Source of the DNA: Chryseobacterium hagamense
Lineage (GTDB): Bacteria; Bacteroidota; Bacteroidia; Flavobacteriales; Weeksellaceae
Assembly: GCF_007991455.1 (NCBI RefSeq)
Contig: NZ_BJYJ01000002.1
Location: forward strand, 62,001-126,000
Direction of reading: 5' to 3'
Length of the DNA: 64,000 nucleotides
Every line of letters starts with the position of its first letter. Within the stretch, counting starts at the first letter, position 1. The notes under the pieces are model-generated. The model ran no database searches, was not told where the DNA came from, and was given only the letters and a program-made list of their open reading frames with translations. Both the position numbers and the translations under genes were made by a program. Positions 1-64,000 of the stretch are shown piece after piece.

Positions 1-6
1 AAAAAA

Positions 7-1428
7 ATGAATATAAAGAATTTCTTAAAAATCAGTTTGGGTGCAGCGGTATTGGGAGCTGCCCAGATTTCTTGTATCCATGAAGACAAATGGGATGCAC
101 CGGAGATTGTGTGTAATAATAAGTTTGCAGCGCCTACCAAGACTATGGCTGAGGTGGTGTCATTAGCACCAGCTACTTCTGCAACTACTTATACAGGCAC
201 AGTTTATAAAATTCCCGTGGAAGATGCAACGCATCCTGCCGTAATTTTTGATGGCTACGTAGTATCATCAGATGAAAATGGAAACTTTTATAAAACGATT
301 ACTTTTCAGGATAAGCCGGAAAATCCAACGGTTGGGTTGACCATAGGAATCAACAAGTCCATGAATTATACAGACTATCCTGTAGGTGCTCATATCAGAA
401 TCAAGGCCAACGGAATGTTGATCGGTAAATCTTCCGGAGCCATTACGCTGGGAGTTGAAGATCCTAATTATTCCATTGGCAGAATTCCGGAATCTATTAT
501 CGGAAGATATGTGTCAGGAGTATGTAACGGATCCGGGCTGGAAATCGTTAAAATTGTACCAAGAGAAATAAAACTTTCCGATATCGGTAATAGCAACAGC
601 AACTGGATTAATACTTTGGTTACCGTGAAAAATGTTCAGTTTACAAAAACTGAAATCGGAAAACCATTGGTGGATGTGGATATTTCCGGAAATAATGTTG
701 ATACAAGCAGAAACTTGGTTGATGCTAACGGAGGAACTACAATTATCAGAACCGATGCCTTCTTCAAGCCTGCTGCTTACCAGATTCCAAATGCCAGCGG
801 AGATATTACTTTTGTATTAACCCGTTATAATGCAACTTATCAGGGAGCCATCAGAGGAATTAACGATATTAACTTTAAAAATACAAGATTTGCTGAAGGT
901 ATTATTGGAGGTACTGCGATCACTTATTCCGGCTCGTTTACTGAAAATTTTGAAAGCTATGCCAATGATAATGCTCTTTTCCCTAAATATCTTAACTATG
1001 CTTTCGTTGGAAACAGATATTGGCAGGTAAAAACCTTCAGTAATAACAAATATATTCAGTTATCGGCTAACGGAGGTGCTGCTAATACCGCTTATACTAA
1101 CTATTTCATGGTTCCTGTAGACTTCACAGCTGCTAACACTTTGGCGTTTAAAGTTAATGTAGGCTTTTATAATGGTGCCGCACTTAAGGTATATACTACA
1201 ACAAATTATACGCCGGGTGCAGACATTACAACAGCCACCCTAAATGAGATTACATCAAATTTCAGTTTTCCTGTTGCACCGACTAGCGGTTATGGCACTT
1301 TAGCCTCTGCCGGTACGTACAGTCTTCCTGCATCGCTTACAGGAAACGGATTCATTGTATTTAAGTATGAAGGAAACAGTTCAAGTATTACTACGACTTA
1401 CCAATTGGATGATATTACCGTTCAATAA
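7..1428 (+). CDS. DUF5689-type surface lipoprotein
   Basis: A 473-residue secreted protein. The N-terminus is a signal peptide ending in a lipobox-like QISC, so Cys23 is the likely lipidated residue. It is followed by acidic residues (IHEDKWD), as in Bacteroidota lipoproteins exported to the cell surface. The middle, about residues 45-300, resembles the DUF5689 domain (OB-like folds found beside TonB-dependent receptors). The last 150 residues, starting near SGSFTENFESYANDN, look like a beta-sandwich of the choice-of-anchor/carbohydrate-binding kind. The ATG is at base 7, so its promoter and any upstream partner are outside the window. A terminator follows. Family assignment is from recall; the ligand is unknown. 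Confidence 0.75.
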   Translation: MNIKNFLKISLGAAVLGAAQISCIHEDKWDAPEIVCNNKFAAPTKTMAEVVSLAPATSATTYTGTVYKIPVEDATHPAVIFDGYVVSSDENGNFYKTITFQDKPENPTVGLTIGINKSMNYTDYPVGAHIRIKANGMLIGKSSGAITLGVEDPNYSIGRIPESIIGRYVSGVCNGSGLEIVKIVPREIKLSDIGNSNSNWINTLVTVKNVQFTKTEIGKPLVDVDISGNNVDTSRNLVDANGGTTIIRTDAFFKPAAYQIPNASGDITFVLTRYNATYQGAIRGINDINFKNTRFAEGIIGGTAITYSGSFTENFESYANDNALFPKYLNYAFVGNRYWQVKTFSNNKYIQLSANGGAANTAYTNYFMVPVDFTAANTLAFKVNVGFYNGAALKVYTTTNYTPGADITTATLNEITSNFSFPVAPTSGYGTLASAGTYSLPASLTGNGFIVFKYEGNSSSITTTYQLDDITVQ

Positions 1429-1450
1429 CGAATTGTATCAAATATAAATT

Positions 1451-1484
1451 GAAAGACTGCTTTTATAAGGCAGTCTTTTTTTTA
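1451..1484 (+). terminator. Rho-independent terminator of the DUF5689 gene
   Basis: Inverted repeat AAAGACTGC / GCAGTCTTT around a short TTTTATAAG loop, followed directly by a T-run on the plus strand, 23 nt after the stop codon. Confidence 0.85.
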
Positions 1485-1700
1485 AGATGTACTGATAATT
1501 TTGGTTTATGACACTTTTACGCGTAATATATGATCCGTATTTCAGTGAAACAATCTCTTTTCAATAAGAAATAAATTTCAAGGATTTATTTTAACAAGAT
1601 TCTCTTTGCCTTATTTCCTATTTGTAAAATAGAGATTTCGTTTTATCCTTGATATTTAATATTAATGATAAATCCGGGAAATATCATTTTAGTTCATCCC

Positions 1701-1737
1701 TAAAAATACAAAACCACCGCAACTGCAGTGGTTTTCA
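1701..1737 (-). terminator. Rho-independent terminator of the DUF6702 gene
   Basis: On the minus strand the stem AAAACCACTGC pairs with GCGGTGGTTTT just after the DUF6702 stop. The tail is only moderately T-rich because the arm itself supplies the T's. Confidence 0.7.
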
Positions 1738-1754
1738 AATAATTTAAATGTTCT

Positions 1755-2225
1755 TTAAAAAGATACTTCATTCACTTCTTTTCCGCGCTGGAAATTCATT
1801 GTTTTCTGGCTTCCTTTATAAGCAATGTTAACGAGGTTAATCTGCTTGGGAAAAGTGCTCAGAAGGATCGTATTTTTTATTCTTAAGGTACTGATGTCTG
1901 AAACGCTTCCGGTTTCAAAATAGACCCATACTGTTTCTCCGCTTACCTGGCTTCCTGTGAAAGTAATGGTTTTCGGAACTCCGTTGACGTACACATCAAA
2001 ATTGTTGTTTACATACTTTTTAACCTCTGCTTCAAATCCTGCCGTATTAGGGTTGATTTTGATAGCGTCGGAAATATGATTTGTATTCATTTTTGTCGTG
2101 AACTTCAATGTTTTGCTTCCATCGATATAATCCACCTTGGTCATTGAAGAGAAAAAGTCTACATTCGTGAAACTCATTAACATAAGAAATGTTAATATTC
2201 CTGATATAGATAAAATTTTTTTCAT
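1755..2225 (-). CDS. DUF6702-family secreted protein
   Basis: A 156-residue exported protein. I start it at the ATG giving MKKILSISGILTFLMLMSF, a clear signal peptide; the 14 extra upstream codons would bury that signal. The mature part is beta-rich with alternating hydrophobic residues and fits DUF6702, a small Bacteroidota family of periplasmic or surface proteins with no known role. It is the last gene of the minus-strand cluster running from amgK (5454), 56 bp after the LOG gene. Functional connection to that cluster is not shown. Confidence 0.65.
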   Translation of the reverse strand: MKKILSISGILTFLMLMSFTNVDFFSSMTKVDYIDGSKTLKFTTKMNTNHISDAIKINPNTAGFEAEVKKYVNNNFDVYVNGVPKTITFTGSQVSGETVWVYFETGSVSDISTLRIKNTILLSTFPKQINLVNIAYKGSQKTMNFQRGKEVNEVSF

Positions 2226-2281
2226 CTTAAAAAATAAATTTGCACTCATGGTCCTTATTTTAATCACAAATAATATGCCAA

Positions 2282-3034
2282 CTAAAAATTGACATTGACG
2301 GAATATTTATCGTAAAACGCCTTGATGTGGGCTACTGCCTCATCTGCTGTATCTACCACACGATATAGATCCAGGTCTTCCTCATGTATCATTTTTTCCT
2401 TCAGCAAAGTTGCCTTGAACCACTCCAGCAGGCCGCCCCAGAATTCCGATCCCACCAATACGATAGGGAATTTCCCGATTTTATTGGTCTGAATTAAGGT
2501 TAAAGCTTCCGTAAGCTCATCCAGGGTACCGAATCCTCCGGGCATTACGACAAATCCCTGCGAATATTTTACAAACATTACTTTCCTAACGAAGAAATAA
2601 TCAAAGTTCATGGAGTAGGATCGGTTGATGTACGGATTAAAATGCTGCTCAAAGGGCAGGTCGATATTCAGTCCGATCGATTTTCCTTTGGCATTGAAAG
2701 CCCCTTTGTTTCCCGCTTCCATAATTCCCGGTCCGCCACCGGTAATGATCCCGAAGCCGATTCTGGTAATCTTTTCAGCGATTTCTACGGCCATTTCATA
2801 ATATTTGCTCTCCGGCTGCAGCCTGGCTGATCCGAATATTGAAACGCATGGGCCGATCTTCGCAAGCTTTTCATAGCCATCTACAAATTCTGCCATCACC
2901 TTGAAAACCATCCAGCTGTCCTTCGTTACGGTTTCGTCCCAGGTTTTTTGTTTCAGGCTGTCATGCAGCCTGGTTTCATTAGCATCAAATTCGGGATTTA
3001 TCAAACTTTCATCCCGGGTTCCTTCCATTCCCAT
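2282..3034 (-). CDS. LOG-family (TIGR00730) nucleotide phosphoribohydrolase
   Basis: A 250-residue Rossmann-fold protein of the LOG family, whose characterised members cleave nucleoside 5'-monophosphates to base and ribose 5-phosphate. The two signature motifs are present: GGGPGIMEA at residues 99-107 and PGGFGTLDE at 165-173, the latter with the catalytic Glu and the phosphate-binding glycines. An N-terminal extension of about 60 residues precedes the fold, as in the longer bacterial members. It starts 6 bp after the murU stop, so the two are probably co-transcribed. The natural substrate cannot be read from sequence; 'lysine decarboxylase', seen in old annotations, is wrong for this family. 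Confidence 0.88.
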   Translation of the reverse strand: MGMEGTRDESLINPEFDANETRLHDSLKQKTWDETVTKDSWMVFKVMAEFVDGYEKLAKIGPCVSIFGSARLQPESKYYEMAVEIAEKITRIGFGIITGGGPGIMEAGNKGAFNAKGKSIGLNIDLPFEQHFNPYINRSYSMNFDYFFVRKVMFVKYSQGFVVMPGGFGTLDELTEALTLIQTNKIGKFPIVLVGSEFWGGLLEWFKATLLKEKMIHEEDLDLYRVVDTADEAVAHIKAFYDKYSVNVNF

Positions 3035-3040
3035 TGCAAA

Positions 3041-3754
3041 TTATTTAAAATGTTTTTCGGCCTCTGTTACGGATTCCGGTCTTCCGACATCAATCAGGAT
3101 GCGGTCATGCAGATAACCGTGAATAGGTTCGGTCTGCATCAGGTCCAGATATTCTTCCATGACAGAAAATTTGCCTTTTCTTTTTATTTTTTCAAAAATC
3201 ACCGGATTGATACAGTGAACGCCGCTGAAAGCCAAAGGCTTAAATCCTTTATTGAATTCGGCCAGCCTCTGTTCGCCGGTCTGTACATTCAGCCAGCCTC
3301 TCAATACCAGATCATCGTTGAAAAGTAATTTTCTTGAGCTTTCTCTGTCCGAAACGGCTAATGTAGCAAAATCTTTTATCTTTTTATGGTATTCTACAAA
3401 ATCCGTGATGTTAATGTCGGTAAGAATATCGGCATTCATGATCAGGAAATCTTCACCATGATCAAGGAATTTTCTGGCAAAAATCAAGCCGCCTCCCGTT
3501 TCCAGCAGTTCTGAGGATTCGTCTGAGATTTCTATTTTACACCCGAAATTATCGTTTTGCTTTAAAAAATCAACAATCTGATTTGCAAAGTGATGAATAT
3601 TAATAACAAAATCGGTTATTCCGAAATTTTTTAAATAGCGGATATTTCTTTCCAGAAGCGGAATGTCGTTTACTTTAGCCAGCGCTTTCGGATGATGATC
3701 GGTAAAAGGTTTCAGCCGGGTACCTTTTCCTGCTGCAAAAATAAGGGCTTTCAT
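3041..3754 (-). CDS. murU: MurU-like sugar-1-phosphate uridylyltransferase
   Basis: A 237-residue nucleotidyltransferase with the pyrophosphorylase signature AAGKGTRLKP at residues 7-16, the conserved PKAL just after, and the Mg-binding region LIMNADI. Its length and the pairing with an AmgK homologue two genes upstream fit MurU, which in Pseudomonas putida turns N-acetylmuramate 1-phosphate into UDP-MurNAc in peptidoglycan recycling. I start at MKALIFAAGK; the upstream ATG would add a ten-residue tail before the first beta-strand. Mannose-1-phosphate guanylyltransferase or glucose-1-phosphate transferase activity is possible from the domain alone; the neighbourhood favours MurU. Confidence 0.75.
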   Translation of the reverse strand: MKALIFAAGKGTRLKPFTDHHPKALAKVNDIPLLERNIRYLKNFGITDFVINIHHFANQIVDFLKQNDNFGCKIEISDESSELLETGGGLIFARKFLDHGEDFLIMNADILTDINITDFVEYHKKIKDFATLAVSDRESSRKLLFNDDLVLRGWLNVQTGEQRLAEFNKGFKPLAFSGVHCINPVIFEKIKRKGKFSVMEEYLDLMQTEPIHGYLHDRILIDVGRPESVTEAEKHFK

Positions 3755-3826
3755 AGTCTGTGGGTAAGGAGTAATGGGTAACAAGTAATAAAATGCATAG
3801 CCATTCGTAGTAATGAAATAAAAATA

Positions 3827-4243
3827 TTATTCATTACTTATATTAAGGTGGTGCTGCTCATCATGGTGCAGGCTGATTTCAACCTGATTGCCATATTTTT
3901 CTTCAATGAAATGAGCGATCCTGATGGCAGAGTATACCGAACGGTGCTGGCCGCCCGTACACCCGAAATTGATTTGGAGGTTTTCAAATCCCCGTTCCAG
4001 GTAATTATCGATATTGATGGAGACCAGGCTTTTGATCAATTCCAAAAATTTAGGCATCTCCGTTTTAGTTTCCAGGTATTCCTGAACACCAATGTCATTT
4101 CCGGTCTGGATTTTATATTCCTCCACTCTTCCCGGGTTCAGGATTCCGCGGCAGTCAAAGGTAAATCCGCCCCCGTTCCCTGTTTCGTCTTTCGGGATTC
4201 CTCCTTTCTTGTAGGAGAAACTGTGTATATCGATGTGTAGCAT
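3827..4243 (-). CDS. Stand-alone RapZ C-terminal-domain protein
   Basis: A 138-residue protein matching only the C-terminal half of RapZ/YvcJ. It has SFSYKKGGIP near the start, FDCRGILNPG at 29-38, TGNDIGVQEYL at 47-57 and the hallmark GCTGGQHRSV at 94-103. In E. coli RapZ this half binds glucosamine 6-phosphate and reads out amino-sugar supply; the N-terminal Walker-type kinase-like half is absent here. It lies between amgK and murU, so a role as an amino-sugar-phosphate sensor or enzyme in the MurNAc salvage path is an attractive inference. RNase-adaptor activity is unlikely to carry over without the other domain. Confidence 0.8.
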   Translation of the reverse strand: MLHIDIHSFSYKKGGIPKDETGNGGGFTFDCRGILNPGRVEEYKIQTGNDIGVQEYLETKTEMPKFLELIKSLVSINIDNYLERGFENLQINFGCTGGQHRSVYSAIRIAHFIEEKYGNQVEISLHHDEQHHLNISNE

Positions 4244-4434
4244 TTTATTTTGTTTTTAGATTATTAATAAGCAAGTCTGGTTTTGTGCTTGATTTTAATT
4301 ATTTTCTCTGTTATCAAGTAAGTCGAATCTGCGATTCCCGTACGAACCTAAACTTGAATCTCTCACGATAGTTCTTTAATACGTTGTTGAAATTCCTATG
4401 GAATGACAATCGCATAGTTATTAATAAGTAATAC
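4244..4434. other. amgK to RapZ-domain intergenic with two small hairpins
   Basis: 191 bp with no coding frame. It holds two short perfect inverted repeats, GAATC-TGC-GATTC at 4325-4337 and ATTCC-TAT-GGAAT at 4392-4404. Neither has a T-run, so they are not classical terminators; they may be part of a degenerate intergenic repeat or mRNA-processing structures inside the cluster. Confidence 0.4.
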
Positions 4435-5454
4435 TCAATTATTTAATATTTCTTCAATTTTTAGCCTCGTTTTTTCCAGGTGTAGCTGTCCGATTACTTT
4501 TTCCAGTTCGGGATAATTTTTCATCTCATCCCACGTGTTTGCAAATGCCGTTATATTCTCAATGCCTTTTTCGAGGCTGGCGATAAAATGAGGCTTTCTT
4601 TGGATCAGCCCTCTGAAGCCGTAGGCTCCCAATACCTGAAGAAACCTCATCATCTGAACCGGCTTTACCGAATTTTTTAGTTGATTCCTGGCTCCCTGAT
4701 CTTCAAATTGTTGAATATAAAACTCCACCATTTCCTTTTTAAAGTCTTCAGGAAAACCGGCTTTGGCCTGGAAAAGAAAAGAGATGACATCATACATCAG
4801 CGGACCTTTCATTGCCGACTGGTAATCGATGAAAGAAACCTTATCCTTATCATTCACCATGATATTCCTGGACTGGAAATCCCGGATCATCAACCCTTTC
4901 GGTTCAAGGCTTTCAATGACGTTGACAATGCTTTTGAATTCTTTGAGTAAGGTTGATTTATGGTATTCCAGCTCAAGGACATCCGCCACAAAATTTTTAA
5001 AGTAATATAAATCGTGGGTTACCGGAAGTTCGTCATAACTTTCATATTCAAAAGTTCGGGTAAAATCTATTTCATTTTGGGTTAAAACCTGTAACCGGTA
5101 CAATTGTTCCAGCGTCTGCCGGACCAAAGATTTTACACGGCTAGAAAGTCCTTCTCCGGTAATAATATCGGAAAGTGTCTGCTCTCCTAGGAATTCCTGG
5201 ATGTACATTTTCCGTTCTTCGGAAACGGTAAATATTTCCGGAGTGTTCAGCTTTAAACGTGAAAAGACATCCGAATAATACAGGAAGCTTTCGTTTTCCT
5301 GAATATTATCATTGCAGGTAACGATGTATTTTTCAGTTCCGGCTGCTGCCAGAAAATTAACTCTTGCAGAACCGCTTTGAGCCAAAGCGAAAAAAACAGA
5401 AGCTGATGTATTTGTATAATTTTCAAAAAATTGTTGGGCGTATCCGGAAATCAT
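4435..5454 (-). CDS. amgK: AmgK-like amino-sugar kinase
   Basis: A 339-residue aminoglycoside-phosphotransferase-fold kinase. The catalytic loop reads LMIRDFQSRNIMV (Asp192) and the metal-binding motif FIDYQSAMKGPLMYDV (Asp210). Both match AmgK, the anomeric N-acetylmuramate/N-acetylglucosamine kinase of peptidoglycan recycling, whose loop also has RDF in place of the usual HGD. Its product would be the substrate of the MurU-like enzyme two genes downstream. The gene is first in its minus-strand cluster and diverges from xrtF. A TAnnTTTG box ends only 8 nt before the ATG, so the mRNA probably has almost no leader. Confidence 0.8.
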   Translation of the reverse strand: MISGYAQQFFENYTNTSASVFFALAQSGSARVNFLAAAGTEKYIVTCNDNIQENESFLYYSDVFSRLKLNTPEIFTVSEERKMYIQEFLGEQTLSDIITGEGLSSRVKSLVRQTLEQLYRLQVLTQNEIDFTRTFEYESYDELPVTHDLYYFKNFVADVLELEYHKSTLLKEFKSIVNVIESLEPKGLMIRDFQSRNIMVNDKDKVSFIDYQSAMKGPLMYDVISFLFQAKAGFPEDFKKEMVEFYIQQFEDQGARNQLKNSVKPVQMMRFLQVLGAYGFRGLIQRKPHFIASLEKGIENITAFANTWDEMKNYPELEKVIGQLHLEKTRLKIEEILNN

Positions 5455-5462
5455 AGGTGAAA

Positions 5463-5470
5463 CAAAGATA
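5463..5470 (-). promoter_or_regulatory. Predicted -7 box for amgK
   Basis: Minus-strand TATCTTTG matches the Bacteroidota -7 consensus TAnnTTTG, 8 nt before the amgK ATG. I see no good -33 TTG at the expected spacing. It is a mirror image of the xrtF box. Confidence 0.6.
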
Positions 5471-5489
5471 GTAATTTACGGTTAATTTC

Positions 5490-5497
5490 TATCTTTG
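5490..5497 (+). promoter_or_regulatory. Predicted -7 box for xrtF
   Basis: TATCTTTG matches TAnnTTTG and ends 4 nt before the xrtF ATG, predicting a start of transcription at or next to the start codon. The -33 region would overlap the amgK box on the other strand. Confidence 0.6.
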
Positions 5498-5501
5498 CAG
5501 T

Positions 5502-6023
5502 ATGTTAAAGGATTTCAAACCGGTTTTGGGCATTTTGCTGCGTTTCATCATCATTTACCTGGTGCTGCTTTTTGCTTATCAGTTCTTTCTGAACTGTTTT
5601 CAGGGAAGCGGCCTTGATCCTTTTTCCCGGATGGTTGCAGAGCAGGTGAGCGGTATCCAGAATTCCATCGGCTTCCCTACGCAACTGTACGATGATGTAA
5701 AAGGCGAACAGGTATGGTTTTATGTAAAGCGGGAATATGTAACGCGCATGGTCGAAGGCTGCAATGCCGTATCGGTCATGATTCTTTTTGTGGCCTTTGT
5801 TTTTGCTTTTTATAAAGGTTCCGGGACTTTTCTTTTTGCACTTACCGGGTTAATCCTGCTGTATGTGATGAATCTGCTCCGGATTGCAGGCTTAAATATT
5901 GTTATGGCCGATTACAAACAATACGGGAAAATTTCACATGATTTTATTTTTCCGGCGATTATTTACGGAACGGTAGTGGCCCTGTGGCTGATCTGGATTA
6001 AATTTTTTGCCCTGAAAAGATGA
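5502..6023 (+). CDS. xrtF: Exosortase family protein XrtF
   Basis: A 173-residue polytopic inner-membrane protein with the exosortase/archaeosortase catalytic triad: Cys87 in VEGCNAVSVM, Arg127 in MNLLRIAGLN and His146 in ISHDFIFP, each at the edge of a membrane helix. Exosortases are transpeptidases that cleave C-terminal sorting tails of exported proteins. This short version, with its partner gene directly downstream, matches the flavobacterial XrtF type. The next gene overlaps it by 4 bp (ATGA), so the two are translationally coupled. No protein with a recognisable exosortase sorting tail is encoded nearby; the large secreted proteins here carry T9SS tails, which PorU handles. Confidence 0.9.
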   Translation: MLKDFKPVLGILLRFIIIYLVLLFAYQFFLNCFQGSGLDPFSRMVAEQVSGIQNSIGFPTQLYDDVKGEQVWFYVKREYVTRMVEGCNAVSVMILFVAFVFAFYKGSGTFLFALTGLILLYVMNLLRIAGLNIVMADYKQYGKISHDFIFPAIIYGTVVALWLIWIKFFALKR

Positions 6024-6460
6024 AATTGCTCAGCTGGTTTTTAGTGGCCCTCGGAATATTGGGATTAATTGGTATCAGGGTACTGGAAGGCGATCTCTTT
6101 TATGATCCTTTCCTGGATTACTTCCATGAAGCCCGGAAGAACATCCCTTTTCCCGATTTTGAATGGGGAAAATTAATTGCCGGCCATCTTTTCCGGTTTA
6201 TCTTAAATCTTTTTTTCTCCTGCCTGATCATTCATTTCTGGTTCAGAAACAGGCAATGGACCATCCAGGGAGCGCTTCTAATATCAATCATTTTTCTGAT
6301 GACCTTCCCGATTTACCTGTATTGCATTTACAGCCGGCTTGAAGTCGGATACCTCTTTTCCTTTTACATGCGGCGGTTTGTGATCCAGCCTTTGATTCTG
6401 CTGCTGATTATCCCGATGTTTTATTACAGAAGACAAATTAATAGATTAAAAGAATATTAA
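6020..6460 (+). CDS. Exosortase F system-associated membrane protein
   Basis: A 146-residue protein with about four predicted membrane helices (residues 3-20, 53-75, 83-105 and 120-140) and a short periplasmic or cytoplasmic segment with FYDPFLDYFHEARKNIPFP after the first. Position, size and topology match the small family always found beside xrtF in flavobacteria (TIGR04127 as I recall it). Its function is unknown; a chaperone or substrate-handling partner for the exosortase is inference. Overlaps xrtF by 4 bp and ends in an A+T-rich hairpin. Confidence 0.85.
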   Translation: MKLLSWFLVALGILGLIGIRVLEGDLFYDPFLDYFHEARKNIPFPDFEWGKLIAGHLFRFILNLFFSCLIIHFWFRNRQWTIQGALLISIIFLMTFPIYLYCIYSRLEVGYLFSFYMRRFVIQPLILLLIIPMFYYRRQINRLKEY

Positions 6461-6482
6461 AAAGCATTTTTTTTAATATTCT
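6451..6482 (+). other. Perfect A+T hairpin at the end of the xrtF operon
   Basis: AGAATATTAAAAA and its exact reverse complement flank a 6-nt loop and cover the stop codon of the exosortase-associated gene. There are T's inside the structure but none after it. It may protect the 3' end or act as a weak terminator. Confidence 0.45.
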
Positions 6483-6589
6483 AAAATTATCTTTTATCCA
6501 TATGCTTTTAAGTGTATAATGCTATCTGCATATGCTAACATGGTATATCATATTTCTAATTAGTATTTAGAATTCATTTTAAAAAAGTT

Positions 6590-6620
6590 TTAAAAAAAAT
6601 GTCGTCAATTATTTGACGAC
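6590..6620 (-). terminator. Terminator of the GG-leader peptide gene
   Basis: On the minus strand the 8-bp stem GTCGTCAA / TTGACGAC with loop ATAA is followed by eight T's, 18 nt after the peptide's stop codon. It supports the small gene being a real transcription unit. Confidence 0.85.
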
Positions 6621-6638
6621 AGATAAAATGTTATAATA

Positions 6639-6848
6639 CTAGTAGCAATATCTATTACAAATTACAATACAAAAATGAGGACTATTAGGATCATCAAGAT
6701 CTGTAGTAGGAGAGGATGGGTCCATCTCACATTGAGATTTTGAGCTATAGCATTTTGTCATACTGTTCCAAGCATTTATACATTCAGGAGTATAACCACC
6801 CTTAATTGATTTTAATCCTTCTCTGGAAAGTTTTTTTAAGTTTTTCAT
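6639..6848 (-). CDS. Bacteriocin-like peptide with double-glycine leader
   Basis: A 69-residue peptide. I start at the ATG giving MKNLKKLSREGLKSIKGG, a textbook GG-type leader of the kind common in Chryseobacterium, and not 15 codons upstream. Cleavage after GG would release a 51-residue mature peptide with six cysteines, two of them in a C-terminal cluster (CIVICNRYC); three disulfides or a metal site are possible. A strong terminator follows, so it is monocistronic. No ABC transporter with a C39 peptidase, modification enzyme or immunity gene is adjacent, so export must use machinery encoded elsewhere. Antimicrobial activity is unproven; signalling is an alternative. Confidence 0.8.
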   Translation of the reverse strand: MKNLKKLSREGLKSIKGGYTPECINAWNSMTKCYSSKSQCEMDPSSPTTDLDDPNSPHFCIVICNRYCY

Positions 6849-7130
6849 AGTTATGTAATAAATTTTGTAAAATATTTTCCTACTCTTTGTCAAGCTTTTC
6901 GGATACCGCTTTAATTTGTACTAAAATAATAAATTTTTCAATACGATGTGAAATTATTAAAATTTTTGTATAAATAATTTAATATCATTTTAAATTTTTT
7001 TAAGATGTTTCATTATACTGATTTTCTATTAGTAAAAGTTACATGAGTCTAATGAAATTTAATGTGGATATTATAAAACGAGTTAAAATTTTTTGCAACT
7101 TACAGGTAGATTTTTAGCAACTATAATATT
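6849..7130. other. A+T-rich region upstream of the peptide gene
   Basis: 282 bp, strikingly A+T-rich, between the GG-leader gene and the CDF transporter gene. It must hold the peptide's promoter, but I cannot single out a convincing -7/-33 pair. No coding frame. Confidence 0.5.
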
Positions 7131-8129
7131 TTATTCCGCCGTATGCTTTTCCACGTTGGTCACATTTTCCGGGGTCCAGGTTAGTCTTTTAACAAAATCT
7201 TTTTCACGGACCGTACATTCCGCGATCTGGCAGACCGGACAGGAAATGGGCTTGCAGTCATCCATATGGAAATTGAACTCGACACTTCTGTTTGTATTTT
7301 TAGCCAGGAGGATGATCATCTTCTCCATTTCGTTGTGGGCATCGCGGAGGCTGTAATACCAGGGTAGGGTAATGTGGGCGTCGATATGCAGGTTGGCGCC
7401 GAACTGCTGGATTTTCATGTTGTGGACATCGATCCACTCGGTGCGGCGGTTTTCTTCCAGGACTTTGATGATCTGGCTGAGCAATTCAGGATCCTGTTCG
7501 TCCATAATCCCGCTCAAAGACTTCCGGACAATCCTGTAGCCGACAAAAATGATGTAAAGCCCGAAAATAAGGGCAACCACCGAATCCAGCCAGTAAATTT
7601 TAGTGAAATAAACGACCATCAAACTGATCACTACCCCAAGGGTTGTTACGGTGTCGGACTGCAGGTGCTTTCCTGACGAGATCAACACCAGAGAATTTTC
7701 CGCCTTTCCTTTTTTAATGGAAATATAGCCCAGCAGGTAATTCACCACAGCTGTGGCAGCAATGATCCAGATTCCGAGATCAAGCTTGCTCAGGACTTTC
7801 CCGACAATTAGGCTGTTGATACCTTCATAAATGATCATAATCCCGGCTATGGCAATCAGGGCCCCTTCGATTCCGGAGGTTACAAATTCTACCTTTCCAT
7901 GGCCGTACGGGTGGTCTTCATCCCTGGGCTTTGCGGCCAGATACAGGGAATATAATCCCATAAAAGCACTGACTACATTCACGATACTTTCCATTGCATC
8001 CGAGAAAACGGCATCGGAGTTCGTCAGTTTCCATGCCACGATTTTTCCGATAAAAAGGATGACCCCAAAAACGGCAATCAGTTTCTGAAAGGCCAGTTTA
8101 TCTTTATTTTTATTCTGCTGAACGTTCAT
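7131..8129 (-). CDS. Cation diffusion facilitator (Zn/Fe/Mn efflux type)
   Basis: A 332-residue CDF transporter: six predicted helices in the first 215 residues, then a cytoplasmic ferredoxin-like domain. The metal-site residues of the family are visible: SDAVFSDAMESIVN in helix 2, HPYGHGKVEF after helix 3 and KHLQSDTVTT in helix 5. These proteins exchange divalent cations for protons across the inner membrane. Unusually, the C-terminal domain carries a tail with four cysteines in CKPISCPVCQIAEC, not part of the standard fold, which could be a metal-sensing site. The specific metal cannot be told. Confidence 0.9.
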   Translation of the reverse strand: MNVQQNKNKDKLAFQKLIAVFGVILFIGKIVAWKLTNSDAVFSDAMESIVNVVSAFMGLYSLYLAAKPRDEDHPYGHGKVEFVTSGIEGALIAIAGIMIIYEGINSLIVGKVLSKLDLGIWIIAATAVVNYLLGYISIKKGKAENSLVLISSGKHLQSDTVTTLGVVISLMVVYFTKIYWLDSVVALIFGLYIIFVGYRIVRKSLSGIMDEQDPELLSQIIKVLEENRRTEWIDVHNMKIQQFGANLHIDAHITLPWYYSLRDAHNEMEKMIILLAKNTNRSVEFNFHMDDCKPISCPVCQIAECTVREKDFVKRLTWTPENVTNVEKHTAE

Positions 8130-8137
8130 AGGTTTGA

Positions 8138-8168
8138 TAAAAAAAAGAATCTCAATATTGAGACTCTT
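8138..8168 (-). terminator. Terminator of asd
   Basis: Minus-strand GAGTCTCAATATTGAGATTC hairpin followed by a run of T's, 18 nt after the asd stop and just before the CDF start codon. Confidence 0.85.
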
Positions 8169-8183
8169 TTTAAATTTGTTAGT

Positions 8184-9176
8184 TTATACTAAGTTCTTTT
8201 CTACCAGGTATTCTGCAATTTGTACCGCATTGGTAGCGGCACCTTTCCGCAGATTGTCCGCCACAATCCAGAGATTCAGGGTCTTGGGCTGCGACAGGTC
8301 CCGCCGGATCCTGCCGACGAAAACCTCATCTTTCCCTTCGGAATACAGCGGCATCGGATATTCATTGTTTTTCACGTTATCCATCACCACGACACCCGGG
8401 GTTTCAGCCAGGATTTTCCGTACTTCATCCAGGTCGAATTCGTTTTCAAATTCAATATTTACGCTTTCCGAGTGGCCTCCCTGTACCGGAACCCTTACGG
8501 CCGTGGCCGTTAAATTGAACGTGTCGTCCCCTAAGATCTTTTTAGGTTCCTTCATCAGCTTGATCTCTTCTTTCGTGTAGTCGTCGTCTGCAAAAACATC
8601 GCAGTGCGGCAATGCATTTTTGAAGATCTGGTAAGGGTATACTTTTGCGGTAGATTCGTCGCCGCCGATTTCCCCGTTTAATTGGTCAACCGCTGCTTTA
8701 CCGGTTCCTGTAACGGACTGGTAGGTGGAAACGATCACCCTTTTAAGATCATATTTTTTATTCAACGGTCCCAATACCATCACCAGCTGAATGGTGGAAC
8801 AGTTCGGATTGGCGATGATCTTGTCTTCTTTCGTCAGTACGTCCGCATTGATTTCCGGAACCACCAGTTTCTTGTCGGGATCCATTCTCCAGGCTGAAGA
8901 ATTGTCGATCACCGTGGTTCCCGCTTCTGCAAAAAGTGGGGCAAATTCCAGGGAAGTTCCGCCTCCGGCAGAGAAGATCGCGATATCGGGTTTGGCAGCT
9001 ATAGCGTCTTTCATGCTTACAATCGTAAATTCTTCCTGTTTATACTTCACCTTATTGCCAACGGATTTTTCGGATGCTACCGGAATCAGTTCGGTGATCG
9101 GGAAGTTTCTCTCCTCGAGAACTTTAAGCATAACCTGTCCAACCATTCCTGTTGAACCTACTACAGCTACTTTCAT
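8184..9176 (-). CDS. asd: Aspartate-semialdehyde dehydrogenase
   Basis: A 330-residue NADPH-dependent enzyme that reduces aspartyl phosphate to aspartate semialdehyde, the branch point for lysine/diaminopimelate, threonine and methionine. The start MKVAVVGSTGMVG gives the nucleotide-binding loop at once; the longer frame adds 25 residues without support. The active-site Cys126 is in IANPNCSTIQ, with QGGHSESVNIEF carrying the catalytic His region further on. Length is normal. It appears to be expressed on its own, with a terminator downstream and the small membrane gene 34 bp upstream on the same strand. Confidence 0.95.
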   Translation of the reverse strand: MKVAVVGSTGMVGQVMLKVLEERNFPITELIPVASEKSVGNKVKYKQEEFTIVSMKDAIAAKPDIAIFSAGGGTSLEFAPLFAEAGTTVIDNSSAWRMDPDKKLVVPEINADVLTKEDKIIANPNCSTIQLVMVLGPLNKKYDLKRVIVSTYQSVTGTGKAAVDQLNGEIGGDESTAKVYPYQIFKNALPHCDVFADDDYTKEEIKLMKEPKKILGDDTFNLTATAVRVPVQGGHSESVNIEFENEFDLDEVRKILAETPGVVVMDNVKNNEYPMPLYSEGKDEVFVGRIRRDLSQPKTLNLWIVADNLRKGAATNAVQIAEYLVEKNLV

Positions 9177-9210
9177 TGATTTAAATAAAAATTGTTTTGT
9201 TAAAATATAT

Positions 9211-9648
9211 TTATGCCCCGAAGACTCTGGCCCACGGGAACGCGAATGCAAATAAACCTACGGCGATTAACCCCATAATCACTACCGCCAGGGTAATGGT
9301 AGGGTTTGTTTTTACTTTTTTGTTAACGACCGTCATCAGAACCGCGGCGATCAGCATCGAAAACGGGTGTTCTACATATTGGAATCTTGAGTAAGAATCG
9401 CTCATCAGAGTTCCAGCAGATAATGCGGCTTTAACGCCTGGCGATACGATAAGTAGAATAATTCCCGCTATAAACTGCACATGGAAGAAGATCATCGTAA
9501 AAAGGGTAATCTTTTTCAGAAACTTATTCACCTTCCCGCTGTAGCCGAACATCGTCGTTAAAAGGGCAATCACAAACAAGGTCACCAAAAGGATTTCCAG
9601 ATATCCGATTCCCTTATGCGCATTAAGCAAAATGTTGTAAAATTCCAT
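9211..9648 (-). CDS. Conserved four-helix membrane protein
   Basis: A 145-residue membrane protein with four predicted helices (about residues 15-35, 47-69, 94-108 and 116-138). Histidines sit near helix ends (His10, His56, His93). Similar short flavobacterial proteins have been labelled 'cytochrome b' or similar, but I see no proven haem site. It precedes asd by 34 bp on the same strand and may be co-transcribed with it. Function unknown. Confidence 0.65.
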   Translation of the reverse strand: MEFYNILLNAHKGIGYLEILLVTLFVIALLTTMFGYSGKVNKFLKKITLFTMIFFHVQFIAGIILLIVSPGVKAALSAGTLMSDSYSRFQYVEHPFSMLIAAVLMTVVNKKVKTNPTITLAVVIMGLIAVGLFAFAFPWARVFGA

Positions 9649-9684
9649 AATCTATTTTTTGTTTTTTAAAGTACACAAAGATAA

Positions 9685-9712
9685 CAAAAAATCCCGGCGA
9701 AATGCCGGGATG
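9685..9712 (-). terminator. Terminator of the TonB-dependent receptor gene
   Basis: Minus-strand ATCCCGGCATTTCGCCGGGAT, an 8-bp G+C-rich stem with a short loop, followed by six T's. Confidence 0.92.
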
Positions 9713-9744
9713 CATAGGTATAAAATCTAATGTTTTTATATTGA

Positions 9745-12462
9745 TTAGAATCTATAAGAAAGAGATGCTGCCCAAGTTCTTCCGAATCCGAAATAAACAT
9801 TGTTGCTAACATCTAAGCCTTTATAGAAGTTCTTAGGATTTGCATTGTAAGCGTCTAACAATGCTTGTGCCTGCTCACTGGTATTTGTAGCAGTTTTGAA
9901 ATCTGAGAATGTTTTCTTCACTGATGATCTCAAATCTGAAATATAGGTAGTATCGAATAGGTTATAGATATTTGCCGTAACTATTAGTCTGCTACCATTA
10001 TTCAAATTGAATGTATAAGATGCTCCTACATCAGTTAAATTATAAGAAGGTGCTTGCAAAGATCCTTTTTCAGCTCTAGCAGCTGGAATATTCCCGTCTC
10101 TAATTATAAAACTATTATTGATGCTGAATGTTCCGTATAAATTGTCATAATATCTCCAAGTTCCGAAAATATCTAGATTTTTAACTGGCTTCACTGTGGC
10201 TCCCAAAGCAGCTGTTGTTTGTGCAGCGTCTCCTACCTTTAATCCATCCAATGCCAGGGTAACTTCATCTTTTCCATTCGTAGTGATTGGGTCTCCATTT
10301 ACATTAGCAATTCTTCCTGTTGGATTATTCTTGTATTTCCAGTTTCCGATAGATAGCATTCCATTAAATTCCAACCAGTTTAACGGTTTATAAAATGTTT
10401 CTAATTCAGCACCCATATGCACTTCTCGTACACCGGTCAAACTTGCAGTACCATTGGTACCGGTAGTATTATCAGGGTTGATGTAAGTAATGCCTGTAAT
10501 ACGAACAAATCGATCTTTCCAATCTGTATAATAAGCATTCACATTAGCTCTGAATTTCCCACTTTTAAATCCATAACCAACTTCAGCAGATGATATTTTT
10601 TCGTTTCTTAAATCTTTGTTTTCGATTTGTTGATACAAAGAACCGAATGTTTTTGTTGGTAAGTTGTAAGGGAAAATAGCATTCTGATTCGGCTGTTTGG
10701 AATAAACACCAAGATTTACGAAAACGTTATGCTGTTCGTCAATATTGTAATTAACACCGGCTTTTGCATTATATCCGAATCTGAATTTTTGCTCTGTCGT
10801 CCGGCTAACTTCTTGTCCTTGTTGTAGATGGCTTGCTACCAAAGTATTGACGCCATTAATTACCGCATACAGATCTTGCGTACCTACCCAGTTGTCAATT
10901 CTTTGATTACTTTGCTCAGAAGCTGAACCTTGAACAAACGCTGAAATTTTATCGTTTGTATATTCCAATTGTCCAAATACCCCTCCCCAAAGAACTTTAC
11001 CATCATAATTTCTATAGACAATCTGTGATTTATCTTTTACTGCAGCTGCAAATGGGTTTGCCGGAGGTGTTGGCTCGTATGCCTGCGTAACAGTATAATA
11101 TGGATATTGATTAAAGTTTCCGGCTTCTCTATATTCTCTATTTCCTAAGAAACCTGTTACAAGACCTGGATGATATCCATAATAGTACCTGGCGTCTAAA
11201 CCTAAGGAGAAATTCCAGTTATCATTTACCTTGTGTTGGAAATTAGACAAAACTCCGTACCAGTCATGTGAATTTATACTTGCTCTTCTGGTAATACCAT
11301 TAGAAGTTGTACCAATAAAAGGGGTTTTATTGTTTGCCCCGAAATCAGCTACGGTTTGTCCCGTATTCCAAGCATAAATATCATCAAAACGAATTAGGCC
11401 ATCTGCTGTTTTTGGCAAAGCGTTAATCCCCTTTCCGTTGATGGAACCTAAAATTCCGGTTCCTCCTCCTCTACCCCAAGATGCATATCCCACAGTAGAT
11501 AATTTTGATTTTTCAGAAATATTCCAGTCCCAGTTGATTGATGCAACCGGTTTGCTATAGAAATTTACACTTTGTGAATATTGTTCTCCATTCAGATAAC
11601 CCCAGTTAGAATTATATCTTCTGTTTGGTTTATCAGACAAAACACCATCTAATCTTCCATCACCCATATCCAAATCAGTGGCGATGGTATTATTAAAGGT
11701 TTGATTATGCCACTGTGGAGCTCCTGTAAAGGTAAATTGGAAATCATGCTTCTGATTTGGCTGGAAGCCTAAAGCGAAATAATAATTATATGCCTCAAAA
11801 TCTGAACCATCAATGTACATTGCTCCGGCTGTCCTGCTCATCAAGAATGACGTAGACCAGCCTTTAGCGGATTTTCCTGTATTATACGAAAATAAAGTTT
11901 TAAGATAGCCATCATTACCAAGACCTACTGTAACGTTACCTTCTCTTTTTTTATCCGCAGCTCTTGTAATAATATTAATTGTTCCCCCAACAGAGGCAAT
12001 TGCTAATTTTGAAGCTCCTAAACCTCTTTGTATCTGCATCGCAGAAGTGACATCAGAAAGTCCGGCCCAGTTAGACCAATACACAGTACCGCCTTCCATA
12101 TCATTAACGGGAACTCCATTAATCATTACAGCAGTATTGGAAGTATCAAAACCTCTTACATTCAAACGTCCATCTCCAAAACCACCGCCGCCTTTTGTTG
12201 CATAAACGGAAGGAGTTGAAGCTAAAATCTCAGGAAATTCCTGGTTACCCAATCTTTGTACGATCTGTGCTTCTTTGATTGTAGAAACAGCTACCGGAGT
12301 CTTTCTCTCTTTAGCAATATCGGCAACTCCTGTAAGTACAACTTGCTCAATGTCTTTGGATCTTGTGTCTTTCACGGTATCCTGAACCTGTTGAGCATAA
12401 TAAACGCTTGCCGTGGATAAGGTAATTATCGCAGTAAGCATTGATTTGTTGATTAATTTCAT
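9745..12462 (-). CDS. TonB-dependent outer-membrane receptor
   Basis: A 905-residue receptor. Signal peptide 1-23, TonB-box-like region IEQVVLTG near residue 40, plug domain about 55-170 (FPEILASTPSVY, LNVRGFDTSNTAVMINGVPV, GTINIITRA), then a beta-barrel ending in the typical outer-membrane terminal Phe (WAASLSYRF). It imports a substrate using energy from TonB/ExbBD. No N-terminal carboxypeptidase-like domain and no SusD partner, so a siderophore, metal complex or small nutrient is as likely as a glycan. Its DNA looks more A+T-rich than neighbouring genes and uses AGA arginine codons heavily, possibly because it is highly expressed. Confidence 0.92.
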   Translation of the reverse strand: MKLINKSMLTAIITLSTASVYYAQQVQDTVKDTRSKDIEQVVLTGVADIAKERKTPVAVSTIKEAQIVQRLGNQEFPEILASTPSVYATKGGGGFGDGRLNVRGFDTSNTAVMINGVPVNDMEGGTVYWSNWAGLSDVTSAMQIQRGLGASKLAIASVGGTINIITRAADKKREGNVTVGLGNDGYLKTLFSYNTGKSAKGWSTSFLMSRTAGAMYIDGSDFEAYNYYFALGFQPNQKHDFQFTFTGAPQWHNQTFNNTIATDLDMGDGRLDGVLSDKPNRRYNSNWGYLNGEQYSQSVNFYSKPVASINWDWNISEKSKLSTVGYASWGRGGGTGILGSINGKGINALPKTADGLIRFDDIYAWNTGQTVADFGANNKTPFIGTTSNGITRRASINSHDWYGVLSNFQHKVNDNWNFSLGLDARYYYGYHPGLVTGFLGNREYREAGNFNQYPYYTVTQAYEPTPPANPFAAAVKDKSQIVYRNYDGKVLWGGVFGQLEYTNDKISAFVQGSASEQSNQRIDNWVGTQDLYAVINGVNTLVASHLQQGQEVSRTTEQKFRFGYNAKAGVNYNIDEQHNVFVNLGVYSKQPNQNAIFPYNLPTKTFGSLYQQIENKDLRNEKISSAEVGYGFKSGKFRANVNAYYTDWKDRFVRITGITYINPDNTTGTNGTASLTGVREVHMGAELETFYKPLNWLEFNGMLSIGNWKYKNNPTGRIANVNGDPITTNGKDEVTLALDGLKVGDAAQTTAALGATVKPVKNLDIFGTWRYYDNLYGTFSINNSFIIRDGNIPAARAEKGSLQAPSYNLTDVGASYTFNLNNGSRLIVTANIYNLFDTTYISDLRSSVKKTFSDFKTATNTSEQAQALLDAYNANPKNFYKGLDVSNNVYFGFGRTWAASLSYRF

Positions 12463-12672
12463 AATCGTTAGTAATAGTTAGATTAAATTTTCTGCAAAAT
12501 TGAGGAAATATATTTTAACTAATATTAACTGTATGTTAATTTTTAACCATTCTTGATAAGGTATAAATTTCTGATTTACAATGCATTGAATAATAATCGA
12601 GATTCCGTATGAAAAAAATCACATTATTGAATTTTTAACAGAATATGCTTATTTTTATTGAAAATTCAATCC

Positions 12673-13533
12673 CTATTTAACGGCTTTCAGGCTTAAATCC
12701 ATATTGTCCGCAGAATGGGTAAGGGCTCCCGCAGAGATGTAGGTGACGCCTGTGGAAGCAATTTCTTTCAGCTGTTCGCGGGTAATTCCACCCGATGCTT
12801 CGGTTTCGCAGCTGCCGTTGACAAGTTTCACCGCTTTTTTCATGGTCTTCACATCCATATTGTCTAGCATAATACGGTCGACTTTTGCATTGATGGCTTC
12901 CTGTACTTCTTCAAGGTTTCTGGTTTCAACCTCTATTTTCAGTTTTTTCTTATTTTTCTTGATATAATCTTTGGCCATCTTTACCGCATTGGTAATGCTT
13001 CCGTTGTAATCGATGTGATTGTCTTTCAGCATGATCATATCATACAGCCCGTAACGGTGATTGGTACCGCCGCCGATGGCCACCGCCCATTTTTCACAAA
13101 CCCTGAAGTTCGGCGTGGTTTTCCGGGTATCCAAGAGCTTTGTTTTGGTTCCCACCAACCTGGAATCCCAGTCATGGGTCAGTGTTGCAATCCCGCTCAT
13201 CCGCTGCATGCAGTTCAGCACCAGCCTTTCCGTAGAAAGAATCGACCTTGCGCTTCCGGTTACAATAAAGGCAACATCACCAACTTTTACAGCATCTCCA
13301 TCTTTTACGAAGGTTTCAATCTTCAAATTTTTGTCAAAAGTTTTAAAAATAATTTCAGCCAGTTCAACTCCGGCAAGAATACAATCCTGTTTTACCAGAA
13401 GCCTGGCACTTTGTTCCAGGTCTTTAGGGATGGTGGAAAGGGTAGAGTGGTCGCCATCCTGGATGTCTTCTTCCAGAGCGTTTTTAATAAATTGTTTTAA
13501 GACTTTATCAGTAACGTAAGCCGGTCTTTTCAT
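12673..13533 (-). CDS. nadC: Quinolinate phosphoribosyltransferase (decarboxylating)
   Basis: A 286-residue enzyme that converts quinolinate and PRPP to nicotinate mononucleotide, the last dedicated step of de novo NAD synthesis. Visible features are MQRMSGIATLT, LDTRKTTPNFR with the PRPP/quinolinate-binding Arg and Lys, HRYGLYDMIMLKDNHI, and the barrel-end ASGGIT. Length is normal. It starts 10 bp after nadB, so the two form an operon; nadA is not in the window. Confidence 0.96.
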   Translation of the reverse strand: MKRPAYVTDKVLKQFIKNALEEDIQDGDHSTLSTIPKDLEQSARLLVKQDCILAGVELAEIIFKTFDKNLKIETFVKDGDAVKVGDVAFIVTGSARSILSTERLVLNCMQRMSGIATLTHDWDSRLVGTKTKLLDTRKTTPNFRVCEKWAVAIGGGTNHRYGLYDMIMLKDNHIDYNGSITNAVKMAKDYIKKNKKKLKIEVETRNLEEVQEAINAKVDRIMLDNMDVKTMKKAVKLVNGSCETEASGGITREQLKEIASTGVTYISAGALTHSADNMDLSLKAVK

Positions 13534-13543
13534 TGGTATGTTT

Positions 13544-15115
13544 TTAAGCTAAATCTTTATTATAAAACGCCCCCTTATTCTCTGTCATTTCCATGGATTG
13601 GGTAATGATGAGGTGCGCCACCGTAGTTAAATTCCTTAATTCCGATAATTGCGGGGAGAGAATGGAGTAGTGGTAGATTTCATCCACCGCCGCTGCAATT
13701 TCCTGATGTTTCTGCAAGGCCATGTTCAGACGGCGGTTGCTTCGTACGATACCTACCAGGTCGCTCATCATTTCCTGAAGCTGTTTCCTGAGGTATGAAA
13801 CGATCACCATTTCATCCATGATTTTCATGCCTTCTTCATCCCATTCCGGAACCGCTTTCAGATCGTCGAAGTTAAAATTGTTTTCTTTCAGAAGTTCTAC
13901 GGTCTTCATCGCCGCATTATGGCCGAAAACAAGACCTTCGAGTAAGGAATTGGAAGCCAGTCGGTTTGCTCCGTGAAGCCCTGAGTTCGTACATTCTCCC
14001 ACGCCAAACAGGTTTCTGATGGAAGACTGTCCGTCCCGGTCGACTTCGATTCCGCCCATTAAGTAATGGCAGGCAGGAACCACGGGAATCAGCTGGATGA
14101 AAGGATCAATGCCTTCGTCTTTGCATTTTTTATAAATATTGGGAAAATGTTCCAGGAATTTTTCGCGGTTCATTTCGCGGCAGTCCAGTCCTACATATTC
14201 GTCACCGGTAATTTTCATTTCAGCATCAATGGCTCTGGCAACAATGTCCCTGGAAGCAAGCTCTTCACGCTCATCGTATTTATGCATGAATTTTTCGCCT
14301 CTTTTGGTCCGGAGTCTCGCACCGTCACCGCGGACGGCTTCCGAAATAAGGAACAGCATCCCGTCAATCTTGCTGTATAAAGCCGTCGGATGGAACTGGT
14401 AGTACTGCATATTGGAAACTTTCCCTTTGGCTCTGGCTACAAATGCGATTCCATCTCCGGTAGCAATGGTCGGGTTGGTGGTATTCTTGTATACATGTCC
14501 GGCCCCGCCGGTGGCTACCAAAGTAATCTTTGAGGTGATTTTTTTTATCTTTTTAGACTTTTCATCCAGGATATAGGCTCCGTAGCAATGGATGTCGCCT
14601 TCGTTCAGTTCTTTTCCGGGAACATGGTGCTGCGTGATGATATCAATCACATAATGATGGTCCAGGATCTCAATGTTTTCACTTTTATTAGCTGTTTCCA
14701 GTAAGGCCCTTTCGATCTCAAACCCGGTAATGTCTTTGTGGTGCACGATTCTGTTCTCGGTATGCCCGCCTTCTCTTCCCAATGCAAATTCTCCGTTTTT
14801 CATGTCGAAATTCGCGCCCCATTCCACGATCTCGTTAAATCTTGCAGGGGCTTCCGTAACCACCATTTCCACCACGTCGCGTTTGTTTTCGCCGTCTCCG
14901 GCACGCATGGTATCTTCAATGTGTTTCTGGAAATTGTCATTTTTAGAATCCGTCACTACCGCAAGGCCGCCCTGGGCGTATTTGGTATTGCTTTCGTCTT
15001 CATCCGATTTTGTTACGATGATTATTTTGGCATCAGGAAGCTGCTCAGAAATTTTTATGGCATAAGAAAGTCCCGAGATTCCGGAACCGATTACTAATAC
15101 ATCCGCTTTTATCAT
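13544..15115 (-). CDS. nadB: L-aspartate oxidase
   Basis: A 523-residue flavoenzyme that oxidises L-aspartate to iminoaspartate, the first step of NAD synthesis. The FAD-binding loop is at the N-terminus (VLVIGSGISGLSYA), followed by the succinate-dehydrogenase-like motifs TKYAQGGLAV, REGGHTENRIVHHKD and HFHPTAL-type QYYQFHPTALY; the C-terminal helical domain follows RGDGARL and HGANRLASNSLLEGLVFG. Lies 10 bp upstream of nadC. No terminator between them. Confidence 0.96.
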   Translation of the reverse strand: MIKADVLVIGSGISGLSYAIKISEQLPDAKIIIVTKSDEDESNTKYAQGGLAVVTDSKNDNFQKHIEDTMRAGDGENKRDVVEMVVTEAPARFNEIVEWGANFDMKNGEFALGREGGHTENRIVHHKDITGFEIERALLETANKSENIEILDHHYVIDIITQHHVPGKELNEGDIHCYGAYILDEKSKKIKKITSKITLVATGGAGHVYKNTTNPTIATGDGIAFVARAKGKVSNMQYYQFHPTALYSKIDGMLFLISEAVRGDGARLRTKRGEKFMHKYDEREELASRDIVARAIDAEMKITGDEYVGLDCREMNREKFLEHFPNIYKKCKDEGIDPFIQLIPVVPACHYLMGGIEVDRDGQSSIRNLFGVGECTNSGLHGANRLASNSLLEGLVFGHNAAMKTVELLKENNFNFDDLKAVPEWDEEGMKIMDEMVIVSYLRKQLQEMMSDLVGIVRSNRRLNMALQKHQEIAAAVDEIYHYSILSPQLSELRNLTTVAHLIITQSMEMTENKGAFYNKDLA

Positions 15116-15146
15116 ATCCTTGGTTTAAGACAAAATGTCTAAATAA

Positions 15147-15773
15147 TTAAATAAATTTAAACAATTTTTCGTTTGGTTTTCTCACTTTTTTCATGTGCTG
15201 AAAATGATCTTCCTCCGAACGGTAGCCTAATGCAAGGGTAACGCTTGCTTTTTCGGTTTCAGGGTTGATGTCCAGAATTTCTTCAATCAGTTCCTGTCGG
15301 AAGCCTTCCATCGGGCAGGTGTCTACATTTTCAATTGCTGCGGCATACATGAGGTTTGCCAGAACGATGTAAGCCTGTTTTTCTGCCCAGCTGAAAATTT
15401 CATCTTGAGTCTTTTGGTTAATATGTTGATTGATGCTGTTTTTAAAAAGATCCAGTTTTTCCAGAGGCGTGTCCCTTACTTTGGAAATATGCCTGAAATA
15501 CGCGTTGATGTAATGGTCGTCCACCTTTTTTTTAGCCACGATAACGATCAGATGGGAGCAGGTGGAAATCTGCGACGGATTGTAAAAAGCCGGGATTAAT
15601 TTCTTCTTCATTTCCTCACTTTCCACAATCAGGATTTCATAAGGCTGAAGACCGAGGGAGCTCGCGGATAATTTCCCCGATTCAAGAATATTATGCAATA
15701 TTTCCTGAGGGATGGTACCGTTGTTAAATTTTTTTACAGAATATCTTCTGCTTAAAGCTTCCAAGTAATTCAT
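15147..15773 (-). CDS. NAD(P)H-dependent nitroreductase-family oxidoreductase
   Basis: A 208-residue FMN enzyme of the NfsB/nitroreductase fold. The N-terminal RRYSVKKFNNG is the FMN-phosphate-binding segment, SASSLGLQPYEILIV the second, and LALGYRSEEDHFQ near the C-terminus the last. It would reduce quinones, nitro compounds or enals with NAD(P)H in the cytoplasm. The ATG is only 4 nt after a TAnnTTTG box, so it has its own near-leaderless promoter; it ends 31 bp before nadB starts and could read through into nadBC. Confidence 0.88.
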   Translation of the reverse strand: MNYLEALSRRYSVKKFNNGTIPQEILHNILESGKLSASSLGLQPYEILIVESEEMKKKLIPAFYNPSQISTCSHLIVIVAKKKVDDHYINAYFRHISKVRDTPLEKLDLFKNSINQHINQKTQDEIFSWAEKQAYIVLANLMYAAAIENVDTCPMEGFRQELIEEILDINPETEKASVTLALGYRSEEDHFQHMKKVRKPNEKLFKFI

Positions 15774-15777
15774 AGGA

Positions 15778-15785
15778 CAAATTTA
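15778..15785 (-). promoter_or_regulatory. Predicted -7 box of the nitroreductase gene
   Basis: Minus-strand TAAATTTG fits TAnnTTTG and ends 4 nt before the ATG. Confidence 0.5.
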
Positions 15786-15867
15786 ATCATTGACTGCGAA
15801 TTAAGTAAGCATAAAAGAAAATATCTTATTCTAAATTAAGGGAACCCGAAGCGGAAATTGAATTTAC

Positions 15868-15900
15868 AGGCTGGAAGAAGAAAGCCGGAGACCGGAAGTT
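15868..15900 (+). repeat. Dispersed intergenic repeat, short copy A
   Basis: About 32 bp sharing the core GAAGCYGGATGC-type pattern (here GAAAGCCGGAGACCGGAAGTT) with copies at 20893, 21207, 21348 and 39724. Lies in the 254-bp gap between the nitroreductase and the first T9SS protein gene. Confidence 0.55.
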
Positions 15901-15962
15901 ATCACATATTACTACGACAATCTATATTTTGAAGTATCAATGGTATTGCCTGTTAATCCGGC

Positions 15963-16003
15963 AAAAAAAAGATCACCCCGGAATAAATCCGAAGTGATCC
16001 TTT
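15963..16003 (-). terminator. Terminator of T9SS paralog 1
   Basis: Minus-strand stem GGATCACTTCGG / CCGGGGTGATC followed by eight T's, 24 nt after the stop. Confidence 0.88.
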
Positions 16004-16027
16004 CATATATAGGGAATGGTTATTCTG

Positions 16028-18289
16028 TTAATCTCTGTTTTTCACCAGAATCCATCCGGAATATTTGACCGGCGTATTCTTTTTGTCATTTTCATTCCAA
16101 GAGACGGAATACCAGTAGTTTCCGGTAGATACTTTTCTTCCGCCCACGGTTCCGTCCCATTTGTAACGGTTGGATTTGTCAGCTTCATGAATTTTTGCCC
16201 CGTACCGGTCATAGATATTGAAAATCAGGTTTTTCTTTCCGGCAAGGGCGGAATAATCGATGACATCATTTACTCCGTCACCGTTCGGAGTAATCACATT
16301 GATGAGGTTCGGGACTACGATGGTAACGGTAATCGGATCGCAGTCGTACGCATCCTTTACATATACCTGGCTGTCTCCTCTCGGCACATTTTTGAATTCA
16401 TTGGAATCCTGCCAGTGAATGTTGTCCATGGAATATTTGTAAGGAGCGGTTCCCCCGTTGGCATATACCGTCACCGTCGTGTTGGAAATGTCGATACTGG
16501 TAATGGCAGGCTGTTCGGCAGCATATACTTTTACCGTCTGTCTCGCGGTACAGTTTCCGGTCTTCAGGTCTACCCAATAGGTTCCTACGGTTACGTTACT
16601 GATGCTTTGGCCGGTAGCACCGGTACTCCATTTGTAAGAGGTGAATCCAGGTCCTGCATCCAGGGTAGTGGTATCCTCCATACAGATGATCTTATCCTCC
16701 AGGATGGTGGAGAAAACCTGCGGAATAACGATCAGGGTAACTTTAGCGATGGCATAGCAGCCGTTGGTATTGGTTACTTTTATATAGGCCGTTCCGTTCG
16801 GGGACGTATAAGTGCCCGGTGTCGGGATCGGGTTGGTGCCGTTCTGTGCATCCGTTAATGAGGGGAAATAGGTTTTCGTTCCCGGCTGAGCAGAGACCGG
16901 AGCGGTAGTCAGGTCAAATACGCCGGTAGACGGGTTGGCAGCCATGGCACAGGTTCTTAAGGTAGCGTTCTGTACCATCACAACCGGCGCGATGGTAAGG
17001 GTAATATCGGCAACATCCGTACAGCCCTGAGGCGTGGTTACCAGGGCATAAATGGTAGCGGCCGGTGAGAAAAATGCCGAAGGATTGGCAATCGGGTTGA
17101 TATGGTTATTCAGGTCGTACATGGAATTGTAAAACACCGCCGTACTTCCCGGAACTGAAGATACCGCTGCATTGGTAAGATTGAAAACCGCACCGCCTGC
17201 ATTGTCATTATTACAGCCGGTCAGCGTGGCATCGGTAGCTGCAAACGGGCTTGGATTAAGGACGATTTTTCCGTCTCCGTTATCGCAAAGCGTAGATGAA
17301 GGATCTTTTACAACAACGGTTATGGTCGTTATACCTGCAGGGTAAACGTAATTTGAAGGATTGGTAATCGGTGTACCTCCGGGTCCTAAATAGGTAAATA
17401 CATAGTTGGCCGGATTGGTAACAAACTGGTTCTGGAAAGAAGTTAAATTTACCGTTCCGCTGCCTGTTGCAGGATTTGAACAGACGAAAGGGGTAATGGT
17501 ATTGGTAAGGATGGGAACCTTATCGATATAGATTTTAGCATTTTTAATCGAATGTCTCGCGCTGGCCCCTCCTGTAGCAGCAGAAAACCCGAAATAGCCG
17601 GTCGTCATACCGACAGCACCTCCGGAAGCGGTAAACGCCTGGTCTACCAGAACCACACCATCCAGCTGGATTTTGATATTCCAGATATTCGGATTCAAAG
17701 GATCTATCGTTCCGTTTACGATTACATGCCTGTAAGTGGATCCTACAAAAGGCTGTGTAGGATTCAGGTCGGCGGTGTGGAAAGTGCTTCCCGCAGTATT
17801 GTTGTATTCGATATTGTTGTTTCCTACGGGTAAATTATTGGTACCGTAAAGAACGTGGATTTTGCTCATCTGGCCTTCCGTGGAATTGTTGAAAATATCA
17901 AAACCCACCATCAGTCCGTTGGCATTGGACGGAATACCCAGACCGCCGCCGCCGGTAAAGCCGGTCGGAGGATTGCTCAGATACCAGAAGGTAAAGCCGT
18001 CACCGCGGCCGTAAGTGGTGGTTCCGTTTCCGTCGATCCTGAAATCGAATTCTACTTTCCATTTGTCGCAGTATTTCAGATTGATGGGCGTCGATAGTTT
18101 TACCACTCCGAACTGGCTGGTAAGATCCTGGGTGAGCTGTATAAAGTCGGTATTTACCGTAGCATTGGAAACGAGATCCCATCCCGTTGTATTTACCGGA
18201 TTTCCGGCAAGCTGATATGTCTGGGCCGAAAATTTTCCGCTGAAGCAGAGAAAAATGATAAAAAAATTAAGGAGTAAATGTTTTTTCAT
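16028..18289 (-). CDS. T9SS type B secreted lectin-domain protein (paralog 1)
   Basis: A 753-residue secreted protein, started at MKKHLLLNFFIIFLCFSG (signal peptide); the longer frame has no signal. Residues 24-250 form an L-type lectin-like domain (GDGFTFWYLSNPP, LMVGFDIFNNSTEG). Then come about two repeats of 85 residues with the pattern CN...FNLT...Y...GTNxI..P..Y....VYxKVT...GC, a C-rich linker, and the C-terminal type B sorting domain beginning ITPNGDGVNDVIDYSALAG and ending GWILVKNRD. T9SS would carry it across the outer membrane. Its N-terminus matches paralog 2, but its C-terminal 200 residues match paralog 4 (DKIICMEDTTTLDAGPGF). Ligand unknown. Confidence 0.9.
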   Translation of the reverse strand: MKKHLLLNFFIIFLCFSGKFSAQTYQLAGNPVNTTGWDLVSNATVNTDFIQLTQDLTSQFGVVKLSTPINLKYCDKWKVEFDFRIDGNGTTTYGRGDGFTFWYLSNPPTGFTGGGGLGIPSNANGLMVGFDIFNNSTEGQMSKIHVLYGTNNLPVGNNNIEYNNTAGSTFHTADLNPTQPFVGSTYRHVIVNGTIDPLNPNIWNIKIQLDGVVLVDQAFTASGGAVGMTTGYFGFSAATGGASARHSIKNAKIYIDKVPILTNTITPFVCSNPATGSGTVNLTSFQNQFVTNPANYVFTYLGPGGTPITNPSNYVYPAGITTITVVVKDPSSTLCDNGDGKIVLNPSPFAATDATLTGCNNDNAGGAVFNLTNAAVSSVPGSTAVFYNSMYDLNNHINPIANPSAFFSPAATIYALVTTPQGCTDVADITLTIAPVVMVQNATLRTCAMAANPSTGVFDLTTAPVSAQPGTKTYFPSLTDAQNGTNPIPTPGTYTSPNGTAYIKVTNTNGCYAIAKVTLIVIPQVFSTILEDKIICMEDTTTLDAGPGFTSYKWSTGATGQSISNVTVGTYWVDLKTGNCTARQTVKVYAAEQPAITSIDISNTTVTVYANGGTAPYKYSMDNIHWQDSNEFKNVPRGDSQVYVKDAYDCDPITVTIVVPNLINVITPNGDGVNDVIDYSALAGKKNLIFNIYDRYGAKIHEADKSNRYKWDGTVGGRKVSTGNYWYSVSWNENDKKNTPVKYSGWILVKNRD

Positions 18290-18421
18290 TGGAGCAGGTT
18301 GGCTGATGATTAAAATGATCAATAATGACAGCATCATGTCTTTTCAAGAACACGGGTCTTTTCAAAATTTGGAGTGAAAATGGTGATGATCCATTTTGCA
18401 TCTGAAAGTGGAGGCATGGAA

Positions 18422-18456
18422 ATAAAAAAGACCACTCCGGTAAGAGTGATCTTTTG
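18422..18456 (-). terminator. Terminator of T9SS paralog 2
   Basis: Minus-strand GATCACTCTTACCGGAGTGGTC hairpin followed by six T's, 7 nt after the stop. Confidence 0.85.
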
Positions 18457-18462
18457 TGTGTA

Positions 18463-20715
18463 TTATTCCCGGTTTTTTACCAATACCCAACCGTTGTAAG
18501 ACGTTTGCGTATTGTTTTTGTCATTTTCGTTCCAGGTGATGGTGTACCAGTAAGTGCCGGTCATTATTTTTTTGTTACCGGAAGTTCCGTCCCATTTGAA
18601 GTCTCTGATTTTATTGGCTTCATAGAGCTTGTTTCCGTATCGGTCATATACCGTAAATACCAGGTTTTTCTTGTAGGCTAAAGCTGAGTAATCGATAAAG
18701 TCGTTTACATTATCTCCGTTTGGCGTAATGGCATTGATCAGGTTCGGAACCGTGATCTGGACGCGGATCGGTGTACAGTTGTAGGAGTCTTTAACATACA
18801 CTGTCACTTCGCCTCTCGGAAGCCCGGTAAATACATTGGAATCCTGCCATTTTATTCCGTCGAGAGAATACTGGAAAGGTCCTTTTCCTCCTTTTACATT
18901 AATGGTAATGGTGTTGTTGCTGATATCGATGCCTGAAATTACCGGCTGGGCAGCAACGTTCACCTTAACGGTCTGCAAAGTCGTGCATCTCCCCGTTTTC
19001 AGTTGTACCCAGTATTGTCCCGGGGCAATATTCTGGATGGCCTGGGTGGTTGCTCCCGTGCTCCACAGGTAAGTGTCAAAGCCAGGTCCTGCATCCAGGC
19101 TGGTTTTGGCATCGATACAGATGGTTTTGTCTTTCAGGACGGAAGAATAGACCGGAGGTAAAACCTTCAACGTTATTTTCACGATCACGAAGCAATTCGT
19201 CACATTGGTAATTTTTACATACACCGTTGATGAGGTGGCAATATAGGCTTGAGGGTTAAGGATTTCATTGGTCCCGGCCAAAGCATCCGCCTGGGTTTTA
19301 AAATATTGCTTCACTACTCCCGTAGCTGAAGTCACATTCGCCTGTGTAAGGTTGAATAAAGCGGTCGTGGGAGCAGCATCAATATAGCAGGACTCTATAA
19401 GGGCATCCTGCGAGGCGATCTGCGGATAAAAAGCAAGGGTGATAGGAGCGGAACCCTGACAGCCCTGAGGAGTCGTCACTTTTACATAGACGGTTCCGGC
19501 TGCCGAAACATAAGCTGTCGGATTGGTAATTTCATTGGTGCCTGCATTAAGGTTGGCCAGCGTCGTATAAAACTTCTTGGTAGAACCGGCCGGTTCGTTT
19601 ACATTGGCCAGCGTCAGGTTGAAAGTGGCCGTTCCTGCATTATTGTTGTTACATTGGGTAAGGGTAGCGGCAGTTGCCGTAAATGGAGATAAGGTCAGCA
19701 GGATTTTGCCGTCCGGATTATCACATAAAAGCCCTGCGTTGTCTTTAATCCGTACCGAAACCGTCGTGTTTCCGCTGAACTGGAAATTCGTAGGGTTGGT
19801 AATCGGTGTTCCGCCAACGCTGTAGGTAAAGGTATAGTTTGCCGGATTGGTCACAAATTGGCTCTGAAAAGTCGTTAAATTGATAGTTCCCTGTCCGTTG
19901 GAGGGATTCGGGCATACACTTGCCGAAACGGTAGGCTGGGCAATGGAAACCTTGTCTGTGAAAATTTTGGCATTTTTAATCGAGTGTCTGGCACTTGCCG
20001 CTCCGGTAGAGGCGGAAAATCCAAAATAGCCCTGGGTCATTCCGACGGCCGCTCCCGAAGGGGCAAACGATTGGTTGACCACCGTATTTCCGTCGATCTT
20101 AATGCTGATGATCCAGTTGGCCGGTATTGCGGGATCTACCTGCCCAAGTACTTCCACATGCTTGTAGGTGGCCCCTACAAAGGGCTGGGTCGGGTTAAGG
20201 TCTGCCGTATGGAAGGTACTGCCGGGCGTATTGTTGTATTCAATATTTGATCCGGCTGTATTGTTGGTTCCGTAAAGAACGTGCACTTTGCTCATCTGTC
20301 CTTCGGTACTGTTGTTGAAGATATCAAATCCCACCATTAGTCCGGTAGAGTTGGCAGGAATCCCTAAACCGCCCCCTGCAGTGTAAGCAGCTGGAGGATT
20401 GGCCAAGTACCAGAAAGCAAAACCGTCACCGCGCCCGTAGCTGGTGGTTCCGTTTCCATCGATTCTGAAATCGAATTCCACTCTCCATTTATCACAGAAT
20501 TTAAGATTGATGGGAGCGTTTAACTTGATACCGCCCACCTGGGAAGTTTGATCGGCAGTAAGCTGGATGAAATCGGTGTTAACGACTGCTGAAGGAACTA
20601 TATCCCATCCTGTAGTTACAACAGGGTTGCCGGTCAGCTGATAGGTTTGGGAAGAGAATTTTCCTACAAAACAGGAGAGAAGCAGGATAAAACAAGCCAA
20701 TAGTTTTTTATTCAT
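18463..20715 (-). CDS. T9SS type B secreted lectin-domain protein (paralog 2)
   Basis: A 750-residue secreted protein with signal peptide 1-23 (ending KFSSQ), an L-type lectin-like domain to about residue 255 nearly colinear with paralog 1 (GDGFAFWYLANPP, LMVGFDIFNNSTEG), a more divergent Ig-like segment and two 85-residue repeats, and a type B sorting domain beginning ITPNGDNVNDFIDYSALAY. The C-terminal 200 residues are closer to paralog 3 than to paralog 1 (DKTICIDAKTSLDAGPGF, LPRGEVTVYVKDSYNC). It has its own promoter box and terminator. Likely surface-attached or released, with glycan binding as a guess from the lectin fold. Confidence 0.9.
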   Translation of the reverse strand: MNKKLLACFILLLSCFVGKFSSQTYQLTGNPVVTTGWDIVPSAVVNTDFIQLTADQTSQVGGIKLNAPINLKFCDKWRVEFDFRIDGNGTTSYGRGDGFAFWYLANPPAAYTAGGGLGIPANSTGLMVGFDIFNNSTEGQMSKVHVLYGTNNTAGSNIEYNNTPGSTFHTADLNPTQPFVGATYKHVEVLGQVDPAIPANWIISIKIDGNTVVNQSFAPSGAAVGMTQGYFGFSASTGAASARHSIKNAKIFTDKVSIAQPTVSASVCPNPSNGQGTINLTTFQSQFVTNPANYTFTYSVGGTPITNPTNFQFSGNTTVSVRIKDNAGLLCDNPDGKILLTLSPFTATAATLTQCNNNNAGTATFNLTLANVNEPAGSTKKFYTTLANLNAGTNEITNPTAYVSAAGTVYVKVTTPQGCQGSAPITLAFYPQIASQDALIESCYIDAAPTTALFNLTQANVTSATGVVKQYFKTQADALAGTNEILNPQAYIATSSTVYVKITNVTNCFVIVKITLKVLPPVYSSVLKDKTICIDAKTSLDAGPGFDTYLWSTGATTQAIQNIAPGQYWVQLKTGRCTTLQTVKVNVAAQPVISGIDISNNTITINVKGGKGPFQYSLDGIKWQDSNVFTGLPRGEVTVYVKDSYNCTPIRVQITVPNLINAITPNGDNVNDFIDYSALAYKKNLVFTVYDRYGNKLYEANKIRDFKWDGTSGNKKIMTGTYWYTITWNENDKNNTQTSYNGWVLVKNRE

Positions 20716-20743
20716 ATGATATGATACTTAAAATTAGACTTGC

Positions 20744-20751
20744 CAAAGATA
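20744..20751 (-). promoter_or_regulatory. Predicted -7 box of T9SS paralog 2
   Basis: Minus-strand TATCTTTG fits TAnnTTTG, 28 nt before the ATG. Confidence 0.55.
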
Positions 20752-20892
20752 TTAAATCCTAACCAATAAATACGTATTCAATGTTAATTTTGCCGGAAAG
20801 GATGGGTATTCATCAAAAAATGATAAGTTTAAGGAGTAAATAATGAAAATTTTCGATCGGGATGGTAGGTGGCGGTTTTAAAAGGATGACAG

Positions 20893-20925
20893 AACCTGAA
20901 GAGGGAAGCCGGATACTGGAAGTAT
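20893..20925 (+). repeat. Dispersed intergenic repeat, short copy B
   Basis: CTGAAGAGGGAAGCCGGATA and following CTGGAAGTA align with copies A, C and E over about 32 bp. Confidence 0.55.
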
Positions 20926-21206
20926 TTATGGATATCATACCGGAGAGCTGGAGCTTTTCCATGGTATGTTTCTTATCGTATAAAGGAATTTTTATTTAAA
21001 ATTATTAAATTACCACTTTCTCCTTTTCTTCTTCAATGATCTAAGATAATATGAATTTAACGTTCCAGCCTATATTAACTTGTTTAATTAATTAAAAAAT
21101 AAAATTTAATGCTATTCAGTCATGATTTTAAATAAAATACTTTCAGATCGAACGACAAGAGATTCAGCTGATTATTAGAACCTCTGATTATACTTTTAAC
21201 AAAAGT

Positions 21207-21242
21207 AACTTCCAGCATCCGGCATCTCTCTTCCAGCCTTAC
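21207..21242 (-). repeat. Dispersed intergenic repeat, short copy C
   Basis: Read on the minus strand it is GGCTGGAAGAGAGATGCCGG followed by ATGCTGGAAGTT. It lies 12 bp beyond the full-length copy D in the same orientation. Confidence 0.6.
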
Positions 21243-21254
21243 GATGACATTTCT

Positions 21255-21404
21255 ACATTGAGCCCACATTAAATAGAATTTCCTTTAATAGATTGACAAA
21301 ACCTTCGTTTGATCATCAAGGCCTTAGACCGTAATTCTGACAAGAGAAACTTGCCGCATCCAGCTTCCAATCTATTAATCCGGGTTCCTCTATGAGTTCA
21401 CGTT
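21255..21404 (-). repeat. Dispersed intergenic repeat, full copy D
   Basis: About 150 bp, minus strand, alignable by eye along its whole length with copy E at 39704-39840. Shared blocks in order are AACGTGAACTC, GGAAGCTGGATGC, AAGGYCTTGATGATCA, TTTTGT, CTATYAAAGGAAATTC and TTTAAT. It starts 20 bp after the rnhA stop, in the same direction as rnhA. Confidence 0.75.
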
Positions 21405-21423
21405 GAATAGTATCAAATTCAAT

Positions 21424-21900
21424 TTAAAATAAAGTATTGCTTTCCTGATTTTCGAAATAGGCATCTGTTTCCAGATCCGGTGAAGCCGCTGCTGCTACAG
21501 CCAGTTTATCGCACAGCTCATTTTCAAAATGCCCGGCATGTCCCTTGATCCAGTGCATCTCAGGCTTATGGAGATTGTAAAGGATTGCGAATTTCTGCCA
21601 CAGATCCGGATTTTTTACGTTTTTCCAGCCCCGTCTGATCCATCCGGCAAGCCAGTTCTGATTGATGGCATCCGCTACATATTTGCTGTCTGTGTAAACA
21701 TGGATGTCGTTGTCAGGGGATTTCAATTTTTCCAGTGCCGTAATGACTGCCAGCAGTTCCATCCGGTTGTTGGTGGTTTTGCGGAAGCCTTTGGAGAATG
21801 TTTTCTGGTAATTTTTTTCAGGAACGCGCATGAGAATTCCATATCCGCCTTTTCCGGGATTTCCGCTGCATGCTCCGTCGGTATATATTTCTATTCTCAT
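21424..21900 (-). CDS. rnhA: Ribonuclease HI
   Basis: A 158-residue RNase HI that cleaves RNA in RNA-DNA hybrids (R-loops, Okazaki primers). The active-site residues are visible: Asp in IYTDGACSGNPGKGGYG, Glu in NNRMELLAVITALE, Asp in VYTDSKYVADAI, and the late Asp in HFENELCDKLA, preceded by the substrate-handling WIKGHAGH. Length matches E. coli RnhA (155). It follows dnaB by 48 bp on the same strand. A full copy of the dispersed repeat starts 20 bp past its stop. Confidence 0.96.
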   Translation of the reverse strand: MRIEIYTDGACSGNPGKGGYGILMRVPEKNYQKTFSKGFRKTTNNRMELLAVITALEKLKSPDNDIHVYTDSKYVADAINQNWLAGWIRRGWKNVKNPDLWQKFAILYNLHKPEMHWIKGHAGHFENELCDKLAVAAAASPDLETDAYFENQESNTLF

Positions 21901-21948
21901 GTCAGGTTATGGCTAAAGCTAAATTTTAGTTTAATTATTTAACCTTAT

Positions 21949-23550
21949 TTAAAAAGGAAAATCATCATCGTCATCAAAATCATTCATGGAAGAACCGGAA
22001 AGTTTTGAGCTGTCCGGCAGGTCGAAAGCTGCTCCCGGCTGAATGGTGGTTTTGATCTTGTCGAAACCGCTCGGCTCTCCGCTTAATCCGCCGGCAGAAC
22101 CATATCCCATCGATCCGCCGCCGCCATCGAATGCCATCTCGATGTCGGCAAATTTTGCAAAGTGTTTCAGGAACGATAGCCGTACATCGGCAGTGGCTCC
22201 GTTTCTGTGCTTGGCAATAATAAGCTCGGCCTGGTTTTCCGTTGAGGTTTCCTGTCCTTCATCATCATTGTCCCATACGGTAATTTTATAATATTCCGGT
22301 CTGAAGATAAAGGATACGATATCTGCATCCTGCTCGATCGCTCCGGATTCCCTGAGGTCGGAAAGCTGAGGCCGTTTTCCGGGACGGGTTTCCACACTAC
22401 GGGAAAGCTGCGAAAGGGCAATTACAGGAACATTCAGTTCTTTGGCAATAGCCTTTAAGGAACGCGAGATCATGGAGATTTCCTGTTCCCGGTTTCCCGC
22501 ACCTTTTCCACTGCCGCCCCCTGCGGTCATCAGCTGAAGGTAATCGACCATGATAATCCTTACCCCATGCTGCATCACCAGTCTCCGGCATTTTGCCCGG
22601 AAGTCGAAGATGGAAAGGGAAGGGGTCTCATCGATGTATAACGGTGCGTTTTCAAGTTCGGATACGTTGGAGAACAGCCTCTGCCATTCTTCATCGTCCA
22701 GTGTTCCTTTTCTGAGCTTTTCCGAGGAAATCCTGGTTTCGGAAGCAATCATCCTGGTAATCAGCTGTACCGAGGCCATCTCAAGTGAAAAAAGCGCCAT
22801 CGGGATTTTATGGCCGACCGCAATATTCCGCGCCATGGAAAGCAGGAATGCCGTTTTCCCCATCGCCGGACGTGCCGCAATAATAATAAGGTCGGAATTC
22901 TGCCAGCCTCCGGTTTCTTTATCCACATCACGGAATCCGGAAGGTACTCCGGAAAGCCCTTCTTTATCTTTCAGCGACTTAATGGTGTCGATAGCCTGCT
23001 TTACCAACGAGTTGGCCGTATCGAACCCCTTCTTAATGGTTCCGTTGGTAATTTCAAAAAAGGACTGCTCGGCTTTATCCAAAAGTTCAAAAACATCGGT
23101 AGATTCTTTGTAAGAAGCGTCGATTACATTGGCTGATACGTTAATCAGGCTTCGTAAAATATATTTTTCAAGGATGACCCGGACGTGGTACTCGATGTGG
23201 GCCGATGAGCTTACTCCCATGGTCAGATCGATAATATAGGCATCTCCGCCGGCAAGGTTCAGCCGTTCCTCTTTTTTCAGCGCCTGAATAATCGTCATTA
23301 AATCGACCGGCTGGTTGCCTTCGTATAATTTCAGGATGGTAGAAAAAATTACCTGATGTCGCGGATCATAAAAAACCTCCGGAGTCAGCAAATCGATGGA
23401 ATGGTCAAGCCCTTTTTTATCAATTAAAAAAGTTCCGATAACCAGCCTTTCGAAGTCCAGCGCGTTGGGCGGCATTTTCCCGTCGGCAATAGAGAGTTCT
23501 TTTGCAAAGTTTCCGTTCGTCAATGTAGATAATGTTTCTTTCTGCGCCAT
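21949..23550 (-). CDS. dnaB: Replicative DNA helicase
   Basis: A 533-residue hexameric 5'-3' helicase of the replisome. The N-terminal collar domain is at about 25-130 (NALDFERLVIGTFLIDKKGL) and the RecA-like motor from about 200, with Walker A ARPAMGKT at 226-233, Walker B VRIIMVDYLQLM and the ATP-binding SDLRESGAIEQDADIV. After the motor a Gly/Ser-rich linker of about 50 residues leads to an acidic tip NDFDDDDDFPF that closely resembles the C-terminal peptide of SSB. The -7 box TATCTTTG ends 7 nt before the ATG. It precedes rnhA in a probable operon. Confidence 0.96.
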   Translation of the reverse strand: MAQKETLSTLTNGNFAKELSIADGKMPPNALDFERLVIGTFLIDKKGLDHSIDLLTPEVFYDPRHQVIFSTILKLYEGNQPVDLMTIIQALKKEERLNLAGGDAYIIDLTMGVSSSAHIEYHVRVILEKYILRSLINVSANVIDASYKESTDVFELLDKAEQSFFEITNGTIKKGFDTANSLVKQAIDTIKSLKDKEGLSGVPSGFRDVDKETGGWQNSDLIIIAARPAMGKTAFLLSMARNIAVGHKIPMALFSLEMASVQLITRMIASETRISSEKLRKGTLDDEEWQRLFSNVSELENAPLYIDETPSLSIFDFRAKCRRLVMQHGVRIIMVDYLQLMTAGGGSGKGAGNREQEISMISRSLKAIAKELNVPVIALSQLSRSVETRPGKRPQLSDLRESGAIEQDADIVSFIFRPEYYKITVWDNDDEGQETSTENQAELIIAKHRNGATADVRLSFLKHFAKFADIEMAFDGGGGSMGYGSAGGLSGEPSGFDKIKTTIQPGAAFDLPDSSKLSGSSMNDFDDDDDFPF

Positions 23551-23557
23551 AATTCTG

Positions 23558-23565
23558 CAAAGATA
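23558..23565 (-). promoter_or_regulatory. Predicted -7 box of dnaB
   Basis: Minus-strand TATCTTTG fits TAnnTTTG and ends 7 nt before the dnaB ATG. Confidence 0.55.
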
Positions 23566-23659
23566 GTTTTTTTGAAAATTGAATTAAAAATAGTATTCAA
23601 CAATTTATAAACACAATTTGAAGCGGATTTATTGCAGGAAAGGGATTAAGTCGATGTGC

Positions 23660-23692
23660 AAAAAAAATCACCTCAAAAACTGAGGTGATGAT
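23660..23692 (-). terminator. Terminator of T9SS paralog 3
   Basis: Minus-strand ATCACCTCAGTTTTTGAGGTGAT hairpin followed by seven T's, 24 nt after the stop. Confidence 0.9.
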
Positions 23693-23715
23693 TATCTGAA
23701 AATAATGAGTTCCTT

Positions 23716-26070
23716 TTAATTGATATTTTTTACCAATACCCAACCGCTGTATTTCGTTTCGGTATTGTTTTTATCACTTTCAGTCCAGGTAATGGTATAC
23801 CAGTAGGTGCCGGTTAAGATTTTCTTCCCGTTGGAAGTTCCGTCCCAGGTATAATTCCTGATTTTGTCTGCTTTGTAGATCATGTTTCCATACCGGTCAA
23901 AAACTGTGAAAACGAGATTTTTCTTATAAGCCAGGGCAGAATAATCGATATAATCGTTTTTATTGTCCCCATTCGGTGTGATGGCATTCAGAAGATTCGG
24001 TACCGTTACCTGAACGCTGATCGGGTTACAGTTGTAAGAATCCCTAACATACACTTTGTTTTCTCCTCTCGGAAGACCGGTGAAAACATTGGAATCCTGC
24101 CAGTTGGTGCCGTCCAGTGAATATTGGTAAGGACCTTTTCCGCCGTTAGCCGTTACCGTAAATGAGTCATTGTTGATTTCAATATTGGTAATAACCGGCT
24201 GCTCTGAAGCATTGACTTTCACTTCCTGCAGTGTCCAGCATTTTCCTGTTTTCAGTTTTACCCAGTAAGCGCCTGCTCCTACATTGGTGATGGACGAAGT
24301 CGTTGCGCCGGTGCTCCACTGATAAGCATCGAATCCGGGACCTGCATCCAGGGTCGTTTTATTTTCAATACAGATGATCTTATCTTTAAGAACATTTGAT
24401 TTTACCGGAGGAAGGACTTTAAGGCTGACTTTAGCAATCGCATAGCAGCCCTGGATGCTGGTTACTTTTACATAAGCAACCCCTGTGGTTGAAATATAAG
24501 TATCCGCATTCAGGATTTCATTGGTTCCTGCTACCGCATCGGCCAGAGTCTTGTAATATGTTTTTATAACGCTGGTTTGAGAAGTTACATTTACCTGAGT
24601 CAGGTTGAATGCAGCATTGGTAATGTTGGATTCAATATAACACTCTTCCACGCTGGCATCATTCACGACAACTACGGGGAAGTACTCCAGTTTGATCTGG
24701 TTATACCCGGTACAGCCCTGTGGCGTTCTTACTTTTACATAAACCGTTTTCGGTGCAGCAGCAGTATAAGCAGCAGGGTTGGTGATCTCATTGGTTCCTG
24801 CATTCATATCCACAACCGTAGGATAATATTTTTTCGTAACGTTGGTGGAGGTAGGATACACATCCGGTGTCGTCAGGTTGAAGACTCCGGTTCCGGCGCT
24901 GTTGTTGTTACAGGCATTTACCGTAGCCGCAACTACCGTTAACGGTGGCAGGAACTGCAGGGTGATTTCACCGGTTCCCACACAACCTTCGCTGGTAACG
25001 ATTTTTACATAAACTTTTTTCGGTCCCGATGCATAAGACGAAGGCGTCGTAATCTGGTTCGTACCGGCGTTAAGATCCGCCATCGTCGGGTAATAGGTTC
25101 TTGTTACGTTGGTCGGACCATAGACGTTTGCCGAGTTCAGATCGAAATAGCCGATCCCTGTGTCATCATAATTACAGGCGGTGATGGTGGCATTGTTGAC
25201 CACAATATTCCCCGATCTGAATTTGAACTTCCCGATCTGGAAACAGCCGTTGATCGGATTGGCAGGGTTTGCTGGGTCTGTGTATTTAAGCCTGTAATAA
25301 TAAACGGTTGTAGCATTCACCATAATCGGAGTGGTAATCGGTGCATTTCCTGTGATGGCATCATTACTGGTCAGGTGATACGTTACGGTGAAGTTCGGGT
25401 TATTATTGATGATTCCTGCAGATAATGTGCTGAAATCAAACATCGTCGGTAAGGCACATTTCAGGATCTCATTCGGATCGGCCGGATTAGCCGCCGGTGT
25501 ACCCGGTGTAATGAAAGGATTCGGCGTCAGTGCAGGATTTGTAAAGGCCGAAGTTAAAGTAGCGGTACCTCCCCACGTCATAGAGAAGGCCAAAGCTGCA
25601 TTGGCACCGGACCAGTTGTCTACAATAAGATAATAGGTTTCGCCGGCAACCACATCCATTGCGGGGCTCCAGGCACCGGTGGTCGTGGTCAGGCCAAGCT
25701 GTAATCCGGTCTGGTTGGGAGCACTCTGAACGCCGGCATAATTACACCGGATAGGAGCTCCTTTGGTCGCACAGGTCACATTGGGTCCGTATACCGCAAA
25801 ATCATAATCAGCATTATAAGGTGCCGAAGGCGAAATGGTAAATGTTAAAGTTCCCGAAGTAGCAATGGTAAACTGATACCATACGGAGAAATGTTCGTTG
25901 GCACTTAAACAGCTTCCGTTGGCATTCACCTGGTCATCAACGGTTCCTGATCCTGTAGGGAAATAGGAAATATCAGAGTTTCCGCAGATCGGTATTGCTG
26001 ATTCGCAATCCGACTGGGAAAACATGAATTGTGACAGAAATAAGACAGTCAGAAGTAATAGTTTCTTCAT
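23716..26070 (-). CDS. T9SS type B secreted protein (paralog 3)
   Basis: A 784-residue secreted protein. Signal peptide 1-18, then a jelly-roll-like N-terminal domain to about residue 170 (SDCESAIPICGNSDISYF, EHFSVWYQFTIATSGTLTF, YDFAVYGPNVTC) of the pre-peptidase C-like type, nearly identical to paralog 4. Three 85-residue repeats follow, one more than in paralogs 1, 2 and 4. The C-terminal 200 residues match paralog 2 (DKIICIENKTTLDAGPGF, ITPNGDNKNDYIDYSALAY) and end in the type B sorting tail GWVLVKNIN. Own terminator; no promoter box recognised. Role unknown; adhesin-like surface protein is the likeliest reading. Confidence 0.9.
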   Translation of the reverse strand: MKKLLLLTVLFLSQFMFSQSDCESAIPICGNSDISYFPTGSGTVDDQVNANGSCLSANEHFSVWYQFTIATSGTLTFTISPSAPYNADYDFAVYGPNVTCATKGAPIRCNYAGVQSAPNQTGLQLGLTTTTGAWSPAMDVVAGETYYLIVDNWSGANAALAFSMTWGGTATLTSAFTNPALTPNPFITPGTPAANPADPNEILKCALPTMFDFSTLSAGIINNNPNFTVTYHLTSNDAITGNAPITTPIMVNATTVYYYRLKYTDPANPANPINGCFQIGKFKFRSGNIVVNNATITACNYDDTGIGYFDLNSANVYGPTNVTRTYYPTMADLNAGTNQITTPSSYASGPKKVYVKIVTSEGCVGTGEITLQFLPPLTVVAATVNACNNNSAGTGVFNLTTPDVYPTSTNVTKKYYPTVVDMNAGTNEITNPAAYTAAAPKTVYVKVRTPQGCTGYNQIKLEYFPVVVVNDASVEECYIESNITNAAFNLTQVNVTSQTSVIKTYYKTLADAVAGTNEILNADTYISTTGVAYVKVTSIQGCYAIAKVSLKVLPPVKSNVLKDKIICIENKTTLDAGPGFDAYQWSTGATTSSITNVGAGAYWVKLKTGKCWTLQEVKVNASEQPVITNIEINNDSFTVTANGGKGPYQYSLDGTNWQDSNVFTGLPRGENKVYVRDSYNCNPISVQVTVPNLLNAITPNGDNKNDYIDYSALAYKKNLVFTVFDRYGNMIYKADKIRNYTWDGTSNGKKILTGTYWYTITWTESDKNNTETKYSGWVLVKNIN

Positions 26071-26111
26071 TATAACTGATTTTTAGGATTAAATTTCTTT
26101 TTTATTAAATG

Positions 26112-26144
26112 TGAAAAAAACCGCTTTTACCAAGCGGTTTTTCT
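26112..26144 (-). terminator. Terminator of T9SS paralog 4
   Basis: Minus-strand AAAACCGCTTGGTAAAAGCGGTTTT hairpin with a T-tail, just past the stop. Confidence 0.9.
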
Positions 26145-26160
26145 CTACTGTCAGTAGTTT

Positions 26161-28251
26161 TTATTCTCTGTTCTTCACCATTACCCATCCGGAGAATTTA
26201 AATGGTGTATTCTTCTTGTCGTTTTCGTTCCACTCTACCGAGTACCAGTAAGTTCCGGTAGGCACTTTTTTACCCAGTGTCGTTCCGTCCCATTTGTAGC
26301 CGTTGGATTTATCAGCCTGGCCAACTTTTACACCATATCGGTCATAAATCGTTAACACAAGGCCTTTCTTGCCGGCTAAGGCAGAATAGTCAATAACATC
26401 ATTCACTCCGTCTCCGTTTGGCGTAATGACATTCACCAGGTTAGGAACTACGACCGTTACCGTAATCGGGTCACAATCATAATCATCTTTTACATAGATG
26501 GTATTATCTCCTCTCGGAACATCGTTAAAGACATTGGAATCCTGCCATTTGATGCCGTCCAATGAATATTTGTAAGGTGCTGTTCCTCCGACAACATTTG
26601 CCGTTACGGTATTGTTGGTAATATCAATGTTTGAAATTACAGGCTGTTCGGAAGGGTAAACTTTTACCGTCTGTCTTGTGATACAGTTTCCGGTTTTCAG
26701 TTCTACCCAGTAGGTTCCTACCGATACGTTATTGATGGACTGTGACGTGGCACCGGTGCTCCATTTGTAAGAAGTAAATCCGGGACCTGCATCCAATGTT
26801 GTCGTATCTTCCATGCAGATGATTTTATCTTCCAGCAGGCTGGAATAAACCGGAGGAAGAACAACCAGGGTTACTTTTGCTACGGCATAACATCCGTTGG
26901 AGTTGGTTACTTTTACATAGACCACTCCGTTCGGGGAAATATAGGTCTGTGGATTTAATATCTGATTGGTTCCTGCAATGGCATCGGCCATGGATGGATA
27001 ATAGGTTTTGGTACCGGTCTGCGAAGTTACCGGTGCTAAGGTAATATCAAAGGAAGCCGTTGCCGGATTTGTTTCTATGTAGCATGATCTCAGCGTAACA
27101 TCCTGAACCGTTACCACAGGGAAAAAGTTTAAGGTAATCTTGGCAATATCGGAACATCCCAAATTGGTTGTTACTTTTGCATATACATCTCCGGTGGAAG
27201 AAGTGTAAGCCCATGGAGTCGTAATTTCATTGGTTCCGTTATTGGCATCCACAATCGTCGGGTAGTACTTGACGGTATAGGTGTATCCCGGGGACGGGGT
27301 ATACAACGTGGTTGACATCAGGTCATATACTGCAACCCCGTTATTATTGTTGTTGCATGCTGTCAGGGTAGCATTCGTCGCTTTAAAGGTTATGTCCTTA
27401 AACTTGAATGCATTGATGTTGAAGCATTTATTCGTCGGGTTATTAGGATTGGAAGGGTCCTGATAACGGATAGCGTAATAATAGGTGTCTGTAGTATTTA
27501 CGACGATCGGAGCGGTAATGGCATTCGTGTCGGACAGAGCATCGTTGGATGTCCGGTAATACTTAACAAAGAAATTCGGGTTTCCGTTAATAATATTGGT
27601 GCTGTTCACTTCAAAATTGTACGGTGGCACAATATTACAAAGTTCGATCAGTCTTGGATCGGACGGTGCTGCACCGGGAATTCCGATCGGGTTAAACGGA
27701 TTGGGCTGAACGGCAGGATCATTAAACGGTGAGGTTAACGTAGCAGTTCCTCCCCAGGTCATGGAGAAGGCCAATGCCGCATTGGCACCGGACCAGTTAT
27801 CAACAATAAGATAGTACGATTCGCCTGCAACCACATTCATTGCCGGACTCCATGCCCCGGAGTTGGCGGTAAGACCAAGTTGCAATCCGGTTTGGTTCGG
27901 AGCGGCCTGTACGCCTGCGTAGTTACATCGGATCGGAGCTCCTTTGGTACCGCAGGTCTTATTCGGTCCGTATACGGCAAAATCGTAATCGGCATTGTAA
28001 GGAGCCTGTGGGGAAATGGTAAACGTTAGTGTTCCTGAAGTGGCTATGGTAAACTGGTACCATACCGAGAAGTGCTCGTTTGCACTCAGGCAGCTTCCGT
28101 TGGCATTCACCTGATCATCGATCACTCCCGGACCCGTAGGAAAATAAGAGACATCCGAGTTGCCGCAGACCGGTATGGCAGAAGCGCAATCCGACTGTGC
28201 AAAAAAGATCTGTGAAAAGGCTAACAGTAATATAAGGTAGAGTTTCTTCAT
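26161..28251 (-). CDS. T9SS type B secreted protein (paralog 4)
   Basis: A 696-residue secreted protein. Signal peptide 1-18, N-terminal jelly-roll-like domain as in paralog 3 (SDCASAIPVCGNSDVSYF, EHFSVWYQFTIATSGTLTF), two 85-residue repeats, then a C-terminal module matching paralog 1 and not its neighbour paralog 3 (DKIICMEDTTTLDAGPGF, YDCDPITVTVVVPNLVNV, ITPNGDGVNDVIDYSALAG) and the type B sorting tail GWVMVKNRE. It starts 29 bp after the TPR-like gene and so may be co-transcribed with it. Confidence 0.9.
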   Translation of the reverse strand: MKKLYLILLLAFSQIFFAQSDCASAIPVCGNSDVSYFPTGPGVIDDQVNANGSCLSANEHFSVWYQFTIATSGTLTFTISPQAPYNADYDFAVYGPNKTCGTKGAPIRCNYAGVQAAPNQTGLQLGLTANSGAWSPAMNVVAGESYYLIVDNWSGANAALAFSMTWGGTATLTSPFNDPAVQPNPFNPIGIPGAAPSDPRLIELCNIVPPYNFEVNSTNIINGNPNFFVKYYRTSNDALSDTNAITAPIVVNTTDTYYYAIRYQDPSNPNNPTNKCFNINAFKFKDITFKATNATLTACNNNNNGVAVYDLMSTTLYTPSPGYTYTVKYYPTIVDANNGTNEITTPWAYTSSTGDVYAKVTTNLGCSDIAKITLNFFPVVTVQDVTLRSCYIETNPATASFDITLAPVTSQTGTKTYYPSMADAIAGTNQILNPQTYISPNGVVYVKVTNSNGCYAVAKVTLVVLPPVYSSLLEDKIICMEDTTTLDAGPGFTSYKWSTGATSQSINNVSVGTYWVELKTGNCITRQTVKVYPSEQPVISNIDITNNTVTANVVGGTAPYKYSLDGIKWQDSNVFNDVPRGDNTIYVKDDYDCDPITVTVVVPNLVNVITPNGDGVNDVIDYSALAGKKGLVLTIYDRYGVKVGQADKSNGYKWDGTTLGKKVPTGTYWYSVEWNENDKKNTPFKFSGWVMVKNRE

Positions 28252-28280
28252 AATGATAAAGTTATCTTAATTATGAGCAG

Positions 28281-28943
28281 TTATTTAAGAGTTGAAAGGT
28301 AATAATTGGCATCTTCTTTTCCCCAGCTCGGATCCAGATTGGATTTTTTAGTGTAGGTTTTGAATTTAGCCAGGGCTGAATTGAAATGGGTTTTTGCCAG
28401 TTCCTTATCTCCTGCGTTTTTTGACGGAGAATTCAATACGATTTCTCCCTGAATCAGGTCAATTCTCGGATTGTTTTTGTCTTCTGCCTTGGCCTTGGCC
28501 AGATAGTCATTGGCTTTAGCAAGGTTGGCAGCACTTCCGGAAGTATTGTTTAAGGATTTCAATACATAAATTTGTGACAAAAGAATATTGGCTTCTGCAT
28601 TATTCGGGTTTTTCACAAAGATTCCGCCGATGTATTTTTCTGCCAGAGCCGAAGTTTCCTCGATATTCTGCATATTACCTGCTTTCATGGAATTGATCTC
28701 GCTCCTTACCATAGAAAGAGCGGCATAATAATAAGCCCTCCAATCTTCTTTTTTGGTTTCAGTACCTCTGGAAAGGGTATTTACATATTTCATAAAATAA
28801 TCCCTGGACTGCTGAAGATCCTCAGGTTTTTCTGCAGATTCCAACTTGGTGATTTGGCCCGCCAATGCTTTTTCAGTAGACGTCTGGGCATAACCGTATA
28901 CACCCGTCGCTAATGACAAGAAAATAAATAGTTGTTTTATCAT
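28281..28943 (-). CDS. Exported TPR-like protein
   Basis: A 220-residue helical protein, started at MIKQLFIFLSLATGVYGYAQ to give a signal peptide cleaved after YAQ. Helical pairs such as NPNNAEANILLSQIYVLKSL and AKANDYLAKAKAEDKNNPRI look like tetratricopeptide repeats. It is probably periplasmic and may act as a scaffold. It lies directly upstream of T9SS paralog 4 (29 bp) on the same strand, which suggests a shared transcript, but nothing ties it to secretion directly. Confidence 0.7.
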   Translation of the reverse strand: MIKQLFIFLSLATGVYGYAQTSTEKALAGQITKLESAEKPEDLQQSRDYFMKYVNTLSRGTETKKEDWRAYYYAALSMVRSEINSMKAGNMQNIEETSALAEKYIGGIFVKNPNNAEANILLSQIYVLKSLNNTSGSAANLAKANDYLAKAKAEDKNNPRIDLIQGEIVLNSPSKNAGDKELAKTHFNSALAKFKTYTKKSNLDPSWGKEDANYYLSTLK

Positions 28944-29034
28944 AATAGAAAATATTTTATTAAGCAAATATAAAAAATTATTAACTTTGATTTAAAGTTT
29001 TTAAGATTAATTTAATAATATCGCATATATTTTT

Positions 29035-30270
29035 TTAATATTGCATTTTTCTCAGTTTCGGATTGGTACTTCCTACAACCAATGCAATCAGTACCGTCAT
29101 CGTTCCTCCGAAAACAACCGAGCGTACTACCCCCAGTAGTTTTGCGGAAAGACCGCTTTCAAACTGTCCCATCTCATTACTCGACATAATGAATATGGAA
29201 TTCACGCTCATTACCCGCCCCCTGATGTGATCCGGAGTTTTCAGCTGAACGATGGTTCCCCGGATGACTACTGAAATTCCGTCCAGCATGCCGCTCATGA
29301 CGAGAAACATAAAAGACAGCCAGTACCAGGTTGATAATCCGAAGCCGATGATGCAGAGTCCGAACCCCGTAACAACGGCAAGTAAAATCTTCCCCTGGTT
29401 TTTCCTTAAAGGAATGACCGACAAGAGGGTGATGATACACATCGATCCGATATCAGAGGCCGCATTCAGCAGTCCGAAGCCTTCTGCTCCCACCTTTAAA
29501 ATGTCGGTTGCATAAACCGGAATCATGGCAACAGCACCTCCGAAAAGAACGGCAAACATATCCAGACACAGCGCTCCAAGAATTTCTTTCGTTTTGAAAA
29601 TATAGGAAATTCCTTCCCGCATACTATCCATAACGTTAATATTCTCTTTTTTGTATCCGGAGTACTGTTTATTTAACTGAAAAAAGAATAATGAGGCCAG
29701 AAATATCAGGAAAATAATCACCAGCAAGGTCCATTTGATCCCGAAATAGCCGATCAGGAAACCGCCTGCAGCGTGCCCGCAGACTGAAGAGATCAGAAAA
29801 GTTGCCTGATTCAGGGTAACGGCATTCGGAAGGTTTTCCTTTTTTACAATTTTGGGAATCATGACCGGAATAATCGGTCCGATGAAAGCTCTGGCAATGC
29901 CTGTAAAGAAAATCACCCCATAAATAAAATAGGTAATCTCGTGTCCGGTAAAGTGCATCCTGACATCCAGAAATGCAGGGATCAGCAGAAGCCCGATCAG
30001 GAAAATATAAACATAATTGCAGATCAGCAGCAGTTTTTTCTTTTCATTCATATCAATCACATGCCCTGCATACAAGGCACAGCTTACTGCCGGAATCACT
30101 TCCGACAGTCCGATCAGTCCGATAGAAAAAGGATCTTTTGTAAGTTGGTACACCCACCAGCCGAGTAACGTAGCGAGCATTCTGAAAGCAAGAACAATAA
30201 AAAATCTTCCCGTAAGAAGGTTCCTGAATTCAACGTTTTTCAACGTCTGTAACGGGGTAAACGACATCAT
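29035..30270 (-). CDS. MFS transporter
   Basis: A 411-residue inner-membrane transporter with about 12 predicted helices, in the MFS_3/enterobactin-exporter-like group (NVEFRNLLTGRFFIVLAFRM, GHVIDMNEKKKLLLICN for the loop 2-3 motif, RGRVMSVNSIFIMSSNEMG in the C half). Such proteins are proton-driven exporters of drugs or siderophores, but substrate cannot be inferred. The first two codons are both ATG; either start is possible. The upstream gene is shut off by a hairpin just before it. Confidence 0.85.
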   Translation of the reverse strand: MMSFTPLQTLKNVEFRNLLTGRFFIVLAFRMLATLLGWWVYQLTKDPFSIGLIGLSEVIPAVSCALYAGHVIDMNEKKKLLLICNYVYIFLIGLLLIPAFLDVRMHFTGHEITYFIYGVIFFTGIARAFIGPIIPVMIPKIVKKENLPNAVTLNQATFLISSVCGHAAGGFLIGYFGIKWTLLVIIFLIFLASLFFFQLNKQYSGYKKENINVMDSMREGISYIFKTKEILGALCLDMFAVLFGGAVAMIPVYATDILKVGAEGFGLLNAASDIGSMCIITLLSVIPLRKNQGKILLAVVTGFGLCIIGFGLSTWYWLSFMFLVMSGMLDGISVVIRGTIVQLKTPDHIRGRVMSVNSIFIMSSNEMGQFESGLSAKLLGVVRSVVFGGTMTVLIALVVGSTNPKLRKMQY

Positions 30271-30274
30271 CCGA

Positions 30275-30315
30275 CAAAAATAGCCTCAAATATTGATTTG
30301 AGGCTATTTTTATGT
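30275..30315 (-). terminator. Terminator of the small lipoprotein gene
   Basis: AAAAATAGCCTCAAAT / ATTTGAGGCTATTTTT inverted repeat 5 nt upstream of the MFS start codon. It has T-runs on both strands, but only the minus-strand gene at 30366 reads into it. Confidence 0.88.
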
Positions 30316-30365
30316 ATAATTTTTTAAATGAAAAATTAAATGAGGACCAAAAGATAAAATCTATT

Positions 30366-30728
30366 TTAGTCGGCTCTTGAAGCACTGAATACCAGAGCGG
30401 CTACACCGGCTGCACCGATAACTACGGCTCCGGTAGCAATACCAGCTTTCCTGCTGTCTCTTACAGCTGCTACATTCGCCTTAGGAATGGTTACCACTGC
30501 ACTGTCTTTTTTGCCTGCCGTTCCGATCAGGTTGTCTCCTTCCACATTACGGAATAACATTTTTTGGTTTTTCGAACCATCCCTCATCATGACCGTATAC
30601 ATTTTCCCTGCCTCAAGATTGGAGTAATCGTTTTTAGCCGTATCCATACTGTATTTTGTGGTGGCACAAGATGAAATGACAAACAGTGACGTCAGTAAAG
30701 ATGATTTTAAAAGTACAGATGCTTTCAT
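30366..30728 (-). CDS. Small lipoprotein of unknown function
   Basis: A 120-residue protein with signal peptide and a good lipobox VISSC, Cys21 being lipidated. The mature part has a short beta-rich region (GKMYTVMMRDGSKNQKMLF) and near the C-terminus a glycine/alanine-rich hydrophobic stretch GIATGAVVIGAAGVAALVF that could cross or enter a membrane. Not recognised beyond that. Monocistronic, with a terminator behind. Confidence 0.7.
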   Translation of the reverse strand: MKASVLLKSSLLTSLFVISSCATTKYSMDTAKNDYSNLEAGKMYTVMMRDGSKNQKMLFRNVEGDNLIGTAGKKDSAVVTIPKANVAAVRDSRKAGIATGAVVIGAAGVAALVFSASRAD

Positions 30729-30797
30729 TATTATTTTTTAGTTTTCCAAATTTATAATTTTTTTCCAATATACGTTTCCGGAATTGAAAAAATGTCA

Positions 30798-32297
30798 TTA
30801 AAGTTTATCTATTTCCAGCAAATCCGCGATTTTCCTGTCATTCGCCAACCGGGGGATTTTATTTTGCCCGCCCAGTTTGCCCTGCGATCTGGCATATTCC
30901 TGAAACGCATATTTTTTCAGCCGGGTAATCTGCAGTTTCTGAAGGATGTTACCGGAAATCAGGTCGTTGTAATAAGTGTTGCGTTTTCTCAGCTGGTTGT
31001 CCAGTTCCTGCCTGAAGAGTTCGGCATCCTCCGGTTCTTTTTCAAATTCGATGAACCATTCATGATAAGGCAGTCCTTCGGCAGGATTTACCTGTGGGGC
31101 AAGATGGAATTCGGTGATCTGTGCGGGGTATTTCTCCAGAGTAGCCTTCAGAGCTTCTTCCACTTCAAACGCAATGACGTGTTCACCGAATGCAGACGTG
31201 AAATGCTTGGTCCTGCCGCTCACGAGGATCCGGTAAGGCTTCTTATCGGTAAACCTGACCACGTCGCCGATCGAATAGGCCCACAGTCCCGAATTGGTGG
31301 ATAAAATCAGGGCGTAATCTTTATGGAGCTCCACTTCTTTCAGGGTCAGCCGTCTGGCATCCGGCTTTCCGTATTCTTCCAGCGGAATAAATTCATAAAA
31401 AATACCATGGTCGGTAAGAAGCAGTAACCCTTCTTTTGTATAATCATCCTGAAAAGCAAAAAAACCTTCTGATGCAGGAAAGGTCTGGACGATATCCACG
31501 GGGCCGCCAAGCAGTTCTTCCATTTTGTCGCGGTAAGGCTCGTAATTTACCCCTCCGGTAACGATAAGCTGAAGATTGGGGAAAATCTGTCTGATCTTTT
31601 TTCCATGCTTTCCGGTAAGCTTTTCAAAATACATGATCAGCCAGGGCGGAATTCCCGAGATCAGGGTCATATTTTCGTTCTCGGTTTCTTCTACGATTTT
31701 ATCTACTTTAGCCTCCCAGTCTTCCATCATATTGGTTTCCCAGCTCGGCAGCCTGTTTTTCTGTAAATATTGAGGAATGTGGTGGGCAACAATCCCGGAA
31801 AGCCTCCCGGTTTTGATCCCGAAGACTTCTTCCAGTTCAGGGCTCCCCTGAAGAAAGATCATTTTTCCGTTCACAAAGTCGGCATTATTTTTTTTGGCGA
31901 TATAATGAAAGAGGGCGCTTTGGGCTCCTTTTACCTGGAAAGGCATGCCTTCTTTGGAAATGGGAATGTACTTGGAGCCGGAAGTAGTGCCGGAAGTTTT
32001 GGCAAAATACTCGGGAACATCCGTCCACAGGATATTGGCCTGGCCTCTTTTTACCCTTTCGATATAGGGTTTCAGGGCTTCATAATCCGAAACTCGTACC
32101 CGTTTCTGAAAATCTTTCACCGACCGGATATTTTCAAAATCATGTTCTCTTCCGAACAGGGTTTTCTGAGCTGCAGATGTTAAGGACAGCAGCAGTTCCT
32201 CCTGCTTCTTCTCTGAATTTCTCTTGAATTCTTCTGCCTTCCGGACATGTTTTCCGGCCCAGATCAAAGCGGCTGTTTTCTTTAGGAAGTTTAGCAT
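30798..32297 (-). CDS. GH3-family acyl-adenylating enzyme
   Basis: A 499-residue protein of the GH3 family, named after plant auxin-conjugating enzymes and part of the acyl-adenylate-forming fold. The ATP-binding loop is FAKTSGTTSGSKYIPIS, followed by SGIPPWLIMYFEKL, TGGVNYEPYRDKMEELLG, FPASEGFFAFQ and SIGDVVRFTDKKPYRI. In plants these link amino acids to carboxylic acids; in Bacteroidota the substrate is not established. It lies alone on the strand between the small lipoprotein and the KKDGTPDKRYK gene, and no carrier protein is nearby. Confidence 0.88.
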   Translation of the reverse strand: MLNFLKKTAALIWAGKHVRKAEEFKRNSEKKQEELLLSLTSAAQKTLFGREHDFENIRSVKDFQKRVRVSDYEALKPYIERVKRGQANILWTDVPEYFAKTSGTTSGSKYIPISKEGMPFQVKGAQSALFHYIAKKNNADFVNGKMIFLQGSPELEEVFGIKTGRLSGIVAHHIPQYLQKNRLPSWETNMMEDWEAKVDKIVEETENENMTLISGIPPWLIMYFEKLTGKHGKKIRQIFPNLQLIVTGGVNYEPYRDKMEELLGGPVDIVQTFPASEGFFAFQDDYTKEGLLLLTDHGIFYEFIPLEEYGKPDARRLTLKEVELHKDYALILSTNSGLWAYSIGDVVRFTDKKPYRILVSGRTKHFTSAFGEHVIAFEVEEALKATLEKYPAQITEFHLAPQVNPAEGLPYHEWFIEFEKEPEDAELFRQELDNQLRKRNTYYNDLISGNILQKLQITRLKKYAFQEYARSQGKLGGQNKIPRLANDRKIADLLEIDKL

Positions 32298-32351
32298 GGG
32301 TCAAATTTATAAATAACTGGAGACTTGGAGGACATTTTCAGGAAATAAGGC

Positions 32352-32386
32352 ACAAAAAAACCGATGAATGAGTATGCATCGGTCTT
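32352..32386 (-). terminator. Terminator of the KKDGTPDKRYK-repeat gene
   Basis: Minus-strand ACCGATGCATACTCATTCAT followed by CGGTTTTTTT, a 9-bp stem with T-tail. Confidence 0.85.
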
Positions 32387-32423
32387 CGAAATTTGATTAT
32401 GAAAATAACAACTATAATGTTGA

Positions 32424-32705
32424 TTACTTATTGGCTTTGTACCTTTTATCAGGCGTTCCGTCCTTTTTAAGGTTTTTGTTCACCTTGTATCTTTTGTCAG
32501 GAGTTCCGTCTTTTTTCATCTTTGCCACAGCAGGTGCTGCTGCCGGTTTCATGGATGCCGCCGGTTTTGCCGTTGTTGCAGGCATATTTTGCTTAACCGG
32601 TTTTACTGTTTTTACCGTTTGAGTTTTTACAGCTGCTGTTGTATGTTGAGCCGTTGCAAGTCCCAGTCCTAAAACAACAGACATTGCGGTTAAAAATTTT
32701 TTCAT
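32424..32705 (-). CDS. Small exported Lys/Ala/Pro-rich protein with KKDGTPDKRYK repeats
   Basis: A 93-residue protein started at MKKFLTAMSVVLGLGLATAQ, a clear signal peptide. The middle is an Ala/Thr/Pro/Lys stretch without hydrophobic core, likely disordered. The C-terminus holds two copies of KKDGTPDKRYK separated by VNKNL, the last ending in ANK. The mature protein is very basic. I do not know a function; such short repeats are a recurring feature of small exported Chryseobacterium proteins, as I recall. Own terminator. Confidence 0.7.
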   Translation of the reverse strand: MKKFLTAMSVVLGLGLATAQHTTAAVKTQTVKTVKPVKQNMPATTAKPAASMKPAAAPAVAKMKKDGTPDKRYKVNKNLKKDGTPDKRYKANK

Positions 32706-32927
32706 AATGGATACGTTTGTTTTTTTTGTTGATTCAAAGTTATACAAAAAACAGACTGAAAAGCATTGTTTCTCAAACTTAACTAAAGTTTATTACAGAT
32801 TAAAAAAAGATTAAACCGTGGTACTATGATGGCAGAAAGCCACCGGAATTTAATAGAAATGGAACTGTTGAAAGCTTAAGGTATAGAAACTTTAAAGATT
32901 GTACGCATGACTGCATCGCTTTAGGTT

Positions 32928-32963
32928 TAAAAAAACCTGCTTTCCCTCAAAGGAAAAGCAGGC
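32928..32963 (-). terminator. Terminator of the small lipoprotein at 32989
   Basis: Minus-strand stem CCTGCTTTTCC / GGGAAAGCAGG followed by seven T's. Confidence 0.92.
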
Positions 32964-32988
32964 CCTGACATAAAAAATGAAAAGCTAA

Positions 32989-33381
32989 TTAACGCGTAGC
33001 ATTAGCTGTCCATGTCTTTCCATCTTTCGTATAGAATATTTTCAATTCATTATTGTCAATTCTGATGTAAGAAGTTGCAGTAGATCCCACCATAACCAAA
33101 GTATTGTCACCCTGCTGGTTGAATTCAACTCCGTTAAGATCCGGAATGCTGTTGGAGAAAGCAAAATTATATTTTGTTCCACTCGCAATTTTCGTTACGA
33201 AAACACTTCCGTCATTGGTGCTGATGTTGTTCCCGTCGCCGTTATACGATACACTTCCCTTGTAAGTTCCCGCAAAGAAATCGTTGTTGGCAGGATCGTC
33301 GTCATCACTACATGACGTTACGGCCGTGACTACAAAAAACGTTAGCAGGAATAATCCTAAAATTCTGATTGCTTTTTTCAT
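32989..33381 (-). CDS. Small lipoprotein of unknown function
   Basis: A 130-residue lipoprotein with signal peptide and lipobox AVTSC (Cys24), followed by SDDDDPANNDF, an acidic stretch of the kind that directs Bacteroidota lipoproteins to the cell surface. The remaining 95 residues look like a small beta-barrel or beta-sandwich (FAGTYKGSVSYNGDG, VFVTKIASGTKYNFAF, YIRIDNNELKIFYTKDGKTW), lipocalin-like in feel. Not recognised further. Monocistronic with a strong terminator. Confidence 0.75.
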   Translation of the reverse strand: MKKAIRILGLFLLTFFVVTAVTSCSDDDDPANNDFFAGTYKGSVSYNGDGNNISTNDGSVFVTKIASGTKYNFAFSNSIPDLNGVEFNQQGDNTLVMVGSTATSYIRIDNNELKIFYTKDGKTWTANATR

Positions 33382-33523
33382 AATAATATTTCTAATGGTT
33401 TGTAAAACTCACTATTCAAACAGGATGCCATGGGCCCTGATGAAAGTAATTTTAACTTTTAAGATTAAATTTTAGCAAAAATTTAAGAACTTCTTTTCCT
33501 TTTCATAAAAAAATATTTATCCT

Positions 33524-33531
33524 TATCTTTG
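33524..33531 (+). promoter_or_regulatory. Predicted -7 box of mfd
   Basis: TATCTTTG fits TAnnTTTG, 62 nt upstream of the chosen ATG. Confidence 0.5.
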
Positions 33532-33593
33532 GGAAGATCAAACGGTTCCGGAAACTTTCGGAATCGCTTTTGGCGTTTATACTAAAATATTTT

Positions 33594-36500
33594 ATGCAAT
33601 TAAAAACCATCAGCGAAAAATTCCTTCCGGACCTGCTACAGAAAGAATTCGGAAAGGAGATTTTCATTCAATTGGAAAACCATCAGCATATCTCTGTCAA
33701 GGGAAGCGCGGGATCTTCCATTTCCCTGTTTATAGCCGAACTTTTCCTGACGCAGAAAAAACATATCCTGTACGTTGTAGATGACAAAGAAGATGCACTG
33801 TATGCCAATACGGAAATGGAAGACCTGCTGGGAAAAGAAAAAATCCTCTATTTTCCTGCAACCCATCTTGAACCGTATCAGGTAGAAAAGACACAAAATG
33901 CCAACCTCGTCCTCAGGACGGAAGCCATTAATAAAATTACTTCTGAGAAATCACCCAAAGTCATTGTGGCCTATGCCGGGGCACTGTCTGAAAAAGTACT
34001 GAAAAAGGAAGATTTCAAAGCGATTTCCCATCATATCAACGTGGGCGATCAGCTTGATTTCGATTTTGTGGATGAACTGCTGGGCCATTACCATTTCCAG
34101 CAGGCGGATTTTGTCTCCGAACCGGGGGAGTTTTCCGTACGGGGCGGTATCGTAGATGTCTTTTCCTATTCCAATGAAAAGCCTTACCGGATTACCTTTT
34201 TCGGAAATGAAGTGGAAAGCATTAAAACCTTTGATATCGAAACCCAGCTTTCGGTGGATAAAGTTACCGGTTTCCAGTTGGTTTCCAATATGAATTTTAC
34301 GGTAACCGGCAGCCGGGTATCCCTGCTTCAGCTGTTGCCGAAAGGAAGTTATGTGGTTTCTAAAAACGGAATTGTCGGGATGCAGAAGCTGAGGGCATTT
34401 TATGAAAAATCCCTGGAAAAATATGAGGGCTTAAATAAAGATATTGCCCACCAGGCTCCTCAGGAACTGTTTATTTCCGATCAGGAATTCCTGTTTGATT
34501 ATAAAAAATTCAAAACCGTAGATTTCGGGGCGGTTCCGATCGAAGGGCTGATTGAGCTGGCGGAACTCAAGATGAATCAGGCGGCACAGCCTTCCTTCCA
34601 CAAAAATTTCGAACTGCTGCTTGAGGATCTTGAAGGAAAACAAAAGGAAGGCTTTGATACCTGGATCTCATTTTCATCCGATAAACAAAAAGAAAGGCTG
34701 GAGTCTATTTTTGAAGAACTGGACCATGAACTGCCTTTCAAAAGCTTTACTTCTGAACTTCATGAAGGGTTTGTGGACAGCGACCATAAATTCCTGGTCT
34801 ATACGGATCACCAGATTTTCGACCGTTACCAGCGGTATAAAGCCAAAAACACATTTGCCAAATCCGAACAGCTTACCTTAAAAGACCTGATGTCCCTGAA
34901 GATCGGCGATTATATTGCCCATATCGACCATGGAATCGGAAAATTCATGGGACTGGTGAAGGTAAATAACGACGGAAAAATACAGGAATGTTTCAAGCTG
35001 ACGTATAAGAATGGCGACCTGCTGTATGTAAGCATCCATTCCCTTCATAAAATTTCCAAGTACAACGGTCCGGAAGGCCGGGAAATCGTCCTGAGCAAAC
35101 TGGGGTCACCAACCTGGAAATCTTTAAAGCAGAAAACGAAAGCCAGAGTAAAACAGATTGCCTTTGACCTTATTAAATTATACGCACAGCGGAAATCGGC
35201 AAAAGGTTTTGCATACACCCCGGATTCGTACCTGCAAAATGAGCTGGAAGCCAGTTTCCTTTACGAAGATACTCCGGATCAGGAAAAAGCGACCATTGAT
35301 GTGAAACGGGATATGGAAAATGATACCGTGATGGACCGGCTTGTGTGTGGTGATGTAGGGTTCGGTAAAACGGAAGTCGCCATCCGTGCGGCATTTAAAG
35401 CGGCAACAGACGGGAAGCAGGTGGCGGTCCTGGTACCTACGACCATCCTTGCGTTTCAGCATTACCGCAGTTTTAAAGACCGGCTGAAAGATTTCCCGGT
35501 AAATGTAGCCTATGTCAATCGTTTCAGGACGGCAAAACAGAAATCGGAGACTTTACAGGAGCTCAAAAACGGGAAAGTCGATATCATCATCGGAACCCAT
35601 CAGCTGGCAGGCAGTTCTGTGAAGTTTAAAGATCTTGGCCTGCTGATTATCGACGAAGAACATAAATTCGGTGTTTCGGTAAAGGATAAGCTGAAAACCT
35701 TAAAAGCCGATGTGGATACGTTGACCCTCACGGCAACGCCTATCCCAAGGACCCTGCAGTTTTCTCTGATGGCGGCCCGGGATCTTTCGGTGATCAAAAC
35801 ACCGCCGCCCAACAGACAGCCGGTGGATACCCAGCTTATCGGTTTCAGTGAAGAGATCATCCGTGATGCGGTTTCCTATGAGCTGCAGCGCGACGGACAG
35901 GTGTACTTCATCAACAACCGGGTAGAAAACCTCAAGGATATCGCGGGACTCATCCAGAGACTTGTTCCCGATGCGAAAGTGATTACCGGCCACGGGCAGA
36001 TGGAAGGTAAACAGCTGGAAAAGAATGTCCTGGATTTTATGGAGGGGAAATATGATGTGCTGGTATCCACGACGATCGTGGAAAGCGGCGTGGATGTTCC
36101 CAATGCCAATACCATCTTCATTAATGATGCCCAGCGTTTCGGGATGGCCGATCTCCACCAGATGAGGGGACGTGTCGGGCGGAGCAACCGGAAGGCATTC
36201 TGCTACCTGATTACCCCGCCGTATGATATGATGACTTCCGATGCCAGGAAACGGCTGGAGGCCATTGAGCAGTTTTCCGATCTGGGAAGCGGATTCCAGA
36301 TTGCGATGAAAGACCTCGAAATCCGGGGCGCCGGGGATCTGCTGGGTGCCGAACAGAGCGGGTTCATCAATGAAATGGGATTCGAGACCTATCAGAAACT
36401 GATGCAGGAAGCACTGGAAGAACTGAAAGACGATCAGGAATTCGAAAATCTCTTTGAGAATGAAGAAGAAAGAAACAAGCTCTTCAAAACGACCAAAGAT

Positions 36501-36965
36501 GTCAATATCGATACGGATCTGGAGCTGATGCTGCCGGACTGGTACATCTCCAATACCGAAGAAAGGCTGCTACTGTACCAGAAGCTGGCTGAGATCGATA
36601 ATGAAGAAAGCCTCTTGAAATTCGAGTCGGAGCTCGTTGACCGATTTGGGGAATTGCCTAAAGAAGCCGTCAACCTCCTGAAGAGCGTAAGCCTAAAATG
36701 GCTGGCTTCGGACATCGGTTTTGAAAAAATTGTGATGAAAAACGGTGTTTTCCTGGGCTACTTTCCGGGTAATCCGCAGGATAAATTCTATCAGACCAGT
36801 AAATTCAGAAAAATAATCAATTACCTCACCCAGAATCCGTCGCAGGCCCAGCTGAAAGAAAAGACCGGAAAAGAAGGCAATCAGCTCATGATGAGAAAAG
36901 ACCGGATTGTCAATGTAGATGAGGTGAATGCACTGCTGAAGTCGATTTTAAAAAGTGAAGACTGA
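33594..36965 (+). CDS. mfd: Transcription-repair coupling factor
   Basis: A 1123-residue ATP-dependent translocase that removes stalled RNA polymerase and recruits UvrA. I use the ATG giving MQLKTISEKFLPDLL; the longer frame begins at a TTG. UvrB-like N-terminal region (about 1-300, with EPGEFSVRGGIVDVFSY), RNA-polymerase-interacting domain about 430-500 (YIAHIDHGIGKFMGL), motor domains with Walker A GDVGFGKTEVA near 586 and DEEHKFGV near 686, LTATPIPRTLQ, QMRGRVGRS, and the C-terminal TRCF domain. Length is normal. Transcribed alone. Confidence 0.97.
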   Translation: MQLKTISEKFLPDLLQKEFGKEIFIQLENHQHISVKGSAGSSISLFIAELFLTQKKHILYVVDDKEDALYANTEMEDLLGKEKILYFPATHLEPYQVEKTQNANLVLRTEAINKITSEKSPKVIVAYAGALSEKVLKKEDFKAISHHINVGDQLDFDFVDELLGHYHFQQADFVSEPGEFSVRGGIVDVFSYSNEKPYRITFFGNEVESIKTFDIETQLSVDKVTGFQLVSNMNFTVTGSRVSLLQLLPKGSYVVSKNGIVGMQKLRAFYEKSLEKYEGLNKDIAHQAPQELFISDQEFLFDYKKFKTVDFGAVPIEGLIELAELKMNQAAQPSFHKNFELLLEDLEGKQKEGFDTWISFSSDKQKERLESIFEELDHELPFKSFTSELHEGFVDSDHKFLVYTDHQIFDRYQRYKAKNTFAKSEQLTLKDLMSLKIGDYIAHIDHGIGKFMGLVKVNNDGKIQECFKLTYKNGDLLYVSIHSLHKISKYNGPEGREIVLSKLGSPTWKSLKQKTKARVKQIAFDLIKLYAQRKSAKGFAYTPDSYLQNELEASFLYEDTPDQEKATIDVKRDMENDTVMDRLVCGDVGFGKTEVAIRAAFKAATDGKQVAVLVPTTILAFQHYRSFKDRLKDFPVNVAYVNRFRTAKQKSETLQELKNGKVDIIIGTHQLAGSSVKFKDLGLLIIDEEHKFGVSVKDKLKTLKADVDTLTLTATPIPRTLQFSLMAARDLSVIKTPPPNRQPVDTQLIGFSEEIIRDAVSYELQRDGQVYFINNRVENLKDIAGLIQRLVPDAKVITGHGQMEGKQLEKNVLDFMEGKYDVLVSTTIVESGVDVPNANTIFINDAQRFGMADLHQMRGRVGRSNRKAFCYLITPPYDMMTSDARKRLEAIEQFSDLGSGFQIAMKDLEIRGAGDLLGAEQSGFINEMGFETYQKLMQEALEELKDDQEFENLFENEEERNKLFKTTKDVNIDTDLELMLPDWYISNTEERLLLYQKLAEIDNEESLLKFESELVDRFGELPKEAVNLLKSVSLKWLASDIGFEKIVMKNGVFLGYFPGNPQDKFYQTSKFRKIINYLTQNPSQAQLKEKTGKEGNQLMMRKDRIVNVDEVNALLKSILKSED

Positions 36966-36968
36966 TCT

Positions 36969-37014
36969 AAAAGCCCGGAATTCAATAACGTTTCGAATTC
37001 CGGGCTTTTATTCT
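36969..37014 (+). terminator. Terminator of mfd
   Basis: AAAAGCCCGGAATTC and GAATTCCGGGCTTTT are exact complements around a short loop; the T's are in the arm. Four nt after the stop. Confidence 0.9.
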
Positions 37015-37134
37015 TGGAGAGTTTACAGGATCAGTTTTATCATCAACGTGATCTTCTGAACATGTCCGTTTCAGTTTTTTAATTAAAAATAATTTTATTT
37101 GGGAATTTTAACTTTTTGTTAAATGAAAATCAAT

Positions 37135-37142
37135 TATATTTG
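37135..37142 (+). promoter_or_regulatory. Predicted promoter of lipoprotein 37165
   Basis: TATATTTG (-7) with TTTTTG at 37113-37118 as the -33 element, 16 nt apart; 22 nt before the ATG. Confidence 0.6.
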
Positions 37143-37164
37143 ACGGAATTAAAATTAATAATTT

Positions 37165-38016
37165 ATGATAAAAAAATACTTTCTTTCTTCTCTGGCCGCT
37201 TTGGCATTAGGTTTTGTCGTTTCATGTGATAATACCACAGAAGATCCGCCGAACCAGAATAAAAACAATACGTCCACCGCTACAATTACAGGACCAAGGA
37301 TCCTGAGCAGAGTGAACAACGGAAGCAAAGACCTGGAGGAGTATATTACCAGTGGAGGAATGCTTTCCCAGGTTTACGTCAGGGATGCGGGATCTTCCAA
37401 TGCGACGCTCTCAACGGTAACCTATACAGGTTCCACAATCAGCCAGATTAAAATTCAGGATAATGTGAACCCTCACGTTACTGACAACACCTACGCCCTT
37501 ACCTATACAAGCGGAAAATTATCTGCCTTTACGATGGATCAGACGATCATGGGATCTGCCAACCACAGCGATTTTACCGTATATTATGATGCGGCCGGAA
37601 CCTTGTACCGGATCGTAGAGAAGAAAAAAGTAGGCGGAAGTGCTTCCTATTCTTTTTATAATGAAATGAAATTTACCTATTCTGCCGGTAATATCGTTAA
37701 GCTGGATTATATCCGGATGTTGATGAGCGGAGGGAATCCCGATACTTCTACAGCTTCAACCATGGTGTATTACTTTGATAATTATGACAGCAAAATCAAT
37801 CCGTACACCACTTTGCCGAAAGAATATTTCATGGTCGCTTCTACAATGACGCAGGTTAACGGCTCCATGCTTTCGGCGAATAATGTTGGGAAGGTGACGA
37901 TGCAAAGTCCTGCCGGTCCGCAGATCTCTTATCCGAAAGGTTATTTATACGATTCCCAAAATTATCCGGTTTCCGATCTCGGCCAGCTCGTAAAGTATAT
38001 CTACAAGGCATTATAA
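37165..38016 (+). CDS. Lipoprotein, tandem paralog 1
   Basis: A 283-residue lipoprotein, signal peptide with lipobox FVVSC (Cys21), then DNTTEDPPN as an acidic start. The body has repeated short beta-strand units such as YTGSTISQIKIQDN and YTSGKLSAFTMDQT, resembling YD/Rhs-like or DUF4595 strands. It shares with the next gene GPRxL near the N-terminus, KINPYTTLPKEY late and the C-terminal YIYKAL. Own promoter. Function unknown; surface-exposed protein is likely. Confidence 0.75.
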   Translation: MIKKYFLSSLAALALGFVVSCDNTTEDPPNQNKNNTSTATITGPRILSRVNNGSKDLEEYITSGGMLSQVYVRDAGSSNATLSTVTYTGSTISQIKIQDNVNPHVTDNTYALTYTSGKLSAFTMDQTIMGSANHSDFTVYYDAAGTLYRIVEKKKVGGSASYSFYNEMKFTYSAGNIVKLDYIRMLMSGGNPDTSTASTMVYYFDNYDSKINPYTTLPKEYFMVASTMTQVNGSMLSANNVGKVTMQSPAGPQISYPKGYLYDSQNYPVSDLGQLVKYIYKAL

Positions 38017-38086
38017 ACGAGAATGATTTTTTAATGGTTTTATCACGATATACGTGAAAAGATACTTTTTATTCAAAAAAAAATTA

Positions 38087-38094
38087 TATTTTTG
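38087..38094 (+). promoter_or_regulatory. Predicted -7 box of lipoprotein 38120
   Basis: TATTTTTG fits TAnnTTTG, 25 nt before the ATG. Confidence 0.55.
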
Positions 38095-38119
38095 ACAAAA
38101 TAAATAATCCCCCTTTGGA

Positions 38120-39055
38120 ATGAAACGACTTTTTTATTTTATTTTACTACTGGTAGGTGTTTCTTCAGTGCATTCTTGTAAAGAAGTGATGGATGAAAAC
38201 GGAGATCCGCTGGTGGACATCAACGGCAATTCAGGACTTAACGGGCCAAGGGCTCTATACAGGGAAATCACCGACTCCGATACATTAGCTACCTATTATT
38301 ATAATGGGCTGCAGCTATCCAAAGTGGTTACCGACAGTATGAATTCCACGGCAGATATTTCCTGGAGCGGAGACAAGATCAGCAGGATCGATTTCAGAGG
38401 ATTCCTTGATCTCGACGGAAACGGATATTTGAATAAAGACAGCATCACCTACACCCAGCAGTTTACCTACGGGAGTACGGGAAGACTGGAGACCATTTCC
38501 GAAAGCCGGTCATTTTTCAAAAGAAGCACTACTTCCCCTTATACGGTAGCAGCACCTGGACCGCAGACGCTTTACCAGAAAACAAAAACCATTTACGGTA
38601 TAAAATTTTCAGCAGCAACGGCGAAGCTTGATTCCATCAATATGAGAACCGGACTTGAAGTTTCCGGAGCCCCTTCTTACAGCAAGTATTCAAAAACAAA
38701 ATATGAATATGTAGGAGACAATGTTTCTAAAGTGACAAAACTCGCAGGAAGTATCACAGGAGGCGTAATGGGGAATGCTAACGAAAAGCTTAGTTTTGAA
38801 TATTCCAATTACGACGATAAAATTAATCCTTTTACCTTACTTCCGTCAGTTTATAAGATTTCAAGGCTTTTAACAACGGATGGTAATGTGGTAAAGAGCT
38901 GGATTTTATCACCGAACAGCCCGACAAGATATTCCATTACCAATCTGGCACCGGCGGTTCCTGTTTCGGTTTTTTTCTCAACGAATTATAATTATGATGC
39001 TCAGACCTACATGAGAAAAGGGTATGGCGTAAACTATATTTACAAGCCTTTATAA
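38120..39055 (+). CDS. Lipoprotein, tandem paralog 2
   Basis: A 311-residue lipoprotein; signal peptide with Cys20 in [14 protein letters not shown], again acidic after the cysteine. It aligns with the preceding gene: [15 protein letters not shown], strand units [13 protein letters not shown] and [25 protein letters not shown] and C-terminal YIYKPL. The two are tandem duplicates that have diverged greatly but each kept its own promoter. A strong terminator follows. Function unknown. Confidence 0.75.
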
Positions 39056-39077
39056 AAAATAATTTAAATAATATCGA

Positions 39078-39108
39078 AGCCCAATCTTTCCGGATTGGGC
39101 TTTTTTAT
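39078..39108 (+). terminator. Terminator of lipoprotein 38120
   Basis: AAGCCCAATCTTTCCGGATTGGGCTT hairpin with six T's. Confidence 0.93.
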
Positions 39109-39119
39109 TCAGAATGGCT

Positions 39120-39127
39120 TAATTTTG
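39120..39127 (+). promoter_or_regulatory. Predicted -7 box of pth
   Basis: TAATTTTG fits TAnnTTTG, 14 nt before the ATG; it follows directly after the upstream terminator. Confidence 0.55.
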
Positions 39128-39141
39128 CAAAAAATTCCGTA

Positions 39142-39705
39142 ATGAAATATTTAATCGTCGGACTTGGGAACAAAGGCGCCGAATATGAAAATACCCGTCA
39201 CAACATCGGCTTTAAAGTAGCGGATAAAATTGCCGAAACACTGGAGGTTTCATTTAATACGACCAATTTCGGATGGATGGCAGACGGTAAATACAAAGGC
39301 AGGAGGGTATTGGTACTGAAACCGGATACCTATATGAACCTATCAGGAAATGCGGTGCGCTACTGGATGCAGAAGGAGAATATTCCCCTGGAAAATGTAC
39401 TGATCGTTACGGATGATCTTGCACTTCCGTTCGGGACCCTGCGGATGAAGGGCAAAGGTTCCGATGCGGGACACAACGGACTGAAGAACATCAATGAAGT
39501 TTTGCAGACCCAGAATTATGCACGCCTCCGGTTCGGGATTTCCGCCGATTTTTCAGAAGGCCGGCAGGTAGATTACGTCTTGGGGACATGGAATGAAGAA
39601 GAAAACGCAAAGCTGGCCGAACGGATTGAAAAGTTTGCCAAAGCCGCTCTTTCCTTTGTCTTTGCGGGCATCAGCAACACCATGTCTGCATTTAACGGTA
39701 AATAA
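39142..39705 (+). CDS. pth: Peptidyl-tRNA hydrolase
   Basis: A 187-residue essential enzyme that frees tRNA from abortive peptidyl-tRNA. Family motifs: [20 protein letters not shown] with the catalytic His20, [41 protein letters not shown] and RLRFGI. Normal length. The stop codon TAA at 39703-39705 overlaps the first bases of a full dispersed repeat copy, so the repeat sits as the 3' untranslated region of pth. Confidence 0.96.
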
Positions 39706-39840
39706 CGTGAACTCGAAGAAGGACCGGAGCTGGAAGATGGAAGCTGGATGCACGAAGTCTTTCCCGTCAAAAATATCATGAAGGTCTTGATGATCACAAA
39801 ACATTTTGTTATTCTATCAAAGGAAATTCCTGTTTAATCC
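39704..39840 (+). repeat. Dispersed intergenic repeat, full copy E
   Basis: About 137 bp in the sense direction right after pth. It aligns by eye along its length with copy D (21255-21404, minus): AACGTGAACTC, GGAAGCTGGATGC, AAGGTCTTGATGATCA, CTATCAAAGGAAATTC, TTTAAT. It has no coding frame of its own. Confidence 0.75.
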
Positions 39841-40164
39841 TGAATAAACAGCCTTAAGCCAAGGTCTGATTTATATTGTTTTAAGTCCCGAAAGGACGGT
39901 TTATTAAAGGATAAAATAAAATCCTATCAGGAGCGTAAACCTTTTATTTATTTTAACCAGAGAAATTCTACTCATAATCCTGACTGAATCAGCTTTAATT
40001 TTATTTTTGAATTAAGGAAATGTTTGAATACAATATTGATATGGCCAAGTTCATAGTAAATAGGATCAACCGAAGGAAAATCGGATGATTGGGCTGGAGC
40101 AGATAAGCGGTAAGTTTTTCCGGTCAAACTAAAATCCATCAGTAAGCCCCCCATAGCGGAGGTT
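39706..40164. other. Intergenic region after pth
   Basis: 459 bp holding repeat copy E in its first 135 bp. The rest has a small hairpin AGTCCCGAAAGGACGG near 39885 and A+T-rich sequence; I see no terminator for pth with a T-run and no convincing gene. Confidence 0.55.
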
Positions 40165-40590
40165 TTACTGCTTATAGACCACAAGATCCCGGATGATTTT
40201 ATTTTCGAAGAAGTTTTTCTCGTTGACAGTAAACCCGTAATTGTGTTCCTGCTCGAAAAATTCTAGGGGGGTAGTAGGCGTATCGTCGGGTTTCCACCGG
40301 ATGACCATAGTGACCTCGCCGGAAGCATCGATATCTTTACCGGAAAACCTGAATAAGGTGCTTGGCAGGGGATCATTCCCGTCTTGTCTGATATCGGATT
40401 TCGCTTTTTTAAACGGGAGCTGGGTCATGTCCTTTAGTAAAAGGGAAAACTTCTTTCCGATATATTTTTCCTTATTGACTTCAAACTTTTTAGCATAGGC
40501 CAGGGTATCACTGACAGCTCTCTGGGCTTTGGCTGAGCCGCTTAAGAAAACCAGAGCCATAATAAAGAGAATGGGGGCAGTTCGTTTCAT
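40165..40590 (-). CDS. Small exported protein of unknown function
   Basis: A 141-residue protein started at MKRTAPILFIMALVFLSGSA to give a signal peptide cleaved after AKAQ; 13 upstream codons would spoil it. The mature part is a single alpha/beta domain with EQEHNYGFTVNEKNFFENKI near the end. Not recognised. Monocistronic, between the pth region and the carbonic anhydrase terminator. Confidence 0.6.
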   Translation of the reverse strand: MKRTAPILFIMALVFLSGSAKAQRAVSDTLAYAKKFEVNKEKYIGKKFSLLLKDMTQLPFKKAKSDIRQDGNDPLPSTLFRFSGKDIDASGEVTMVIRWKPDDTPTTPLEFFEQEHNYGFTVNEKNFFENKIIRDLVVYKQ

Positions 40591-40675
40591 ACAGACAAAA
40601 TTCTTTTTAATAAGTTCAAATGTAATCATTTTTAGGCCTGATCTGTGGTTCCTTCAGCTTTAAAAAGTATTTTAA

Positions 40676-40706
40676 AAAATAAAAAGGCCACCGGATCCGG
40701 CAGCCT
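40676..40706 (-). terminator. Terminator of the carbonic anhydrase gene at 40781
   Basis: Minus-strand GGCTGCCGG / CCGGTGGCC stem with two imperfect pairs, then a T-rich tail. Confidence 0.65.
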
Positions 40707-40780
40707 CTATTGTGATTTTAAAAATTTAACTTCCAATGGATCAGAAGATAATATTCTTCCGTAATTGCGGGATCAGACTG

Positions 40781-41416
40781 TTACAGCCAGTTGACCACAC
40801 CCGTTTCCACATCATAATTTGCGCCTACGATCTTGATTTTTCCTTCAGCCTCCAGCCTTTTCAGGGTAGAGCTCTGCTTACGGATGTCTTCGATGGCATT
40901 TTTCACGTTGTGCTGGTTCAGCCTTTCCAGAAGTTCGGCATTGGCCGAAGAACGTTCTTCTCCGTTTTCGATGATTTTGTCGATAATCGGGTCGAAATGG
41001 TTGATCAGGTGGTTCAGGTTGTCCATTCCCATCCCTTCGATCTGGGCTGCATCAAGACCGCCTTTCAGGGCACCGCACTTGGTGTGTCCCAAAACCACCA
41101 CCAGTTTGGAACCTGCAACATTGCATCCGAACTCCATGGAACCCAGGATATCCTGATTGACGAAATTCCCGGCAATCCTGATGCTGAAGATATCTCCCAG
41201 GCCCTGATCGAATATCAGTTCTGCAGAAGTACGGCTGTCGATACAGCTGAGAACAACGGCAAAAGGCCACTGTCCTTCGCGGGTTGCATTCACCTGCTCC
41301 AGCAGGTCCCTGTTGGCTTTCAGGTTATTTACAAACCGCTGGTTTCCTTCTTTCAGGAATTCCAGTGCTCTTTCAGGAGTGATGGTTGCCTGGGTTTCGT
41401 GTGTATGTGCTTTCAT
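40781..41416 (-). CDS. Beta-class carbonic anhydrase 1
   Basis: A 211-residue zinc enzyme interconverting CO2 and bicarbonate. The metal ligands and dyad are Cys58, Asp60 and Arg62 in LSCIDSRTSAELI and His111/Cys114 in GHTKCGALKGG. The sequence FSIRIAGNFVN between them is typical. No signal peptide, so cytoplasmic. It is the last gene of a minus-strand set: CA 2, a small exported protein, SulP transporter, CA 1. The SulP gene ends 57 bp upstream. Confidence 0.93.
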   Translation of the reverse strand: MKAHTHETQATITPERALEFLKEGNQRFVNNLKANRDLLEQVNATREGQWPFAVVLSCIDSRTSAELIFDQGLGDIFSIRIAGNFVNQDILGSMEFGCNVAGSKLVVVLGHTKCGALKGGLDAAQIEGMGMDNLNHLINHFDPIIDKIIENGEERSSANAELLERLNQHNVKNAIEDIRKQSSTLKRLEAEGKIKIVGANYDVETGVVNWL

Positions 41417-41473
41417 ATAAATTGATTTTTTTTGAATTATTTTCTTAAAGTTAAAAATTTTCGGCTGAAAATG

Positions 41474-43066
41474 TTACATGGCTCTTCTATGGGTTACCAG
41501 AATATGGGAATCTTCGTCTCTTTCATAGTCCCCGTATGAAGTTTTAAAGCCTAAGAGTTCTACGGTAATGTCTTCTTCTTTCGCCCTGATATTGGCAAAA
41601 TCCTGGATCATTTCCAGAACGTCTGTGGCAATATAGGATGTCCCTCTTGCATCGATGGTTACTGTAGAATTCGGTTTTATATTTTTCAGGGTCTTTTTAA
41701 TGGCTGCTTTATTTAGAAATGAAACTTCTTCGGCCAGCCTGATGGTAATTCCATCGGCATCATCCAATTCTTTCCGGCTCAGATAATAGGCTCTTTTCAT
41801 ATTCCCCTGGAGGATATAGAAAACTGAAATGCCCAGACCGATGCCTACCCCTTTCAGCAGATCGGTGGCCACCACAGCTACGACCGTTGCCACAAACGGG
41901 ATAAACTGGAATTTACCCAGCTGCCAGAAATGCCTGAATGTTGCAGGCTTGGCCAGTTTATACCCCACCATAATCAAAACAGCAGCCAAAGTAGCCAGTG
42001 GGATTAGATTTAATACCACAGGAATCGACAGGACACAAATGAGCAATAAAACGCCATGGATAATGGTAGACATCTTGGAAGTAGCACCAGCATTCGCATT
42101 GGCAGAACTTCTTACCACCACCGAAGTCATCGGAAGCCCGCCGATAAATGAACTGATGAGGTTCCCGATTCCCTGGGCTTTGAGCTCCAGGTTGGTATCC
42201 GTTATTCTCCGCTGGATATCCAGACGGTCCGAGGCCTCGATGCAAAGCAGGGTCTCAATAGAAGCGACAATAGCAATGGTGGCACCTGCGATCCATACTT
42301 TCGGATTGGCAAATCCCGCAAAATCAGGCATGGTAACCAGATTCCTGAAATCGTCAAACGACTGTGGAACCGGTAATGAAACCAAATGCTGGGACCGGAT
42401 GGCGAGAGGGCTGCCGGCCATTTTAAAAATTTCATTCAGGACAATTCCGGTAATGACGGCAACCAAGGCACCCGGAAGCATTTTAATCCGCCTTAATGCA
42501 TACACTTTGTCCCAGGTGATCAGAATAGCCACGGAAACCAGGGTAATCAGAATGGCACCCGGCTGCACGGCTCCGAATAACTCCGTGAAATATCCGAAGT
42601 TCAGCCCGTTGTCGAATACCGATTCATGGCCTTCGTAATCTTTATCGAATCCCAGTGCATGCGGAACCTGTTTTAAAATGATGATGATCCCGATGGCTGC
42701 CAGCATTCCTTCAATCACATTATTCGGGAAATAGTTGGAAATGCTTCCTGCTCTGATAAATCCAAGGATGAGCTGGATCAGCCCGGCAATGATCCCGGCA
42801 CAAAGGAAAAGCTCAAAGGCCCCCAGGTCTTTGATGGCTGTTAAAACAATGGCGGTCAGCCCTGCGGCCGGCCCCGAAACCGAAACGTTCGAGTTGCTGA
42901 TGGTTCCTACGACCAGTCCTCCTACGATTCCGGCGATAATTCCGGATAACGGCGGCGCTCCTGATGCTAAAGCGATTCCGAGGCACAGAGGAAGTGCCAC
43001 CAGAAACACGACGAGTCCTGAAGGGAAATTTTCCTTCATTCCTCCGATGAATGATGTTTTTCTCAT
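41474..43066 (-). CDS. SulP-family inorganic anion transporter
   Basis: A 530-residue membrane protein with a SLC26/SulP core of about 12-14 helices (GLVVFLVALPLCLGIALASG at the start, SVSGPAAGLTAIV, GLPMTSVVVRSSANANAGATS) and a C-terminal STAS domain from about residue 430. Of sulfate, bicarbonate and other anions, bicarbonate is favoured because it lies between two carbonic anhydrase genes, like BicA-type systems. No sulfate-assimilation gene is near. The substrate remains inference. Confidence 0.9.
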   Translation of the reverse strand: MRKTSFIGGMKENFPSGLVVFLVALPLCLGIALASGAPPLSGIIAGIVGGLVVGTISNSNVSVSGPAAGLTAIVLTAIKDLGAFELFLCAGIIAGLIQLILGFIRAGSISNYFPNNVIEGMLAAIGIIIILKQVPHALGFDKDYEGHESVFDNGLNFGYFTELFGAVQPGAILITLVSVAILITWDKVYALRRIKMLPGALVAVITGIVLNEIFKMAGSPLAIRSQHLVSLPVPQSFDDFRNLVTMPDFAGFANPKVWIAGATIAIVASIETLLCIEASDRLDIQRRITDTNLELKAQGIGNLISSFIGGLPMTSVVVRSSANANAGATSKMSTIIHGVLLLICVLSIPVVLNLIPLATLAAVLIMVGYKLAKPATFRHFWQLGKFQFIPFVATVVAVVATDLLKGVGIGLGISVFYILQGNMKRAYYLSRKELDDADGITIRLAEEVSFLNKAAIKKTLKNIKPNSTVTIDARGTSYIATDVLEMIQDFANIRAKEEDITVELLGFKTSYGDYERDEDSHILVTHRRAM

Positions 43067-43198
43067 GATGTAAAGCTGTGAAAGATAACCGGCTTATTTT
43101 AAGAAATAAATCGGCTGCATAAATGAAGTTTAATTTTTAAAAAGCATAGGTATTCATATCAGCATTCTGATATAAACAGTAAAAAAAGAAAGGTAAAA

Positions 43199-43498
43199 TT
43201 AAGCTTCCGGAGGTGGGGAAAATATAGTCAGAAGCGGTGAAAGATGAAAGGAATCATCGATCAGTACAAAAGATTTCTCTTCATCTGAATGCTCGGAAAA
43301 TTTCAGATAATCAAAAACATCCAGTGGTTTGGGAAGTGTTTTTTCGTAGACAATAAAAGAGGTGAGGTGGGAGTGCGGTTCTTCTTCGCTGATAACGACA
43401 TTGGTACGGGTAAGATCCCAACCGAATACGGCGGCCATACCCGGTAAGGCCGTAAAGTTGAGAAAAAATACCAATGTAATTATACTCCAAAGTTTCAT
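43199..43498 (-). CDS. Small exported protein between SulP and CA 2
   Basis: A 99-residue protein with signal peptide (MKLWSIITLVFFLNFTALPG, cleavage around AA-V) and a mature part of about 75 residues with the His-containing stretch EEEPHSHLTSF and a C-terminal proline run. Not recognised. It starts 16 bp after CA 2 stops and so is likely on the CA 2 transcript. Its position suggests a role tied to inorganic carbon, but nothing else supports that. Confidence 0.6.
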   Translation of the reverse strand: MKLWSIITLVFFLNFTALPGMAAVFGWDLTRTNVVISEEEPHSHLTSFIVYEKTLPKPLDVFDYLKFSEHSDEEKSFVLIDDSFHLSPLLTIFSPPPEA

Positions 43499-43514
43499 TT
43501 CACATTTTTTTGAG

Positions 43515-44180
43515 CTATTTCTTTCTGCTCATGACCCAATCTGAACTGGTAAGGTTATAAATCTTCTGGATGTCTTTCAGAATTTTTTCAAAGTCGATCT
43601 CCAGATCAATAATTTTACCGGTCCTCAGGTCGAAAACCCAGCCATGTACCACAGGAAATTCTTCCAGAATATAGCGTTCCTGCACACAGGCCATTTTTAC
43701 CACGTTGATGCATTGCTCCTGAACATTCAGTTCCACCAGCCTGTCATAACGTTTTCCTTCATCTTCTATGGCATCCAGTTCGGTTTGGTGCAACCGGTAG
43801 ACATCGCGGATCGTTCTCAGCCAGGGGTTAAGTAATCCCAGATCCTCTGGCGTCATTGCCGCTTTTACGCCTCCGCAGTTGTAATGCCCGCAGACAATAA
43901 TGTGCTTTACCCGAAGATATTCTACAGCGTACTGTATCACTGCCGTTGAGCTCATATCCAGGGTATTGACCACATTGGCAATATTTCTGTGAACAAAAAC
44001 TTCACCCGGCTTGGCGCCCATCAGTTCTTCCGCGGTTGCCCTGCTGTCCGAACATCCGATATATAGATAATCGGGGTGCTGGGTTTTGGCAAGATCATGG
44101 AAGAAGTCGGGATTGTCTGCAATTTTAGATTCCACCCACTTCCTGTTGTTTTCAAAAATAACTTTGTACGATTGTGACAT
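43515..44180 (-). CDS. Beta-class carbonic anhydrase 2 (Can-like)
   Basis: A 221-residue carbonic anhydrase of the E. coli Can type. Zn ligands Cys43, Asp45, Arg47 in IGCSDSRATAEELMG and His99/Cys102 in GHYNCGGVKAAM, with VFVHRNIANVV between; LNPWLRTIRDVYR is also typical. Cytoplasmic. It differs clearly from CA 1 in length and in the second motif, so these are two subtypes and not a recent duplication. First gene of the minus-strand carbonic-anhydrase/SulP set. Confidence 0.94.
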   Translation of the reverse strand: MSQSYKVIFENNRKWVESKIADNPDFFHDLAKTQHPDYLYIGCSDSRATAEELMGAKPGEVFVHRNIANVVNTLDMSSTAVIQYAVEYLRVKHIIVCGHYNCGGVKAAMTPEDLGLLNPWLRTIRDVYRLHQTELDAIEDEGKRYDRLVELNVQEQCINVVKMACVQERYILEEFPVVHGWVFDLRTGKIIDLEIDFEKILKDIQKIYNLTSSDWVMSRKK

Positions 44181-44455
44181 AAATAAGATTTTTTATAGGG
44201 TCTAATTATTTATTTCGTTTAAATTATTTTTAAAATCAATAGACTAAATCAATAATACTGCAAAAATAGAATTTCTGCTGAAAATGCAAAGATATTTAAC
44301 AAAGTTTAATATTAAATCTATTTTAAATAAAATCCTAAGTTACATTTTATTTTAATAATAAGAAGCATTTAACCGATTCTGGCCGTATCTTGCCGATTAT
44401 TTGATATATCAATGAACATCAATCATTACAAGGACCTAATTAATATCAAGATCTG

Positions 44456-45601
44456 ATGGCTGCTCCTGATTCTTACACGGTGCCTTCCGTTTTTTATGTA
44501 GCAGGAGTCATCATTGCCTTTTTTTCCTCACTTCTGATCCTGGGGAAAAGGAGAAAAACCGGTGCAGATTATGTGCTTGCGGTATGGTTTGTGATCATTG
44601 GCATCCATCTTATTTTTTTCGTTCTGTTTTTTTCAGAGCGCTATATCCAGTTTCCTCATGTGCTCGGTCTGGAAGTTCCGTTCCCGCTGATCCACGGGCC
44701 CATGCTTTATTTATACATCCTGTATCTTACCGGTCACCGGCCCGGAAAAAAGACCTGGCTTTTCCACCTTGCTCCGGTCTTGGTCATTTATCTTATTTTC
44801 TGGAAATTTTTTATCCTGTCTCCTGGAGAAAAGCTTCGTGTTTATCAGCAGGGTGGTGGAATCTGCCGGTCGACGGGAATTTATCTGAAAATACTTATCA
44901 TCCTGTCAGGCGTTTTGTATGTCACTCTGAGTATCGTCGCCGTCAGAAAACATAAAGCTGTGATATCCGGCCTTTATCCAGACCGAAAGAAGATAACAAT
45001 CGATTGGATATACCATCTTATCACGGGAATTGCGGTAATCTGGGTGGCCGTTGCTATAAAAAACGATTTTCTTATCTTTTCGCTGGTTGTCGTTTTCATC
45101 CTTTCTGCGGCTTATTTCGGAATCAGCCGTGCCGGAATTCTGGATGGCCCTGCTGCCGTTGTATTATCAGATGTGAAAGAAGTTGCTGTAAACGCGGCAC
45201 TTCCGGAAGTTTCGAGATATGAGAAAACCTTTGCCGGTGAAGAAACCGTACGGGAGATCTATCATCAACTGAGCCTGATAATGAATGAAGAAAAACTGTA
45301 TAAAGATCCTGAACTGAACCTGAACGCTGTAGCAAAACGGATCGGTGTTCATCCCAACACACTTTCCCAAACCATCAATTTTATTGAAAACAAGAATTTC
45401 TACGATTACATCAACCGCCAGCGGACCGAAGAATTCAAAAGGATGGTCCTGCTGCAGGAAAACGGAAAGTTCACGATTCTGTCGCTGGCCTTTGAAAGCG
45501 GATTTAATTCAAAAACATCTTTCAACCGTAATTTCAAAAAATACATGAACTGTTCGCCGAGGGAATTCCTGAAAAGCCAGGCGATTAAGATTGATGAATA
45601 G
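44456..45601 (+). CDS. Membrane-anchored AraC-type regulator
   Basis: A 381-residue protein with about seven predicted helices in residues 10-230 and a cytoplasmic C-terminal AraC HTH domain from about 275 (AVAKRIGVHPNTLSQTINF, ILSLAFESGFNSKTSFNRNF and the closing CSPREFL). This build, a 7TM-like sensor fused to an AraC DNA-binding domain, is frequent in Bacteroidota. The signal is unknown. It is followed at 122 bp by the DUF2306 gene on the same strand, a possible target. Confidence 0.88.
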   Translation: MAAPDSYTVPSVFYVAGVIIAFFSSLLILGKRRKTGADYVLAVWFVIIGIHLIFFVLFFSERYIQFPHVLGLEVPFPLIHGPMLYLYILYLTGHRPGKKTWLFHLAPVLVIYLIFWKFFILSPGEKLRVYQQGGGICRSTGIYLKILIILSGVLYVTLSIVAVRKHKAVISGLYPDRKKITIDWIYHLITGIAVIWVAVAIKNDFLIFSLVVVFILSAAYFGISRAGILDGPAAVVLSDVKEVAVNAALPEVSRYEKTFAGEETVREIYHQLSLIMNEEKLYKDPELNLNAVAKRIGVHPNTLSQTINFIENKNFYDYINRQRTEEFKRMVLLQENGKFTILSLAFESGFNSKTSFNRNFKKYMNCSPREFLKSQAIKIDE

Positions 45602-45722
45602 CCGGAATGCATAACTGAGCTAACAGGTTGGTTCTTAATTGTTATCAAATTTATACCATCTTTCATTTTGGAACCGCAGGAACTCTTTTTATCCTCAGAT
45701 TTGCAAAAAATAACGAACAGCT

Positions 45723-46331
45723 ATGATAAAGAAAACAGGATTTGTACTTATGGGGATACTGGCTCTGCTTATCGGGATGTACCCTTTATTGTATGCTTTT
45801 GTAGAAGAGAAATATACGCTCCTCGGTTCCAAAGCCCCCGAAATCCTCCGCAACACCATCTGGAGAACCGCATTCGTTGCCCATATTGTTTTTGGAGGGA
45901 CTGCACTTTTTATCGGCTGGCGTCAGTTCGGCAGTTCGTTCCGGAATAAATACATGGGTGTGCACCGGGTGATTGGAAAGATGTATGTCATCGCCGTAGT
46001 CATCAGTTCTGTTTGCTCCATATACATGGGCTTTTATGCCAATGGTGGGATTGTTGCTGCAACAGGGTTTGTTATCCTGGGAATCATCTGGCTGGTCACA
46101 ACCCTCATCGCACTAATCAGCATTAAAAATGAAAACATTTCCCGTCATCAGCAATGGATGACCTACAGTTATGCCTGTACTTTTGCCGCCGTTACGTTGA
46201 GGATCTGGCTTCCTTTACTGAGAAATATAACGGGAGATCCCGAAGGATCCTATCTTGCCGTAGCCTGGCTGTGCTGGGTTCCCAATTTGCTGGCCGCGTA
46301 TCTGATCAACCGGAAACTGGTAGAAGAATAG
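45723..46331 (+). CDS. DUF2306 membrane protein
   Basis: A 202-residue membrane protein with about five to six helices. Family features are histidines at helix ends: AHIVFGGTALFIGWRQF, KYMGVHRVIGKMYV and SRHQQWMTYSYACTFAAVTLR. DUF2306 proteins look like distant relatives of haem-binding membrane proteins, but the function is open. The upstream AraC-type regulator is a likely controller. Confidence 0.85.
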   Translation: MIKKTGFVLMGILALLIGMYPLLYAFVEEKYTLLGSKAPEILRNTIWRTAFVAHIVFGGTALFIGWRQFGSSFRNKYMGVHRVIGKMYVIAVVISSVCSIYMGFYANGGIVAATGFVILGIIWLVTTLIALISIKNENISRHQQWMTYSYACTFAAVTLRIWLPLLRNITGDPEGSYLAVAWLCWVPNLLAAYLINRKLVEE

Positions 46332-46464
46332 TCTTCCGGTATTATGCATTGCCGTTTTGGCTTTACGACAGCAATCCAAACATAGAAAATACCGGGATAA
46401 AATTACGAATCAAAAATGAAGATCTGAGATGGGTGAATGAAGATATTTGAGTTCAAGTGACTGA

Positions 46465-47958
46465 TTATTCCGGCAGCTTACCGTACTCTATACTTTTCAT
46501 CTCTAAATTCAGATATTTATTTCCTTCATTTTTATAGTGCCGAGGAGCTTCCAGTCCCATGTATTTCATGATAAGCGGATAAATATAAGTCGTTTGGGTC
46601 TGCTTAGGTTCATGTCCGGTAATTCTGTAATTTGCTGATACTTTATCACCGTACCAAACAAAAAACGGCACCTGTGTAGATTCTTTAGAATCCACATGAA
46701 GCAACCTGTCGCCTTGTATTTTCAGTCCGTGATCGGATGTATAGATCACTACGGAATTCGTGCTTTTCAGGATGCTGACAATATTTTTGAAAACGGAATC
46801 CGTGTATCTTATAGAGCTGTCATAGCAGTCCATCCCTTCAGAATTCCAGTTAGGAGGCGTCCTGTTGCAGGGGTTAGGGTGGCTTCCGGTGATATGGAGA
46901 ACAATAAATTTATCTTCTTTCTTCTGAATGACCTTTTTCAGCTCAGGGACAAGCACTTCATCAAAACCATTGATCCATTTTTTATTTTTAGCCATAGAAG
47001 CTATGGCAGTTATTCCTCTGGCGCTGGCCTGTGTGCTGAACCAGAAAGAATGATATCCGCTTTGGTTGGCCAGATTGATAATGTTATAAGACAACCTGTT
47101 ATAATGATATCGGAATTCGTCCGGATGAATGCTTGAAAGAATTAAGGGAACACTCAGATTGGTGATTCCCGCGGGAGAAACGGCATGGTCAAAAATCATC
47201 ATATTTCCCGCCTGCTCATCCATATGTGGAGTCGTTTTTTTATGATAGCCATACAATGACATGTTTTGATTTCTTTCTGATTCTCCAATAATCAGGATTA
47301 CATTTTTTATACCGGGCTGTATTTTTTTAATGTCGAAAACAGGAACATTCCTTTTTATTTCATTGATTTCTCTCTGGATATTTAATGCCATATTGAAATC
47401 TGAGAGATGATAATATACATTTTTGATCATCTTTCCTCCACCTTTGTTGCTTATATAAGTATGTTTGAAGTGGTATACGAATGGGAGGATAAGCCATAAC
47501 AAAGCAATAATGATAAATTTCGCATTGAATTTTACCACGTCTTTCTTAAGATAACTGACGGAGTAGAGGAGCATTCCCAAAAAAACTAAAAACAAGATAC
47601 CCGGCAGGATAAACATATAAGACATGCTCATAACCTCATCCGGATTGGATTCAAGAATACTGATGGCCATTCCTACATTAAATCCGGAATGATAAATAAG
47701 ATAGCAGGACGCTGAAATCAGAAAGTTCAGACTTAATACCAGGCATAGGATAATCGCTATTACCGAAGTATATTTATTCTTAAAAAGAAGTGCGTTGAAT
47801 ACGAGGAAGGAACAAAACATGGTTCCATATTCAAAAAAATTTCGGATGCTGTCCAGCTTTTCAGCTCCGAAAAGATGATCGAAGATATAGGGGAAAGAAA
47901 GAAGAAAACCTGTAAGGTATACAATGATAAGCAGGGTAAGAATTATTTTTTTGAGCAT
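46465..47958 (-). CDS. Phosphoethanolamine transferase-like sulfatase-fold enzyme
   Basis: A 497-residue membrane enzyme with about five N-terminal helices (residues 1-190) and a periplasmic alkaline-phosphatase-superfamily domain. Motifs: LIIGESERNQNMSLYGYHKK with the metal-binding Glu, SPAGITNLSVPLIL with the Thr nucleophile, HITGSHPNPCNRTPP, and YTSDHGLKIQGDRLLH with the late metal ligands. It fits the EptA/CptA group, which moves phosphoethanolamine from phosphatidylethanolamine to lipid A or core sugars. At the end of the surface-glycan region, it may decorate that glycan or LPS. Monocistronic as far as visible. Confidence 0.85.
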   Translation of the reverse strand: MLKKIILTLLIIVYLTGFLLSFPYIFDHLFGAEKLDSIRNFFEYGTMFCSFLVFNALLFKNKYTSVIAIILCLVLSLNFLISASCYLIYHSGFNVGMAISILESNPDEVMSMSYMFILPGILFLVFLGMLLYSVSYLKKDVVKFNAKFIIIALLWLILPFVYHFKHTYISNKGGGKMIKNVYYHLSDFNMALNIQREINEIKRNVPVFDIKKIQPGIKNVILIIGESERNQNMSLYGYHKKTTPHMDEQAGNMMIFDHAVSPAGITNLSVPLILSSIHPDEFRYHYNRLSYNIINLANQSGYHSFWFSTQASARGITAIASMAKNKKWINGFDEVLVPELKKVIQKKEDKFIVLHITGSHPNPCNRTPPNWNSEGMDCYDSSIRYTDSVFKNIVSILKSTNSVVIYTSDHGLKIQGDRLLHVDSKESTQVPFFVWYGDKVSANYRITGHEPKQTQTTYIYPLIMKYMGLEAPRHYKNEGNKYLNLEMKSIEYGKLPE

Positions 47959-48465
47959 ATTTGTGTTGATTTTCTGAGCGGTTAAGATCAGTTAGAAGTA
48001 GTTTTTACGGTCATCTGCTGACCATCGGATCATGTGCTGAATGAAGAGCATTAAAATCAGATCATTTTTGAGATCCAGGTTCTGTAGCAGTTTAAAAAAA
48101 CTTTAAAAGATCAAAGGTGACCATTTCATGATGCCAATCTGTTTCTTCGCATTCAAAGTTCGGTTATAAAAAAGAATGCCACTATCTAATGCATCAGGTA
48201 GAGAGAGGATATCGTAAGAAGTATATTTTTCATCAAAGGTTATTTTTACATTAATAGTAAGCCCGGATCATGTTTTTAAGATGAAGCGGTTTATTCAGAA
48301 TAGGCTGCATTGAAGGACTGATGCTATCGGTATTGTGAAACACAATATTTTTCACAAAACGGGATTTAGATCATGATGTCACAATTAAACAATACATTTT
48401 GCAAAAGTATATGAAATAGCCGATATCTGCGTGTAGAAATTTTGATACAAGTGTGCCGGGGATGA
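47959..48465. other. 507-bp gap with gene remnant
   Basis: No intact gene. It contains the frameshifted minus-strand remnant at 48103-48370; the rest (47959-48102 and 48371-48465) shows nothing I recognise. Confidence 0.55.
48103..48370 (-). pseudogene. Frameshifted gene remnant
   Basis: Two overlapping minus-strand frames look coding and join through one frameshift near 48252-48268. The upstream one reads RFVKNIVFHNTDSISPSMQP and on to LKNMIRAYY then stop (48252-48254). The next frame continues INVKITFDEKYTSYDILSL, then SGILFYNRTLNAKKQIG, ending KWSPLIF at the stop 48103-48105. No start codon is placed well, so the 5' end is probably lost. Amino-acid composition looks like real protein, not random. 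I do not recognise the family; it may be the C-terminus of a lost glycan gene. Confidence 0.5.
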
Positions 48466-49023
48466 CTACACTTTGCGGTTGATATACTCTCTTGTGGCAT
48501 TGTCTGCAGGAATGATCTTTGCCGGGTTTCCTATGACGACAGAATTGGAAGGAACATCAAAGTTAACATAAGAATTTGGGACAATCAATACATTATTTCC
48601 GATCGTGACTGCGCCTACGATAACTGCATTGGCTCCGATCCATACTTCATTTCCTATAACAGGCGATCCTTCATTTTTTCCGCGGTTTTGCCGGCCGATC
48701 GTTACGCCCTGTGCAATATTGCAGTTCTTACCGATGACTGTTTGGGGGTTAATGACAAGGCTTCCCCAGTGCCCCAGGTAAAAACCTTCCCCGATCTCCG
48801 TTTCCGGGTAAATCTGGAATCCGTATTTAATCTGATAATGCCTTAAAACAATTCTCCAGAAAGTATTGAAACCCGGTGTCTTCCGGTATTTCTGAGCCAT
48901 CCTTAATACATAGATAAAATGAAGATTAGGATTAATGCATTTCTTCCAGATCTGAAATGTGGAAAGCCATTTTCCGCTTTCCCTGAAAAAGTCTTTCTGA
49001 AGGGTAGAATATTTTTCGGCCAT
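48466..49023 (-). CDS. Hexapeptide-repeat acetyltransferase (serine/sugar O-acetyltransferase type)
   Basis: A 185-residue left-handed beta-helix acyltransferase of the CysE/WcaB-like group: about 75 helical residues, then repeats from EIGEGFYLGHWGSLVINPQT through NCNIAQGVTIGRQNRGKN, EVWIGANAVIVGAVTIGNNV to VVIGNPAKII. In this setting it probably acetylates a sugar of the surface glycan, with acetyl-CoA as donor. A TAnnTTTG box ends 4 nt before the ATG, so it has its own near-leaderless promoter although the glycosyltransferase gene upstream runs in the same direction 42 bp away. Confidence 0.88.
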   Translation of the reverse strand: MAEKYSTLQKDFFRESGKWLSTFQIWKKCINPNLHFIYVLRMAQKYRKTPGFNTFWRIVLRHYQIKYGFQIYPETEIGEGFYLGHWGSLVINPQTVIGKNCNIAQGVTIGRQNRGKNEGSPVIGNEVWIGANAVIVGAVTIGNNVLIVPNSYVNFDVPSNSVVIGNPAKIIPADNATREYINRKV

Positions 49024-49027
49024 AGCA

Positions 49028-49035
49028 CAAAAGTA
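49028..49035 (-). promoter_or_regulatory. Predicted -7 box of acetyltransferase gene 48466-49023
   Basis: Minus-strand TACTTTTG fits TAnnTTTG and ends 4 nt before the ATG. Confidence 0.55.
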
Positions 49036-49065
49036 AAAATTTACGGTTTAGGTTGAAAAGAAATG

Positions 49066-50214
49066 TTAAAGACCATCAAGGACTGATATTATTTTTTCTA
49101 CAGAATTTTTAAGCGTAAAAGGCATTTCATAGGATTTCAGCTTTTCGGTATACTTCTGAAAGCTTCCCGGATCGATGAGCGCCTGTTTCATCCCGGAATA
49201 AATTCCTTCCTCGGAATTTTCAACCAGCAGTCCCAATTCGCCATTGTTCAGCATTTCAGCCGAGCCGGAGACTTCCGTGGAAATAATTTTCTTTTTTAAA
49301 GTGATGGCTTCAAAAAGAACTGTCGGAAAGCCTTCGTACCGGGAACTTAAAACGTAAAAATCCGCTTTTTTAAAATAAGGATACGGATTGTCGGTAAATC
49401 CCAGCATTACCGCCGTCTGATCTACTCCGAGATCCGATTTCAGTTTTCTGATATTTTCGAAATCATAACCGTCTCCCACAATCATGACTTTATGCCTGAA
49501 ACCTTCACGGAGAAGCCTTTGATGAACCTTCAGCAACCGGTCGAAGCCTTTTTGGGGAAAAACGGTCCCTACGGAGATGAATGTAGGGACGGATTGATCG
49601 AAACTGTAATGGGTTACCGGCATTTCTGCTTTAGAAACAAACTCCTCCGTATCTAGGGGATTGTAGATTTTTACAATTTTGCTTTGCTCCGCCTGATCTT
49701 TGGCCAGACCGTGAAAAAGCTTTTCGATTTTCTCTGAGATCACCATAATTTTATCAAAGCCGAAAAACTTCCGGATTTCCTCATCGGTATAACCTTTCAC
49801 CTCCGAAAGATCATTATGGATCCATACAATTTTCTTGGAAGAAAGGGGAGAACCCAGAATTTCATCCCTCATGCCGTGAATGGCGGCAAACTCGATGTCA
49901 TAGGGTTTGTTCTTTAATTTATTTTTATACAGCAGGTTCGGGAATTTCTTTACGATTTTTTCGTGCAGTACCCGGGCGGCCTTACGGGGAATTTCATGCG
50001 GCCTGTTAGTCGTAATCATCTCTCCTCTGTGCAGGTACAGGATATTGATCCACTCCGGAACTTCCGGCAGGTATTTTCCTGAATACAGGTTCAGCAGCAG
50101 ATCGATCTCGTATTTATCTGCCGGAAGATTTTTCAGAAACGTTACCAGCACTTTTTCTGCTCCGCCATGACGGAGGGATCCGATGCGGATCAGGATTTTC
50201 AGTTTGCTATTCAT
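49066..50214 (-). CDS. GT4-family glycosyltransferase
   Basis: A 382-residue retaining glycosyltransferase with GT-B fold. The N-terminal GSLRHGGAEKVLVTFLKNLP is the acceptor-domain signature, PTFISVGTVFPQKGFDRLL begins the donor half and SSRYEGFPTVLFEAI is the donor-binding E-x7-E motif. It is most similar in layout to the GT4 at 55253 (GGAEKV / GGVEKV), so these two look like paralogs. Two bases separate it from the GT2 upstream, so they are in one operon. Sugar specificity unknown. Confidence 0.9.
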   Translation of the reverse strand: MNSKLKILIRIGSLRHGGAEKVLVTFLKNLPADKYEIDLLLNLYSGKYLPEVPEWINILYLHRGEMITTNRPHEIPRKAARVLHEKIVKKFPNLLYKNKLKNKPYDIEFAAIHGMRDEILGSPLSSKKIVWIHNDLSEVKGYTDEEIRKFFGFDKIMVISEKIEKLFHGLAKDQAEQSKIVKIYNPLDTEEFVSKAEMPVTHYSFDQSVPTFISVGTVFPQKGFDRLLKVHQRLLREGFRHKVMIVGDGYDFENIRKLKSDLGVDQTAVMLGFTDNPYPYFKKADFYVLSSRYEGFPTVLFEAITLKKKIISTEVSGSAEMLNNGELGLLVENSEEGIYSGMKQALIDPGSFQKYTEKLKSYEMPFTLKNSVEKIISVLDGL

Positions 50215-50216
50215 CT

Positions 50217-51104
50217 TTAATCTATGACAATGTTGTTCTTATATATTTTTCTGGATACCCAAAATTTATATAAAAACGGGAAGAATATAATAATTAACAA
50301 TTTAGCAATATGTTTCTTATGTGCGGTAAAATTATTGATAACATATTTATTAACTTCTTCCTGGGTAATTTCCCGATGGGCATCGAACTGAGCCTTGATA
50401 AAAGATTCCACTTCATTTTTCATTCCGATATTTTTTTGCGAGAGAGACTGGTTGTTATAGAGCTTCCGGTAGTTGCAGAAAGGTTTGCAGAAATGCTTGA
50501 ATGCAAAACCCAGGCTTGCCGCTCTCGAAAAAAAATCCCGGTCTTCCGAGTAGGAAAGGTTTTCATTAAATAAAACCTCAGAGATGATTTCTCTTCTGAA
50601 AAGCGTGGAGGAAGGCGTGAGCATATTGCTTACGTACATCAGCTGAAACTTGGAGAATTCACACTTTTTATGAAGGTAACTGGTATCTCCGAAAAACTGA
50701 AGATCACAGTATAAAATGTCGGATTTCCGATGGGTCTTAAGGTAGCTGACGGCATCATTAATGGAGGAAAGCAGGAGGTCATCAGAATCAAGACACAGAA
50801 TAAGCTTGCCTTTTGCCAGTTTTAAGCCTGTATTTCTGGTGGCCAATACTCCCGAATTCTCTTTATTGATCTTTATTGAGTGTGGGAGACAGGATTCATC
50901 TAAAAACCGGGTAACTTCAGGACCAGTTGATCCGTCGTTTACAATAATGACTACGTAGGGATACCGGATACCCGAATTCTGTATGCTTTCAAGACATTCT
51001 TTAACAAAGGGAACGGGTGTATTGTAAACCGGAACGATGATGGATAATTTTATTTCTGCTAAAGTATTTTTTTCCACTGTTGTATAATTTTTTCTTTTTT
51101 CCAT
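50217..51104 (-). CDS. GT2-family glycosyltransferase
   Basis: A 295-residue inverting glycosyltransferase of GT-A fold: KLSIIVPVYNTPVPFVKECL, VIIVNDGSTGPEV, NTGLKLAKGKLILCLDSDDLL (the DxD-type metal site) and NLSYSEDRDFFSRAASLG with the catalytic Asp. The ATG at 51104 overlaps the preceding GT4 by 46 bp; a GTG ten codons further in (51077) would cut this to 19 bp and drop nine residues not needed by the fold. Either way translation is coupled. Confidence 0.88.
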   Translation of the reverse strand: MEKRKNYTTVEKNTLAEIKLSIIVPVYNTPVPFVKECLESIQNSGIRYPYVVIIVNDGSTGPEVTRFLDESCLPHSIKINKENSGVLATRNTGLKLAKGKLILCLDSDDLLLSSINDAVSYLKTHRKSDILYCDLQFFGDTSYLHKKCEFSKFQLMYVSNMLTPSSTLFRREIISEVLFNENLSYSEDRDFFSRAASLGFAFKHFCKPFCNYRKLYNNQSLSQKNIGMKNEVESFIKAQFDAHREITQEEVNKYVINNFTAHKKHIAKLLIIIFFPFLYKFWVSRKIYKNNIVID

Positions 51105-52192
51105 TTGTGTGTTTCATCGAAGGACGACTTCATCAGCCTGTTAAGCGCTTCTTCGTTTGCCGTAAGATGCCCGAGTTTTTCAATAAAGGCCTTCCTGTTA
51201 TGAAGAGGGACCAGGAAACCGTTATTTTTATTGATGATGTCCGAAGGGCCATACTGGCAGTCATAGGCGATCAATGCGTTGGAAAAGAACATCGCCTGAA
51301 TTAAAATCGTCGGAAGCGCTTCTTCCGTTGAGGTAAGGCAGTTGATCCTGGATATTCTTAAAAGCCGGTACACTTCATCCATATTCCGGCTGCCCAAAAG
51401 CTGAATGATATCCTCTAAATTTCTGTCGGCCACTTCCTTTCTGATTTTCTGTTCTTCCCTGCCGCTTCCGATAATAACGACTTTCCAACCGGGAGGCAGA
51501 TGGGTATGGGCAATAATATCTATAAATCCGCTGATGTTCTTTTCAGGGTCAAGTCTTGCCACAACGGAGATGATATTTTTTTTATCCTCGGGCCGGATGA
51601 ACATGTTGTTTTCCAATGCATCGTCCATGAGGTTGTAGATGGTGTGGGAATTCTTGTTGAATTTCAGGTAATGTTGTTCCCCGGGAATATTGGTGCTTAC
51701 GATGTGTTTCAGGTTTTTATAATAAGGCCGCATGGTTTTATTCCAGAAAAACCCCCCTGAAGTATAGCCCATGTGTTCCCAGGCGATGGTTTTCCTGCTG
51801 ACTTCCGGGTCTGTAGACAGCATTGAAGAAAGTTTGTACCAGCAGGATACAATAGTATCATACGGATGATGATTTTCGCTGATCCATTTCTTTAATGTCT
51901 TATATGATCCGTAATCGTATAAATAAGAGTACAGGCTGTATATTTTTGGAACGGATTTAAAATTTTTATACAGGTTGGTGGCCATCCTTGAATATGGATG
52001 TCCGAAAGAATCGATGTAGTGTTTTTTTATATCAGGGCGTACAGGATAAAAATCCTTGTGGGGGGCCATCAGAAAAAGGATTTCAATTTCATATTCCTGT
52101 TCTGAAAGTTCAGAAACAAGGTTGCTCAGGACTTTGGATACCCCGTTAGGCTTTATATTCTGATAGTAGATAAACAGAATTTTTTTTTTCAT
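51059..52192 (-). CDS. GT4-family glycosyltransferase
   Basis: A 377-residue GT-B glycosyltransferase: NGVSKVLSNLVSELSEQ at the N-terminus, NIISVVARLDPEKNISGFID at the start of the donor domain, and LTSTEEALPTILIQAM as the E-x7-E-like motif, with Gln in place of the second Glu. First gene of the minus-strand operon 52192 to 49066; a -7 box lies 32 nt upstream. It diverges from the acyl-carrier operon. Sugar unknown. Confidence 0.88.
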   Translation of the reverse strand: MKKKILFIYYQNIKPNGVSKVLSNLVSELSEQEYEIEILFLMAPHKDFYPVRPDIKKHYIDSFGHPYSRMATNLYKNFKSVPKIYSLYSYLYDYGSYKTLKKWISENHHPYDTIVSCWYKLSSMLSTDPEVSRKTIAWEHMGYTSGGFFWNKTMRPYYKNLKHIVSTNIPGEQHYLKFNKNSHTIYNLMDDALENNMFIRPEDKKNIISVVARLDPEKNISGFIDIIAHTHLPPGWKVVIIGSGREEQKIRKEVADRNLEDIIQLLGSRNMDEVYRLLRISRINCLTSTEEALPTILIQAMFFSNALIAYDCQYGPSDIINKNNGFLVPLHNRKAFIEKLGHLTANEEALNRLMKSSFDETHKWKKEKIIQQWKKIL

Positions 52193-52224
52193 TTGGCTTT
52201 TTTAAAGTCAGCTTTAGTGCTGTG

Positions 52225-52232
52225 CAAAATTA
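52225..52232 (-). promoter_or_regulatory. Predicted -7 box of GT operon 52192-49066
   Basis: Minus-strand TAATTTTG fits TAnnTTTG, 32 nt before the ATG. Confidence 0.5.
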
Positions 52233-52297
52233 GAAAAAAATATAGATTATTAAAGTTTATCATCAGCTGATTATAGATCGGAAAGAAATAATTTCAT

Positions 52298-52305
52298 TAG
52301 ATTTG
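52298..52305 (+). promoter_or_regulatory. Predicted -7 box of the acyl-carrier operon
   Basis: TAGATTTG fits TAnnTTTG, 16 nt before the ACP ATG. Divergent from the GT operon box at 52225. Confidence 0.55.
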
Positions 52306-52321
52306 CAGAAAATAAAATCAA

Positions 52322-52612
52322 ATGAACGAGAAAGAAATAAAGACCCTTGTTTTAGAAGCCCTCCAGGATTTTGTAGAGACGAACGGAATTGAAGTTGACG
52401 AAGTTACTCCCGATCAGAGACTGATCGGAAAAAGCGGAATCTTTGATTCTATAGGCCTTTTAAACTTTCTGGTGGATCTGGAGGAAATGCTTGAAGAAAA
52501 GTATGACAGGAGTTTTAATCTTTCTTCCGAAAAAGCCATGTCCCGGACTACAAGCCCTTTTCTGAATCCTACAGAGCTAACAAAGTTTATTCTGGAGCTC
52601 GATGAAGAATAA
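52322..52612 (+). CDS. Dedicated acyl carrier protein
   Basis: A 96-residue acidic carrier protein. Ser43 in GIFDSIGLLNFLVDLEEML is the 4'-phosphopantetheine site (DSI in place of the fatty-acid ACP's DSL). It is about 18 residues longer than the housekeeping ACP, with the extra part in the loop before the last helix (AMSRTTSPFLNPTELTKFI). First gene of a tight four-gene operon; it overlaps the next by 11 bp. I infer that it carries a short acyl chain loaded by the ligase, reduced by the SDR and passed to the sugar by the acyltransferase. Confidence 0.9.
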   Translation: MNEKEIKTLVLEALQDFVETNGIEVDEVTPDQRLIGKSGIFDSIGLLNFLVDLEEMLEEKYDRSFNLSSEKAMSRTTSPFLNPTELTKFILELDEE

Positions 52613-53297
52613 AACCATATTTATAACGGGCAACCGCAAGGGCATCGGGCTTCATCTTACCCGGTACTATCTCGAACAGGGATATCATGTCCTGGGCTGC
52701 AGCAGAACCGAAAGCAGTTTTTCCCACGAAAATTACCGCCACTTTATCTGTGATGTTGCAGACGAAAAAAATGTAAAAGAAGTGATCCGGCAGGCGAAAA
52801 AAGCGTTTGGCGGAATCGATATCCTGATCAACAATGCCGGAATTGCTTCGCTGAACCACTCCTTACTGACGCCGGGATCTACGGTAAAAAAAGTTTTTGA
52901 AACCAATTTTTACGGAAGTTTTTTCTTCAGCCGGGAATGTGCCAAGGTAATGAGGCATACGGGCGGCAGAATCGTTAATTTTTCCACGGTGGCGGTTCCG
53001 CTGGATCTGGAAGGGGAAATGATCTACGCTTCTTCCAAAGCGGCGGTAGAAAAAATGACGACCATCCTTGCCAGGGAGCTTTCAGACTTTAATATTACTG
53101 TGAATGCCATCGGACCCTCGCCGATCTATACCGATCTGATAAAAACGGTTCCGCAGGATAAAATTGACGAGCTCCTGAAACAGCAGACGATTCACCGCCT
53201 TGGAGAATTGGAGGATGTGGAAAATGTGATCGACTTCTTTATCTCTCCGAAAAGCAACTTTATTACCGGTCAAATTATTTATCTGGGAGGATTATGA
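52602..53297 (+). CDS. SDR-family reductase (FabG-like)
   Basis: A 231-residue short-chain dehydrogenase/reductase. Cofactor loop TGNRKGIG at 9-16, NNAG at 77-80 and catalytic Tyr142/Lys146 in YASSKAAVEK; Arg34 after the second strand favours NADPH. Short C-terminus ending in FITGQIIYLGGL as in FabG. In this operon it probably reduces a 3-oxoacyl-ACP to a 3-hydroxyacyl-ACP. Overlaps the ACP gene by 11 bp and the ligase gene by 4. Confidence 0.9.
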   Translation: MKNKTIFITGNRKGIGLHLTRYYLEQGYHVLGCSRTESSFSHENYRHFICDVADEKNVKEVIRQAKKAFGGIDILINNAGIASLNHSLLTPGSTVKKVFETNFYGSFFFSRECAKVMRHTGGRIVNFSTVAVPLDLEGEMIYASSKAAVEKMTTILARELSDFNITVNAIGPSPIYTDLIKTVPQDKIDELLKQQTIHRLGELEDVENVIDFFISPKSNFITGQIIYLGGL

Positions 53298-54628
53298 AAA
53301 TAGATCAGTTTGGTGATTATTCAGGATTAAGCATTGTTGAGAACAACAGATCCTATACCTACCCTGAACTTTTTGCAAAGATCGGGGCCTATAAACAGTG
53401 GCTTGAGGAAAATATTTCTTCAGGCGATGTCATTGCCGTTCAGTCGGATTACAGTTTTGCAAGCATCGCTTTGCTGCTGGCATTATCGGAATATCCCTGT
53501 ATTATTGTTCCTGTTGTCCCGACCACGGATTCTGAAGTACAGAATAAGCTGAAAGCCGCAAAAGTGAATAAAGTAATTACTTTTAAACAGGAGGAGCCTG
53601 CCGTTATTTCAATACAGAATGGCTCTTTGGAAAAAGTTGATCAGTATCACCGGATCATGGAAGAAAACCATGCCGGCCTTGTGCTTTTTTCAAGCGGAAC
53701 CACCGGTGTCCCCAAAGTAATGGTGCATGATCTCAGTGCGCTTATTGCTGAATTCAAAGCGCCGAGAAAACAGAAAAACCTCAATTTTATCCTCTTTTTG
53801 CTTTTCGATCATATCGGAGGCATCAATACGCTGCTGGGCTGTCTGAATAACGGTTCACAGATTACGATTCCCGAAAACAGAAATCCCGAATATATTTTAC
53901 AGCTCATTCAGGATAAAAATATCCAGGTACTTCCTACAAGTCCTACTTTTCTTAACCTGATGCTCATGACTGAGGATTTCGATACCTATGATCTGTCGAG
54001 TCTTAAAATGATCACTTACGGTACCGAAAGAATGCCGCAGCATCTGTTGGATAAACTTAAAATAAAAATTCCGTCGGTGAAATTCATGCAGACTTTCGGC
54101 ACCAGCGAGACCGGGATATTAAAAACGGAAAGTAAATCGTCCACCAGCCTTTTTTTCAGGATCATCGATCCGAATTATCAGTATAAAATAGAAGATTCCC
54201 AACTGTATTTAAAATCGAAAGTCCAGGTTTCGGGTTATGTAAACCAGGAAAGCAACCAGTTTACGGAAGAAGGATGGTTTGCTACCGGTGATCTGGTAGA
54301 GGTGGATGAAGACGGCTATCTGAAAATAGTAGGAAGAATAAATAAAGTAATCAATGTCGGAGGCCTGAAAGTTCTTCCGAAAGAGGTGGAAGATATTATT
54401 AATCAGTTTCCGGAAGTTATCGATTCCACTGTCTTTGCAAAAGATAATGCCATTACCGGACAGATGGTCTGTGCGAAGGTTGTTATTAAGGAAGGATTGG
54501 ATGAAAAGGAAATGAAAAAGGAAATCCTGAAAAAATGCAGGGAGGAGCTGGACCGGTACAAGGTGCCGAGCAAAATGATTATCACCCACTCCATTGATTT
54601 TACGACACGATTTAAAAAAGAAATATAA
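53294..54628 (+). CDS. Acyl-AMP ligase (ANL superfamily)
   Basis: A 444-residue adenylate-forming enzyme, short for the family (usual about 500). P-loop FSSGTTGVPK at 132-141, QTFGTSETGI as the A5 motif, FATGDL-type GWFATGDLVEVDEDGYLKI and GRINKVINVGGLKVLPKEVE as the A7/A8 hinge. The C-terminal lysine motif is reduced to TTRFKKEI at the very end, so the last few residues are all there is of the usual A10 segment. Likely activates a carboxylic acid and loads it on the ACP two genes upstream. Starts by a 4-bp ATGA overlap. Confidence 0.9.
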   Translation: MKIDQFGDYSGLSIVENNRSYTYPELFAKIGAYKQWLEENISSGDVIAVQSDYSFASIALLLALSEYPCIIVPVVPTTDSEVQNKLKAAKVNKVITFKQEEPAVISIQNGSLEKVDQYHRIMEENHAGLVLFSSGTTGVPKVMVHDLSALIAEFKAPRKQKNLNFILFLLFDHIGGINTLLGCLNNGSQITIPENRNPEYILQLIQDKNIQVLPTSPTFLNLMLMTEDFDTYDLSSLKMITYGTERMPQHLLDKLKIKIPSVKFMQTFGTSETGILKTESKSSTSLFFRIIDPNYQYKIEDSQLYLKSKVQVSGYVNQESNQFTEEGWFATGDLVEVDEDGYLKIVGRINKVINVGGLKVLPKEVEDIINQFPEVIDSTVFAKDNAITGQMVCAKVVIKEGLDEKEMKKEILKKCREELDRYKVPSKMIITHSIDFTTRFKKEI

Positions 54629-54646
54629 CTAATACATTTATAGATT

Positions 54647-55234
54647 ATGTACCTATTCTGGCGAGTTCTGCTTTTCTCCTTTACTTTTTGGGAAAGACTG
54701 TATATGAAGGTTTATATAAAAGTATGCCGGATGCAGGGGCTGAAGCTGGGGGAAGACGTAAAGATTTTCGAGCGGGTGTATTTCGGTTCTGAACCATTTC
54801 TGATTGAGATCGGGGATAAAACCCAGATTGCCGGCGGAACAAGATTCGTCAACCACGGCGGAACGACGAAAACGCTGAGAAGACTTCAGGGATTTGAAGA
54901 CATCCGGATTTTCGGAAGGATAAAAATAGGAAAAAACTGCACCATCGGTTCCAATTGTGTGATCCAGCAGGATGTTGAGATGGGGGACAACTGCATTCTG
55001 GGAGCTGGTTCCGTACTGACGCATTCTATTCCTGACAATGTTGTGTTTTCAGGAAATCCGGCAAGATTTATCTGCTCCACGGAACAATATGCCGAATCGC
55101 TCCTCGACCAGAATACCCTTTATCCAAGGGATCTGGAGAACGACAGGGAAAAACTCAACGGATGGCTTAAGGAAAATCTGCCGTATGAATACAAAAAATC
55201 GAAAGTATACAAAAAGACCATAAAAACCGAATAG
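54647..55234 (+). CDS. Hexapeptide-repeat acyltransferase
   Basis: A 195-residue left-handed beta-helix acyltransferase. A 40-residue helical lead with hydrophobic stretch is followed by EIGDKTQIAGGTRFVNHGG (with the catalytic-type His of NHGG), then KIGKNCTIGSNCVIQQDVEM, NCILGAGSVLTHSIPDNV and SGNPARFI. It is the last gene of the acyl-carrier operon, 18 bp after the ligase. I propose that it transfers the ACP-bound acyl group to a sugar hydroxyl or amine; acetylation with acetyl-CoA is the plain alternative. Confidence 0.87.
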   Translation: MYLFWRVLLFSFTFWERLYMKVYIKVCRMQGLKLGEDVKIFERVYFGSEPFLIEIGDKTQIAGGTRFVNHGGTTKTLRRLQGFEDIRIFGRIKIGKNCTIGSNCVIQQDVEMGDNCILGAGSVLTHSIPDNVVFSGNPARFICSTEQYAESLLDQNTLYPRDLENDREKLNGWLKENLPYEYKKSKVYKKTIKTE

Positions 55235-55255
55235 CCCGGCTATCCGGTTTTTTTA
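55222..55255. terminator. Bidirectional terminator overlapping two gene ends
   Basis: ACCGAATAGCC / GGCTATCCGGT, 11-bp stem with one mismatch, with T-runs on both strands. It contains the stop of the plus-strand acyltransferase and touches the stop of the minus-strand GT4, so it serves both convergent genes. Confidence 0.88.
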
Positions 55256-56419
55256 ATGCTGACCGGCCGTGTGAAGATTCCGGATTACTTCTTCTACGGC
55301 GTGGAATATTCTCTGATTATCGAATTGCGCATCGATATTTTCTAAGTTCCTTCTTATCGTATCTGCCAGTTCCGGTTCCGTAAGAAATTTTTTCATTGAT
55401 GCATACATCTCATCGGTTTCATAATTGATCAGATATCCCGTTTTTCCATGCTTGATCATGGCAGGAATATCTCCGGTGCGGGTTGCAATCGTGGGTTTCT
55501 GAAGAATTAGGGCTTCTGCAATAACCAGAGGCCAGGCCTCGGATTCCGAGGGAAGAATAAAATAGTCTGCATTTTTAACGTATGGATAAGGATTCATCAG
55601 GCTTCCGGTAAGTATAAAAGATTCCGTTACTTTATTACCCGCAATCTGCTGCTGGAGATTCTTCAGTTCTTCTCCGTCTCCCACTACAATGACCGTATGG
55701 TAAAAACCTTCGCGGATAAGCATTGTGTGAGCATCAATCAGTTTATGATAACCTTTTCTGGAATGCAGTCTTCCGATTGATACGAAGGTCGGCCCTGCAG
55801 ACGGATGCTGAAGAGGTTCTTCCGCCTTTTTCCGGATTTCCTCAATCGGAATAGCATTGATGATGACTTCTTCGGGTGGATACCGGAGATCAGGGTAATA
55901 CTGGTGCATCAGATCCTTGATTTTCTGGGAGCAGTAGATCATCTGGTCAAATTCCGGGAAATTCTTCAGAATTCCGGGTACGAGGGGCTGCAGTTTGGGC
56001 AGATTGATTTCAGAATGGAACCAGCCGATTTTTTTTGAATGTCTGTTTGTAGAATTAAGGACTGATGCAAAATCACCGTACGTCATGGCAATCTCGATAT
56101 CGTATGTTTCACCTAAGAGACTGTCGGCAAGGGACGGCTTCTGCTGTATTTTTTTTAACTGCATCCTTCTCTTAATGAGCTGGATGTTCCGGAGTGCCGC
56201 GTTTCCGGACAGATCTTCCTTACCGGGTGTCAGGTAGACTTTTCGTACATGCTCAGGAAATTCATTCCTCAACTCTCCCTGGTTGATATTCAGACAGACC
56301 GTCATTTCAAACTGTTCCCTGTCGAGATTCTTCAGCAGACTCAGCATGACCTTTTCTACGCCGCCCATTTCCATCGACCGGTGTCTGAAAAGCACTTTTA
56401 TTTTCTTGTTTTTTACCAT
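55253..56419 (-). CDS. GT4-family glycosyltransferase
   Basis: A 388-residue GT-B glycosyltransferase with EMGGVEKVMLSLLKNLD, PTFVSIGRLHSRKGYHKLID and the donor motif LPSESEAWPLVIAEAL. A likely paralog of the GT4 at 49066 in domain layout and signature. It overlaps the preceding GT2 by 7 bp, so both belong to the minus-strand operon 57791 to 55253. Sugar unknown. Confidence 0.9.
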   Translation of the reverse strand: MVKNKKIKVLFRHRSMEMGGVEKVMLSLLKNLDREQFEMTVCLNINQGELRNEFPEHVRKVYLTPGKEDLSGNAALRNIQLIKRRMQLKKIQQKPSLADSLLGETYDIEIAMTYGDFASVLNSTNRHSKKIGWFHSEINLPKLQPLVPGILKNFPEFDQMIYCSQKIKDLMHQYYPDLRYPPEEVIINAIPIEEIRKKAEEPLQHPSAGPTFVSIGRLHSRKGYHKLIDAHTMLIREGFYHTVIVVGDGEELKNLQQQIAGNKVTESFILTGSLMNPYPYVKNADYFILPSESEAWPLVIAEALILQKPTIATRTGDIPAMIKHGKTGYLINYETDEMYASMKKFLTEPELADTIRRNLENIDAQFDNQRIFHAVEEVIRNLHTAGQH

Positions 56420-57249
56420 GAACCGAAGATTTGTTGTGTAAAGATTCCGATCTTTTTCTTTATCCTGTACGGAATGGAATGCTGATATTCCAGAAGATCA
56501 TAAATATCCTGAGAACGCGTATATTCGTCGGGAATAATCCTGCCGTTTATTTTTTTTAAATTTCTGCGTTTCATGGCAAGGAAAATTACTTTCGCAAAGT
56601 ATTCGTAAGACTGCGGCTTATTGTCATTCTGGGAAATTCCTCCCGAATGAAGCCGGTACAGGTAATTGACTTCATTAATGAATTTTACTTTCCCTTTTTC
56701 ATACATCTTCAGGTACAGGTCCTGGTCCTCCGCAATTCTCATCGTCGTATTCATTTTTTCCGTCTGCAGATAAATCTTTCTGTCAAAACATACAAAATGT
56801 GCGATCTGGATCGGGTAGTTAAAGAAAAAGGAATCATTGTTTTTCACCTGCCGGGTTTTGAAGGGAGCCAGCGGCTTAAGATTTTCGTCACAGCTCATGA
56901 ATACGGAATAGGTAAGGACTACTTTTTTCCGGAAATTTTTGATGCTGGAAGAAACGGCAGTAGGGGTAATGGCATCATCCGGATCTACGAATCCGCATAC
57001 ATCACCTTCTGCGAGTTCAATAAGCTTACTTTTGGTAATGCCTACACCGCTGTTTGCAGGGTTTTCAAAAAACCTGAACCGGCTGTCGCCTTTAATGATA
57101 TTTTTGATGATACTGACGGAATCATCCGTGGAGGCATCGTCAAGGATCACCGCTTCCCAGTTCCGGTATTCCTGGGCCATAACGGAATCGTAGCATTCTT
57201 TAAAATACTTTCCGTTGTTATAATTGGCAATTAAGATCGAAAACTTCAT
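56413..57249 (-). CDS. GT2-family glycosyltransferase
   Basis: A 278-residue GT-A enzyme: FSILIANYNNGKYFKECYDS, AVILDDASTDDSV, LAEGDVCGFVDPDDAITP (metal site) and MRIAEDQDLYLKMYEKG with the catalytic Asp. Second gene of the operon 57791-55253; its ATG overlaps the stop of the acetyltransferase by 4 bp. Sugar unknown. Confidence 0.9.
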   Translation of the reverse strand: MKFSILIANYNNGKYFKECYDSVMAQEYRNWEAVILDDASTDDSVSIIKNIIKGDSRFRFFENPANSGVGITKSKLIELAEGDVCGFVDPDDAITPTAVSSSIKNFRKKVVLTYSVFMSCDENLKPLAPFKTRQVKNNDSFFFNYPIQIAHFVCFDRKIYLQTEKMNTTMRIAEDQDLYLKMYEKGKVKFINEVNYLYRLHSGGISQNDNKPQSYEYFAKVIFLAMKRRNLKKINGRIIPDEYTRSQDIYDLLEYQHSIPYRIKKKIGIFTQQIFGSW

Positions 57250-57791
57250 ACAACGGGCTTAAAGATTAATTGCTGCTGATTGAAAACTTTGGTATTGTCC
57301 GGAATATCTCTAAAAATGGTACATCCGGCCCCGATAATACAGTTGTCGCCGATCGATACGCCCTTTAGCACCGTAACGTTGCTTCCCAGCCAGCAGTTTT
57401 TTCCGATCCTGACCGGTGCCGTAGAAAATTCCGAACGGGAAACCTTAAATTCAGGGACAGCCGCATAAGCGTGATTGTGATCGTAAAGCTTTACATTTTC
57501 CCCGAAAAGGGTATTTTCCCCGATAAAAATTGAATTCAGGCAGTTCACCGAACAGAAATTATTCATAAAAACACCGTCTTCAATAATAAGCTCCGCTTTT
57601 TTATCTACTAAAATATGGATGTAATTCCTGAAATTCACAGCCGTCCCGATCATTACTTTTTTTACCTCTCCGGATAAAATAAAATGATTGTTAATGCCTA
57701 TTTTTATGCTTCTGACAAAGGTGTTGGGATGTTTTTTCAGTTTGGAAAGCTGGTGCCAGCGTTGGAGCTTTTCAAAAATAAGGTGCAGCAT
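57246..57791 (-). CDS. Hexapeptide-repeat acetyltransferase (WbbJ/maltose type)
   Basis: A 181-residue left-handed beta-helix acyltransferase. Repeats begin at KIGINNHFILSGEVKKVMIG; NCWLGSNVTVLKGVSIGDNC and IIGAGCTIFRDIPDNT close the coil; DHNHAYA carries the likely catalytic His. In this region it should O- or N-acetylate a sugar of the surface glycan. First gene of its operon, with a TATCTTTG box upstream. Confidence 0.88.
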   Translation of the reverse strand: MLHLIFEKLQRWHQLSKLKKHPNTFVRSIKIGINNHFILSGEVKKVMIGTAVNFRNYIHILVDKKAELIIEDGVFMNNFCSVNCLNSIFIGENTLFGENVKLYDHNHAYAAVPEFKVSRSEFSTAPVRIGKNCWLGSNVTVLKGVSIGDNCIIGAGCTIFRDIPDNTKVFNQQQLIFKPVV

Positions 57792-57824
57792 GTTGGGATT
57801 ATATTTAATTCATAATTTGTACCG

Positions 57825-57832
57825 CAAAGATA
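57825..57832 (-). promoter_or_regulatory. Predicted -7 box of operon 57791-55253
   Basis: Minus-strand TATCTTTG fits TAnnTTTG, 33 nt before the ATG. It overlaps the -33 side of the divergent methyltransferase promoter. Confidence 0.5.
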
Positions 57833-57837
57833 ATTAA

Positions 57838-57868
57838 TTGTATTATACCATAAAAAATATTATTTTTG
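57838..57868 (+). promoter_or_regulatory. Predicted promoter of the methyltransferase gene
   Basis: TTG at 57838-57840 (-33) and TATTTTTG at 57861-57868 (-7), 20 nt apart: a full match to the Bacteroidota promoter. The TTG codon that opens the longest reading frame lies inside the -7 box, so translation must start downstream. Confidence 0.7.
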
Positions 57869-57886
57869 TGGCCTAAATTCAACACA

Positions 57887-58657
57887 GTGAGTGAAATATC
57901 ATCGGTTCTCAAAACACTTCTGGCGTATCTTAAAAGGCCTGACCTCTATCCCGAGTTGAGAAGGAAAATCATAAAAAACACTTTACAGCGAAAAAACGCC
58001 TTCAAAGGAAAAGAAAAAACAAATTCCTGGGCGGCTTCAAGGGCTGTTTCCCAGCAGGAAGCCATTGCAAAACTTTTCGGAATGAAGATGGATTCCTTCC
58101 GTACCCTTTATGCTGAAGTATTAAAAAAATCGGAACAGAAACAAAAGGAGTGCCCCATCAAAATGGGGGGTGCCGGAGCATTGGAACTGATTTATTACGC
58201 CTGTGAATCCGTAGAAGCAAAGCATGTTGTAGAAACGGGCGTTGCCTATGGCTGGTCTTCTCTGGCAGCCCTTTTATCTCTTGAAAAAAGAAACGGAACC
58301 CTTTACAGTTCCGATATGCCTTATCTGGCACAGGACGGAGATCAGTATGTGGGATGCGTGGTTCCGGAAAATCTGAAACCGTACTGGAAACTTTTCCGGT
58401 TTGCCGATAAAGAATCCCTGCCTAAAATTTTTACTGAAACCCCTGCTTTCGATGTGATCCATTATGATTCGGATAAGAGCTACAACGGAAGGTTCTGGGC
58501 GTATAACGAACTTTATAAGCGTCTGAAGCCGGGAGGGATTTTTATCAGTGATGATATCGGCGACAACTCCGCCTACCAGGACTTTTGTGAAAAGAATCAT
58601 TTTGAAACAACAGTGGTGGAGTACGAAGGAAAATACATTGGGGTTTTTGTAAAGTAA
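57887..58657 (+). CDS. Class I SAM-dependent methyltransferase
   Basis: A 256-residue methyltransferase. VVETGVAYGWSSLAALLSL is the SAM-binding first motif and LKPGGIFISDDIGDN the post-II strand; FDVIHYDSDKSYNGR carries the acidic motif II. Such cephalosporin-hydroxylase/macrocin-O-methyltransferase-like enzymes methylate sugars in glycan loci. I set the start at the GTG (57887), since the upstream TTG start is part of the promoter. It is a single gene in the plus direction between two minus-strand operons. Confidence 0.82.
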   Translation: MSEISSVLKTLLAYLKRPDLYPELRRKIIKNTLQRKNAFKGKEKTNSWAASRAVSQQEAIAKLFGMKMDSFRTLYAEVLKKSEQKQKECPIKMGGAGALELIYYACESVEAKHVVETGVAYGWSSLAALLSLEKRNGTLYSSDMPYLAQDGDQYVGCVVPENLKPYWKLFRFADKESLPKIFTETPAFDVIHYDSDKSYNGRFWAYNELYKRLKPGGIFISDDIGDNSAYQDFCEKNHFETTVVEYEGKYIGVFVK

Positions 58658-58726
58658 AATTGATTATTATACGATCTTTAACGGCATTCCTGAAATAGGA
58701 ATGCACATTATCAGTTAAAATAAATT

Positions 58727-58764
58727 AAACCAAAGCAGAAAGATGTTTGCTTTGGTTTTTTGTT
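58727..58764 (+). terminator. Terminator of the methyltransferase gene
   Basis: AAACCAAAGCA / TGCTTTGGTTT stem with a T-rich tail; 69 nt after the stop. Confidence 0.85.
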
Positions 58765-58809
58765 TTGCAGGATCTAAATTATTATTCCTTCTATTTCACG
58801 CACGTCACG

Positions 58810-60120
58810 TCACTTCATTATCCGATCCGTCTGAATATAACAATCAGATGGGTTTTTATACTGGGCGGAATCTTTATTTTCTATGATTTTATAGCCCTTT
58901 TCTATTAAAAATGCTTTAAACATCATTACTTTAGGCTTTACTCTTTCGGTCTGGTAATCTTTATAGACAATGCATACATTTTCAGTATCGGGTCTGCAAA
59001 TCAGGCTGCTGAATTTTTTAGAATAACCAGAAATAGGCTCATAATATTTTATTAAAGTGAGAGTGTTGACACACAGGATGAAGATGATAAATATCTTAAA
59101 AAGGTTAATGTATTTAAATCTCATATTTAATATTAAAAATAGCAGCAGATATAAATTGGCGTTGCTCTTTATGCGGGCCGAATTATCTATTTTGGTGGTA
59201 TAGTAGCTGTATATAATCCCTGCAAATACCATTAGAAATGAGAAAATCAGGTAAATATCAAAATAATTAAGTTTTTTCTTAATCATGATAAATGTGACGC
59301 CAACTAAAATCAACAGGCCGACCCAGATATTCAGGAAAGAAAGTCTGGACTTTATTCCTTCATGGATTATTACATTAATAAAACTTAGATCTCTTAAGCT
59401 TGATGATAATATTTTGCCAATAAAATCAATAAAACTATGTTGTTCAATATGAAGGTGATTTCGGTTCCCGAAAAGATACCCGCAGTAAAAGTAATTGATA
59501 AGCAGATAAAACGATACACCTGCGGCTGTTAATAAAAGCAGAAGCAGGAAATGTTTTAAAGAATATTTATTAATAAGCGTAAAATAACCAAAAAATACGA
59601 TTGATGATATAAATACAAAAACACCTGCAAATCTTACCGATACCAATACAAAGAACAGTAAGCCTAATGCAACAGTACGTTTCACGCTATATCCTTCACA
59701 AATCAGCTTATAGATATGATAAATGATAACATAATTAACCAAAAAATAAAGAGGCTCCGACAAGCTGGTCGTATATAAAGGAAGCAAGGGATAAAATGAG
59801 AAAACCAATAAGGTTTGAGGGAAAAAGAACTTTTTTGAATAAGAAAATGTAATGATTGCTATATATGAAAGTAGGTTAATCAGCTTTGAAGCTATAAATT
59901 CCCCGCCTGATAAAAAGCTGAAAATTTTAATCAAAAAAGGATAGCTTAATGCAAAATCAGTTTTATAGTGCCAGAAATTTTTTGCCTGGAGGAAATATTC
60001 AATACTGTCAGGGGATACCAGTCCTGAGGAAAAAATAATTCTGAGTATAATAAACAGAATGGTTCCGGAAAAAAGCAAATAATTGAGAAAATCGTTTTTT
60101 TTATGATCAGGAATAATCAT
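58810..60120 (-). CDS. Polytopic GT-C-like membrane protein
   Basis: A 436-residue inner-membrane protein with about 10-11 predicted helices and a short cytoplasmic or periplasmic tail. The first loop has SPDSIEYFLQAKNFWHYKTD, resembling the acidic first-loop motif of lipid-linked-sugar GT-C transferases (ArnT/PMT type), followed by FALSYPFLIKI. It could transfer a sugar from a polyprenyl carrier in the periplasm, or be a polymerase; no stronger hint. It shares one base with the preceding GT2 (TAATG) and ends the operon starting at 63983. Confidence 0.7.
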   Translation of the reverse strand: MIIPDHKKNDFLNYLLFSGTILFIILRIIFSSGLVSPDSIEYFLQAKNFWHYKTDFALSYPFLIKIFSFLSGGEFIASKLINLLSYIAIITFSYSKKFFFPQTLLVFSFYPLLPLYTTSLSEPLYFLVNYVIIYHIYKLICEGYSVKRTVALGLLFFVLVSVRFAGVFVFISSIVFFGYFTLINKYSLKHFLLLLLLTAAGVSFYLLINYFYCGYLFGNRNHLHIEQHSFIDFIGKILSSSLRDLSFINVIIHEGIKSRLSFLNIWVGLLILVGVTFIMIKKKLNYFDIYLIFSFLMVFAGIIYSYYTTKIDNSARIKSNANLYLLLFLILNMRFKYINLFKIFIIFILCVNTLTLIKYYEPISGYSKKFSSLICRPDTENVCIVYKDYQTERVKPKVMMFKAFLIEKGYKIIENKDSAQYKNPSDCYIQTDRIMK

Positions 60121-61061
60121 TAAAATAAATATTTCTTAAAATTGATATTATAGAGCCCGGATCGGATACTTGGATAGTCCGTGATGAAATATTTTGCAAT
60201 CATTCCCCATTTTTTAAAGGGGGGAGCAAGGGAGATTTCGTAACTGCGGTGCATTCTTTTGATATGCCGTTTTACTTCTTCAGGAACCGTTTGTTCATTT
60301 TGCGCCCAATCGTTGATTTCCTTCCAGAGCAGTACCCTGGTTATTGCGGGGTTTACTTTTTTTGAATCTACCGTAGTAATCCTGTTGTTTTCATGAACGC
60401 CTCTCACAGCGATGGCCTGATCCAAAATTCCGGGATAAAGATCCAGGTAGTATGAAAGCCTGAATAAAAACTCCGTATCCTGATGAAGCCTCAGGTGGGT
60501 CTTAAAAAGCGGCTTCAGTTTTCTGAACATCGGCTCTCTTCTTATGGTCAGGCAATCGATACTGAACAGTCCGAAACTTCCCCTCATATTCAGCTGGCCC
60601 GGAAATACTTCTTTCGGGTCATGTTTTTTGTAAACCGTGGTCAGTTTGTCTTCAAACAGCGGATAATACTGTTCTTTTGCTTTCTCGGAATAATAATGTA
60701 CACCAAGTGCTCCATAGACCCCTTCTACATTCGGATCTTTAAAAAGCGCTTTTTCAGCATCAAAACGGTTAGGAAGATAATAATCATCGGCATCCAGAAA
60801 GGCGATAAAATCACCGGTGGCCTTTTCGAGCCCGAGATTTCTCGTAGGTCCGGCTCCATGATTTCCTTTATCGGGATGTTGGAAAAGCTTTACCCGGTCG
60901 TGTTTTTCTGTCAAATACTTACAGACTTTTAACGCATTGTCCGGCGACTTATCTTCAACCAGAATGATTTCGTGCACTTCATCAAACTGAAGAGCGGATT
61001 CTACGGCCTGGGTTACATATTTTTCGGCATTGTAGACGGGAATGATAACGGAGATTTTCAT
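60120..61061 (-). CDS. GT2-family glycosyltransferase (tandem paralog 2)
   Basis: A 313-residue GT-A enzyme: SVIIPVYNAEKYVTQAVESA, ILVEDKSPDNA, FQHPDKGNHGAGPTRNLGLE, FIAFLDADDYYLPNRFD (metal site) and HLRLHQDTEFLFRL with the catalytic Asp. It is a clear paralog of the GT2 at 63030: both share HPDKGNHGAG, LDADDYYLPNRFDAEK and a late AxRGVHENNRIT/AMRGVHDDNRIT. Shares one base with the membrane protein gene. Confidence 0.92.
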   Translation of the reverse strand: MKISVIIPVYNAEKYVTQAVESALQFDEVHEIILVEDKSPDNALKVCKYLTEKHDRVKLFQHPDKGNHGAGPTRNLGLEKATGDFIAFLDADDYYLPNRFDAEKALFKDPNVEGVYGALGVHYYSEKAKEQYYPLFEDKLTTVYKKHDPKEVFPGQLNMRGSFGLFSIDCLTIRREPMFRKLKPLFKTHLRLHQDTEFLFRLSYYLDLYPGILDQAIAVRGVHENNRITTVDSKKVNPAITRVLLWKEINDWAQNEQTVPEEVKRHIKRMHRSYEISLAPPFKKWGMIAKYFITDYPSIRSGLYNINFKKYLF

Positions 61062-61165
61062 AATTGATGTGTTTCTTACAAGAGCAGAATAAAACCTATA
61101 TTCAGAAAATTGGGATCATAAAAAGAAGTTCTACAGCGGGTAATCTTTATAAAATGGGTGTATAT

Positions 61166-61963
61166 TTAAGATATTTTAAAATTTGCCTTCTTATCTACGG
61201 CTAAATAATTAGTAGTCAGGTAAATTTCAAATGATTCGTGATACGTCATTTTTTGTAAGCCATCCTGTAGGATCCTGTAAATGTCATAATTTTGTAGTAT
61301 TGAGAAGAAATCTGTTAACCGGTTTCCGGCATACAGGCTTGCCAATCCGAATTCAAACTGTATCATTGTAATACGGCCGTGTTCAATAGCATCTTTTGCT
61401 CCCTGAAAAGCTTTCAGCTCATGCCCTTCAACATCTATTTTTAAAAAGTCGATATGAGAAATCGAATGTTCTTCCAAAAAACGATCTATTGTTTCAAGCT
61501 TAATGGTTTCTGTTCTGCTGAGCTGCTTTTTAATCCTTTCATACCCGCTGTTTTCTATTGATGCCCATACGGAACCATCATAGTCGTAATGTATTTCAGC
61601 TGTTCCGGGATTGTTGCTGAATCCCAACTGATGATAGATGAAATTTATATGGTCTATCTTTTCCAATTCATTCACACAGAATGTAGTAGGCTCAAATGCA
61701 TAGATCCGGAAGGGAGTCTTTATATTTTGAATAAGCGCTCTGCTGTAGCCTCCAATGTTGGCTCCGATATCGAAAATCACAATTTCTTTATCAGAGAAAA
61801 TTCTGTTGATGAGTCCGAAAATATATTTTTCACCGCTTTTTTCATAATCCGAACCGTTACCGTAATTCATCCCTCTCAAAGCAATAAAGAAAAGGCGCTC
61901 AAAAAAAGCCTGAAAAGCTTTCTTTCCATAAAATCCGGCCATTTGGCCTTGTAGAATTCCCAT
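61166..61963 (-). CDS. FkbM-family methyltransferase
   Basis: A 265-residue SAM-dependent methyltransferase of the FkbM family: IFDIGANIGGYSRALIQNI (SAM loop), YAFEPTTFCVNEL and HIDFLKIDVEGHELKAFQGA, which is the family hallmark. It probably O-methylates a sugar of the glycan; enzymes of this family also act on other small molecules. Three bases separate it from the preceding gene, so it is co-transcribed. Confidence 0.9.
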   Translation of the reverse strand: MGILQGQMAGFYGKKAFQAFFERLFFIALRGMNYGNGSDYEKSGEKYIFGLINRIFSDKEIVIFDIGANIGGYSRALIQNIKTPFRIYAFEPTTFCVNELEKIDHINFIYHQLGFSNNPGTAEIHYDYDGSVWASIENSGYERIKKQLSRTETIKLETIDRFLEEHSISHIDFLKIDVEGHELKAFQGAKDAIEHGRITMIQFEFGLASLYAGNRLTDFFSILQNYDIYRILQDGLQKMTYHESFEIYLTTNYLAVDKKANFKIS

Positions 61964-61966
61964 ATT

Positions 61967-63040
61967 TTATTTAATAAATTTTACACTTCTGTGTTCTGCC
62001 TGTAAATATATCAGTTTTTTTTCCAAAATACTTTGGTTTAGGTTCTTCACCATTCCAGCAGGGGAAAGATATTTTTTGTAATACTCCAGGACATTATTTT
62101 TCATGGTCAGGATTTCCTGTCCGGAATATTTAAATATCTCATTATGAATAAGATGCTCCAATTCATTGAGGTCCTTAAAGAGAACGGCATTGGTCCGGTG
62201 CCTCAGATTAGGATACATGACCTCGGCATATTCTTTCTGGATCAGGGGGATGGTTCCTACCGACATGGCCTCAATCACATTATGGCATAAGGGCATCACA
62301 ACACCCGGGCAGCAAAGATAAAAGTTAAAGCGGGAAAGCAGTTCCCGGATGTCTTCCATCCTGATGCCATAGTTTTCCTTTATGGCAAATACATATTTTT
62401 CATTCAGGGTATCACCAGCAGAAATAACTTCCTCTCTTCCGCGGATTGAGATGAAATTTTCCTTTTTCTGAAAAAATGCCAGCAGACCGGTTCTTGTTTC
62501 TACCGTAAACTCCGTTCTTTTTATATCCAGATAAGCCTGTTCGTCGAAATTTCCGTAACAGAAGATTGAATTAAACCGTTTTCTGTCCGTATTGATTGTA
62601 TGATCCCAGATTCCCTGGTTATACATGAACGGATGGAAGCTCATCGGTACATGAAATACATTATCTTGTTTGTTCTGTTGTTCAAAATAATTGACGAAGT
62701 AATCCGGGCTGAACATTTCATCCTTTAACTCAATTACATTTGGTGGAAGATTTTTTTTATTGATGCTCAGAAAGTTTTTTTCACGTACCATAAGTCCGAG
62801 GTAGCGGTCTTTATTCCTGAGATTCCTGAATCTTGAAAAATTCATAGGGTAGCAGATGGTATATCCTGAAAGCTGATAAAACTTGACCATCAGATAGAAA
62901 AACCGGTGATAAAGGTTAGGATTGGTGAAACTGATGAGCAATACCTTATCGTTTTCAGGAGGGATATAAAGTTTTAAATGCAAAAAGGCTACAGTATCAC
63001 TGATAAGCCTTTTGACCTGATTTATTCTTTTATTGATCAT
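61967..63040 (-). CDS. Exostosin-like or unassigned glycosyltransferase
   Basis: A 357-residue soluble protein of GT-B build. The second half has FYLCCPGVVMPLCHNVIEAM and SVGTIPLIQKEYAEVMYPNL, the pattern of the donor-binding site of exostosin-like glycosyltransferases (GT47-like). The first half shows no classic motif. It overlaps the preceding GT2 by 11 bp and is followed at 3 bp by the FkbM gene. A glycosyltransferase role fits the operon, but the family is uncertain. Confidence 0.65.
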   Translation of the reverse strand: MINKRINQVKRLISDTVAFLHLKLYIPPENDKVLLISFTNPNLYHRFFYLMVKFYQLSGYTICYPMNFSRFRNLRNKDRYLGLMVREKNFLSINKKNLPPNVIELKDEMFSPDYFVNYFEQQNKQDNVFHVPMSFHPFMYNQGIWDHTINTDRKRFNSIFCYGNFDEQAYLDIKRTEFTVETRTGLLAFFQKKENFISIRGREEVISAGDTLNEKYVFAIKENYGIRMEDIRELLSRFNFYLCCPGVVMPLCHNVIEAMSVGTIPLIQKEYAEVMYPNLRHRTNAVLFKDLNELEHLIHNEIFKYSGQEILTMKNNVLEYYKKYLSPAGMVKNLNQSILEKKLIYLQAEHRSVKFIK

Positions 63041-63983
63041 ACGGATGGTTTAGGGCATGAAACCGATATCTTGTTTTAAAAAATTCAGGATGCTTCAAAC
63101 CTGTCAGTAAAAACGAGATCCATTTTTTTAAGCCTTTCTGGTGGGCTATTTTAAAACTAAGGTAATTAAGCCTTATTTTTTTTGCATATTTTTTTTCCAG
63201 TTTATTGGCTTTACTCCATAGATAAAGGGATTCATTATAAAAAAGGCTGTTCCGGTAGAATTTTGCAGAATAGGGTTTTATTTTGGTAATCCGGTTATCG
63301 TCATGAACACCCCTCATCGCAACAGCTTTATCGATGATTCCGGATTTCAGATAACCATGATAGGAAAGCTTAAGGTTAAAATCTGAATCCTGATGTACGC
63401 GGAGATCAGCGTTGAAACGAAGTCCGGTTTTTTCCAGAGCCGACTTTCGTACCGTCAGTGCATTCAAATGAAAAAACGAACCGAAAAATTCAGGAGTAAG
63501 TCCCAGGAGCCCTTTAAAAACTTCCTTTCCTTCTGCAGCGTAGTTTACAGTTGTCAACGGTGCATCTTTAAATTTTGCCTGATATTCCTCTTTACCTTTT
63601 TCTGATAGATAATCTACTCCAATAGCTCCGAACACTCCATCTATTCCGGGATTTCTGAAAATTTCTTTTTCAGCATCAAAACGGTTGGGAAGATAATAAT
63701 CATCGGCGTCCAAAAAAGCGATAAACTCCTGCGTTGCCCGGTCGATTCCGAGGTTGCGGGTGGCACCGGCACCATGGTTGCCTTTGTCTGGATGCTGGAA
63801 AAGACGTATTCTGGGATTTCCGGCAGCCAATTCTTTACAGATGGCCAATGAACCGTCTGTAGAGCCGTCTTCTGCCAATATAACTTCTTTCACTTCATCA
63901 AACTGCAAGGCAGAATCAACCGATTTTCTTAAAAACCGGGAAGCATTGTAGACGGGAATGATAATAGAAACAGTCAGGGTCAT
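63030..63983 (-). CDS. GT2-family glycosyltransferase (tandem paralog 1)
   Basis: A 317-residue GT-A enzyme: VSIIIPVYNASRFLRKSVDS, ILAEDGSTDGS, FQHPDKGNHGAGATRNLGID, FIAFLDADDYYLPNRFD and LRVHQDSDFNLKLSYHG. It is a close paralog of the GT2 at 60120, separated from it by two genes. It is complete in the window (ATG at 63983), but its promoter lies outside. First visible gene of the operon 63983-58810. Confidence 0.92.
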   Translation of the reverse strand: MTLTVSIIIPVYNASRFLRKSVDSALQFDEVKEVILAEDGSTDGSLAICKELAAGNPRIRLFQHPDKGNHGAGATRNLGIDRATQEFIAFLDADDYYLPNRFDAEKEIFRNPGIDGVFGAIGVDYLSEKGKEEYQAKFKDAPLTTVNYAAEGKEVFKGLLGLTPEFFGSFFHLNALTVRKSALEKTGLRFNADLRVHQDSDFNLKLSYHGYLKSGIIDKAVAMRGVHDDNRITKIKPYSAKFYRNSLFYNESLYLWSKANKLEKKYAKKIRLNYLSFKIAHQKGLKKWISFLLTGLKHPEFFKTRYRFHALNHPYDQ

Positions 63984-64000
63984 TCGTTGATGTCTAAAAT

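What the first reader, a model, noticed from the sequence alone, without database searches (positions are those of the whole stretch)
6590..6848. Orphan six-cysteine peptide with double-glycine leader
A terminator-bounded gene encodes an 18-residue GG leader and a 51-residue mature peptide with six cysteines. No C39-type transporter, maturase or immunity gene is adjacent. Such orphans could share one exporter and be signals, toxins or metal-binding peptides.
Basis: partly seen in the sequence, partly recalled or inferred. Interest (0 to 1): 0.5.

Follow-up and report, generated by a model that had tools for sequence, protein, structure and literature searches.

The report
Stray cargo of a peptide exporter
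A small bacterial gene encodes a cysteine-rich peptide tagged for export; related bacteria often keep its relatives beside an export pump, and here it sits alone in a foreign-looking insert, apparently one of dozens of scattered peptides that could use a single pump and a single disulfide-making enzyme.

Summary
The leader matches NCBIfam NF047798 above its cut-off. The genus is Chryseobacterium by its relatives.
New findings: (1) 29 of 42 family members lie 79-687 bp upstream of a C39-ABC exporter, in operons that also hold a VKOR-DsbA fusion and HlyD (8 of 11 loci listed). (2) The window's assembly shows one C39 exporter, on another contig, one close copy of the fusion, and 28 leader hits. 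(3) Across 118 genomes: leader and fusion 109, neither 8, fusion only 1, leader only 0. (4) Core Cys counts are even in 57 of 58 peptide clusters, and Cys losses come in pairs: disulfides. (5) The 5' UTR holds a DUF805b RNA; 7 of its 8 genomic copies precede GG genes. (6) The gene sits in a ~670-bp, 24% GC insert; 26 of 26 testable relatives have no GG gene there.
Function (antagonism or signal) is untested.

The parts
6639..6848 (-). GG-leader six-Cys peptide gene (69 aa plus stop)
6795..6848 (-). double-glycine leader, 18 aa, NF047798
   Evidence: 36.1 bits, cut-off 23.5
6642..6794 (-). predicted core peptide, 51 aa, 6 Cys, computed pI 4.5
   Evidence: the cleavage site is inferred from the GG motif
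6877..6912 (-). DUF805b RNA element (RF02914) in the 5' UTR
   Evidence: 47.4 bits, gathering 35.6; the only Rfam match at gathering score in the 64-kb window
6921..6928 (-). candidate Bacteroidota -7 box (TATTTTAG) just upstream of the RNA element
   Evidence: inference by eye from the upstream sequences listed; consensus recalled
6600..6621 (-). intrinsic terminator downstream of the peptide gene
6461..7130 (.). low-GC insert (23.9% GC) that carries promoter-like box, RNA element, gene and terminator
   Evidence: 0 of 26 testable relatives have a GG gene at this site; the exact ends are not determined
5502..6023 (+). flank: exosortase family protein XrtF
   Evidence: TIGR04128
6020..6460 (+). 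flank: exosortase F system-associated membrane protein
   Evidence: TIGR04127
7131..8129 (-). flank: cation efflux (CDF) protein
   Evidence: PF01545

Best explanation
The gene is a displaced copy of the cargo of a Chryseobacterium GG-peptide export system. Inferred path: it is transcribed from its own promoter with a DUF805b hairpin near the 5' end of the mRNA; the leader takes the precursor to the genome's one C39-ABC exporter (contig C68), which cuts after GG and, with HlyD, exports the core; the VKOR-DsbA fusion (contig C40) makes three disulfides, most likely C1-C5, C2-C6 and C3-C4. The product is one of about 28 different disulfide-rich peptides that could use this machinery. The most likely role is antagonism of other microbes (bacteriocin-like); this last step is the weakest. 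Shown here: gene, leader, RNA element, insert, exporter and fusion genes, co-inheritance, Cys parity. Inferred: cleavage, export, oxidation, pairing, role.
For: Leader model above cut-off. 29 of 42 family members lie 79-687 bp upstream of a C39-ABC start; 8 of the 11 named loci listed show fusion, GG gene(s), exporter and HlyD in a row (Pfam names from L077). Own genome: fusion at 78% identity, exporter with the C, H and D of the C39 site in place (triad recalled), start of the HlyD gene. Leader versus fusion in 118 genomes: 109 both, 8 neither, 1 fusion only, 0 leader only; Fisher p 1e-11 without correction for kinship. 27 of the 31 genomes with exactly one C39 match carry 1-50 leader hits, median 17. 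Cys parity: 57 of 58 clusters even, while for six control residues 34-50% of clusters are even. The fusion's Cys174/186, Cys253/256 and Cys365/368 are invariant in 24 of 24 sequences; its domains match solved VKOR (Z 14.6) and ScsC (Z 15.7).
Against: No transcript, peptide or activity data. No immunity gene found next to it. The core is acidic (pI 4.5, charge about -3), unlike many membrane-active bacteriocins. The own operon is split over contigs C40 and C68, so linkage of fusion and exporter in this genome is inferred from relatives, and the assembly gap could hide another copy. Three of 42 members have a Cys pattern (1,3,4,6) that does not fit the proposed pairing; their alignment is uncertain, and the two patterns that fit come from groups of close relatives, so they may be only two events. 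Leaderless G128 has the fusion; leaderless G052 has a strong C39 match (1.8e-35) without the fusion. In three genomes the fusion is partial or broken (G037, G101, G126) though leaders are present. No orthologue at the site exists for a selection test.
Confidence: 0.65

Rival explanations
1. Same export route, but the peptide is a signal (pheromone or colony-level cue), not a weapon.
For: Acidic, very variable cores, no immunity gene found, dozens per genome, and a 5' RNA element shared by a subset, which suggests common control.
Against: No receptor or regulator gene is seen in the gap or as a direct neighbour. Some peptides that carry the same RNA element in other species resemble cystine-knot toxin families: Toxin_12 in 5 of 82 and Conotoxin in 2 of 82 at E<=0.01.
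Confidence: 0.2
2. A decaying stray copy with no present function, left by insertion of a DNA piece between two convergent genes.
For: Found at this site in the own genome only, of the 27 with both flanks read; low GC insert; the GG gene in the own operon slot on C40 has leader and core in different frames.
Against: The copy here keeps an open frame, all six Cys, leader, RNA element, promoter-like box and terminator. Leader plus upstream DNA is up to 77% identical to other loci over 172 bp.
Confidence: 0.13
3. A thioether or radical-SAM modified RiPP (lanthipeptide, TIGR04149 type) whose maturase is encoded elsewhere.
For: TIGR04149 gives a weak match, and some DUF805b-linked peptides in relatives match TIGR04149 (8 of 82) or class I lanthipeptide leaders (6 of 82) at E<=0.01.
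Against: 14.1 bits against a cut-off of 25. Even Cys counts are not expected when Cys pair with Ser/Thr or backbone carbons. The three L077 operon proteins annotated are VKOR-DsbA, C39-ABC and HlyD; further neighbours were not annotated.
Confidence: 0.04
4. Metal-binding peptide that uses Cys thiolates.
For: Six Cys; the neighbour is a cation efflux gene.
Against: The neighbour is convergent and present without the peptide in relatives. A co-inherited oxidase and pairwise Cys loss argue for disulfides.
Confidence: 0.04

Closest known systems
NCBIfam NF047798 'bacteriocin-like protein' (leader_Chryseo)
   Same: Leader domain matches above cut-off; the window peptide is a member by leader.
   Different: The model covers only the 18-residue leader; its entry line as shown names no exporter, oxidase, RNA element or core family.
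Class II microcins (microcin V type, with C39-ABC, HlyD and TolC; recalled)
   Same: GG leader, small Cys-containing core, C39-ABC plus HlyD in the genome.
   Different: No adjacent exporter or immunity gene; many cores per exporter; a VKOR-DsbA fusion in the operon of relatives; activity untested.
Prochlorosins / synechococsins (passages read in PMC10783134)
   Same: Many precursors scattered over a genome and served by solitary machinery; biological function unknown.
   Different: Those are lanthipeptides made by a ProcM-type enzyme; here the evidence points to disulfides and a disulfide oxidase.
Rfam RF02914 DUF805b RNA
   Same: The 5' UTR element scores above gathering.
   Different: No paper that links this RNA to GG peptides came up in the library searches made; the paper recalled as describing it is not held.
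NCBIfam NF047792 CCPGW family putative bacteriocin
   Same: Shared leader type; other RNA-linked peptides match it (25 of 82 at E<=0.01).
   Different: The window peptide scores 21.6 bits against a cut-off of 80.

Membership tests
NF047798 leader_Chryseo | whole-protein score above curated cut-off | tested here: met
   36.1 bits vs 23.5
GG peptide of a C39-ABC / HlyD exporter (class II microcin-like) | double-glycine leader and small core | tested here: met
   18 + 51 aa
GG peptide of a C39-ABC / HlyD exporter (class II microcin-like) | C39-ABC exporter and HlyD in the same genome | tested here: met
   contig C68; the HlyD gene is cut by the contig end and was named by likeness of its start to the L077 protein that Pfam calls HlyD_3
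GG peptide of a C39-ABC / HlyD exporter (class II microcin-like) | exporter gene adjacent | tested here: not met
   flanks are XrtF-associated and CDF genes
GG peptide of a C39-ABC / HlyD exporter (class II microcin-like) | dedicated immunity gene | tested here: inconclusive
   no further ORF of 45 aa or more wholly inside the gap; GLPGLI proteins sit by other GG genes of this genome, role unknown
GG peptide of a C39-ABC / HlyD exporter (class II microcin-like) | antibacterial activity | not testable with these tools
   needs bench work
disulfide-bonded secreted peptide | even, pairwise conserved Cys | tested here: met
   57 of 58 clusters even; of 20 family members with losses 17 lack C3 and C4 or C2 and C6 together, 3 do not
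disulfide-bonded secreted peptide | oxidised state | not testable with these tools
   needs mass spectrometry
RF02914 DUF805b RNA | score above gathering | tested here: met
   47.4 vs 35.6 bits
RF02914 DUF805b RNA | covarying stem | tested here: met
   two stem pairs change on both sides among 88 distinct elements, 0 of 5000 shuffles as good; the outermost candidate pair is not supported (45 of 88 paired, 966 of 5000 shuffles as good); elements were chosen by the Rfam model, which leans towards pairing
TIGR04149 rSAM-modified RiPP | score above cut-off | tested here: not met
   14.1 vs 25 bits
PF10439 Bacteriocin_IIc | score above gathering | tested here: not met
   12.4 vs 27.1 bits
NF047792 CCPGW | score above cut-off | tested here: not met
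   21.6 vs 80 bits
C39-like domain at the N-terminus of the VKOR-DsbA fusion (leader binding) | homology to PF03412 | tested here: inconclusive
   best Pfam match in two divergent proteins but below cut-off (14.4 and 12.6 vs 22 bits); hhalign probability 1%; the fold search barely tested this part

The most novel reading that the evidence does not exclude
Chryseobacterium runs a dispersed arsenal of disulfide-rich, partly knottin-like secreted peptides: dozens of variable cores behind one conserved leader, one C39 exporter and one dedicated VKOR-DsbA oxidase, with a shared 5' RNA hairpin on a subset. Single genes spread as compact promoter-RNA-leader-core-terminator cassettes into gaps between convergent genes, so that new payloads plug into existing export and folding machinery.
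Probability: 0.4. Interest if true: 0.7.

Novelty: new variant of a known kind. Interest (0 to 1): 0.47.

Why it matters
It turns an apparently orphan small ORF into a testable part of a genus-wide secretion system: one exporter deletion should abolish dozens of peptides and one oxidase deletion should leave them reduced. It also gives the DUF805b RNA a concrete set of target genes, and offers a natural source of disulfide-rich peptides that one machine appears to export and fold.

Tried and rejected
C34 C39 hit as a second exporter: rejected; it is the C-terminal domain of a 789-aa protein in which Pfam finds no ABC domain.

C39-like N-domain of the fusion: an hmmsearch did not run on any sequence (the helper step failed) and counts for nothing; hhalign E 0.05, probability 1%; left as inconclusive. 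The VIA list (50 rows) showed no C39 chain, but that part of the model was barely tested.

Fold of the peptide: AlphaFold mean pLDDT 70.5 for the best of five models, 50-63 for the others; no Foldseek match in the PDB at E<=10. Nothing is built on this model.

Mobile carriers: no match of the peptide in 72,556 plasmid or 50,697 phage records at E<=0.01.

Transposon-like ends: only short repeats at the insert, so no mechanism of insertion is claimed.

Regex classes: 68 of 121 elements were called GG, but 10 of these are by eye Sec-signal proteins (some DUF6520-like), and about two dozen of the 48 'other' carry GG, GA or GS leaders of other types (the own C63 gene among them); the HMM count (46 of 82) is preferred.

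Literature: Chryseobacterium with double-glycine leader, VKOR with C39 and bacteriocin (20 of 53 listed), DUF805 with RNA motif (10 of 31 listed), DUF805 alone (8 of 8), Chryseobacterium with bacteriocin, disulfide and leader peptide (4 of 4, among them a DUF692 RiPP paper, PMC10214503, that mentions Chryseobacterium), VKOR with peptidase C39 (10 of 25), GLPGLI (3 of 3), double-glycine with Flavobacteria and C39 (2 of 2), VKOR with bacterial disulfide formation (2 of 2), prochlorosins (8 of 25). No listed title or abstract start described this system. Passages only were read of PMC10352776, PMC3140520, PMC4307334 and PMC10783134. The library lacks most subscription papers.

Full report
What is there. 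The minus strand at 6639-6848 holds a 69-codon ORF: 18-residue leader MKNLKKLSREGLKSIKGG and a 51-residue core with six Cys. The leader scores 36.1 bits against NF047798, cut-off 23.5. A 9-bp stem with a T run follows at 6621-6600. A DUF805b RNA (RF02914, 47.4 bits, gathering 35.6) lies at 6912-6877, 28 nt before the ATG, and is the only Rfam match at gathering score in the 64-kb window. A TATTTTAG box at 6928-6921 may be the -7 promoter element (by eye, consensus recalled; sequences).

The gene is in an insert. It lies between the convergent genes for an XrtF-associated membrane protein (TIGR04127) and a CDF protein (PF01545). The CDF search covered 58 genomes and matched 36, all of the genus; loci were returned for 30, the own one included, so 29 relatives were read and 6 were not. 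In 26 of the 29 both flanks were found: none has a GG gene between them; the gap, measured from the end of the protein match, is 18-243 bp in 25 and 691 bp in one. In the other 3 the XrtF-associated gene was not found within 1.5 kb; one regex hit there is spurious by eye. In the own genome the gap is about 670 bp at 23.9% GC, against 40.4% and 46.5% in the flanking genes and 41.6% in the window. Of the three nearest relatives (CDF protein 96, 96 and 93% identical) two have 18-19 bp there and one 243 bp. At DNA level the part with leader, RNA element and promoter matches other loci (up to 77% over 172 bp); elsewhere in the insert only three short matches of 25-43 bp at E 1e-4 to 4e-4 were seen.

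Homologues are exporter cargo. In 8 of the 11 named loci listed (L077, L078, L079, L082, L085, L086, L087, L090) the order is: ~505-aa fusion, GG peptide(s), 730-aa exporter, in most of them more GG peptides, 432-aa HlyD; L080 ends at its contig end, L081 and L083 lack the operon. Pfam names (VKOR, Thioredoxin_4, Peptidase_C39 with ABC, HlyD_3) come from L077. Of 42 distinct family members picked by the motif GG[IYF][TS]xEC from all held loci, 29 have an exporter start 79-687 bp downstream and 13 do not; of the 13 one is the window's, one ends 152 bp on at its contig end, and most have only about 1.3-1.5 kb of DNA held.

The machinery in this genome. A 78%-identical fusion lies at C40:25326-26828; the exporter frame is open at base 1 of contig C68 and is followed by a GG peptide and the start of HlyD. 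The exporter keeps DCG, HF and DP of the C39 site. The two contigs do not join in the assembly. A diverged paralogue of the fusion (25%) lies on C4 and fragments on C64. After the C40 fusion comes a GG gene whose leader and core lie in different frames, then a GLPGLI protein. The only other C39 hit is not an exporter. NF047798 gives 28 hits at E<=0.01, 23 over cut-off. No other place in the assembly matches the window core well: the next hit, 30 bits, covers residues 1-37, and a 12-bit one residues 1-57.

Co-inheritance. In 118 genomes, 109 have both leader (E<=0.01) and fusion (E<=1e-30), 8 neither, 1 the fusion only (G128), 0 the leader only (Fisher p 1e-11, not corrected for kinship). One of the 109 (G029) has only a sub-cut-off leader hit (E 0.008), and in three the fusion is partial or broken (G037, G101, G126). 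C39 alone is less telling: 115 of 118 have a hit. Of the nine leaderless genomes three have no C39 hit (G056, G117, G137), four only a weaker one near 1e-28 (G011, G098, G143, G154), and two a strong one (G052 without the fusion, G128 with it). Of 31 genomes with exactly one C39 match, 27 carry 1-50 leader hits, median 17.

Disulfides. Among 242 distinct GG peptides found by regex in all held loci, 235 have an even, non-zero core Cys count, 1 has none and 6 are odd; of 59 single-linkage clusters 57 are mostly even, 1 odd and 1 without Cys; for P, D, N, S, T, G 34-50% of clusters are even. In the 42-member family, 22 have all six Cys, 9 lack C3 and C4 together, 8 lack C2 and C6 together, 3 show C1, C3, C4, C6 in an uncertain alignment. 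C1 is in all by the selection motif. The first two patterns imply C3-C4 and C2-C6, hence C1-C5; each comes from close relatives and may be a single event. The fusion's six catalytic-type Cys are invariant in 24 of 24 sequences, and the predicted domains match VKOR (4nv2, Z 14.6, rmsd 2.6 over 130) and ScsC (5idr, Z 15.7, rmsd 2.8 over 160) (model pLDDT 70.5).

RNA element. In the own genome 8 copies exceed gathering; 7 stand just before a GG gene (one of them the frame-shifted one, one with a GS leader) and 1 before another ORF; chance would give about 0.001 such neighbours. So about a quarter of the leader genes carry it. In 16 genomes 121 copies above gathering were read. Of the 85 fetched as short stretches, 82 gave a downstream ORF; 46 of 82 match NF047798 at E<=0.01, and others match CCPGW, TIGR04149, class I lanthipeptide leader, DUF6520, phage tail collar or caspase models (a protein may match more than one). 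The remaining 36 copies were not given to these HMMs. So the element is common on GG peptides but not exclusive to them. Anchored on CCGAAAA (107 of 121, 88 distinct), two stem pairs vary with compensation: A-T 54, G-C 18, T-A 10, C-G 3; and C-G 59, A-T 13, G-C 7, T-A 3; no shuffle of 5000 equals either. The middle pair is nearly invariant and the outermost candidate pair is not supported. The Rfam model chose the elements, which favours pairing.

Reading. The peptide is best seen as displaced cargo of a genus-wide export and oxidation system. Scattered precursors with solitary machinery have a precedent in prochlorosins (PMC10783134, passages), which are lanthipeptides. What seems new here, within the searches listed, is the disulfide oxidase, the RNA element and the empty-site evidence. 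Whether the peptide kills or signals is not known.

Noticed in passing
L150:10881-12019 (own contig C40 end): In the own operon slot after the VKOR-DsbA fusion a GG gene has leader and core in different frames, followed by a GLPGLI family protein (TIGR01200).
   Followed up: partly
L153:5571-8199: 789-aa protein with a C-terminal C39 domain and no ABC domain found, followed by an 84-aa ORF: looks like a delivered C39-protease effector with a possible immunity partner.
   Followed up: no
L154:5904-8537: Diverged VKOR-fusion paralogue (25% identical) with its own GG/GA-type gene and a GLPGLI gene: a possible second cargo set.
   Followed up: partly
L152 (own contig C64): Fragments of a VKOR-fusion-like gene, one with stops, a GG gene, and short ORFs that look like an IS630-type transposase (name recalled).
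   Followed up: no
L256, L273, L274, L298, L260, L270, L275, L311: DUF805b RNAs in other species stand before caspase-domain, phage tail collar and unnamed proteins, so the RNA may mark a wider set of genes.
   Followed up: partly
L308, L319, L327, L328: GG/GA peptides with a CCPGW motif; in the scanned set 5 of 82 match Pfam Toxin_12 and 2 of 82 Conotoxin (which members was not shown), suggesting bacterial cystine-knot peptides.
   Followed up: no
L174 (G009), between the same two flanking genes: A different ~690-bp stretch fills the same convergent gap and by eye encodes a helix-turn-helix-like ORF, so the gap may accept insertions repeatedly.
   Followed up: no
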